Source: Oerskovia enterophila (lineage in GTDB: Bacteria; Actinomycetota; Actinomycetes; Actinomycetales; Cellulomonadaceae). Taken from it: a DNA stretch of 38,018 nt. A program made the translations under genes and the position numbers. The stretch's first letter is position 1; each line of letters starts with the position of its first letter. This document shows positions 1 through 38,018 of this stretch, in pieces. The stretch lies in NCBI RefSeq assembly GCF_001692445.1, contig NZ_MAQA01000046.1, positions 1 to 38,018 of the forward strand, in the 5' to 3' direction. A model generated the notes under the pieces. The model was not told the origin of the DNA and made no database searches. It saw only the letters and a program-made list of their open reading frames with translations.

Positions 1-268
1 CCCGGCCCCTCCCGCCGACCCGGCGGTCCCGCCGACGCCGTAGGGCGCGGGCCTGAGCGGAGCCTCGCCGCACGTCCGGCCCGGACTCACCCCCAGGAAA
101 CTCTCAGGGTCCGTCTCAGGGGCATCCCCGATGCCCCGCACGGACCGTGCGCGCCAGCATGGTGCCAGCGGCTCGGAGGGTGACCGCGGACAGGGCTCAT
201 CGCCCCGTCGGCTCGCTCCGTCAGGGGCGCTGCACAGCCCAGCGCACCCTCCCAGAGACGAGTCCGCC
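1..268. other. Gene-free leader before the ABC exporter genes
   Basis: No confident gene is seen. A short plus-strand frame open from the window edge ends at a TAG at 41-43 and would encode a Pro/Ala-rich tail; it could be the C-terminus of a gene outside the window, but this is too little to call. The rest holds a set of phased CAGG repeats (listed separately). The downstream reading frame is open from 131, but the stretch 131-268 has no good ribosome site and encodes a low-complexity Arg/Pro/Ser stretch, so it is treated as untranslated. Confidence 0.4.
94..121 (+). promoter_or_regulatory. Phased CAGG direct repeats, candidate activator site
   Basis: CAGG occurs at 94-97, 105-108 and 117-120, with start-to-start spacing of 11 and 12 bases; the last two lie in the repeated octamer TCTCAGGG (102-109, 114-121). 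Repeats spaced about one helical turn upstream of an ABC exporter resemble sites bound by OmpR-family response regulators. That assignment is inference; no regulator gene is visible next to it. Confidence 0.35.
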
Positions 269-1081
269 ATGCCTTCCCCGTCCCGCACCACCACGTCCCC
301 CACCGCCGTCTCGGGCGCTGCCGGCATCACCGGAGAGCCCGCGCCGACCATCGCGTCCGCCCGTGGCCTGGTCAAGACCTACGGCAAGGGCCCGACGGCC
401 GTCCACGCGCTCGCGGGCGTCGACGTCGACTTCGGACGTGGTCGCTTCACCGCGATCATGGGCCCCTCGGGCTCGGGCAAGTCGACCCTCATGCACTGCA
501 TGGCGGGGCTCGACTCCCCGACGGCCGGCACGGTCGTGGTCGACGACCTGGTGGTCTCGGGCATGAACCAGCGACAGCTCACGAAGCTGCGGCGCACCCA
601 GCTCGGGTTCGTCTTCCAGTCGTTCAACCTCGTCCCGACGCTCACGGCCGAGGAGAACATCACGCTGCCCCTCGACATCGCCCGCAAGCCCGTGGACCGG
701 GCGTACTTCGCCAAGGTGGTCGACGCCGTCGGGCTCACGGACCGCCTCACGCACCGCCCGAGCGAGCTGTCGGGCGGCCAGCAGCAACGCGTCGCGTGCG
801 CGCGGGCGCTGGTCTCCCGTCCCGCGGTCGTGTTCGCGGACGAGCCCACGGGCAACCTGGACTCGACGTCCTCGCGCGAGGTCCTGACGTTCCTCCGCGA
901 GTCGGTCGACGACCTGGGCCAGTCGGTCGTCATGGTCACGCACGACCCCGTCGCGGCGAGCTACGCGCACCGCGTCCTGTTCCTGGCCGACGGCCGGATC
1001 GTCGACGAGGTCACCGACCCGACGCCCGACTCGGTGCTCGCCGTCCTGGGTTCGCTCACGCGCAAGAAGGCGGCCGCCTGA
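269..1081 (+). CDS. ABC transporter ATP-binding protein, MacB/LolD type
   Basis: This is the ATPase of a MacB/LolD-like (type VII) ABC system, which couples ATP hydrolysis to mechanical movement of an FtsX-fold permease, typically for export of peptides, antibiotics or lipoproteins. With the start at 269 the product has 270 residues: Walker A GPSGSGKST near 65-73, a Q-loop in FVFQSFN, the signature LSGGQQQR, Walker B VVFADEPTGNLD and the switch His in VTHD. FADEPTGNLD is typical of the LolD/MacB class. The start was chosen because the frame upstream is low-complexity, and GAGACGAG precedes 269 at a workable distance. The stop overlaps the permease start by one base (TGATG), so the two genes are translationally coupled. 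Substrate unknown. Confidence 0.9.
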   Translation: MPSPSRTTTSPTAVSGAAGITGEPAPTIASARGLVKTYGKGPTAVHALAGVDVDFGRGRFTAIMGPSGSGKSTLMHCMAGLDSPTAGTVVVDDLVVSGMNQRQLTKLRRTQLGFVFQSFNLVPTLTAEENITLPLDIARKPVDRAYFAKVVDAVGLTDRLTHRPSELSGGQQQRVACARALVSRPAVVFADEPTGNLDSTSSREVLTFLRESVDDLGQSVVMVTHDPVAASYAHRVLFLADGRIVDEVTDPTPDSVLAVLGSLTRKKAAA

Positions 1082-3675
1082 TGCTGCGCGTCGCCCTGCG
1101 CAACGTCCGCGCGCACCTCGTGCGCCTCGGGCTGTCCATCCTCGCGGTCGTGCTCGGCGTCTCGTTCGTCGCGGGCACGTTCTCGCTGCGCGAGATGCTC
1201 TCCTCGACGTTCGACGGGATCGTCGACGCCGGGTCCTCGTTCGACGTCTACCTGCGCGGTGGCGAGGACTCCGCGGCGCTCACGCAGGAGAACGCGAGCG
1301 CGGGCGCGGTCCGCACCACGATCCCGGCGGACCTGACGGACACGGTCCAGGGGGTCGACGGCGTCGCGCACGCCTTCGCCGACTACACCGGTCCGTTGGT
1401 GCTCGTCGGGGCGGACGGCACTCCGCCACCCACCACGGGCGCGCCGACGTTCGGCCTCGCGTGGCGGGCCGCCGACCCCTCGACGCCGATCGCGGAGGGT
1501 GCGGCGCCGACGGGCCCCGGGGAGTTCCTGCTCGAGGCCGGCACGGCCGAGGCAAGCGGCCTCACGGTCGGGGACTCGACCACGCTCGTCGTCGCTGGAC
1601 AGGTCACCGAGGCGACGCTGACCGGGATCGTGGACATGGGTGCCTCGATGGCCGGCGCGAGCATCGTGTTCTTCGACGAGCCGACGGCCGCTGCGGCCTT
1701 CGCACCCGACGGCATGGTCTCGACGATCTCGGTCCTGGCCGAGGACGGCGTGGGCGAGCAGGAGCTCGCCGACCGGATCACGGCCGTGATCGGCAGCGCT
1801 GCGGACGCCGCCACCGGCACCTCGCCCGTCGAGACCGTCACGGGCACGACGGCCCGCGACGAGGCCCGCGAGGACATCGCGTCGCAGCTCGGGTTCATCG
1901 AGACGTTCCTGCTGGTCTTCGCAGGCATCTCGCTGTTCGTCGGCGGGTTCATCATCGCCAACACGTTCGCGATGACGGTGCGGCAGCGGCAGCGCGAGCT
2001 CGCCCTGCTGCGCGCCGTGGGGGCGTCCCCGCTCCAGGTGTTCGCCTCGATCCTGGTCCAGGCCGCGGTCATCGGGGCGCTCGGCGGCGCGCTCGGGGTG
2101 CTCGGCGGGCTGGGGCTCGTCACGGCGCTCAAGGCGATGTTCGGGTCGATGGGCATGGAGCTCGCGGGCGACATCCCGCTCGACGCGACGACCGTCGTGG
2201 TCTCGCTCGTGCTGGGCGTGGTCGTCTCGGTCGCGTCGGCGGCCCTCCCTGCCCGACGCGCGGCGCTCGTCGCCCCGGTCGAGGCCATGCGCGACGACTC
2301 CCCCGCCCAGGCCGGGTCGCTCCGCGCTCGTGGCATCGCGGGCGCTGTCGTCGCCGGGGCGGGCGTCGGGGCCGTGGTCGTCGCGGTCGTCCAGGCGGCG
2401 GCCGACGAGACCGCGGGCACCGGGGCGCTCCTCGGTCTCGGGGCCGTCGGGGTGATCGTGGGGACGCTCCTGCTCGCGCCCGTCGTCGCGCGCGGCGTCC
2501 TGCACGTCATGTCGGCGCCGTTCGTCGCGTGGGCCAAGCCCCTCGGGACGTTGGCGCGCGGCAACGTGACGCGCAACCCGCGCCGCACCGCGAGCACCGC
2601 GAGCGCCCTCATGATCGGCATGTCCCTCGTCGGCGCGGCCTCGGTCCTGGCCGTGTCGATGCAGGCGTCCATGAAGTCCATCGTGGCCGACGAGTCGCTG
2701 GCCGACCTGGTCGTGGAGTCCGCGACGGGCACGGTCCCCTCGGGGGCCGTGAGCGACATCTCGGCGCTGCCCGAGGTCGGTGCGGCCGACTCGCTGACGG
2801 CCGACCAGTACTTCGTCGGGTCGTCCTCTGGGGACGCTGCCGACGCGTCTCCCTTGTTCGTGCTCGGGGTGGACCCGGGGGTGTTCGGCCGCACGTGGCA
2901 GACCGAGACGGTCGAGGGCAGCCTCGACTCGCTCGCCGACGGGCAGGTCAGCGTCCTCCAGGCGACCGCGGCCGACGAGGGCTGGGGACTGGGTGACGAG
3001 CTCACGCTCCGCTCCCAGCAGGGCAGCGTGGACGTCACGATCGGGTCGATCTTCGACTCGCCCGCCCTGGGCGTCCCGGTCGTCGTGCCCGACGCGGTGT
3101 TCGCGCAGCTCTCGGTCGCCCCCGCGGAGATGTCGACCATGCTCCTGGTCAAGGCGGCCGACGGCGTGTCCCAGGCCGAGCTCGACGCCGCGGTCACAGC
3201 GGCCGCCGAGCCGTACATGATCGTGTCGGTCATGGACGACGAGGAGTACGTCTCGGCGCTCGCGAGCCAGATCGACCAGATGCTCACGATCCTCTACGCC
3301 CTGCTGGGGCTGTCGATCGTCATCGCGGTCCTCGGCATCGTCAACACCCTGGCGCTGTCGGTGATCGAACGGACGCGTGAGATCGGGCTGCTGCGGGCCG
3401 TCGGGCTCGGACGGTCGCAGCTCGCCGGGACGATCGTCATCGAGTCGGTGCTCACGGCCGTGTTCGGGACGCTCCTCGGGCTCGCGGTGGGCGTGGGGCT
3501 CGCCGCTGCGATGCCGACCGTGTTCGCGAGCACGGGCTTCACCGCCCTCGCGATCCCGTGGGCCGGGCTCGGGACCATGGTGGGCATCGCGGTGCTCGTC
3601 GGCGTCCTGGCCGCGGGCTGGCCCGCGCTGCGCGCGGCGCGGCTCCCGGTGCTCGACGCCGTGACGGTCGACTGA
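1081..3675 (+). CDS. FtsX-fold ABC permease (MacB-like, two FtsX domains)
   Basis: Membrane partner of the ATPase just upstream. The 864-residue product has an N-terminal membrane helix (about 15-35), a large extracytoplasmic domain (about 40-270), a first FtsX domain with three helices (about 272-410) carrying the loop RQRQRELALLRAVGAS, a helix pair around 420-480, a second extracytoplasmic domain (about 520-730) and a final FtsX domain (about 733-860) carrying ERTREIGLLRAVGLGR. The two RE(L/I)xLLRAVG loops are the coupling regions that contact the ATPase. This duplicated layout of about 850 residues is common in actinobacteria and differs from the single-FtsX MacB of Proteobacteria. Substrate cannot be deduced; antimicrobial peptide or lipid export is the usual guess. 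Confidence 0.9.
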   Translation: MLRVALRNVRAHLVRLGLSILAVVLGVSFVAGTFSLREMLSSTFDGIVDAGSSFDVYLRGGEDSAALTQENASAGAVRTTIPADLTDTVQGVDGVAHAFADYTGPLVLVGADGTPPPTTGAPTFGLAWRAADPSTPIAEGAAPTGPGEFLLEAGTAEASGLTVGDSTTLVVAGQVTEATLTGIVDMGASMAGASIVFFDEPTAAAAFAPDGMVSTISVLAEDGVGEQELADRITAVIGSAADAATGTSPVETVTGTTARDEAREDIASQLGFIETFLLVFAGISLFVGGFIIANTFAMTVRQRQRELALLRAVGASPLQVFASILVQAAVIGALGGALGVLGGLGLVTALKAMFGSMGMELAGDIPLDATTVVVSLVLGVVVSVASAALPARRAALVAPVEAMRDDSPAQAGSLRARGIAGAVVAGAGVGAVVVAVVQAAADETAGTGALLGLGAVGVIVGTLLLAPVVARGVLHVMSAPFVAWAKPLGTLARGNVTRNPRRTASTASALMIGMSLVGAASVLAVSMQASMKSIVADESLADLVVESATGTVPSGAVSDISALPEVGAADSLTADQYFVGSSSGDAADASPLFVLGVDPGVFGRTWQTETVEGSLDSLADGQVSVLQATAADEGWGLGDELTLRSQQGSVDVTIGSIFDSPALGVPVVVPDAVFAQLSVAPAEMSTMLLVKAADGVSQAELDAAVTAAAEPYMIVSVMDDEEYVSALASQIDQMLTILYALLGLSIVIAVLGIVNTLALSVIERTREIGLLRAVGLGRSQLAGTIVIESVLTAVFGTLLGLAVGVGLAAAMPTVFASTGFTALAIPWAGLGTMVGIAVLVGVLAAGWPALRAARLPVLDAVTVD

Positions 3676-3758
3676 CGGACCCCGGCGGCGGTCGGCTGGT
3701 TGGCCGGCGCACCAGTCACCGGTGATCTAGGTCCGCCCCCTCCCGGAGGCGGGTGTCC

Positions 3759-3796
3759 TTCTGCGTAGCCACCACAATTGTGGTGGCTGCGCAGAA
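3759..3796. terminator. Loopless 38-nt palindrome after the ABC exporter genes
   Basis: Two 19-nt arms meet at AATT (3776-3779) with no spacer; outer ends are TTCTGCG and CGCAGAA. Eighteen of nineteen pairs are Watson-Crick and the other (T3766 with G3789) would be a U-G wobble in plus-strand RNA. It follows the permease stop by about 80 bases and is followed by AAAACA rather than a T-run. A hairpin terminator is the simplest reading; because a hairpin needs a few unpaired loop bases, a DNA-binding dyad is also possible. Confidence 0.5.
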
Positions 3797-3903
3797 AACA
3801 CATCCGCCCCCCGGGCCCCACGAGGCAGAGGGCAGGGGCAGTGGGAAGAGGAGCCGGACGCCCGTGGTCGCTCGCGAGGCGCACGGGCGGAACGTCGCCG
3901 TAT

Positions 3904-3960
3904 GACCGTCGCTGTCGCTGTCGCTGTCGCCGTCGCCGTCACCGTCACAATCACCGTCGC
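3904..3960. repeat. GTCGCT/GTCGCC hexanucleotide repeat tract
   Basis: About seven imperfect copies of a GTCGCY/GTCACC hexamer run head to tail upstream of the LuxR-type regulator. Copy number could vary by slippage. It is not part of a supported gene and lies about 50 bases before the candidate promoter. Confidence 0.6.
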
Positions 3961-4009
3961 CTTCTCGGCGCCCTCCGCCGACGCGCGCAGAGCCCGTGGC
4001 CCCTTCCCG

Positions 4010-4038
4010 GTGACGTGGCTCGCTCCACCCGATAGTGT
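4010..4038 (+). promoter_or_regulatory. Candidate sigma-70 promoter of the LuxR-type regulator
   Basis: GTGACG (4010-4015) and TAGTGT (4033-4038) are separated by 17 bases. Start of transcription would be near 4045, giving a leader of about 68 nt that includes the GAGGGA ribosome site. Confidence 0.4.
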
Positions 4039-4112
4039 CCCGCTGAGGGGCGCCCCGACCCCCGCCGTGCCGTGGACGGAGCCCTCCGGCGGGGCTCGAG
4101 GGATGTGGTGCC

Positions 4113-6935
4113 ATGTCCGCACGTCCGGGCGACGTGACCCTGATCGGCCGCGAGCGCGAGAAGCAGGTTCTCGACGACCTGCTGGCCACGGTGCGTCAGG
4201 GATCGAGCCGGGTGCTGGTCCTGAGGGGGGAGCCCGGATCGGGCCGCACCGCCCTGCTCGACCGGCTGTCCGCCACGGCGGGCGACCTCGACGTCCTACG
4301 CCTCACGGGGACCGAGACCGAGACGGACCTGCCCTTCGCGGCGGTCCAGCGCGCGCTCCTCCCCCGGGCGTCGCGCATCGCGGGCCTCCCCGCTCCCCAG
4401 GCGGACGCGCTCCGCACGGCCCTCGGGACGTCGTCGGGCCCCGCACCGGACCGGTTCCTCGTGAGCCTCGCCGTGCTGTCCCTCCTGGCCGCGCTGTCCG
4501 ACGACGCCCCCGTCCTCGTGCTCGCCGACGACGCGCAGTGGCTCGACCGCGAGTCCCTCGACCTCCTCGCGTTCGTGGGCCGCAGGCTGCGCGCCGAGCG
4601 GGTGGCCCTGGTCCTCTCGGTCCGGGCCGGGACGCCGGGCGCGGCCGCGGTGTCGGACCTGCCCACGGTAGACCTCGCAGGGCTCCCGCGGGACGCGGCG
4701 CTCTCGCTCCTGCGCTCCCGGGTGGGCACGGCCCTCGACCCGCAGGTCGCCGACTCGATCGTCGCCGCGACCGGCGGCAACCCGCTCGCGCTGCTCGACC
4801 TGAGCGGCGAGCTGAGCGCCGCTCAGCTCGCGGGCGGCGCGGTGCTCTCCGCGCCCCTCCCTGTCGGCAGCCACCTCGAGGACCACTACCAGCGGCACAC
4901 TCGCGCGTACGCTCGCCCGACCCAGCGCTGGCTCCTGATCGCCGCGACCGAGCGCGGGGGCGACACGGCATACGTCAGGGCCGCCGCCGAGGCCCTCGGC
5001 CTGCCCGACGACGCCTCCGACGCGCCCGAGCGCGACCGCCTCGTGACGGTCGAGAGCCACGTCGCGTTCCGCCACCCGCTCGTGCGGTCGGCCGTCTACC
5101 GCGGCGCGACCGGCAGCGAGCGCCGGGCCGCCCACGCCGCGCTCGCCGCCGTGACGAACCGGCCGGCCGACGTCGACCAGCGTGCCTGGCACCTCTCGGC
5201 AGCAGCCCTCGGCCCTGACGAGGGCGTGGCGGCAGCGCTCGAGCAGGGCGCCGAGCGTGCCCGCGCCCGAGGCGGCTACGCGGCCCGCGCGGCCTTCCTC
5301 GCCCGCGCGGTCGAGCTCACCGCGCCAGGTCCGCGGCGGGACGGACGCGCGGTCTCGGCCGCCGAGGCCGCGTCGCTCGCCGGGTCGCCGGTCCGTGCGC
5401 TGGCCCTCCTGGACGGGGTGGACGAGAACTCTCTCGCCCCGGCGGTCCTCGCACGGTGCCTCACCGCTCGGGCCGTCGCCCGCAAGTACTCCGGGGCGCC
5501 GCACGCCGCGGCCGAGAGCCCGGGCCTCTTCCTCCGCGCCGCGCGCACGCTGCGCGAGACTGACCCGGCGGCTGCCCAGGACGCGCTGCTCACGGCGTTC
5601 GGCGAGATCCTCGGCGCCGAGCGCGCGGCGGGTGACGACACCCTCGCGTGCCTCGCGCGCGAGGCACGCGCCCAGGAGGTCGACAGCACCGCCGACACGA
5701 CTCTCGACCGGCCGAGCGACATGGCCTCGACCCTGCTGGGCGCGCTCGCAGCGCTCGCGACGACGCCCGACGCCCGGTGCGTCCCCGCGCTGCGGGCCGC
5801 CGTCGAGTCGATGCGTGCGCCCGGCGCGGCGTCCTCCGAGACGTTCCAGCGGCACGGCCTCCTGGCCGTCGCCGTGACCACGGCACTGTGGGACGACGCT
5901 GCTCGCGACGAGCTCGTGCGCCAGGCCGCCGCTCAGACCCGGGCCGCCGGCGCGATCCCTGCGCTGGACTCGGCCCTGTGGGTGCTCGCGCTGTGCGAGA
6001 CCGTGATGGGTCAGCTCGGGGCGGCCGACCACCTCCTGGCCGAGGTCCACGAGCTCCGCGAGGCCGTGGGGCTCAGCCCTGAGCAAGCCCGGATCTTCGC
6101 CAACGTCGAGCTGCTCGCGTGGCACGGTCCCGACTCCCCCGCGCTGCGCGAGCGGATCGACCAGGCGCAGGGGGCCGCGGACCACCTGGGCCTGGGCGGG
6201 GCCGCGAGCCTGGCGCGGACCGCGCGCATGCTGCTCGACCTCGCCGCCGGCGACCACGCCGCCGCGTTCGACGCTGCGTCGGCGATCGCTCGCGAGGGGT
6301 TCCTGCAGGTCGGGATCCGCGTCCTGCCGGACCTCGTGGAGTCCGCACGACGCAGCGGTCACGACGACGCGGCCCGCGCCGCGCTCGCCCGGCTCGCCGA
6401 CGTGACCCTGGCGAGCGGGGCGCCGTGGGGCCTGGGCGTGCTCGCCCGCTCGCGAGCCCTCCTCGCCGAGGACGGTGAGGCGGACGCCCACTTCCGTGAC
6501 GCCGTCGGGCACCTGTCGCGGACACGCGCGGTCGCCGACCTGGCGCGGACCCACCTCCTGCACGGCGAGTGGCTGCGGCGACGGCGTCGCCGGCGCGAGG
6601 CGACCGTCGCCCTGGGCGCCGCGCTCGACCTGTTCGAGCGCATGGGCGCCGAGCCGTTCGCGGCGCGCGCCCGCCGCGAGCTGGCTGCGGTCACGGGGCG
6701 GGCCCAGGTACCGCTCGACCGCCCCACGACGGGTCTGACCGCGCAGGAGCAGAGCGTGGCCGAGCTCGCCGCCACGGGCGCCACCAACGCCGAGATCGCC
6801 GCGCACCTGTTCATCAGCCCGCACACCGTGCACTACCACCTGCGCAAGGCGTTCCGGAAGCTCGGGGTCTCCTCGCGCCGTCAGCTCGCGCACGCGCTGC
6901 GCCCGCCCGACGCCGGAGCGACGGTCCGGCGGTAG
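4113..6935 (+). CDS. LuxR-family transcriptional regulator with N-terminal ATPase (LAL type)
   Basis: A 940-residue large ATP-binding regulator of the LuxR family, the class that includes MalT. An N-terminal AAA/NACHT-like ATPase has Walker A GEPGSGRT at 39-46 and a Walker B-like VLVLADDAQW near 130-140. A long alpha-helical, Ala-rich middle (about 330-830) resembles the TPR-like sensor region of the family. The C-terminus (about 870-925) is a LuxR/GerE helix-turn-helix, with LTAQEQSVAELAATG, NAEIAAHLFISPHTV and HLRKAFRKLGV. The start has GAGGGA nine bases upstream. The Walker A Lys is replaced by Arg (GSGRT instead of GSGKT), which some family members tolerate but which may weaken ATP binding. 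Target genes are unknown; it faces the hydrolase gene downstream. Confidence 0.88.
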   Translation: MSARPGDVTLIGREREKQVLDDLLATVRQGSSRVLVLRGEPGSGRTALLDRLSATAGDLDVLRLTGTETETDLPFAAVQRALLPRASRIAGLPAPQADALRTALGTSSGPAPDRFLVSLAVLSLLAALSDDAPVLVLADDAQWLDRESLDLLAFVGRRLRAERVALVLSVRAGTPGAAAVSDLPTVDLAGLPRDAALSLLRSRVGTALDPQVADSIVAATGGNPLALLDLSGELSAAQLAGGAVLSAPLPVGSHLEDHYQRHTRAYARPTQRWLLIAATERGGDTAYVRAAAEALGLPDDASDAPERDRLVTVESHVAFRHPLVRSAVYRGATGSERRAAHAALAAVTNRPADVDQRAWHLSAAALGPDEGVAAALEQGAERARARGGYAARAAFLARAVELTAPGPRRDGRAVSAAEAASLAGSPVRALALLDGVDENSLAPAVLARCLTARAVARKYSGAPHAAAESPGLFLRAARTLRETDPAAAQDALLTAFGEILGAERAAGDDTLACLAREARAQEVDSTADTTLDRPSDMASTLLGALAALATTPDARCVPALRAAVESMRAPGAASSETFQRHGLLAVAVTTALWDDAARDELVRQAAAQTRAAGAIPALDSALWVLALCETVMGQLGAADHLLAEVHELREAVGLSPEQARIFANVELLAWHGPDSPALRERIDQAQGAADHLGLGGAASLARTARMLLDLAAGDHAAAFDAASAIAREGFLQVGIRVLPDLVESARRSGHDDAARAALARLADVTLASGAPWGLGVLARSRALLAEDGEADAHFRDAVGHLSRTRAVADLARTHLLHGEWLRRRRRRREATVALGAALDLFERMGAEPFAARARRELAAVTGRAQVPLDRPTTGLTAQEQSVAELAATGATNAEIAAHLFISPHTVHYHLRKAFRKLGVSSRRQLAHALRPPDAGATVRR

Positions 6936-6981
6936 ACGTCGCCCGTGCCGGGCGGGGGCCTCGCGCAGGTGGTCGGTCGTC

Positions 6982-7827
6982 TCAGGCCGGCTCCCCCGCG
7001 GCCTGGGGCGCCCGGGCGTGCGCGACGGCCCAGTCGAGGGCGGCGTCCGCGACGGCCTCCCAACCGGGCTCGGCGCACGTCCAGTGCGAACGGCCCTCGA
7101 AGTCCAGGACCTCGGTCACCGCGGGCGAGCGGTGGTACTTGTGGGCGTTCGACCGGTTCACGGACGCGGGCATGATGTGGTCCTCGCTGCCCGTGATGAA
7201 CAGGAGCGGTGCACGGTCGGCGTCGTAGTCGACCCAGGTCTCCTGCTTGCCCGGCTTGAAGTTGGCGATGAGCCCGTAGGCCCACACCCAGCTCCCGGGA
7301 GCAGGGATGTGGTAGCGGTCGTAGACCTCGCGGGACTCCTCGGCCGTGAGCGTGTTGGTGAACGCGTAGTGGAACTGCTCGGGCGTGAACCCCGCGGCGC
7401 GGTGCGCCTTGGCGGGGTTGTTGAGGATGGGGAAGAGCGACTTGATCTGCGACGGCGGGTTGACCCGCACGCCCTCGGTCGGAGCCGCGTCGATCACGAC
7501 GGCCGACGCGCCCAGGCCGCGGGCCAGCAGGAGCTGGGTCAGGGTGCCGCCGAACGAGTGGCCCATGATGATGGGCGGCCTGTCGAGGCCCTCGACGATC
7601 CCGGCGAGGTGGTCGACGGTCTCCGGGACCGTGAGCCTCGCGATGACCTCGGGGTTCTCGCGCAGCGCCTCGACCTCGATCTCGAACCCCGGGTAGCCGG
7701 GCGTGAGCACGCGGAACCCCTTGGCCTCGTAGTACGGGACCCAGTGCTCCCAGCTGCGAGGCGTCATCCACAGGCCGTGGACGAGGACCACGGTGTCGGG
7801 GGCGGTCGGCGGGGTGGTGTCGCTCAT
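6982..7827 (-). CDS. Alpha/beta-fold hydrolase
   Basis: A 281-residue cytoplasmic alpha/beta hydrolase with no signal peptide. It has the oxyanion-hole motif VHGLW (16-20), the nucleophile elbow GHSFGG with Ser91, and likely acid and base residues Asp216 (GSEDHIMP) and His248 (GRSHW), which make a full catalytic triad. Sequence style resembles esterase and non-haem peroxidase-like hydrolases; the substrate cannot be named. The start at 7827 is preferred over one 48 nt upstream because AGGAG lies eight bases before it. It ends 46 bp from the convergent LuxR-type regulator and diverges from the glucanase gene across a 237-nt promoter region. Confidence 0.85.
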   Translation of the reverse strand: MSDTTPPTAPDTVVLVHGLWMTPRSWEHWVPYYEAKGFRVLTPGYPGFEIEVEALRENPEVIARLTVPETVDHLAGIVEGLDRPPIIMGHSFGGTLTQLLLARGLGASAVVIDAAPTEGVRVNPPSQIKSLFPILNNPAKAHRAAGFTPEQFHYAFTNTLTAEESREVYDRYHIPAPGSWVWAYGLIANFKPGKQETWVDYDADRAPLLFITGSEDHIMPASVNRSNAHKYHRSPAVTEVLDFEGRSHWTCAEPGWEAVADAALDWAVAHARAPQAAGEPA

Positions 7828-7964
7828 GGTGGTCTCCTGTGGCCGAGGGATCGTGCTCCCCACCTTCCCCGGCACCTCGTGGTCGGGGCATCACCCGTCG
7901 CGGGTAGTCACCACCGGATCGACGCAAGAAATCGACAGAAGAGCGAAAACTTCTCGCAGAACCC

Positions 7965-7993
7965 TTGCGCGGGTGACCGCTCGGCCATAGATT
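7965..7993 (+). promoter_or_regulatory. Candidate promoter of the GH87 glucanase gene
   Basis: TTGCGC (7965-7970) and TAGATT (7988-7993) with a 17-base spacer; the predicted leader is about 65 nt. A short dyad ACCCG-TCG-CGGGT at 7893-7905 lies between this promoter and the divergent hydrolase gene and could be a regulator site. Confidence 0.5.
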
Positions 7994-8064
7994 CGGCTCA
8001 CCGTCAGGGCGAGGACGCCCTGCACCGCGAAGGCAGCGCCTTCCCGAGAGAAGTCGAGTCGACG

Positions 8065-10134
8065 ATGACACGAACGCACCTCCGGCCAGCCCTCCCCCTC
8101 GGGGGACGAGCGCGGACCCGATCCCCCCTGACCTCGCTCACCGCGCTCACCGTCGCACTCGGCCTCGTGGTCGGCACCGCGGCCGGCGCGTCCGCCCATG
8201 GCCGCGACCCGCGCCCCCCGAGCCCCGTCGCGACCCGAGCGGCACTCGCCCCGGACCTCGTCGCGGGCCGCGGCGCGGACCTCGGGATCGTCGAGCAGGA
8301 GGCCGAGTCGGCCGTCACGGACGGCGCCGTCCTCACCCCCGACCGGACCGCCTACACGCTCGCGTCCGAGGCCTCGGGACGCTCGGGCGTCCGGCTCATA
8401 CCGGGCCAGTACGTCGAGTTCACGCTGCCGAAGGCCGCCAACGCGCTGACCGTGCGGTACTCGATCCCGGACGCACCGGGCGGCGGCGGGATCACCGCTC
8501 CGCTCGCGGTGTCGGTCGACCGGGGCCCGAACCGGACCATGACGCTCACCTCGCAGTACTCGTGGCTCTACAACCAGTACCCGTTCACGAACGACCCGGA
8601 CGCGGACCTCCTGCACCCCGACTGGTGGATCACCGAGTGCGCGTGCGTCCCGGCCGCCACGACCCCCGCCCCCGAGATCACCAAGCCGTTCCGGCCGACG
8701 CACTTCTACGACGAGCAGCGCCTGCTCCTGACGAGGACCTACCCGGCCGGCTCGACCGTCCGGCTCACCGTTCCTGCCGGGAGCCAGGCCGCCTGGACCG
8801 TGATCGACCTGCTCGACTCGCAGGTCGTGGCCCCTCCGAAGCTCACGCTGCGCGCCGCGAACGTGCTCGCGTTCGGCGCCGACCCGTTCGGTCGCCGCGA
8901 CTCGGCCGCCGCGTTCGACAAGGCGATCGCGTTCGCGAAGAAGGCCAGGCTCCCCGTCTACGTCCCGCCGGGCACCTTCCAGGTGAACCGCCACATCATG
9001 GTCGACGACGTGACGATCCAGGGCGCGGGCAGCTGGTACACGATCGTCAAGGGCCGCGAGACGGCGCTCGCGACGCCCGCGCCCGACGGCTCGGTGCACA
9101 CGGGGGTGGGCTTCTACGGCAAGGACGCGGCGGACGGCGGGAGCCGCAACGTCCACCTGTCCGGGTTCACGATCGAGGGCGACGTCCGCGAGCGCATCGA
9201 CACCGACCAGGTGAACGGCGTGGGCGGGGCCATGAGCGACTCGACGATCGACGGGCTCTACATCCACCGGACCAAGGTGGGGCTGTGGTTCGACGGCCCC
9301 ATGGACAACCTGCGCGTCACGAACAACGTCATCACCGACCAGATCGCCGACGGTCTCAACTTCCACGGCGGCGTGACCGGCTCGGTCGTCTCGAACAACC
9401 TGGTCCGCAACACGGGCGACGACGGCCTGGCCATGTGGTCGGAGAAGCTCGCCAACGCGAACAACACGTTCGACCGGAACACGATCCAGTCCCCGACGCT
9501 CGCGAACGGGATCGCGGTCTACGGCGGCACCGACAACACCGTGTCGAGGAACCTGGTCGCCGACCCCGTCCGCGAGGGCAGCGCGCTCCACGTCGGGTCA
9601 CGGTTCGGCGCCGAGCCCTTCACGGGCAGCCTCCGGATCACGGACAACACGACCGTGCGGTCCGGGACGTACGAGCTCAACTGGAACATCGGGCTCGGTG
9701 CGATCTGGTTCTACGCGCTCGACCGCGACATCGACGCCGACGTCCAGGTCGTCGGCAACCACTTCCTCGACAGCACCTACAACGCGATCATGCTGGTCTC
9801 CGACTGGCCCGTGAAGGACCAGGTCGCGATCCGTGGCGTCCACTTCAAGGACACGCGGATCGACGGGACCGGCACCTCGGTCCTGAGCGCGCGGGTCGCG
9901 GGCTCGGCGACGTTCGAGAACGTCGACGCCCGGAACGTCGGGGCGGTCGGCATCAACAACTGCGGCTCGTTCAACTTCCCGGCGACGGGCTCCGAGTTCA
10001 CGGTGACCGACCTCGGCGGCAACGACGGGGGCGGGTCCACCGGCCCGTGGCTCGCGCCGTGGGAGCTGCCGAACACCATCACGTGCGACGACCGCCCCCC
10101 GGTCGTCGCACCCCCGGCGCCTTCGACCTGGTGA
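8065..10134 (+). CDS. Secreted GH87-type alpha-1,3-glucanase (mutanase/mycodextranase)
   Basis: A 689-residue secreted enzyme that should hydrolyse alpha-1,3-glucan, a polymer of fungal walls and dental plaque. The signal peptide (1-44) ends at GASA before HGRD. Residues of about 70-215 form a beta-sandwich, carbohydrate-module-like N-terminal region that includes CACVP. From about 265 to 660 there is a right-handed parallel beta-helix with pectate-lyase-like rungs (NNVITD, NNLVRNTGDDG, RNTIQS). Three aspartates fit the GH87 catalytic set: D429 (IADGLNFHGG), D452 and D453 (NTGDDGLAMWS). Their 23/24 spacing equals that of the characterised Bacillus and Paenibacillus enzymes as I recall it. The start was chosen at the signal peptide. 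No C-terminal binding module or anchor is seen, so it is probably released. Confidence 0.8.
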   Translation: MTRTHLRPALPLGGRARTRSPLTSLTALTVALGLVVGTAAGASAHGRDPRPPSPVATRAALAPDLVAGRGADLGIVEQEAESAVTDGAVLTPDRTAYTLASEASGRSGVRLIPGQYVEFTLPKAANALTVRYSIPDAPGGGGITAPLAVSVDRGPNRTMTLTSQYSWLYNQYPFTNDPDADLLHPDWWITECACVPAATTPAPEITKPFRPTHFYDEQRLLLTRTYPAGSTVRLTVPAGSQAAWTVIDLLDSQVVAPPKLTLRAANVLAFGADPFGRRDSAAAFDKAIAFAKKARLPVYVPPGTFQVNRHIMVDDVTIQGAGSWYTIVKGRETALATPAPDGSVHTGVGFYGKDAADGGSRNVHLSGFTIEGDVRERIDTDQVNGVGGAMSDSTIDGLYIHRTKVGLWFDGPMDNLRVTNNVITDQIADGLNFHGGVTGSVVSNNLVRNTGDDGLAMWSEKLANANNTFDRNTIQSPTLANGIAVYGGTDNTVSRNLVADPVREGSALHVGSRFGAEPFTGSLRITDNTTVRSGTYELNWNIGLGAIWFYALDRDIDADVQVVGNHFLDSTYNAIMLVSDWPVKDQVAIRGVHFKDTRIDGTGTSVLSARVAGSATFENVDARNVGAVGINNCGSFNFPATGSEFTVTDLGGNDGGGSTGPWLAPWELPNTITCDDRPPVVAPPAPSTW

Positions 10135-10214
10135 TGCCCGCGGGGTGCGCCGAGCCACGCGGCGAGGCGCACCCCGTGGTCGGGACCGCGACGGGCGGGA
10201 TGGACACCTGGGCT

Positions 10215-10242
10215 TCAATGAGTCAATACTATGATTCATTGA
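10215..10242. promoter_or_regulatory. Imperfect dyad overlapping a -10 box (candidate GntR operator)
   Basis: The arms are TCAATGA (10215-10221) and TCATTGA (10236-10242), with an inner TCA...TGA pair, giving a 28-nt dyad. TACTAT (10227-10232) or TATGAT (10230-10235) inside it can serve as the -10 element, so a bound repressor would cover the promoter. This AT-rich patch stands out in the GC-rich surroundings. The YtrA-type GntR regulator encoded in the downstream operon is the obvious candidate ligand; this is inference. Confidence 0.55.
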
Positions 10243-10261
10243 TCCAGTTGGAGGAGTGCCC

Positions 10262-11161
10262 ATGTTCGGTCCGCCCGTCGCCGCCCTGGCCGCGCTCTGC
10301 GCCGTCGCGGCCGCTGTGCTGATCCTGGCCGGCTCCGTCCGCGTCCGTCGGCACCCGACTCGCAAGGTGCTCGACGCCGCCCTGTCCCACGAGCGCACGA
10401 CCTCGGCCGTCGCGGGCCTGCTCGCGCTGCTCGTGATCGCCTACGTCCTCTCCCCCGTGGGCGCCGCGGACCTCACGAGCAGCACGCACACCCCCGGCCT
10501 GCTGCTCGCCGTCGCACCGCCCGCCACGGCCGTGCTCCTGCTCGCCGTCCGCGCCGTGGGCGAGCTGACCTGGCCCCGCACCCAGGGCGCGGTGCGGACC
10601 GCGGCCCTCTCTCGTCGCAGCGTCCGCTCCCTGGGCGAGTGGCGCCTGACGCTCTTCCTCGTGACCGTGGCGATCTCCGCCGTCGGGCTCGTGGTGTTCG
10701 GTCTGACCGCGGGCGAGGGCGGGCGCGCCGTCGACGCCCCCATCCAGGTCTCGCCCGACGGCTGGTCCACGGGGAGCTCGGGCCCGTACCCGGGCTGGCC
10801 CTACGGGGTGCCGCTGCTCGTCGCGCTGGCCGTCGTGACCCTCGCGACGCTGGGCGTCCTCAAGCTGGTCTCGCGCCGCTCGGTCGTGAGCGGAGCGACC
10901 GCCGCCGAGGACGACGCGCTGCGCCGCCTCAGCGCCGCGCACGTGCTCGCGGGCGTGCAGCTCCTCGTCGGGCTGGGCACGGCCGCGGTCATGCTCCTCG
11001 CGTCCCTCGCCCTGTTCTCGGCGGACCGCAGCCCCGCCGCGTTCGTCGCCTTCGCGGTCGCCACGGCGATCGGGATCACCTCGGTCGTCGCGGGTCTCTC
11101 GGTGCTCGCGCGCCACCCCGCACCGGCCGCTCCCGCGGCGCCCCAGCCGTCCGCCGCATGA
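10262..11161 (+). CDS. Polytopic membrane protein, first gene of a GntR operon
   Basis: A 299-residue integral membrane protein with about seven hydrophobic helices (roughly 5-25, 46-66, 77-100, 125-147, 180-200, 228-252, 258-280) and a short extracytoplasmic loop after the fourth. I do not recognise a named family. The ATG at 10262 was chosen over a GTG at 10256 because GGAGGA (10250-10255) then sits six bases upstream. Its last codons overlap the next gene (ATGA). Membrane proteins paired with YtrA-type GntR regulators are common in actinobacteria and Firmicutes and are usually induced by envelope stress or cell-wall antibiotics; that role is inferred from context only. Confidence 0.75.
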   Translation: MFGPPVAALAALCAVAAAVLILAGSVRVRRHPTRKVLDAALSHERTTSAVAGLLALLVIAYVLSPVGAADLTSSTHTPGLLLAVAPPATAVLLLAVRAVGELTWPRTQGAVRTAALSRRSVRSLGEWRLTLFLVTVAISAVGLVVFGLTAGEGGRAVDAPIQVSPDGWSTGSSGPYPGWPYGVPLLVALAVVTLATLGVLKLVSRRSVVSGATAAEDDALRRLSAAHVLAGVQLLVGLGTAAVMLLASLALFSADRSPAAFVAFAVATAIGITSVVAGLSVLARHPAPAAPAAPQPSAA

Positions 11162-11550
11162 AGACCCTCACGGTCGACCTCGAAGGACCCGTCCCCGTCT
11201 ACGAGCAGATCCGCAGCCAGATCACCGCGCTCGTCTCGCTCGGGGCCCTGACCCCGGGCGACCGCCTGCCCTCGTCGCGCGACCTCGCGCGCGACCTGGG
11301 GATCTCGGTCGGGACGGTCCAGCGCGCCTACCGCGAGCTCGAGGCGACCGGGGCCGTCGTCTCGCGGCGACGCACGGGGACCGTGGTCGCCGTGCCCGAG
11401 CACGGCACCTCGGAGGCCGACCAGCGCTCGTTCGCCGCGCACGCGACCGAGCTCGTGGCCCACGGACGGGCGCTCGGCATGGAGGACTCCGTGATCCTCG
11501 ACGTCGTCACGGGCCTGCTCCAGCAGCACGACGGCCCCACCGGCGGCTGA
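11158..11550 (+). CDS. GntR-family regulator, short YtrA type
   Basis: A 130-residue DNA-binding protein made almost entirely of a GntR winged helix-turn-helix (about 10-78), with PVPVYEQIRSQI, DRLPSSRDLARDLGIS and GTVQRAYRELEATG typical of the family. It has only a short helical C-terminus (about 90-125) for dimerisation and lacks the large effector domain of FadR- or HutC-type members; this is the YtrA pattern. It starts inside the stop of the membrane-protein gene (4-base overlap, ATGA), so the pair is co-translated, and autoregulation through the dyad at 10215-10242 is likely. Confidence 0.88.
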   Translation: MKTLTVDLEGPVPVYEQIRSQITALVSLGALTPGDRLPSSRDLARDLGISVGTVQRAYRELEATGAVVSRRRTGTVVAVPEHGTSEADQRSFAAHATELVAHGRALGMEDSVILDVVTGLLQQHDGPTGG

Positions 11551-11573
11551 GCCCGTCTTCCCCGGCCGGGCTC
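11549..11573. terminator. Hairpin between convergent GntR and flavodoxin genes
   Basis: GAGCCCG (11549-11555) pairs with CGGGCTC (11567-11573), a 7-bp stem with an 11-nt loop starting in the GntR stop codon. It lies between two convergent genes and may terminate both. No T-run is present, which is usual at this GC content. Confidence 0.45.
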
Positions 11574-11606
11574 GGCTGCTGGTGGGGCCGTCCTGCACGC
11601 ACGGTC

Positions 11607-12173
11607 TCAGACCGTGAGCGGCGCCTTCGCGCGCAGCGCCGCGGCGATCGACTCGCCCCACACGTACGCCTGCTCCATGTGCCCGTCGACCAGCGGCCCC
11701 GCCGCGTCCTCGACGAGGAACGACTTGAGCGGGACGAGCATCTCGTAGCCCTTGCGGGTGATGATCCTGGCCGCGGCGCGCGACGCCGAGCTCGGGATCG
11801 CGCGACCCAGGGCGGTGCGCGTGTCGAACGTCGTGACCCAGCGCGGGCCGGTCCCCTCGGCGTGGTCGGGGAGCGCGACGCACCACTCGCGGAGCCCGAC
11901 GTTGCGGGCCGGCACCGTGCCGCCCGAGCGCTGGACGGCCTCGGCCCGGGTCCCCGGGCGGCTCATCGACATGGAGTGCGTCGGACCGCCCGCGACCACC
12001 AGGTCGACGTCGTCGAGGAGCGAGGGGTCCGCCACGGCGTCCGCGACGTCGACGACCTTGACGGGAACGCCCGTCGCCATGCCCGCGGCGATCTGGCGGG
12101 CGACCTTCTCACAGTTCCCGAACATCGACTCGTAGACGACGGCAGCAGTCAGGTTCTCTCCACGGTTCGTCAT
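11607..12173 (-). CDS. Flavodoxin-domain protein
   Basis: A 188-residue cytoplasmic protein with a flavodoxin fold. The FMN phosphate-binding loop is in VVYESMFGNCEKVA (about residues 12-25) and the flavin-ring loop in VVAGGPTHSMSMSRPG (about 60-75). Family members carry FMN and act as electron carriers or in redox stress; the partner is unknown. The start at 12173 is preferred over an in-frame start 186 nt upstream because that extension is Pro/Arg/Gly-rich, and GAGG lies eight bases before 12173. It is convergent with the GntR regulator. Confidence 0.78.
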   Translation of the reverse strand: MTNRGENLTAAVVYESMFGNCEKVARQIAAGMATGVPVKVVDVADAVADPSLLDDVDLVVAGGPTHSMSMSRPGTRAEAVQRSGGTVPARNVGLREWCVALPDHAEGTGPRWVTTFDTRTALGRAIPSSASRAAARIITRKGYEMLVPLKSFLVEDAAGPLVDGHMEQAYVWGESIAAALRAKAPLTV

Positions 12174-12313
12174 GCTCCCAGCCTCGCGTCCGCGGCCCGC
12201 CCCGGGCCACGGACGACGGTCCCGGGGGTCAGGGACTTTCGTCCCCCGCCCGACGGCGCCGCTCGCCCAGGGCGGGCCGCGCCGCTCTCCCAGGGCACCG
12301 CCGGGCACGACGA

Positions 12314-12347
12314 CGGGCGGGGCCCCCTCTCGGGAGCACCCCGCCCG
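12314..12347 (-). terminator. Candidate terminator of the giant surface-protein gene
   Basis: CGGGCGGGG (12314-12322) pairs with CCCCGCCCG (12339-12347), a 9-bp GC stem with a 16-nt loop, starting 33 bases beyond the stop codon in the direction of minus-strand transcription. It separates the surface-protein gene from the flavodoxin gene. Confidence 0.5.
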
Positions 12348-12379
12348 CCCGCACCGCACCCGCTACCGGGCGGACCCGA

Positions 12380-15300
12380 TCACTCGGGCGAGCGGCGCCG
12401 TCGGGCCCTGACGAGCACCAGGCCCAGGAGCGTCATGAGCAACGCCGCCGCGAGCACCGGACCCACCGTGGATCCCGTGGTCGCGAGCCACTCCCCGGGA
12501 GTCGTCGGGGGTGCGACCGGCGCCGGGGGCGGCGGCGTCCGGTGCTCGGTCGTCGCCGGCGGCGGCGTGAGCGGCGGCCCCACGGGGGGCGTCGCGGTAC
12601 CCGTCACGACGTTCTTCAGGACCGTCGCCGCCCCGACGCCTGCGTCGACCTTCACCTGGTAGGTGACCGTCACGGCCTGCCCCGGCCGCAGCGCCCCCGA
12701 CCACGTGAGCGCCGTCCCCTGGAGCGTCGCCCCGTCGACCGGAGCGTCCGCGACCGTGGCCTCGATCGACCCCTCGACGAACGTCGCGCCCGACAGGACC
12801 TTCACGAGGTCGTCGGACAGGACCACCGGGTCCAGGACCGTCGCACCCGTGTTGGTACCCGTGACCGTGTAGGTGATGGTCTGCCCGGCCTGGACCGTCG
12901 AGCCCGACGCCGGGTCGGAGGTCTTGGCGACCTCGAACCCGGGGACCGGGTTCTCGGTCGTGACCTCGGGCGGCGTGACGGGCGGACCCGTGGGCGGTGT
13001 CGCCTGCCCGCGCACGGTGTTCTCGACGAGAGCACCCGCGGCGTCCTCGGCGACCGTCACCTGATAGATGAGCGTCACGGCCTGGCGAGGCTGCAACGTC
13101 CCCGACCAGGTCAGCTCGGTCCCCGCCAGGGACGGCGCCGTGGCCGGCTGGCCGTCGACCGTCGCCGCGAGCGAACCCTCGACGAAGGTCGCGCTGTCCA
13201 GGACCTTGGACAGGTCGTCCGAGATCTCGACCGGCGCCAGGACCGTCGCCCCGGTGTTGGCCCCCGTCACGGTGTAGGTGATGGTCTGCCCGGGCCGGAC
13301 GTCGGCCCCCGACCCCGGGTCGGACACCTTGGTCAGCGCGAAACCGGGGGTCGGGTGCTGGACCAGGATCGGCGGGGGCGTGATCGGCGGACCCGTCGGA
13401 GGCGTGCCCTGACCGCTCGCACGGTTCCGGAGCGTCGTCCCCGCGGGGGCGTCCTGGTCGACCACCACCTGGTAGGTGAGCGTGACCGCGGCCCCCACGG
13501 GCAGCGCGCCCGTCCAGGTGAGGGTCGTGCCGTCGAGCGAAGGAGCCTCGACCGGCACCCCGCCGACCGTCGCGGCCGCCGAGCCATCCACGTACGCGGC
13601 GTGGTCCAGGACCGCGGACATGTCGTCCGTGACGACGACCGGGTCCAGGACCGTGGCCCCCGTGTTGGTGCCCGTGACCGTGTACGTGATGGTCTGCCCG
13701 GGCTGGACCGTCGACCCGTCGGCCGGGTCGGCCGTCTTGGCCACGACGAACCCCGGGACGGGGTGCTCGGTGGTGACCTCGGGCGGTGCGATCGGCGGCC
13801 CGACCGGGGGCGTGGCCGTCCCCGTGACCCGGTTCTGCACGAGCGCCCCTTCAGGGACGTCCGCGTTCACGAGCACCTGGTAGGTCAGGGTCGCCGTCTG
13901 CCCGACGCCGAGCTCGCCCTGCCAGGAGAGCGCGGCGCCCACGAGCGTCGGGGTCGTGGGCTGCGTGCCCTGGCTCCCGTCGCCCGTGATCGCGACCGTG
14001 GGCGAGCCCGCGACGAGCGTGGCCTTGTCGAGCGCCTTCGACAGGTCGTCGAGGAGCGTGACAGGACTCAGCGGCGTCGCACCCGTGTTGGTGCCCGTGA
14101 CCGTGTAGGTGATGACGGTTCCCGCGCGGACGGCGGTCCCGCTCGCCGGGTCGGAGGTCTTGGCGACCTCGAACCCGGGCACCGGGTGCTGCGTCGTGAC
14201 CTCGGGCGGGGTGATGGGCGGACCCGTGGGCGGGGTCGCCGTTCCCGAGGCGGCGTTCTTCACGAGCGCCCCCGGGGGGACGTCCGCGTCGACCGTCACC
14301 CGGTAGGTGACGACCACGACCTGCTGCGGCTGGAGCACGCCGGTCCACAGGAGCTCGGTCCCCGTCAGGGACGGCGCCGTGGCCGGCTGCCCGTCGATCG
14401 TCGCGGCGAGCGAACCCTCGACGAGCGCTGCGTCGTCCAGGACGTCCGAGAGGTCGTCCGAGATCGCGACGGGATCCAGGACCGTGGCGCCCGTGTTGGT
14501 GCCCGTCACGGTGTAGGTGATGGAGTCCCCGCCCTGGACGGACCGGCCGGAGACCGGGTCGGAGGCCTTGGCCAGCGAGAACCCGGGCACCGGGTGCTGC
14601 GTCGTGACCTCGGGCGGCGTGACCGGCGGCCCCGTCGGGGGCTGCGCTCCGGCGTCGACCGTGTTGAGGACCGTCGCACCGGCGGCGTCCTCGTCGACCG
14701 TGACCTGATAGGTGATCACGACGTCCTGCCCGACACCGAGCGCGCCCGACCAGGTGAGAGAGCTCCCCTGCAGGGTCGGCGCGGCTCCTCGGCTCGAGGT
14801 GATCGACCCGTCGACGAGCGTCGTGCTGTCGAGGACCTTCGAGAGGTCGTCGACGATCACGACCGGGTCGAGCGTGGTCGCTCCCGTGTTCGTCCCCGTG
14901 ATCGTGTAGGAGAGCGTGTCACCGGGCCGGACGTCGGAGCCCGAGGCCGGGTCGGCCGACTTGGCGACCGTGAACCCCGGGGTCGGGTGCTCGGTGACGA
15001 CGTCCGGAGGCGTGAGCGGCGGCTCCCCCGGAGGGGTCGCGCTCCCGGAGACGACGTTGCGGACGATCGCGCCGTCGTCGTGCGTCTCGTCGACGACGAC
15101 CTGGTAGGTGATGACGACCGACTCGTCGACCTGGAGCTGTCCCGTCCAGGTGAACCCGTCCGCGGTCAGGGCCGGTGAGCCGATGGACGCCTCGAGGCTG
15201 CCCTCGACGAGCGTGCCGTCGTCGAGCGCACCCGAGAGGTCGTCGGAGATGACGACCGGGTCGAGGAGCGTCTCGCCCGTGTTGGTGCCCGTCACGGTGT

Positions 15301-18300
15301 AGGTGATCGTGTCACCGCCGCGGACGGTGGTCCCCGACGCCGGGTCCGACGTCTTGGTCAGGGCGAACCCGGGGGTCGGGTGCTGGGTCTCGACCGGGGG
15401 CGGGACGATCGGCGGCCCCGTGGGCGGCGTGGCGGTGCCTGTCGCGACGTTGTGCAGGACCGATCCTGCCGGGGCGTCGGTGTCGACCGTGACGGTGTAC
15501 TGGATGACGACCTGCTGGCCGAGGTTCAGCACGCCCTCCCACCGGAGCGTCGTCCCGGTGAGCTCCGGCACGACGCCGATGTTCGAGGTGATCGACCCGG
15601 GGACCAGGTCGGCATGATCGAGCACGGCCGCCAGGTCGTCCGTGACGACGACGGGGTCCAGGACCGTGGCACCGGTGTTCGTGCCGCGCAGCGTGTAGGT
15701 GACGGTGTCACCGGGAGACACCGTGGTCCCGGACACCGGGTCCGAGCTCTTCTCGAGCGTGAAGCCGGGCACCCTGTGCTCGGTCACGACCGGCGGAGGG
15801 ACGATCGGCGGTCCTGTGGGCGGCTGGCCGGAGCCCGTCACGGTGTTCTGCACGATCGTTCCCGCGGCGACGTCGAGGTCGACGATCACCTGGTAGCCGA
15901 CCGTGACCTTCTGGCCCGGGGCGAGCGCGCCGGTCCACGTGAGCGTGGTCCCGTCCAGCACGGGGAGGTCGCCGGCCGTGGACGTGATCGAGGCGGGGAC
16001 GAGGGTCGCGTGCCCGAGCACGGCCGAGAGGTCGTCGGTGAGGGTCGCGGGGTCAAGCGTCGTCGCCCCCGTGTTCTCCCCGGTGAGGGTGTAGGTGATG
16101 GACTCGCCGCCCCGGATCGTCGACCCGGCGGTCGGCTCCGAGGACTTGGAGATCACGAAGCCGGGGATCGGGTGCTCGGTCTCGACCGCCGGAGGGGTCA
16201 GCGGCGGACCGGTCGGCGGGGTCGCGGAGCCGTCGGCCACGTTGTGCAGGAGAGTCCCGGCCGGCGCGTCGGCATCGACCCGCACCGCGTACGTGAGGAC
16301 GACCGACTCGCCGGGCTGCAGCGTCCCGGTCCAGGTCAGGGTCGTCCCCGAGACCTCGGGTGCCGTACCCAGCGAGGCGCTGGGGGTTCCCTCGACCGCA
16401 GCGCGGTCCAGGACCGCGGACAGGTCGTCGGTGATCTCGACGGGATCCAGGACGGTGTCGCCGGTGTTGGTGCCGGTCACGGTGTACGTGACGAGGTCAC
16501 CGGCCGCGACCCTGCTGCCCGACGCGGGGTCGGAGCTCTTCGTCAGAGCGAACCCCGGGACGGGGTGCTGGGTCTCGACGGCCGGCGGGGTGATCGGGGG
16601 CCCGGTCGGAGGCTGGGCGGTGCCGGTCACGACGTTGTGGAGCAGACCGCCCGTGAGGCCGTCGGCGACCGTGACGGCGTAGGTCAGGACGACCTCCTGG
16701 CCGACGTCGAGCGCACCGGTCCAGGTGAGCGTGGTGCCGCTGAGGACCGGGGCTGCGACGGCCGCGCCGTCGACCTCGGCCGTGACGGCGCCGAGGCTCC
16801 CGAGCGGGAGGACCCGGCCGAGGTCGTCCGAGAGGACGACCGGGTCCAGACGGGTCGCCCCCGTGTTGGTGCCCGTGACCGTGTAGGTGATGGTGTCGCC
16901 CGGTCGGACGTCGGTCCCGGACGCGGGGTCCGCGGTCTTGGAGACCTCGAAGCCCGGGATCGGGTGGGTCGTCACGACGGGCGGCGGCGTGATCGCCGGC
17001 CCCGTCGGGGGCTGGGCGGTCGAGGTCGCGCTGTTGTCGAGGGTCTCGCCCTGGGTGCCGGCATCGACTGTGACCCGGTAGCTGACGACGACCGTCTGTC
17101 CTTCGGCCAGGTCGCCGGTCCAGCTGAACGAAGAGCCGACCAGCGCCAGCGGCACGGGGGCTCCCCCGTCGATCGACGCCGCGAGCGAGCCGGCGACGTA
17201 GGTCGCGTCGTCGAGCACGTCGGCGAGGTCGTCGGCGATCGTCACGGTCAGCGGGGTGTCGCCGCTGTTGCGACCCGTGAGGGAGTACGTGACGGTGTCG
17301 CCGGGCTGCACCGAGGATCCCGAGACCGGGTCGGCGGTCTTGGTGAACTGGTAGCCGGGGACGTCGTGCACCGTGGTGCCGCAGGTGCCCGGCTCGCACG
17401 TCGTCGGAGGGTTCGGCGGCTCGGGGGGCGTGTGCGTGAACGCCACGTTGCGCAGCTCGCCGTCGCCGCTCCCGACGGCCTTGACCGTCGCCGTGTAGGT
17501 GGTCGCGACCGACGTCGTCGACAGCGGGATGTCGGTGCCCGTCCAGGTCCAGGCGTCCCCCGTGACCGTCGTCGAGCTGCCCGAGGCAGGCGCGGACACG
17601 AGGTCGTCGAGCGGCACGTCGGCGTCGTCACGGACCGAGCTCACCGAGTCGGAGTAGCGCCCCGACCACGTCGTCGCCTCGAGGGCGTCGGTGACCTCCT
17701 CCGGGTGGGCGTAGTCGACCGGGCTGGTCGTGACGGTGTAGCGGATCTCGTCCCCGGGGTTGACGATCGAGCCCGTCGCGGGGTCCGAGGACTTGGCGAG
17801 CAGGAAGCCGGGGTGGTCGGAGGTCGTGGTGATCGCGGTGTCGGCGTAGGCCCAGTTGTCGATCGCGCGGTTGTTGCCCCAGGTGCCGCCGTTCGTGGTG
17901 TCCGTGGGAGGCGGGTTGATCCCGAAGATGGTGTTGGTCGGGCAGGTGCCGACGCCCCAGGCGTGGACGCCCGCGCTGCTCGGGAGACCGCCGAGCGCCT
18001 GGACGACGGGCGTCGTCGAGCACCGGACGTTCGCGCGCGGGTCGTTCTGCACGTCGGTGACGGGCGTGTCGTTCCAGAAGAGCCGGACGTCGTTCTGCGG
18101 GGGGCCGTTGATGCGGTTGACCGCGATGCCCCCGTTGAAGATCTCGATGTCCTCGTCGACGAAGTGGATCTCTCCCACGCGGTCGATCTCCACCCGGAAC
18201 GCCAGGGGTCTGCTCGTGGGGATCACGGCACCCGAGGCGTCGAGGCCGTCGAAGGCGACGGACTGCGGCGCGTCGAGCGCCGCGACGGGGAACACCCGGT

Positions 18301-19321
18301 CGAGCGGGCCGTCGAACACACCGTCGTCGTCCACGTCGACCCGGACCGTCGCGTTGCCCTCGAAGTCGTCGATCCTGAAGTCGATCGTGCCCGACCGCGC
18401 GCCCGGCCCGGCGGGGACGAACGTCGGCCCGTCGATGCTGGGCGCCACGGGTGCGGCCAGCCGCAGCCAGGTGGTCTGGCCTCCCGGCAGCGTCACGCTC
18501 GCCGGCAGGTCGGTCGCGGGCGCCTCGAAGAACAGCTTGTAGGCCGAGAAGTCGCACCCCATGGCGTGCGCCGCGGACGACGTCCGGTAGGGCAGGCCCT
18601 GGTCTGCCGGGATCAGGCTCGAGCTCGTGAAGATGCTGCGGTAGGCCGAGGCGCACGTGGTCGTGTCGATGTTGCCGAACGCGTTGGCCGAGTACTCGGA
18701 GTCGATGCCCATGATCCCTCGACGGTCCACCTTGTAGGTGTACCCGTGCTCGGTCTGGTACCAGAGGGTCAGGTCGGCCGTGCGGATCGGCAGGTTGAGG
18801 TTGTCGGTCATCCGGAAGGACTCGGTCCAGGTGCGCCCGGGGATCACCGCGCCGCCCGCCGTGGAGGCCGTGATCGACCACGACATCTGCACCTGTCCGG
18901 CCGGGTCGGTCTGGGCCGGGGCCGACTTGGCGATCTCGACCTTCCAGACGCCGGCCGTCGCCGAGGTCGCGACCTGGCTCACGTTGCACGTCGTGCCCAC
19001 AGCGGCGGCGAGCGTGATCGCGGTGCATCGGGAGACCTCGCCCTGCGGGCTGGTGACCACGATGACGGGGTTCCAGGTCCTGGTCTCGGCCGAGAGCTTC
19101 GCGAAGCTGGCCGTGAAGCGTTCTCCGGCCCGGACGTACGTGTAGAAGGTCTGCGCGCCGCGCACGGACGTCCCGGTCGGGCCCGTCGCGGCCTGTGCTG
19201 CCGGGGTCACGACGACGAGCGCCGACGCCAGTCCCAGCACGAGCGCGAGCAGGGTCGCGAGACTCTTGCGCAGCCGGCTCCCTGCCCTGGGCTTCCTCGC
19301 CCGTGTGTGTGCACCCGACAT
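12380..19321 (-). CDS. Giant LAxTG-anchored surface protein with 13 DUF11-like repeats
   Basis: A 2313-residue secreted, wall-anchored protein. The signal peptide (1-44) ends at AQA before ATGPTG. A head region (about 45-505) of unrecognised fold has several Cys and an Asp-rich loop DVDDDGVFDG like a calcium site. One divergent repeat (about 505-655) and twelve regular repeats of 130-140 residues (about 656-2258) follow; they resemble DUF11 or D2-type isopeptide domains, each with FxxxK(S/T)xDP, DxITYTVTGTNTG, a central DDL and a C-terminal (L/V)xN, joined by Pro-rich linkers built on PPTGPPxTPP. The C-terminus has LATTG (2279-2283), a hydrophobic helix and an Arg-rich tail: a class E sortase signal. 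The start at 19321 has GAGGGG upstream at good spacing. No sortase lies nearby. Likely role: a rigid stalk presenting an adhesive head; the ligand is unknown. Confidence 0.85.
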   Translation of the reverse strand: MSGAHTRARKPRAGSRLRKSLATLLALVLGLASALVVVTPAAQAATGPTGTSVRGAQTFYTYVRAGERFTASFAKLSAETRTWNPVIVVTSPQGEVSRCTAITLAAAVGTTCNVSQVATSATAGVWKVEIAKSAPAQTDPAGQVQMSWSITASTAGGAVIPGRTWTESFRMTDNLNLPIRTADLTLWYQTEHGYTYKVDRRGIMGIDSEYSANAFGNIDTTTCASAYRSIFTSSSLIPADQGLPYRTSSAAHAMGCDFSAYKLFFEAPATDLPASVTLPGGQTTWLRLAAPVAPSIDGPTFVPAGPGARSGTIDFRIDDFEGNATVRVDVDDDGVFDGPLDRVFPVAALDAPQSVAFDGLDASGAVIPTSRPLAFRVEIDRVGEIHFVDEDIEIFNGGIAVNRINGPPQNDVRLFWNDTPVTDVQNDPRANVRCSTTPVVQALGGLPSSAGVHAWGVGTCPTNTIFGINPPPTDTTNGGTWGNNRAIDNWAYADTAITTTSDHPGFLLAKSSDPATGSIVNPGDEIRYTVTTSPVDYAHPEEVTDALEATTWSGRYSDSVSSVRDDADVPLDDLVSAPASGSSTTVTGDAWTWTGTDIPLSTTSVATTYTATVKAVGSGDGELRNVAFTHTPPEPPNPPTTCEPGTCGTTVHDVPGYQFTKTADPVSGSSVQPGDTVTYSLTGRNSGDTPLTVTIADDLADVLDDATYVAGSLAASIDGGAPVPLALVGSSFSWTGDLAEGQTVVVSYRVTVDAGTQGETLDNSATSTAQPPTGPAITPPPVVTTHPIPGFEVSKTADPASGTDVRPGDTITYTVTGTNTGATRLDPVVLSDDLGRVLPLGSLGAVTAEVDGAAVAAPVLSGTTLTWTGALDVGQEVVLTYAVTVADGLTGGLLHNVVTGTAQPPTGPPITPPAVETQHPVPGFALTKSSDPASGSRVAAGDLVTYTVTGTNTGDTVLDPVEITDDLSAVLDRAAVEGTPSASLGTAPEVSGTTLTWTGTLQPGESVVLTYAVRVDADAPAGTLLHNVADGSATPPTGPPLTPPAVETEHPIPGFVISKSSEPTAGSTIRGGESITYTLTGENTGATTLDPATLTDDLSAVLGHATLVPASITSTAGDLPVLDGTTLTWTGALAPGQKVTVGYQVIVDLDVAAGTIVQNTVTGSGQPPTGPPIVPPPVVTEHRVPGFTLEKSSDPVSGTTVSPGDTVTYTLRGTNTGATVLDPVVVTDDLAAVLDHADLVPGSITSNIGVVPELTGTTLRWEGVLNLGQQVVIQYTVTVDTDAPAGSVLHNVATGTATPPTGPPIVPPPVETQHPTPGFALTKTSDPASGTTVRGGDTITYTVTGTNTGETLLDPVVISDDLSGALDDGTLVEGSLEASIGSPALTADGFTWTGQLQVDESVVITYQVVVDETHDDGAIVRNVVSGSATPPGEPPLTPPDVVTEHPTPGFTVAKSADPASGSDVRPGDTLSYTITGTNTGATTLDPVVIVDDLSKVLDSTTLVDGSITSSRGAAPTLQGSSLTWSGALGVGQDVVITYQVTVDEDAAGATVLNTVDAGAQPPTGPPVTPPEVTTQHPVPGFSLAKASDPVSGRSVQGGDSITYTVTGTNTGATVLDPVAISDDLSDVLDDAALVEGSLAATIDGQPATAPSLTGTELLWTGVLQPQQVVVVTYRVTVDADVPPGALVKNAASGTATPPTGPPITPPEVTTQHPVPGFEVAKTSDPASGTAVRAGTVITYTVTGTNTGATPLSPVTLLDDLSKALDKATLVAGSPTVAITGDGSQGTQPTTPTLVGAALSWQGELGVGQTATLTYQVLVNADVPEGALVQNRVTGTATPPVGPPIAPPEVTTEHPVPGFVVAKTADPADGSTVQPGQTITYTVTGTNTGATVLDPVVVTDDMSAVLDHAAYVDGSAAATVGGVPVEAPSLDGTTLTWTGALPVGAAVTLTYQVVVDQDAPAGTTLRNRASGQGTPPTGPPITPPPILVQHPTPGFALTKVSDPGSGADVRPGQTITYTVTGANTGATVLAPVEISDDLSKVLDSATFVEGSLAATVDGQPATAPSLAGTELTWSGTLQPRQAVTLIYQVTVAEDAAGALVENTVRGQATPPTGPPVTPPEVTTENPVPGFEVAKTSDPASGSTVQAGQTITYTVTGTNTGATVLDPVVLSDDLVKVLSGATFVEGSIEATVADAPVDGATLQGTALTWSGALRPGQAVTVTYQVKVDAGVGAATVLKNVVTGTATPPVGPPLTPPPATTEHRTPPPPAPVAPPTTPGEWLATTGSTVGPVLAAALLMTLLGLVLVRARRRRSPE
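12545..17806 (-). repeat. Tandem ~400-bp coding repeats (13 units)
   Basis: The motif corresponding to TYTVTGTNTG recurs every 392-424 bp (near 12851, 13255, 13661, 14085, 14494, 14888, 15285, 15680, 16073, 16465, 16865 and 17266), with a divergent thirteenth unit at about 17355-17806. Units differ enough at the DNA level that this is an old expansion with some local homogenisation. The array invites copy-number change by recombination and is a risk for misassembly with short reads. Confidence 0.85.
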
Positions 19322-19697
19322 GATCGTCCCCTCGTCGTCCGAGCACGCGCCGTGGGACACGTGCACTGGCTAAGACCGCCGGGCCGCATTCTCATGACGG
19401 GAACGGTGCGGGTGAAAGGTCGGGGCACGCGATATCGGGCGTTCCTTCCATATAGGTGTTCTCCACACGATTCGGGGCCATTTCCCTCTCATGCGCCTCT
19501 CATCTGCCCGACGGCGCCGCTCACCAGCCGCGCCAGGTCGCCGTTCCGCGCGGCACGGGGGTTCAGGTACGTGGTTTCCCGTACGCCTGGAGACCGTTTG
19601 AAGACGCGACGAGCGCTGACCTACCGTCGCAACGTTCTGGTCGAGGTGGACCGAGGCCCTGCGTCTCGCCGTCCGCCACAAAGAAAGCGAGATGCAC
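19322..19697. other. 376-nt divergent promoter region, surface protein / LPMO
   Basis: No gene. Minus-strand side: GAGGGG ribosome site of the surface-protein gene just inside 19322-19335. Plus-strand side: an unusually AT-rich block (about 19430-19500) with TATAGG (19452-19457), an inverted repeat GTACG-8-CGTAC (19567-19584), and the LPMO promoter candidate at 19598-19627. Divergence means a regulator bound here could control both the anchored protein and the LPMO. Confidence 0.55.
19598..19627 (+). promoter_or_regulatory. Candidate promoter of the first LPMO gene
   Basis: TTGAAG (19598-19603), an 18-base spacer and TACCGT (19622-19627), followed by a leader of about 65 nt. The second LPMO gene has a matching layout (TTGTGC-17-TAGCGT and a similar leader length), which supports both assignments. 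Confidence 0.45.
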
Positions 19698-20489
19698 ATG
19701 AGACGACTTCGCGCGGCAATGATCACCGCCGTTCTCGGCGCGACCGCCATCGTCGCCCCCGTGGTGCTGGCGCCCGCCGCCTCCGCACACGGCTGGGTCA
19801 CCTCCCCGCCGAGCCGTCAGGACAACTGCGCGACCGGCGCCGTGTCCTTCGACTGCGGCACCCTGAAGTACGAGCCGCAGAGCGTCGAGGCCCCGCACGG
19901 CGGCACGACCTGCAGCGGCGGCAGCGCCTACGCGATCCTCGACGACAACAGCAAGCCCTGGCCCCGCACCACGGTCGGCTCGTCGGTCAAGATCCAGTGG
20001 AAGCTCACCGCGAACCACGCGACGAGCACGTGGGAGTACTTCGTCGACGGCAAGCTGCACCAGACCTACGACCAGGGTGGCGCGCAGCCGCCGAAGGACA
20101 TCTCGCACACGCTGACGAACCTGCCGGCGGGCAACCACACCATCCTCGCGCGCTGGAACGTGGCCGACACGGTCAACTCGTTCTACAACTGCATCGACAT
20201 CACGGTCGCGGGCGGCGGCACCACGGGTGGCACGACCGGTGGCACCACGGGCGGCGAGACCGGCACGACCGGTGGCACCACGGGCGGCGAGACCGGCACG
20301 ACCGGCGGCACCACGGGCGGCACGCCCGGCACGTGCACCGACGCGGCCTGGGACACCAACGCCGTCTACACGGGCGGCACCAAGGTGTCGCTCGACGGCC
20401 AGGTCTACGAGGCCAAGTGGTGGACCAAGGGTGAGGCTCCCAGCGCGGGCGCGCAGTGGGGCCCCTGGAAGAGTCTCGGCGCCTGCTGA
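19698..20489 (+). CDS. AA10 lytic polysaccharide monooxygenase with CBM5/12 (copy 1)
   Basis: A 263-residue secreted copper enzyme that oxidatively cleaves crystalline polysaccharide. The signal peptide (1-30) ends at ASA, leaving His31 as the mature N-terminus, which forms the copper brace with His107 (TANHATSTWEYF); Phe162 (NSFYNC) is the axial residue. The AA10 domain covers 31-171, then a Gly/Thr linker (about 172-211) and a CBM5/12 chitin-type module (about 212-263) with AWDTNAVYTGG and YEAKWWTKGE. AA10-CBM5 architecture and the HGWVTSPPSR start suggest chitin as substrate, though some AA10 act on cellulose. The start at 19698 matches the paralogue (MRRLRAAM); an ATG two codons earlier is also possible. 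Confidence 0.92.
   Translation: MRRLRAAMITAVLGATAIVAPVVLAPAASAHGWVTSPPSRQDNCATGAVSFDCGTLKYEPQSVEAPHGGTTCSGGSAYAILDDNSKPWPRTTVGSSVKIQWKLTANHATSTWEYFVDGKLHQTYDQGGAQPPKDISHTLTNLPAGNHTILARWNVADTVNSFYNCIDITVAGGGTTGGTTGGTTGGETGTTGGTTGGETGTTGGTTGGTPGTCTDAAWDTNAVYTGGTKVSLDGQVYEAKWWTKGEAPSAGAQWGPWKSLGAC
20216..20335 (+). repeat. Short coding repeat in the LPMO linker
   Basis: Gly/Thr linker DNA made of GGCACCACGG-like units with a 33-nt higher period (GGCGAGACCGGCACGACCGG seen twice). It encodes runs of TTGG with two GGETG steps. Length may vary between strains. Confidence 0.75.
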
Positions 20490-20530
20490 GACCCGATGCC
20501 CGTGAGGGCGTGAGGTACCGCGCACGAAGC

Positions 20531-20584
20531 GCACAGAAGTGGCGCCGTGCCAGGAATTCTCCTGGCACGGCGCCACTTCTGTGC
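20531..20584. terminator. Perfect 25-bp hairpin after LPMO copy 1
   Basis: Arms 20531-20555 and 20560-20584 are exact complements; the loop is ATTC. The arms begin GCACAGAAGTGG and end GTGCCAGGA. It lies 42 bases after the LPMO stop and would form a very stable RNA hairpin, so it probably terminates transcription between the two LPMO genes. No T-run follows. Confidence 0.8.
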
Positions 20585-20593
20585 ATGCCCGAT

Positions 20594-20651
20594 ACGTAGG
20601 ACCCCCTACGTGCTTTACCGGATTGTGCCTGCCTGTTTCTTTCCTTAGCGT
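20594..20651 (+). promoter_or_regulatory. Candidate promoter and operator of the second LPMO gene
   Basis: TTGTGC (20623-20628), a 17-base spacer and TAGCGT (20646-20651) form the promoter candidate. Immediately upstream an inverted repeat ACGTAGG-4-CCTACGT (20594-20611) is a likely protein site. The first LPMO gene has a GTACG-8-CGTAC dyad in the corresponding place, which hints at a common or related regulator. Confidence 0.5.
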
Positions 20652-20729
20652 CGAAGATGTCCGATTCGACATGAGTAGGTCGCCCGGCAATGGGGCCTAC
20701 CGACTTCCATGGAGAGCGAGAAGAGAAAC

Positions 20730-21500
20730 ATGAGACGACTACGCGCGGCGATGATCGCCGCCGTCCTCGGAGCGGCAGCGATCGCAGCCCCGATCATCGT
20801 GGCACCCAGCGCCTCGGCGCACGGGTGGATCACGTCCCCGCCCAGCCGGCAGGACAACTGTGCGACCGGCGCGGTGTCCTTCAGCTGTGGCGGGGTGCAG
20901 TACGAGCCCCAGAGCGTCGAGGCCCCCAAGGGGTCCATGCAGTGCTCGGGCGGCAGCGGGTTCACCGTCCTGGACGACAACAGCAAGGCCTGGCCTCGCA
21001 AGAGCGTCGGCTCGACGGTGACGTTCCAGTGGAAGCTCACGGCAGCCCACAACACGAGCACGTGGGAGTACTTCGTCGACGGCAAGCTGCACCAGACGTT
21101 CAGCCAGGGTGGCGCACAGCCGCCGAGCAACATCTCGCACACCCTGACGAACCTGCCCGCGGGCAACCACACCGTGCTCGCCCGGTGGAACGTGTCCAAC
21201 ACCGTCAACGCGTTCTACAACTGCGTCGACATCTCGGTCGGCGGCGACCCCACGGGCAACCCGACGGGTGGCGACCCGACCGGCGGCAACCCCACGGGCG
21301 GCGACCCGACGGGCACCACCGGCGGCACGACCGGCAACGGCACGTGCACGGACCCGGCCTGGTCGGCGGGCTCGGTCTACACGGGCGGCGCCCGCGTCTC
21401 CTACAACAACACGAAGTACGAGGCCAAGTGGTGGACCACGGGCGAGAACCCGGGCACGAGCGGCCAGTGGGGCGTGTGGAAGAACCTCGGCGCCTGCTGA
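20730..21500 (+). CDS. AA10 lytic polysaccharide monooxygenase with CBM5/12 (copy 2)
   Basis: A 256-residue tandem paralogue of the preceding LPMO with the same plan: signal peptide 1-30, mature His31, second brace His107 (TAAHNTSTWEYF), axial Phe162 (NAFYNC), AA10 domain to about 170, linker 171-204, CBM5/12 module about 205-256. The catalytic domains and signal peptides are nearly superimposable, but the linker here is built of GDPTGGNPTG units rather than TTGG, and the tail ends KNLGAC versus KSLGAC. Start 20730 was chosen over an in-frame ATG 21 nt upstream because the conserved MRRLRAAM begins there and AGAAGAG precedes it. The gene has its own promoter, and a strong hairpin separates it from copy 1, so the two are probably expressed independently. 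Confidence 0.92.
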   Translation: MRRLRAAMIAAVLGAAAIAAPIIVAPSASAHGWITSPPSRQDNCATGAVSFSCGGVQYEPQSVEAPKGSMQCSGGSGFTVLDDNSKAWPRKSVGSTVTFQWKLTAAHNTSTWEYFVDGKLHQTFSQGGAQPPSNISHTLTNLPAGNHTVLARWNVSNTVNAFYNCVDISVGGDPTGNPTGGDPTGGNPTGGDPTGTTGGTTGNGTCTDPAWSAGSVYTGGARVSYNNTKYEAKWWTTGENPGTSGQWGVWKNLGAC

Positions 21501-21616
21501 GGTGACGACCGTCCCGTCGACGCGCTGGAGAACGTGGCGGCGGGAGCATCGCCAGGGCCCGTCCGGAGCCCGCCTGGATCAGCAGGCGGCCCCGGGCGGG
21601 CCCTCTCCCCGTTCCA

Positions 21617-23480
<1,864 letters not shown>

Positions 23481-23694
23481 GGTCACTTCCCTTCCCGACG
23501 TCGGACCACCCCAGCGTAGGCGGCTCCCGCCCCGCGCGGGACCGGCCGTCACGCCCGACGGCGCCGAGCGCCACTGCGGCGAATGTCGCCTTTGGGCGTG
23601 CGAACCCCGCGCAACCGTGCCACGGTGAACGGGAACCGACGCCACCCGGCCGCACTCGCACCGTCCGGGTCGTCGCCCGGAGAACGGAGTGGCT

Positions 23695-23961
23695 ATGTGG
23701 ATTCTGTCCTGGATCGTCATCGGCCTCATCATGGGAGCCATCGCTCGCGCCATCATGCCTGGTAGGGCAAGTGGAGGCTGGGTCGTGACGCTGATCGTCG
23801 GCGTCGTCGGGGCGTTCGTCGGTGGATTCATCGGCAGGGCTTTCGGCTCCGACCCCAACCAGGAGTTCTGGTCCTTCTCGACGTGGTTCTGGGCCTTCAT
23901 CGGTTCGCTCGTCGTGCTGCTCATCTGGGGCCTGATCTCGGGCCGCAGGTCGAAGGCCTGA
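23695..23961 (+). CDS. GlsB/YeaQ/YmgE family small membrane protein
   Basis: An 88-residue protein of the transglycosylase-associated family, with three membrane helices (about 3-19, 28-50, 60-82) rich in Gly and the family motifs IGLIMGAIARAIMPG and GVVGAFVGGFIG. Family members are often stress-induced, but no enzymatic activity is established. The ATG at 23695 is preferred over GTG at 23689 because GGAG lies five bases before it. The gene stands alone and is followed by a strong hairpin. Confidence 0.85.
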   Translation: MWILSWIVIGLIMGAIARAIMPGRASGGWVVTLIVGVVGAFVGGFIGRAFGSDPNQEFWSFSTWFWAFIGSLVVLLIWGLISGRRSKA

Positions 23962-24014
23962 CGCTCGCTCCGCCGTCGGGCACCTGACGGCTCCCCGCGG
24001 CGCGCCGCACCACC

Positions 24015-24052
24015 CCGGACGGCCCGGCCCCTCGACGGGCCGGGCCGTCCGG
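24015..24052 (+). terminator. 16-bp hairpin after the small membrane protein gene
   Basis: Arms 24015-24030 and 24037-24052 are exact complements (beginning CCGGACGGCC) with the 6-nt loop CTCGAC. It lies 53 bases after the stop and before the acetyltransferase cluster. Confidence 0.75.
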
Positions 24053-24115
24053 CGACGCGGACACACCCCTCGAAATACCGTGGACCGCTCCCACCCCGCG
24101 GAGGACGCTGGGACC

Positions 24116-25249
24116 ATGAGCTCCCCCACCGAGTCGACGGCGACCTGGCGCGTCCTCGAGGCCCCGCACCCCACGAGCCTCGACGCCCCCGACGCCTGGG
24201 CCTACCTCGGCATCGCCCAGGTCGAGGCCGAGGTCACGACCGAGGCCCACGGCTACGACGACCTCGCCGACGAGGCGCGCGACGTCCTCGCCGGGATGAA
24301 CAGCCAGCGGTACACGACCAAGCAGCGCGTCGTCGCCGTCCGCGCCGACGCACCCGAGACCCCGCGACCGCAGGACGTGCTCGGCCACCTGGCCGTCGCG
24401 CTGCCGACCAGCAGCAACACGCACCTGGGCGAGCTGTCCGTGCAGGTCCGACCCGCGCACCGACGCCACGGGATCGGGAGCGCGCTGTGGGAGACGGGCG
24501 AGAAGATCCTCGTCGACGCGGGCCGCACCACCCTGTTCACGGACACCCAGCACGGCACCGAGCCGCCGCCCGGACCGGGCGCCCTCGAGGCGCGCACGGG
24601 CGCCGGGCGCGTCCCTGCGGACGCCCCCGGGCCGCGCTTCGTCGCCGGCAAGGGCTACGCCCTCGAGCAGGTCGAGCGGCACTCGATCCTGGCGCTGCCG
24701 GTCGACCCCGCGTTGCTCGACCGCCTGCGGGCAGGCGCGGTCGGGGCAGCCGGCCCCGACTACCGCACGCTCGTGTGGGAGGACGACGTCCCCCCGGACC
24801 GGCGCGAGCAGGTCGGGACGCTGTTCACGCGCATGAGCACCGACGCCCCGGTGGGCGACATCGACTTCCGCGAGGACCCGTGGGACGCGCAGCGCGTGGG
24901 CGTCTGGGTCGACGAGCTGCTCGGCAAGGGGCACGGCCTGCTCATGACGGTCGCCGAGCACGTCCCGACCGGCACGCTCGCCGCGTTCTCGGTCTTCGCC
25001 TACCCCAAGGACCGCCCCGCGTTCGCGTTCCAGGAGGACACCCTGGTGCTGCACGAGCACCGAGGCCACCGCCTCGGGATGCTCGTCAAGGTCGTGAACC
25101 TCGACGAGCTCGCCGTGCGCCGACCCGCGACCGAACGTATCCACACCTGGAACGCCGAGGAGAACGACCACATGCTCGCGATCAACATCGACCTGGGCTT
25201 CACGCCTGCCGGCGGCTACGCGGGCTGGCAGAAGCGGGTGGGCGCGTGA
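24116..25249 (+). CDS. Double-GNAT acetyltransferase (paralogue 1)
   Basis: A 377-residue protein with two GNAT folds. The first acetyl-CoA-binding motif is VRPAHRRHGIGSALWE (about 111-126) and the second is EHRGHRLGMLVK (about 314-325), both close to the R/Q-x-x-G-x-G/A consensus. The C-terminal domain ends with TWNAEENDHMLAIN, shared by all three paralogues. Two-domain GNATs include mycothiol synthase MshD, but these are not close to it; the acceptor substrate is unknown. The start at 24116 is set by GGAGG upstream. The end overlaps the next gene in GTGA. Confidence 0.82.
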   Translation: MSSPTESTATWRVLEAPHPTSLDAPDAWAYLGIAQVEAEVTTEAHGYDDLADEARDVLAGMNSQRYTTKQRVVAVRADAPETPRPQDVLGHLAVALPTSSNTHLGELSVQVRPAHRRHGIGSALWETGEKILVDAGRTTLFTDTQHGTEPPPGPGALEARTGAGRVPADAPGPRFVAGKGYALEQVERHSILALPVDPALLDRLRAGAVGAAGPDYRTLVWEDDVPPDRREQVGTLFTRMSTDAPVGDIDFREDPWDAQRVGVWVDELLGKGHGLLMTVAEHVPTGTLAAFSVFAYPKDRPAFAFQEDTLVLHEHRGHRLGMLVKVVNLDELAVRRPATERIHTWNAEENDHMLAINIDLGFTPAGGYAGWQKRVGA

Positions 25250-26424
25250 GCGGCCCGTCGCAGACCGCGGCCCCTGCGGAGGACCAGGTCTCCGGCCCGA
25301 CGGCGTGGCGCGTCCTGCGCGTGCCCGTCCCGGACTCGCTCGACGCACCCGAGGCGTGGGGCGTGCACGGCACCGTCCGTGTGGGAGAGGCCGTCGACCG
25401 GGAGATCCACGGGCACACCGACCTCGCGCTGGACGCCGCGACCACGCTCGTCAGCATGACGGCCCAGCAGGAGTACAAGAAGACCGTCCGGCTCGTCGCG
25501 GTAGCCCTCGGCGCCCGTGGCGGCGAACCGGACCGGACCCCGGCGGCGAGCGACGTCGTCGGGCGCGGCATGGTGGGCCTTCCCCAGAAGGGGAACACGC
25601 ACGTCGCGATCGTGTACGCGGGGGTCGACCCCGACCACCGTGGCCAAGGCGTGGGTACAGCGCTCTGGGAGGAGGGCCTGCGCATCGCGCGAGAGGCCGG
25701 ACGCACCGTGATCCTGTCGGACTCGTCGCACTCGCCCGAACCCCCTGCGGGGCCCGGCGCGCTCGAGTCGCCGACCGGGAGCGGACGCGTCCCGCTCGAC
25801 GATCCGGGCACCCGCTTCGCGCTCTCTCGCGGGTTCTCGCTCGAGCAGGTCATGCGGCACTCGGCGATCTCGCTGCCTCCTCGCCAGGACGTCGTGGCCC
25901 GGTTGCGCGAGGCTGCCCGTGCTGCCGCCGCCGACCGGTACCGGGTCCACCTCTGGCAGGACACGGTCCCCGAGGACTGGATCGACGAGTTCGCCGTGCT
26001 CGAGACCCGCATGAGCACCGACGCCCCCTCGGGCGGGCTCGACCTCGAGGAGGACCCGTGGGACGCGGACCGCGTCCGTGCGGCCTCCCGGTCGTTCGCC
26101 GACCGAGGGCAGGGGTATCTCATCGCGGTCGCCGAGCACGTCGCGACCGGACGGCTCGCCGGGTTCTCGATGGTCTCCTACCCGCACGACCGGCCCGAGG
26201 TCGTGGTCCAGGAGGACACCCTGGTGCTGCGTGAGCACCGGGGCCACCAGCTCGGGATGCTCGTCAAGATCGCGGTGCTCGACGAGCTCGCGCGCGTGCG
26301 GCCCTCGTCTCGGCGCATCCACACCTGGAACGCGCAGGAGAACCGGCACATGCTCGCGATCAACGAGGCGCTCGGGTTCGAGGTCGCGAGCGTCGACGCG
26401 GAGTGGCAGCTGCGGCTCGCCTGA
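25246..26424 (+). CDS. Double-GNAT acetyltransferase (paralogue 2)
   Basis: A 392-residue protein starting at GTG inside the stop codon of paralogue 1 (4-base overlap), so translation is coupled. Same plan: first acetyl-CoA motif DPDHRGQGVGTALWEE (about 128-143), second LREHRGHQLGMLVK (328-341), and the shared MSTDAP, EEDPWDA and TWNAQENRHMLAIN blocks. The first motif here is closest to the canonical GNAT consensus, so both sites look able to bind acetyl-CoA. Function unknown; coupling to paralogue 1 suggests a joint pathway or a heterodimer. Confidence 0.82.
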   Translation: MSGPSQTAAPAEDQVSGPTAWRVLRVPVPDSLDAPEAWGVHGTVRVGEAVDREIHGHTDLALDAATTLVSMTAQQEYKKTVRLVAVALGARGGEPDRTPAASDVVGRGMVGLPQKGNTHVAIVYAGVDPDHRGQGVGTALWEEGLRIAREAGRTVILSDSSHSPEPPAGPGALESPTGSGRVPLDDPGTRFALSRGFSLEQVMRHSAISLPPRQDVVARLREAARAAAADRYRVHLWQDTVPEDWIDEFAVLETRMSTDAPSGGLDLEEDPWDADRVRAASRSFADRGQGYLIAVAEHVATGRLAGFSMVSYPHDRPEVVVQEDTLVLREHRGHQLGMLVKIAVLDELARVRPSSRRIHTWNAQENRHMLAINEALGFEVASVDAEWQLRLA

Positions 26425-26450
26425 CCGACGGGGCGATGTGTCGTTATTGT
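26421..26450 (+). promoter_or_regulatory. Candidate promoter of the third GNAT gene
   Basis: CTGACC (26421-26426, overlapping the stop of paralogue 2) and TATTGT (26445-26450) are 18 bases apart, in a locally AT-rich patch. This would allow the third acetyltransferase gene to be expressed apart from the first two. Confidence 0.35.
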
Positions 26451-26487
26451 CTGGCCCGAGCGGACCCCGGGGCGCAAGAGTGGGCGC

Positions 26488-27705
26488 ATGACGAGCACCG
26501 AGACCTCTCCCGGGGCCGCGGCCCGCGCAGGCACGACCTGGCGCGCGGTCGACGCCCCTCCCGTCCCGCCCACGCTCGAGCACCCCGACATCTGGGCGTA
26601 CCAGGCGTACAGCGAGATCGAGCACGACGTGCAGCTCGCGACCTGGGGCTGGACCGACTGGTGGGCTCCCCTGCCCGTGATCCACGGGGCGCTCCAGCAG
26701 CAGGAGTACCACCGCAAGATCCTGGTCGTCGCGCTCCCCGGAGAGGCTCCGGGAGAGGCTCCGGGGACGGCAGCCGACGCCTCCCCTGGTGCCGACGTCC
26801 CGCTCACCGACGGCACCGCCCCGGCCCCCCGCGACGTGGGCGGGGCCGCGATCGTCAACCTCGCGACCGTGAGCAACACGCACCTCGCGTACGTCACGCT
26901 CATGGTGCGCCCCGGGCTCGAGGGCCAGGGCATCGGCGACACCCTCCTGGCACGGGTCGAGGAGATCGCGCGCGCCGCGGACCGGACCACGGTCATCACC
27001 TTCAGCAACCACTCTCCCGAGCCCGCCCCCGGTCCCGACGCCCTCGACGCACCGACGGGCGCGGGCCGCGTGCCCGTCGCGTCACGCCCGGCACGTTTCG
27101 CGCTCGGGCGGGGCTTCACGCTCGAGCAGGTCGAGCGCGCCTCGGTGCTGAAGCTCCCGGTCGACCCCACCCTGCTCGACGCGCTCCACGCGCGGTCCAC
27201 CGAGGCGGCCGGCGACGACTACCGGCTGCACACCTGGTGGGACGAGGTGCCCACCGTGTGGGAGGACCAGGTCGCGATCCTGTGGACGCGCATGAGCACC
27301 GACATCCCCAACGCGGGCCTCGACGTCGCGGAGAGCCCCTGGGACGCCGCACGCGTCCGCAGCCACCTGCGCGGCCTCGCCGGCCGGCATCAGCACGTGC
27401 TGATCACGGTCGCCGAGCACGCACCCACGGGCACGCTCGCGGCCTTCTCGGTGGTGCAGATGCCCGTCCCCGACGTTCCCTTCGCGTTCCAGGAGGACAC
27501 GCTCGTGCTCCGCGAGCACCGCGGCCACCGGCTCGGGATGCTCGTCAAGATCGCCAACCTGCGCGCCTACTCCGAACGCCGCCCCGGCGAGCGCCGCATC
27601 AACACGTGGAACGCCCAGGAGAACGAGCACATGCTCGCGATCAACGTCGCGCTCGGCTTCGAGCCCGTCGGCGTCGCGGCCGTCTGGCAGAAGCGCCTCG
27701 GCTGA
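26488..27705 (+). CDS. Double-GNAT acetyltransferase (paralogue 3)
   Basis: A 405-residue third member of the cluster. The first acetyl-CoA motif is weaker (VRPGLEGQGIGDTLL, about 149-163); the second is intact (LREHRGHRLGMLVK, 341-354). The shared MSTD, SPWDAARV and TWNAQENEHMLAIN blocks are kept. A Pro/Gly/Ala-rich insert near residues 86-112 includes a 12-nt direct repeat (about 26743-26766, PGEAPGEAPG) absent from the other two. It lies 63 bp after paralogue 2, with a possible promoter of its own. Substrate unknown. Confidence 0.82.
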   Translation: MTSTETSPGAAARAGTTWRAVDAPPVPPTLEHPDIWAYQAYSEIEHDVQLATWGWTDWWAPLPVIHGALQQQEYHRKILVVALPGEAPGEAPGTAADASPGADVPLTDGTAPAPRDVGGAAIVNLATVSNTHLAYVTLMVRPGLEGQGIGDTLLARVEEIARAADRTTVITFSNHSPEPAPGPDALDAPTGAGRVPVASRPARFALGRGFTLEQVERASVLKLPVDPTLLDALHARSTEAAGDDYRLHTWWDEVPTVWEDQVAILWTRMSTDIPNAGLDVAESPWDAARVRSHLRGLAGRHQHVLITVAEHAPTGTLAAFSVVQMPVPDVPFAFQEDTLVLREHRGHRLGMLVKIANLRAYSERRPGERRINTWNAQENEHMLAINVALGFEPVGVAAVWQKRLG

Positions 27706-27750
27706 CGCTCGCGGCGGGGTCTCGGACCCTGCCACCCACGTGAGGCGACG

Positions 27751-27786
27751 GGCGTGCCCGGCGGACGCTCCGCCGTCGGGCACGCC
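27751..27786 (+). terminator. Hairpin after the acetyltransferase cluster
   Basis: GGCGTGCCCG (27751-27760) pairs with CGGGCACGCC (27777-27786), and GCGGA (27761-27765) pairs with TCCGC around the loop CGC; a 3-nt bulge separates the stems. It lies 45 bases after paralogue 3. The right arm contains a 17-mer also present at 23967 and 37980. Confidence 0.65.
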
Positions 27787-27833
27787 CGACTGTCCGGCAC
27801 CGCACCTCACAACCGCTCGCACCGTGAGCCACC

Positions 27834-27863
27834 AGGACAACCCCGCAGGTCGCAGCCTACGGT
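27834..27863 (+). promoter_or_regulatory. Candidate pgi promoter
   Basis: AGGACA (27834-27839) and TACGGT (27858-27863) with an 18-base spacer; the predicted leader is about 63 nt. Confidence 0.4.
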
Positions 27864-27932
27864 TGTCGGGTCCGGCCAAGACCCCGGGCGACCCCCGAAG
27901 ACCCCCACCGACCAGGGAGCAGCGAGACCATC

Positions 27933-29639
27933 GTGAGCACTGCGAGCACACCGCCGATCGACGCCACCACCACTCCCTCCTGGGCCGACCTCACGGCCCA
28001 CCAGGCCGCCCTGACCCCGGACCTGCGCGCATGGTTCGCCCAGGACCCGGGCCGCGCCGCGCGCCTCACGTTCGACGCCGCGGACCTCCACGTCGACCTG
28101 TCGAAGAACCTCGTGACCGACGAGACGATCGCGCTCCTCGTGCGCCTCGCACAGGACGTCGACCTCGCCGGACGCCGCGACGCCATGTTCCGCGGCGACC
28201 ACATCAACGTGACCGAGGACCGCGCCGTGCTGCACACCGCGCTGCGGCGGCCGTCCGGAGCCTCGCCGGCGCTGACGGTCGACGGCCAGGACGTGGACGC
28301 CGACGTGCACGGCGAGCTCGCCAAGGTCTACGCGTTCGCGGAGAAGGTCCGCTCGGGCAAGTGGACGGGCGTCACGGGCGAGCGCGTGCGCACGGTCGTG
28401 AACATCGGTATCGGCGGCTCGGACCTGGGCCCCGTCATGGCCTACGAGGCCCTCCTGCCCTACAAGGCCGAGGACCTCGACGTCCGGTTCGTGTCCAACA
28501 TCGACCCGACCGACGTCGCCGAGAAGACCGCGGGCCTCGACCCGCGCACCACGCTGTTCATCGTCGCGTCCAAGACGTTCGGGACGCTCGAGACCCTGAC
28601 CAACGCACGCCTCGCGCGCGACTGGCTCTGGACCGAGCTCGCGGCGGTCGACGCTCTCGACGACTCGGAAGAGGCGCGGACGGCCGCGGTCGGCAAGCAC
28701 TTCGTCGCGGTCTCCACGGCCCTCGACAAGGTCGCCGCGTTCGGGATCGACCCCGCCAACGCGTTCGGCTTCTGGGACTGGGTCGGCGGGCGCTACTCGG
28801 TCGACTCGGCGATCGGGACGTCGCTCGCGATCGCGATCGGCCCGGCGCGCTTCGAGGAGTTCCTCGCCGGATTCCACGCGATCGACGAGCACTTCCGCAC
28901 CACCCCGATCGAGCAGAACGTGCCCGCGCTCATGGGCCTGCTCAACGTGTGGAACGTCAACTTCCTCGGGGCGCACACGCACGCGGTGCTCCCCTACGCG
29001 CAGTACCTGCACCGCTTCCCCGCGTACCTGCAGCAGCTGACCATGGAGTCCAACGGCAAGTCGGTGCGCTGGGACGGGTCCCCCGTCACGACCGAGACCG
29101 GCGAGGTCTTCTGGGGCGAGCCGGGCACCAACGGTCAGCACGCGTTCTACCAGCTCATCCACCAGGGCACGCGCCTGGTCCCCGCGGACTTCATCGCCGT
29201 CGCGAACCCCGCGCACCCGCTCGTCGACACCGCGGCGGGCGACGAGCCCGTCGACGTGCACTCGCTGTTCCTCGCGAACTTCTTCGCGCAGACCAAGGCC
29301 CTCGCGTTCGGCAAGACCGCCGACGAGGTCCGGGCCGAGGGGACCGCGGAGGACCTCGTGAGCGCCCGCGTGTTCTCGGGCAACCGCCCCACGACGTCGA
29401 TCCTCGCGCCCGCGCTCACGCCCTCGGTGCTGGGCCAGCTCATCGCGCTCTACGAGCACATCACGTTCGTCCAGGGCGTCGTGTGGGGCATCGACTCGTT
29501 CGACCAGTGGGGCGTCGAGCTCGGCAAGAAGCTCGCGAACGAGATCGCCCCGGCCGTCACGGGCGACGCCGCCGCGCTGGCCGCGCAGGACCCGTCGACG
29601 CAGGCGCTCATCGGGTGGTACCTCGAGCAGCGGAGCTGA
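27933..29639 (+). CDS. pgi: Glucose-6-phosphate isomerase
   Basis: Interconverts glucose 6-phosphate and fructose 6-phosphate in glycolysis and gluconeogenesis, in the cytoplasm. The 568-residue product is the usual bacterial size (about 550). Family blocks are clear: [16 protein letters not shown] near 90-105, [11 protein letters not shown] at 157-167, [41 protein letters not shown] and [17 protein letters not shown] with the catalytic His. The start is a GTG with GGGAGC somewhat far upstream, so a slightly later start cannot be excluded. It is a single gene ending at a very strong hairpin shared with the convergent reductase gene. Confidence 0.96.
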
Positions 29640-29661
29640 CGCCGGGTCGCTGGTGCTGGTC

Positions 29662-29720
29662 GCCGAGCACGAGGTTGCGGTCGTTCTGACGCCCAGAACG
29701 ACCGCAACCTCGTGCTCGGC
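29662..29720. terminator. Perfect 27-bp hairpin, bidirectional terminator
   Basis: Arms 29662-29688 and 29694-29720 are exact complements around the 5-nt loop ACGCC; the outer end reads GCCGAGCACGAGG and the inner end GTCGTTCTG. It lies between the convergent pgi and reductase genes, 23 and 16 bases from their stops, so it can stop transcription from both sides. Confidence 0.85.
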
Positions 29721-29735
29721 ACCCCTCCGGCAGGC

Positions 29736-30350
29736 TCACGCCTCGCCCGGCACGTGCTCCTTGGCCTCGTCGTATCCCTCGCTCCCGGGCAGCTCGCTCG
29801 GCCCGTAGACCAGGTGGACCACGCCCGTGGGGAAGACCTCGGAGCGCAGCAGCCGCAGGGGGTAGATCGTGTCGCCCTCGTCGAAGAGCCGTTCGCCCTT
29901 GCGGGCCGCGACCGGGTGGACCAGGAGGCTCAGCTCGTCCACGAGCCCGGCCGCGAGGAGCTGGCGGACCACCGAGATCGACCCCGCGACCAGGACCTTG
30001 GCGATGCCCGGAGTCTCCTTGAGCGTGGTCACGGCCTCGACCAGGTCACCGTCGATCCTCTCGACGTTGCGCCAGCCGAGGTCCGCGTCACCCCGGGTCG
30101 CGACGACCTTGCGCAGGTCGCCGAGCCGCTTGGCGAACACCGCGTCCTCCTCGCCGGCCTCCTCGCGACCGGGCCAGGCACCCGCGAAGCTGTCGTACGT
30201 GACGCGGCCCAGCAGCAGGGTGTCGACGCCCGTGTAGTCCTCGTCGACCGCGGCGCCCATGTGCTCGTCGAAGTACGGGAAGTGCCACGTCGGGTCGATC
30301 TCGACGACGCCGTCGAGCGAGCTGAACAAGGTGGAGACGAGCTTCGCCAT
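29736..30350 (-). CDS. Dihydrofolate reductase-fold / RibD C-terminal domain protein
   Basis: A 204-residue protein of the RibD_C/DHFR-fold family, small NAD(P)H-dependent reductases common in actinobacteria. Motifs: an N-terminal strand with SLDGVVE, DTLLLGRVTYDSFAGAWP (near 43-60), VLVAGSISVVRQLLAAGLVDEL with a Gly-containing nucleotide loop (near 118-140), and LVHPVAARKGERLF. It lacks the RibD deaminase domain and is not next to riboflavin genes, so its substrate is unknown. AAGGGA eight bases upstream supports the start. It converges on pgi. Confidence 0.85.
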   Translation of the reverse strand: MAKLVSTLFSSLDGVVEIDPTWHFPYFDEHMGAAVDEDYTGVDTLLLGRVTYDSFAGAWPGREEAGEEDAVFAKRLGDLRKVVATRGDADLGWRNVERIDGDLVEAVTTLKETPGIAKVLVAGSISVVRQLLAAGLVDELSLLVHPVAARKGERLFDEGDTIYPLRLLRSEVFPTGVVHLVYGPSELPGSEGYDEAKEHVPGEA

Positions 30351-30486
30351 GATGAGGTCCCTTCGGGGGTCTGCGGGTACGTCTGCTGAGACCGGGCGAC
30401 GCTGCCGAACTCATCGGTCCCTGCCTCCCACCGTGGCACGCACCCCGGCGCGTTGCGCGCGCGGGGGGCGTGCCGTCGTCGGGCCG

Positions 30487-30555
30487 CGTGGGCTCAGCGC
30501 CGCAGGCAACGTGGGCTCAGCGCCGCAGGCCACGTGGGCTCAGTGCCGCAGGCCC
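30487..30555. repeat. Three tandem copies of a 23-bp repeat
   Basis: Units beginning CGTGGGCTCAG start at 30487, 30510 and 30533. Copies one and two differ at one or two bases; copy three has a T for C change and runs into the end of the DUF6069 gene, so it supplies that gene's stop codon. The array separates the reductase gene from the DUF6069 gene. Confidence 0.8.
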
Positions 30556-30977
30556 AGCGCGACCACGGCCCCGACCGTGACGTGGAGAGCGGCCAGGAGC
30601 ACGGTCGCGGACACGCTCGCCGCACCCAGCGGTCCGAGCAGGGACGCCAGGAGCACGACGGCGCAGGCCACCATCCAGGTCCGCTCACCTGCGGTCCTCC
30701 CAGCCCGCGGCGTGCCGAACCGTCGGAGCACCGCACGGACACCCCACCCCGCGAGGCCGACGAGCAGTGCGGTCAGGATCACCGTGACCGCGCCGATCCG
30801 CATGTCGCCGGCCGCGCCCTGCGCCACGGCCTCGACGCCGAGCGCCGTCCCGGCACCCCACACGACCACCCCTGCCGCCGCGGCGAGCAGCGGCACGCTC
30901 CACCTGGGCACCGTCCTCGTGCGCCCCTGCCCCGTGCGCTCGGCCACCCCGCTCGTTGCTGTCCGGTACGCGTCCAT
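30540..30977 (-). CDS. DUF6069-type membrane protein
   Basis: A 145-residue protein with four membrane helices (about 25-45, 57-77, 97-117, 122-143) and a short basic N-terminus. The order of helices and the end LLAALHVTVGAVVALGLRH match the DUF6069 family of actinobacterial membrane proteins, whose function is unknown. GGAGGGAG lies five bases before 30977, which decides the start. It is divergent from the two-component genes across 187 bp and may be one of their targets. Confidence 0.7.
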   Translation of the reverse strand: MDAYRTATSGVAERTGQGRTRTVPRWSVPLLAAAAGVVVWGAGTALGVEAVAQGAAGDMRIGAVTVILTALLVGLAGWGVRAVLRRFGTPRAGRTAGERTWMVACAVVLLASLLGPLGAASVSATVLLAALHVTVGAVVALGLRH

Positions 30978-31130
30978 GACGTCTCCCTCCGATCGATCGG
31001 GCCCCCTCCGGGCCCGCGCCGACCCCTCGGCCGACGTCCCCACCGTGTCTCCCGGGCCTCCCTCGCCGGACCCTCCCGACGGCTCGCCCCGTCACGACCG
31101 ACGGCCCGCTCCCCCCTCCGAAAGTCGGTG

Positions 31131-31158
31131 GTGACAGCAGCGCGCCCGTTCCTAGGGT
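31131..31158 (+). promoter_or_regulatory. Candidate promoter of the histidine kinase gene (leaderless)
   Basis: GTGACA (31131-31136), a 16-base spacer and TAGGGT (31153-31158). The -10 ends exactly six bases before the ATG at 31165, and there is no clear ribosome site, so transcription may begin at the start codon. Confidence 0.45.
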
Positions 31159-31164
31159 GGCGGC

Positions 31165-32358
31165 ATGAACAGCTACCCGAACGACGAATGCTCTCCGCCG
31201 CGGGCCCCTTCCCGGGGCGTGCTGACCGGGGCCGTGCTCGCCGTCGGCGCCCTCACCGCCCTGATGCTGTGGGGAGCCCTGCCGGGCGAGCCCGGGCCGC
31301 GCGTCGCGCTGGACGTCCTCGTCGGACTGGTCGCTGTGGCCCTCAGCCCGCTCCTGTGGTGGGCACCGCGCGGGCGTCGGGGCGACGCGGGGGCGGCGCT
31401 CGGCGACCCCGTGGTGCCGGCCCTCGCGCTGGCGGCACTTGCGGCCCTGTCCCCCGCGGCGACGCCCGCATCCACCGTCGCGACGCTCGAGGTCGCCCGC
31501 CGTCGGCCCCTGCGTGTCGCGGTGCTCGTCGCTGCGGCGGGCTTCGCGGGCCACGCGGTCCAGGCGCTGTGGCGCCCGACGGGCCTCCCGCTCGGCTGGT
31601 GGCTGCTGTGCGACGCCGCGGTGCACGCCGCACTCGTCGGCTGGGGGGCGTTCGCCCAGGCCAGGGCTCAGGTCGTCGCCGACCTGCGCGAGCGGGCACG
31701 GCGGGCCGAGCGTGAGCAGGAGCTGCGCGTGCGGGAGGCCCGCGCCGCCGAGCGCACGCGGATCGCCCGGGAGATGCACGACACGCTCGCGCACCGGCTG
31801 TCGCTGCTCGCGACCGTCGCGGGGGCGCTCGAGTTCCGGCCCGACTCCCCGCCCGAGGAGGTCGCCCGTGCCGCCGGCCTGGTCCGGGAGGGCGTGAGCG
31901 CCGCTCTCGAGGAGCTGCGGGACGTGGTGGGCGTGCTGCGCGCAGAGCCCGACGCCCTGCGCCCGGCTCCCGGGCCGGCCGACGTGGCCCGGCTCGTCGA
32001 CGAGTCCCGGCTCGCGGGCGTCGACGTCGACTGGGAGCTGGACGGCGACCTCACCACGGTCCCGGCCACCGTGCAGGCAGCGACCTTCCGCGCCGTCCAG
32101 GAAGGGTTGACCAACGCCCGACGGCACGCTCCCGGCAGCGCGGTCCGCGTCGCGGTCGTGGTCGTGCCGGGCGAGGTCCGGGTCGACGTGTCCGACGACG
32201 GTCCCGCCCCCGGGCACCTGCCCTCGCTCCAGGGGACGGGGACCGGGCTCGTGGGGCTCCGCGAGCGGGCCGGGCTGCTGCGCGGCGAGGTGCTCGCTGG
32301 TCCGACCTCGGAGGGTGCCGGGTTCCGGCTCACGGTGTCGCTACCGTGGGGCTCATGA
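31165..32358 (+). CDS. NarL-type sensor histidine kinase
   Basis: A 397-residue membrane sensor kinase of the HisKA_3 class. Four to five N-terminal helices (about 18-38, 48-66, 82-98, 118-135, 142-165) have little extracytoplasmic sequence, so the signal is probably sensed within the membrane. A coiled coil (168-200) leads to the phospho-acceptor His205 in REMHDTLAHRLSL; the ATPase domain has the N-box QEGLTNARRHA (Asn317) and DVSDDGP plus GTGTGLVGLRERA. Its stop overlaps the response-regulator start (ATGA), so the two form a coupled operon. Signal unknown; the divergent DUF6069 gene is a possible target. Confidence 0.92.
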   Translation: MNSYPNDECSPPRAPSRGVLTGAVLAVGALTALMLWGALPGEPGPRVALDVLVGLVAVALSPLLWWAPRGRRGDAGAALGDPVVPALALAALAALSPAATPASTVATLEVARRRPLRVAVLVAAAGFAGHAVQALWRPTGLPLGWWLLCDAAVHAALVGWGAFAQARAQVVADLRERARRAEREQELRVREARAAERTRIAREMHDTLAHRLSLLATVAGALEFRPDSPPEEVARAAGLVREGVSAALEELRDVVGVLRAEPDALRPAPGPADVARLVDESRLAGVDVDWELDGDLTTVPATVQAATFRAVQEGLTNARRHAPGSAVRVAVVVVPGEVRVDVSDDGPAPGHLPSLQGTGTGLVGLRERAGLLRGEVLAGPTSEGAGFRLTVSLPWGS

Positions 32359-33008
32359 CCGGACCCGTACGGATCGCCATCGTCGACGACGACGCCCTGG
32401 TACGGTCCGGCCTGCGCATGATGCTGCACGGCACGCTGGGCATCGAGGTCGTCGGCGAGGCCGCCGACGGCGCAGAGGTCCCCGGCCTCCTCGACGCCCA
32501 CCCCCTCGACGTGGTCCTCATGGACCTGCGGATGCCGCGGGTCGACGGGATCACCGCGACCACCAGGGTGCGCGCGCGGGCGAACCCGCCCGCCGTCGTC
32601 GTGCTCACCACGTTCGACACCGAGGACGAGGTCCTCGGAGCGCTCCGGGCCGGCGCCGCCGGCTACCTCCTCAAGGACATGCCCCCGGCCCGGATCGCGG
32701 CGGCGGTCCTCGCGGCCGCGGCCGGCGAACCGGTGCTGTCGCCCGACGTCGCGCGGCGGCTCATGGCCTCGGCCGCCTCGGTCGGCGAGGCGCGGGCACG
32801 GGCGCGGGCGTCGCTCGACCGGCTGACCGGGAGGGAGCGTGACGTCGCGCTCGCCGTCGGGCGTGGAGCGAGCAACGCCGAGGTCGGGCGCGAGCTCTAC
32901 CTCAGCGTGCCGACCGTCAAGGCGCACGTGTCGAGCGTCCTGGACAAGCTGGGGCTCGAGAACCGGACGCAGCTCGCCGTGCTGGTGCGGGACGCCGGGG
33001 GCGCGTGA
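32355..33008 (+). CDS. NarL/FixJ-family response regulator
   Basis: A 217-residue partner of the kinase. The receiver domain (about 5-120) has the acidic pair Asp11/Asp12, the phospho-acceptor Asp57 in VVLMDLRMPRVDG, the conserved Thr in LTTFD and the Lys in LLKDMPP. A LuxR-type helix-turn-helix lies at about 150-210 (LTGRERDVALAVGRG, NAEVGRELYLSVPTVKAHV). ATG at 32355 is preferred over GTG at 32346 because it overlaps the kinase stop in ATGA and gives the usual short start before the first strand. Converges on the DUF4235 gene. Confidence 0.93.
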   Translation: MTGPVRIAIVDDDALVRSGLRMMLHGTLGIEVVGEAADGAEVPGLLDAHPLDVVLMDLRMPRVDGITATTRVRARANPPAVVVLTTFDTEDEVLGALRAGAAGYLLKDMPPARIAAAVLAAAAGEPVLSPDVARRLMASAASVGEARARARASLDRLTGRERDVALAVGRGASNAEVGRELYLSVPTVKAHVSSVLDKLGLENRTQLAVLVRDAGGA

Positions 33009-33050
33009 GCCGTCGTCCAGGCGTGCTCCGGGCCGACGCGCCGGGGTGGC

Positions 33051-33377
33051 TCAGTCTCCCGGCCACTCCCCCGTCCACTTCTGGAAGGCACGGGCCCCGC
33101 CACGGTCGATCAGGGCCTTGACCCCGGAGAACACCGCGCCCTGGATCAGTGCGGCGATCAGGATCTCGCGCAGCGGGTACTCCGACTGCAGCGGCGTGGG
33201 TGCGTCCTTGCGGTGGCCAGGAGACACCCGCTTGTAGACCTGCTTGAAGACCTGGCCCGCGACCAGGCCGCCGATGATCGAGCTGATCAGCCCGAACGGC
33301 CTGTACAGGATCTTCGCGGCCTTGCCGCCGTGCTCCTCGGTACGGTCGGGCACGTGGTCGATCGTGGCGTCGCTCAT
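33051..33377 (-). CDS. DUF4235 membrane protein
   Basis: A 108-residue protein of the DUF4235 family, found across actinobacteria, with unknown function. It has a first hydrophobic segment after KILYRPFG (about 26-46), the family pattern AGQVFKQVYKRV, and a second amphipathic segment (about 70-92). There is no ribosome site; instead TAGCGT (33384-33389, minus strand) ends exactly six bases before the ATG, suggesting a leaderless mRNA. Confidence 0.8.
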   Translation of the reverse strand: MSDATIDHVPDRTEEHGGKAAKILYRPFGLISSIIGGLVAGQVFKQVYKRVSPGHRKDAPTPLQSEYPLREILIAALIQGAVFSGVKALIDRGGARAFQKWTGEWPGD

Positions 33378-33383
33378 GCTTCG

Positions 33384-33389
33384 ACGCTA
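33384..33389 (-). promoter_or_regulatory. Candidate -10 box of the DUF4235 gene
   Basis: TAGCGT on the minus strand, six bases before the ATG. A weak CTGCGA (33407-33412) sits 17 bases upstream as a possible -35. The same geometry occurs at argG and the kinase gene. Confidence 0.4.
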
Positions 33390-33462
33390 ACGCGGGGGAC
33401 GGGCGGTCGCAGGGTGGGTGGTGCTGATGCCGGGTTCATGGCGGCAGACCACGTCCGCCGGG

Positions 33463-34848
33463 CTACGAGTCCGTCGGCACCACCGCACAGCCCGCGAGGT
33501 CGAGCGCGACCCGGACCCGCCCCCCCGGTGCGGGGGCGAACGAGTGGTGCGTGGCGCCGTCGGGCACGGGTGTCGCCGACGGCATGCCGAGCGCGACCAC
33601 GCGCTGCGGGCCGGCTCCCAGGTCGACGTCGACCGTGACCTCGGTGCGCCCACGCCGGAAGGCGCTGCGGACGACCGTGCCGTTTGCGGACCATGCCCCG
33701 GATTTGTTGTCAGAACTACGCCGGTCCGTACCCCGGCCACCTTCTGACAACTCATCCGTGGCGTGGGCACCGGGGACGAGCACGAGCCCCGTCGGGCCGA
33801 TCGCGAGCAGCTCGCCGCCCGCCGCCGAGAAGTTGTCAGAACCACCCCGGGGCATACCCCGGCCACGTTCTGACAACGGATCCGTGGCGAGAGACCTGTC
33901 AGAACCACCCCGGGGCACACCCCGGCCACGTTCTGACAACCGATCAGCCGCTTCGAAGTCCGCTTCGAAGTCCGCCGCAGAGTCTCCCAGCGACCGCGAC
34001 GACCCCGCCGACCCCAGCGCCACGAACGCCTGGTACCCGAGGAACTCCGCGACCCGCCGCGAAGCGGGCGCGCGCCACAGGTCCTCGGGAGCCGCGACCT
34101 GGAGCAGCCGCCCGGCGTCCATGACGGCCACGCGGTCGGCCACGGTGAAAGCCTCGTCGTGGTCGTGCGTCACGAACAGCGCGGTGGTCCCGGTCGCGAC
34201 GAGCGCCGCGCGCAGGTCGGCTGCGAGCCGGTCGCGCAGCCCCCGGTCGAGCGCCGACAACGGCTCGTCGAGCAGGAGGAGCTGCGGCTCGGGCGCCAGG
34301 GCGCGCGCGAGCGCGACGCGCTGGCGCTCGCCACCGCTCAGCGTCGCGACGGGCCGCTGCGCGTACCCGGCGAGCCCGACGACGTCGAGCAGCTCGGCCA
34401 CCCTGCCCGCGGCCGCGGACCGCTTGACGCCCGCCATCTGGAGGCCGAACGCCACGTTCCCCGCGACGTCCCGGTGCGGGAAGAGCTGCCCCTCCTGGAA
34501 CATGAGCCCGAACCCACGTCGGTGCACGGGGACACCCGCGAGGTCGCGCCCGTCCCACGTGATGCTCCCGCCCGCGACGGGCTCGAGCCCCGCGACGGCG
34601 CGCAGGAGGCTCGACTTGCCGCAGCCGCTCGGCCCCAGCAGGGCGAGCACCTCGCCCGGCGCGAGGTCGAGTCCCACACCGCGCACGGCCGTCGTCCCGG
34701 GCCCCTTGGAGGATGCCGGGTCGGGGTAGTGCACGACGACGTCGAGCACCGTGAGGCCTCGGCTCGCCGTGCTCCCGGTCGGGTCGTGCGGCACGTACGG
34801 CTCAGCCGAGCCGTCCGTCGTTCGCTCCACCACCGTGGCTCCGTCCAT
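33463..34848 (-). CDS. thiQ: Thiamine-type ABC transporter ATP-binding protein with palindromic insertions
   Basis: ATPase of the thiamine-type importer, 461 residues, twice the length of typical ThiQ (about 230). The ABC domain (about 32-270) is intact: Walker A GPSGCGKS at 72-79, LSGGERQR from 170, Walker B LLLLDEP near 190-196, and switch His in VTHDHDE near 228. Beyond residue 270 comes a TOBE-like C-terminal domain (about 344-461), interrupted and preceded by three in-frame 46-nt palindromic elements that encode LSERGRGVPRGGSD, LSERGRGMPRGGSD and LSEGGRGTDRRSSD (near 304, 325 and 367). A 12-nt direct repeat also gives ADFEADFEA (near 292-300). The start overlaps the permease stop by one base (TGATG). 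Thiamine as substrate comes from the operon context and riboswitch. Confidence 0.85.
   Translation of the reverse strand: MDGATVVERTTDGSAEPYVPHDPTGSTASRGLTVLDVVVHYPDPASSKGPGTTAVRGVGLDLAPGEVLALLGPSGCGKSSLLRAVAGLEPVAGGSITWDGRDLAGVPVHRRGFGLMFQEGQLFPHRDVAGNVAFGLQMAGVKRSAAAGRVAELLDVVGLAGYAQRPVATLSGGERQRVALARALAPEPQLLLLDEPLSALDRGLRDRLAADLRAALVATGTTALFVTHDHDEAFTVADRVAVMDAGRLLQVAAPEDLWRAPASRRVAEFLGYQAFVALGSAGSSRSLGDSAADFEADFEAADRLSERGRGVPRGGSDRSLATDPLSERGRGMPRGGSDNFSAAGGELLAIGPTGLVLVPGAHATDELSEGGRGTDRRSSDNKSGAWSANGTVVRSAFRRGRTEVTVDVDLGAGPQRVVALGMPSATPVPDGATHHSFAPAPGGRVRVALDLAGCAVVPTDS
33706..33751. repeat. 46-nt palindromic element, copy A (inside thiQ-like gene)
   Basis: Outer arms GTTGTCAGAA (33706-33715) and TTCTGACAAC (33742-33751), 10 bp; the inner GC stem is degenerate (CCGG). 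It is the most diverged of the three copies and encodes LSEGGRGTDRRSSD on the minus strand. It lies 126 nt (42 codons) from copy B, so the frame is kept. Confidence 0.8.
33832..33877. repeat. 46-nt palindromic element, copy B (inside thiQ-like gene)
   Basis: Outer arms GTTGTCAGAAC (33832-33842) and GTTCTGACAAC (33867-33877), 11 bp; inner stem CCGGGG-CATA-CCCCGG (33847-33862), giving a two-step hairpin. It encodes LSERGRGMPRGGSD on the minus strand. This is the best-formed copy. Confidence 0.85.
33895..33940. repeat. 46-nt palindromic element, copy C (inside thiQ-like gene)
   Basis: Outer arms TGTCAGAAC (33897-33905) and GTTCTGACA (33930-33938), 9 bp; the inner stem has the same CCGGGG-CCCCGG pattern. 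It lies 63 nt (21 codons) from copy B and encodes LSERGRGVPRGGSD on the minus strand. Confidence 0.85.
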
Positions 34849-36551
34849 CAGAACTCTCCTGCCGAGCGGTCGCCGCGCAGGCGTTCCGCCACCATCATCA
34901 CCGTTGCCGTGAGGACCGCGAGGACGACGCTCGCGGCCAGTGCCATGCCGTAGTTCTCCGCCCCGGGCCGGCCGATGAGCCGGAAGATGACCACGGGGAG
35001 CGTGGCCGCGTCGGGCCGGGCCAGGAACGACGTCGCCCCGAACTCGCCGAGCGACACCGCGAACGCGAACCCGATCGCGAGGCCCAGCGACCGGGCCGCG
35101 ATGGGCCCGTCGACCGCGGCGAACACACGAGCGGGCGGCGCCCCGAGCGTCGCAGCGGCCTCGCGCAGCCGCGGGTCGATCGCGCGCAGCACGGGCAGCA
35201 CGGTCCTGACCACGAGCGGGATCGCGACGACCGCCTGCGCGACGGGCACGAGCAGCCCCGAGGTCCGCAGGTCCACGTCGAGGCCGAGCGGCTTGTCGAG
35301 CGTGATGAGGAACCCGAACCCGACGGTCACGGCCGAGACGCCGAGCGGGAGCATGAAGACCGAGTCGAGCGCACTGATCGCCCGTCGACCCGTGCGCGAC
35401 CGGGGCCGTCGCGAGACGACGAGCGCGACGAGCCCGCCGATCACGACCGCGATCAGCGTCGCGATCGCGGCGGTCCGCACCGAGTTGGCCGTGGCCTCCC
35501 ACACGGTCACGCTCAGGGCGTTGCGTCCGCCGGTCGTGCCGAGGTTCGCGTAGTTCGCGAGGCTCCAGCCACCGGGGGTCTGGAACGAGCGCACGAGGAG
35601 GTTGACGAGCGGCAGGGCGATCAGGCCCAGCACGACGACGGCGGTCACCGCGAGCGGGACCGCGTCGGCCCGCAGGCGCAGCGGCCGGGCCGCGGACGTC
35701 GCCGCGGACAGGTTGAGCGCGCGCTCGCGCCGGGCGCGGGTCCTGTTGGCGACGCTCAGCGCGACCACCACGACGACGAGCTGCACGACCGAGAGCACCG
35801 CGGCCGCGCGCAGGTCGAGGAACTGGGTCGTCTGGATCCAGATCTCGGTCTCGATGGTCCCGTACTGGACACCGCCCAGGACGAGCACGACACCGAACGC
35901 CGTGGCGCAGAACAGGAACACGATCGACGCGGCCGACGCGATGGCCGGCGCCAGCGACGGCAGCGTCACGGACCGGAACGCTCGCCAGGGCGAGGCTCCC
36001 AGGGCGCGGGCCGCCTCCTCGGCGCGCGGGTCGAGGTGCTCCCAGAGCCCGCCGACGGTCCGGACCACGACCGAGTAGTTGAAGAAGACGAGGGCCAGGA
36101 CGATCGCCCCGAACGTCCCGTCGAGCCGCAGGAACCCGAGCAGCCCGCCCTCGACCAGCAGGGAGCGGAACGCCACCCCGACCACGACGGTCGGCAGCAC
36201 GAACGGCACGGTCACGAACGCCCGCAGGAACGTGCGCCCACGGAACCGGCACCGGTACAGCACGTACGCGCCGGGCACGCCGAGCAGCACCGAGATCACG
36301 GTCCCGAGCACGCCCTGCCACAGCGTCAGCCCGATGATCCGCCAGGTCCGCGGCTCGGAGAACACCTCGGCGAAGCCGGAGAGGTCCAAGGAGGCGCCGG
36401 CAGCGTCCTGGGTCACGAACCCGCGCGCGATCAGCGTCACGACGGGCCACGCGAAGAACACCCCGAGGAACAGCAGCGGCAGCCCGGCGGCGAGCCCCCA
36501 CAGGAGGACCCGCCCGCCGCGCTGCACGGCCGCGGGCACGCCGCGGCTCAC
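34848..36551 (-). CDS. thiP: Thiamine-type ABC transporter permease (ThiP-like, two-domain)
   Basis: A 567-residue inner-membrane permease with about twelve helices in two fused BPD_transp_1 halves, as in ThiP and FbpB. The two EAA loops that contact the ATPase are visible: EEAARALGASPWRAF (near 180-195) and REAAATLGAPPARVF (near 465-480). The N-terminal helix is at about 15-38. The start is a GTG; only a weak GGGCGG precedes it, and it lies 88 bp after the thiB-like stop. The stop overlaps the ATPase start (TGATG). It imports thiamine, or related compounds, delivered by the binding lipoprotein. Confidence 0.88.
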   Translation of the reverse strand: MSRGVPAAVQRGGRVLLWGLAAGLPLLFLGVFFAWPVVTLIARGFVTQDAAGASLDLSGFAEVFSEPRTWRIIGLTLWQGVLGTVISVLLGVPGAYVLYRCRFRGRTFLRAFVTVPFVLPTVVVGVAFRSLLVEGGLLGFLRLDGTFGAIVLALVFFNYSVVVRTVGGLWEHLDPRAEEAARALGASPWRAFRSVTLPSLAPAIASAASIVFLFCATAFGVVLVLGGVQYGTIETEIWIQTTQFLDLRAAAVLSVVQLVVVVVALSVANRTRARRERALNLSAATSAARPLRLRADAVPLAVTAVVVLGLIALPLVNLLVRSFQTPGGWSLANYANLGTTGGRNALSVTVWEATANSVRTAAIATLIAVVIGGLVALVVSRRPRSRTGRRAISALDSVFMLPLGVSAVTVGFGFLITLDKPLGLDVDLRTSGLLVPVAQAVVAIPLVVRTVLPVLRAIDPRLREAAATLGAPPARVFAAVDGPIAARSLGLAIGFAFAVSLGEFGATSFLARPDAATLPVVIFRLIGRPGAENYGMALAASVVLAVLTATVMMVAERLRGDRSAGEF

Positions 36552-36639
36552 GACACCGCCCGCTCACGAGCACCCTGTGCGCCCACCCACGCCCCGCCCG
36601 AGCACGAGCGCGCCGCCGCCGGGCTCACGGAGAACATGC

Positions 36640-37695
36640 TCAGCCGATCACCGTCGACGTCCACGCCTTGATCCACTCGTCGCGGTGTGCCGTGATGTCG
36701 GCGGGGGCGACGTCGAACGGCTCCGGGGACAGGGGGGCGAACTCGACCCAGCCCTCGGGCAGCTCGGTGTCGGTGTTCACCGGGTACATGTACATGCTGT
36801 CGGCGATGTCGGCCTGGAACGCGTCGCTCACGAGGAAGTCGACGAGCTTCTTGGCGCCCTCGGGATTCGCTGCCCCGGCCAGCAGACCTACGTACTCGAC
36901 CTGGCGGAAGCAGGTGTCGAGCAGCGCGCCCGTCCGCGTCGAGCTCCCGTCCTCGGAGACCGTGAACGCGGGCGACGTCGAGTAGGACAGCACGATGGGG
37001 CGCGGGCCATTGCCCTCGGAGCCGGAGAAGTCGACGTAGTAGGCGTCGGACCAGCTGTCGGTGACCTTGACGCCGTTGGCCTTGAGCTTGCTCCAGTACT
37101 CCTCCCAGCCGTCCTCGCCGTAGGCGCCGACGGTCGCGAGCAGGAACGACAGCCCCGGCGACGACGTCGCGGGGTTGGTCACGACGAGCAGGTCCTTGTA
37201 CTCGGGCTTGGTCAGGTCGTCGAGCGTCACGGGCTCGGGGACCCCTGTGTTGCCGAACCAGGCGTGGTCGACGTTGACGCAGACGTCGCCGAAGTCGATC
37301 GGGGTGAGCTCGCCGTCCCCCACTGCGTACTGGGCCGCCGAGTCGGCTTGCCCCGCGGGCGCGTAGGGCTCGAGCACGCCCTCGTCGATCGCACGGGTCG
37401 CGAACGAGTTGTCGATGCCGAACACGACGTCGCCGAGCGGCGCGTCCTTGGTGAGGATGAGCTGGTTGACGAGCGAGCCGCCGTCACCGGGGGTGATCTG
37501 CTTGACGGTCAGCCCGGACTCCTTCTCGAACGCGGCGAGGACGTCCTCGCTCACGTTGAAGGAGTCGTGCGTGACGAGCGTGACGACGCTCGACGGGTCC
37601 GTGCCCGTGTCGGTCGTCCCGGCGCAGGCCGTGAGGGCCAGCGCGCTGAGCCCGCCGACGAGGCCGAGGCCGAGGCGGGTACTGATGGTGTTCAC
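36640..37695 (-). CDS. thiB: Thiamine-binding lipoprotein (ThiB-like)
   Basis: A 351-residue substrate-binding lipoprotein. The signal peptide ends at the lipobox LTAC with Cys24 as the lipid-anchored residue. The mature part matches the ThiB/iron-type binding fold: VTLVTHDSFNVSEDVL, then GDVVFGIDNSFATRA, DVCVNVDHAWF, PATSSPGLSFLLATV and VLSYSTSPAF. The GTG start at 37695 is decided by AGGAGG about six bases upstream; the frame is open to 37878 but that stretch is the riboswitch. It is the first gene of the importer operon, under TPP control. Thiamine is most likely, although a phosphate ester or a precursor cannot be excluded. Confidence 0.9.
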   Translation of the reverse strand: MNTISTRLGLGLVGGLSALALTACAGTTDTGTDPSSVVTLVTHDSFNVSEDVLAAFEKESGLTVKQITPGDGGSLVNQLILTKDAPLGDVVFGIDNSFATRAIDEGVLEPYAPAGQADSAAQYAVGDGELTPIDFGDVCVNVDHAWFGNTGVPEPVTLDDLTKPEYKDLLVVTNPATSSPGLSFLLATVGAYGEDGWEEYWSKLKANGVKVTDSWSDAYYVDFSGSEGNGPRPIVLSYSTSPAFTVSEDGSSTRTGALLDTCFRQVEYVGLLAGAANPEGAKKLVDFLVSDAFQADIADSMYMYPVNTDTELPEGWVEFAPLSPEPFDVAPADITAHRDEWIKAWTSTVIG

Positions 37696-37768
37696 GTGTC
37701 CTCCTTGGACGTCACAGGAGGGGGACCTCACGCACGGGAGGTTCCGTGAGCGAGGCTGGAGAAGCCCG

Positions 37769-37870
37769 ACTTCCTCCACCGGTGCTAACCGGATCAGGTT
37801 CGAGGGTCTGCGGTGGTCCGCACTCTCAGCGCCTGTTGCCCGTTGTCTCCGGGCGGTCGGCGCTCCCCTG
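37769..37870 (-). promoter_or_regulatory. TPP riboswitch (THI element)
   Basis: On the minus strand the leader of thiB starts with AGGGGAGCGCC, carries the pyrimidine-sensor core GCGCTGAGAG, then GACCCTCGAACCTGATCCGG, TTAGCACCGG and TGGAGGAAG at the 3' end. These are the conserved blocks of the TPP aptamer (CUGAGA; ACCUGAUC; the 3' GG-AGG-A block). The insert between the first arm and CTGAGAG, up to about 37850, forms a P3-side stem. It lies 74-175 nt before the GTG, so binding of TPP can block transcription or the AGGAGG site. This ties the importer to thiamine. Confidence 0.93.
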
Positions 37871-37883
37871 TCGTTCACCTGCG

Positions 37884-37889
37884 ACTTTA
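37884..37889 (-). promoter_or_regulatory. Candidate -10 box of the thiamine operon
   Basis: TAAAGT on the minus strand, 14 bases before the riboswitch 5' arm, so transcription would begin just ahead of the aptamer. The -35 is weak (TGCCCG at 37908-37913). Confidence 0.4.
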
Positions 37890-37931
37890 CACCGCGGTCC
37901 GACGGTGCGGGCAGGGGTCCGGCGTGTGATC

Positions 37932-37960
37932 TCGCCCGGGGCGCGCCCCGCCCCGGGCGA
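37932..37960 (-). terminator. 12-bp perfect hairpin upstream of the thiamine operon
   Basis: TCGCCCGGGGCG (37932-37943) pairs with CGCCCCGGGCGA (37949-37960), loop CGCCC. If a minus-strand gene enters from the right edge and stops at 37964, this is its terminator; otherwise it could be an operator. Confidence 0.5.
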
Positions 37961-37963
37961 CGG

Positions 37964-38018
37964 CTACGGTGGGACCTGAGCTCCGCCGTCGGGCACCTTC
38001 ACGACGCGCGGCGCGCCC
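37964..38018 (-). CDS. Possible C-terminal end of a minus-strand gene (partial)
   Basis: From the right window edge the minus strand has an open frame of 17 codons ending in TAG at 37966-37964, with a tail APRVVKVPDGGAQVPP, followed four bases later by a strong hairpin. Coding style is compatible with a real gene, but it is far too short to identify. Confidence 0.3.
   Translation of the reverse strand, partial: GAPRVVKVPDGGAQVPP

Follow-up and report, generated by a model that had tools for sequence, protein, structure and literature searches.

What three copies of one palindrome are doing inside a single protein-coding gene of Oerskovia enterophila, and what kind of element they belong to, is the question raised by this locus. 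The window (the whole stretch of DNA analysed, 38,018 nt) corresponds to contig C46 of a draft genome of 4.65 Mb, which we refer to as the own genome or G000; further genomes, contigs and loci are denoted by G, C and L numbers.

Three palindromes within one ABC ATPase gene

The original prediction placed three palindromes in one intact ABC ATPase gene. This was confirmed, with cores starting at 33708, 33834 and 33897, all within one intact minus-strand ORF (33463-34848), while shuffled sequence gave a mean of 0 matches (100 shuffles). The copies and the operon at which they are found are as follows.

33708..33749, minus strand: element copy A, 42-nt core (33706-33751 with the outer GT/AC), in frame, peptide LSEGGRGTDRRSSD
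33834..33875, minus strand: element copy B, 42-nt core (33832-33877 with the outer GT/AC), peptide LSERGRGMPRGGSD
33897..33938, minus strand: element copy C, 42-nt core, 63 nt from B, peptide LSERGRGVPRGGSD
33695..33763, strand not assigned: copy A with the longer symmetric flank (GAYNNGT...ACNNRTC and beyond) that is common in own-genome copies
33463..34848, minus strand: host gene for a ThiQ-like ABC-transporter ATP-binding protein of 461 aa, to which the three elements add peptide
34848..36551, minus strand: two-domain ABC permease (ThiP-like, under NCBIfam cut-offs), host operon
36640..37695, minus strand: thiamine-type substrate-binding protein, host operon, passes the NCBIfam TIGR01254 cut-off

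The spacing given for the copies, 126 and 63 nt, proved right when measured start to start. The 11-nt arms GTTGTCAGAAC/GTTCTGACAAC, expected in all copies, are complete in B, whereas one arm base is changed in A and one outer end differs in C. A near-identical peptide had also been described for each copy; however, that of A is only loosely like those of C and B. In a Pfam profile search, PF00005 matched residues 56-197 of the 461-aa host protein, and the element peptides start at about residues 303, 324 and 366, all past the ATPase domain. A location between the ABC and C-terminal domains holds for B and C, but copy A lies within the C-terminal part, with conserved blocks on either side.

The operon order is ABC ATPase, two-domain permease and substrate-binding protein, and the gene had been assigned to a thiamine transporter. 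The binding protein scored 253.9 bits against the NCBIfam "thiamine ABC transporter substrate-binding protein" subfamily (cut-off 93.4), but the host ATPase reached 147.4 bits against NCBIfam thiQ, under the cut-off of 245.05. Thus, judging from profile scores, a thiamine-transporter ATPase is likely but not proven. The best relatives of the host protein that carry names are from Oerskovia (O. merdavium 92% and O. douganii 86%, best segment). A comparison with known RNA families gave one match only at the element site, at chance level.

The 61-64 nt spacing, as seen between B and C, recurs in several other genomes. Copies B and C are possibly a local duplicate. Spacers within a tandem array at own-genome contig C49 resemble each other, and those of the complete genome G002 appear unrelated by eye.

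A dispersed family of near-fixed length

The element had been expected to be dispersed elsewhere in the genome, and it is. The family pattern is TGTCAGAA-N26-TTCTGACA, 42 nt long. A search of the own genome for exact TGTCAGAA/TTCTGACA arms, with total lengths of 30-60 nt permitted, returned 42 sites, each exactly 42 nt, and 0 for the reversed control. By 7-nt arms the own genome has 58 copies, and 43 of these are intergenic, as anticipated. Near-fixed length was directly observed in a wider set of 181 fetched loci (1.09 Mb with some overlap, each distinct context entering the count once), in which 181 of 187 distinct 7-nt-arm pairs lying 20-90 nt apart were exactly 42 nt, the others being 41 (1), 61 (3) and 80 nt (2), with 0 in the control; most of these loci had been picked as element carriers, some through a pattern fixed at 42 and others through length-permissive patterns.

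At least one match to the 7-nt arms was detected in 50 of 200 same-family genomes, from 17 of 25 genera, and none in the other 150. Copy number ranged from 0 to 200 (G104 200, G079 108, G002 88), and control matches appeared in two of the 200 genomes, one apiece. Minority match lengths were 28, 39, 40, 41 and 43 in the 200-genome list, and 33, 38, 50 and 51 among its loci. Within Oerskovia itself, exact-arm copies are scarce (2-8) in 4 of 7 genomes.

The tips are shared between genomes, while the inner 26 nt follow a theme specific to each genome: CCGGGGTA in G000, CGAGCGTGACC in G002 and GGTGGGC in G144. Conservation in G000 extends outward (GAYNNGT-core-ACNNRTC and beyond) to about 56-68 nt in all; in G002 it almost ends at the core, the flank consensus being nearly nil, and in G144 just two bases outside the core are clearly biased. 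Relatives of 43 nt occur in G096 and G099, the former with a recurring asymmetric centre around CTAAGTG, which suggests a wider superfamily. In viral contigs the 42-nt pattern and a 39-nt control pattern each matched 11 stretches; as there was no excess over the control, a viral vehicle for the element was dropped.

There is also a second family of dispersed palindromes, 57 nt (19 codons) long and with arms CGAGATGCGGCC.../...GGCCGCATCTCG; it was encountered at L129:7388-7444 (G000 C8), L121:2152-2209 and L131:2024-2085, with dispersed matches in 6 of 6 Oerskovia relatives searched. One of its copies shares the flavoprotein ORF with the TGTCAGA element studied here. Its 12-nt tip is absent from the window.

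Facing half-sites and helical phasing

Arm covariation was measured against arms shuffled among copies, in sets gathered with a minimum self-complementarity, a bias that works against a half-site reading. None was seen in G000 (54 distinct copies, z -0.5), G002 (45, z -0.6) or G144 (50, z 0.3); in G056 (16 copies, z 4.6) it was present and may reflect subfamilies. Since the arms do not change together in three of the four genomes tested, the palindrome is probably, for the most part, two facing copies of one half-site motif and not a maintained hairpin.

Among neighbouring copies less than 130 nt apart, 25 of 36 pairs were at 61-64 nt. The other 11 (54 to 126 nt) were in phase with the 10.5-bp turn (P 0.0006 vs random spacing) in a post hoc test, run once the spacings had been noticed, for which 13 periods were tried (10.25 was strongest, then 10 and 10.5), 2 of 38 spacings, both from one tandem array, were excluded, and the in-gene pairs were constrained to multiples of three. 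This phasing, together with the 42-bp length (four turns), suggests that the element is recognised as double-stranded DNA on one helix face.

Copies inside genes share one reading frame

Copies were called in-gene or intergenic by a purpose-written codon-usage gene finder. In the fetched loci of the own genome, 13 of 58 copies are in genes, 43 are intergenic and 2 are at called gene starts; the corresponding counts are 6 in genes, 28 intergenic and 2 partial for the 36 copies of G002, and 24, 77 and 4 for 105 copies in loci of 25 genomes, a set which repeats one or two intergenic G002 copies of the earlier count. The in-gene share is about 20% in each set. As coding sequence occupies most of such genomes, a share of about one fifth implies that insertions into genes are heavily purged. 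Divergent spacers hold 1 of 35 intergenic copies in G000 (both neighbours called), where 23 of 99 spacers are divergent, and 3 of 27 in G002, where 13 of 59 are.

All 43 copies lying wholly in genes (13/13, 6/6 and 24/24; 29 genes, 11 genomes) are read in frame c, which gives LSE...SD (x-S-E/D...S-D). Across five genomes, frame b contains a stop throughout, whereas 81-100% of copies and orientations leave frame a (C-Q...L-T) open and 47-100% leave frame c open, the lowest value for frame c being that of G002. If the open frames were equally likely, such single-frame use over 29 genes in 11 genomes would have P ~4e-11, a value which treats genes as independent (the molybdopterin oxidoreductase orthologues of G000 and G002 are both counted) and uses 0.5 for six genes from genomes without measured frame openness. 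Selection on linkers is the simplest cause, since frame c gives the more hydrophilic peptide in each of the five genomes measured; a frame-dependent insertion preference is conceivable as well.

Eight further copies overlap genes partially; 4 genes end at core position 17, again in frame c, and the other 4 overlap at the called gene start only. At L240:1557, L249:423, L108:1526 and L153:1526 the called stop is at core position 17, so that the element itself supplies the stop codon, in frame c.

The 13 own-genome in-gene copies are carried by 8 genes, encoding the ABC ATPase, two histidine kinases, a uroporphyrinogen-III synthase, a nitrite-reductase-like flavoprotein, a molybdopterin oxidoreductase, a CoA transferase and a peptide synthetase module. 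Twelve of them lie outside the best Pfam stretches shown and 1 lies inside HemD, a placement which rests on best stretches, second stretches of some families not being shown. The copy in kinase L116 is 11 residues past a partial HATPase match and may be inside the HATPase domain.

Orthologous sites and turnover of the inner motif

A 3.1-kb core region splits G000, G001 and G003 from G002, G004, G005 and G006. Across this split, G000 and G002 share five sites that hold the element, namely a molybdopterin oxidoreductase linker, a flavoprotein start, the intergenic site L128:9656, the N terminus of a biotin carboxylase, and a spacer ~20 nt beyond an esterase gene. Every copy at these sites fits the matrix of its own genome (17 to 39 bits) and only poorly that of the other (-40 to +4). 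Three of the five pairs keep site-specific identity (17/26, 18/26 and 13/26; P 0.001, <0.001 and 0.045), and in the other two no residual identity above unrelated pairs was found (P 0.41 and 0.93). Because each shared copy fits its own genome's motif and three pairs keep site-specific identity, these sites seem, from the alignments, to be old insertions whose inner motif has been renewed genome by genome, in place. Independent reinsertion is also conceivable, chiefly at the two sites whose pairs lack residual identity.

At L128:9656, G000 carries its own-genome version with its own flanks, and G001 and G003, although of the clade of G000, carry a decayed copy (mutually identical there) that is nearer to the G002 version. 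Presence and absence at orthologous sites were observed directly: decayed copies occur in G004, G005 and G001/G003, and empty sites in relatives too. The host ATPase gene follows the same pattern, as O. turbata has its own version twice, at the same linkers, O. rustica has two diverged copies without exact arms, and O. merdavium, O. douganii and O. flava have no recognisable element. No single peptide is therefore common to these orthologues, in keeping with the inserted peptides of the original prediction. Comparisons at ~80-96% flank identity, which blurs the exact insertion boundaries, give length differences of about 38 to 68 nt or more between filled and empty sites, and no clean 42.

Several single sites are worth recording. 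In G005, the orthologue of L128:9656 has a third, different palindrome (GGCCGTCGGACGC...GCGTCCGACGGCC) in place of the TGTCAGA element of other species. At L119 ~15450-15600 (G000 C43), a ~28-nt direct repeat (CCCGACGGCGGAGCGCACCAC...) is found either side of the element at 15506, and G002 has one repeat copy and no element; in this single case the repeat may have been duplicated by the insertion or in a purely local event. At the biotin carboxylase start, L101 (G003) has a full element with a second half-element in tandem, and L130 (G000) has an apparent fusion of the two.

How the element may have spread

Our best explanation as a whole, to which we give a probability of about 0.6, is that Oerskovia and its relatives carry a dispersed palindromic element, selfish in appearance, which is spread or homogenised by a half-site-binding protein. 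Its parts differ in strength. We are highly confident that this is a dispersed element tolerated in frame; the chances that a half-site-binding factor exists are about even; and active overwriting of old copies falls somewhat short of even.

The 42-bp core would consist of two inverted 21-bp half-sites, each with the conserved tip TGTCAGAA and a 13-bp inner part peculiar to the genome. A putative lineage-specific protein would recognise the copies as double-stranded DNA, each half-site on one helix face, and would spread the element and/or overwrite old copies, by which the copies would stay alike within each genome. Selection would remove most insertions into genes. The survivors would be found chiefly in linkers and at the ends of proteins, read in the hydrophilic frame xTG-TCA-GAA...TCT-GAC and each adding 14 residues or more, and in the host ATPase gene three insertions would have survived past the ATPase domain. 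Counting against this reading are the lack of an enzyme, of a recurrent neighbour gene and of an autonomous transposon in the regions and half-sites searched (below), the lack of adjacent target duplications, the length differences between filled and empty sites, the arm covariation of G056, the post hoc nature of the phasing test and the two shared sites at which identity is not retained.

A stronger form, a repeat class overwritten in place, is offered tentatively and is on the doubtful side. Here, the putative protein would sit on the two inverted 21-bp half-sites, on one face of the DNA, new copies would be placed at whole helical turns (42 = 4, 63 = 6) from existing ones, and old copies at inherited positions would be converted to the current genome motif. 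If true, dozens to hundreds of dispersed bacterial sites would evolve in concert, and some of these would serve also as single-frame protein linkers.

Alternative origins and known palindromic families

The palindromes might instead be host-useful DNA sites, which bind a fast-evolving host protein (a chromosome organiser or transcription factor) and are kept by selection, those in genes being tolerated. Such a role would suit the occupation of the same positions across species with a genome-specific motif, the helical phasing and near-fixed 42-bp length, and the avoidance of divergent (promoter) spacers in G000. We consider it unlikely, though, given the few exact-arm copies in 4/7 Oerskovia genomes, the decayed copies in G004, G005 and G001/G003, the 150/200 family genomes without an arm match and the copy number of 0-200, and the copies inside unrelated enzymes.

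It is rather improbable that the element is a TIR-only MITE, in which the terminal inverted repeats of an insertion sequence would abut each other and full-length copies of that sequence would be rare or lost. Among related insertion sequences, terminal repeats share conserved tips and vary further in, a look which the element matches, and its two half-sites are independent. MITEs also share with it the inverted repeats and a non-autonomous look, and some of their families are fused in frame to genes, according to PMC2229807. On the other hand, the Oerskovia element has no sequence between the repeats and no adjacent target duplication, direct repeats being at chance level in G000 (58 copies) and G002 (36); offset repeats exceeded chance in two classes among many tested (G000, offset 1, 3 nt, 5 vs 1.1; G002, offset 8, 4 nt, 3 vs 0.3). 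Neither an element-ended autonomous transposon nor an outward pair at transposon distance was present among the half-sites of G002 listed (~100 of 145), and no shared transposase was seen near copies in the regions examined. A recurrent neighbour gene was likewise absent from 20 regions of 8 genomes, in which the largest neighbour-protein cluster had 12 proteins from 4 genomes, 1 of them near an element; the largest cluster in another neighbour-gene comparison contained an ABC-type protein (by eye).

The dRS3 repeats of Neisseria are short, and their ends are conserved around a variable middle; the element may resemble them in this general description only, sequence and clade being different. 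dRS3 is placed among the CGTC-1 REPs (PMC3733652). REPs, in the same paper, are short palindromes with frequent doublets, mostly outside promoters and some in genes, and their CGTC class has no known transposase. The Oerskovia element is also a short dispersed palindrome with frequent doublets, some in genes, and it too avoids divergent spacers. That it belongs with the REPs, as a single-stranded hairpin mobilised by a RAYT (HUH/Y1) transposase, is nevertheless largely refuted and very improbable. Y1_Tnp (PF01797) was found in 0 of 18 genomes searched, element-rich ones included, while 5 of 14 control genomes were positive, and a Y1/RAYT driver was rejected for the genomes searched. Arm covariation is absent in 3/4 genomes, and there is no unpaired GTAG tag, the conserved ends being paired TGTCAGAA/TTCTGACA instead. 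An unpaired CGTC tag is missing as well: CGTC REPs have a CGTC/TGTC tag, an 8-9 bp stem and a 4-5 nt loop, whereas the TGTC of the Oerskovia element is within the paired arm of a 42-nt whole with 21-nt half-sites. The comparison covered the GTAG and CGTC classes; PMC3733652 also cites untagged REP-like families in M. tuberculosis, while the word Actinobacteria is absent from its text.

A protein-level repeat, in which the LSE...SD peptide is selected and duplicated with the DNA palindrome as by-product, would suit the one frame in 43/43 copies wholly in genes, but is refuted by the intergenic majority (43/58, 28/36 and 77/105); a frame c open in only 47% of G002 orientations and an inner peptide that differs among genomes also count against it, and it has hardly any chance left. 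DUF222/HNH (13E12-type) genes are multicopy in many actinobacteria, for which such a nuclease was considered as the spreading enzyme; with 0 matches to PF02720 in 7/7 Oerskovia genomes, three element-rich ones included, this driver was rejected for Oerskovia and its likelihood is negligible.

The dispersed element of our best explanation had been likened to the Rickettsia palindromic elements (RPEs). As described in PMC2229807, these are palindromic and dispersed, both intergenic and in frame within genes of unrelated function, and the protein tolerates them. The Oerskovia element is likewise mostly intergenic and in frame within unrelated genes, in one frame, and its host ORFs appear intact. 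However, RPEs are 105-146 bp long and belong to alphaproteobacteria, whereas the Oerskovia element has a 42-bp core (with a conserved flank to ~56-68 bp in G000) and belongs to high-GC actinobacteria; it further differs by its near-fixed length, genome-specific inner motif, single frame, doublets in helical phase, and what look like half-sites in place of a maintained hairpin. The likeness thus holds for behaviour and not for membership: the element acts like RPEs and is not a member of the RPE family.

Significance

No description of the Oerskovia family was found in the titles and abstracts of open-licence literature. The family behaves like RPEs and REPs, yet their length, tag and enzyme features are missing from it. 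Rickettsia and Wolbachia are the main known sources of palindromes inside protein genes. Enterobacterial repeats are reportedly another case (PMC2759123), and REPs inside genes have been reported too, in PMC3733652. Here, the host is a high-GC actinobacterium, of a genus with described species, and each genome may hold dozens of copies, so that several questions would become testable: how an element spreads without a known transposase, how proteins absorb such elements, and how dispersed copies remain alike. From the single frame, near-fixed length and helical spacing, precise expectations follow for a binding protein, which could be sought biochemically.
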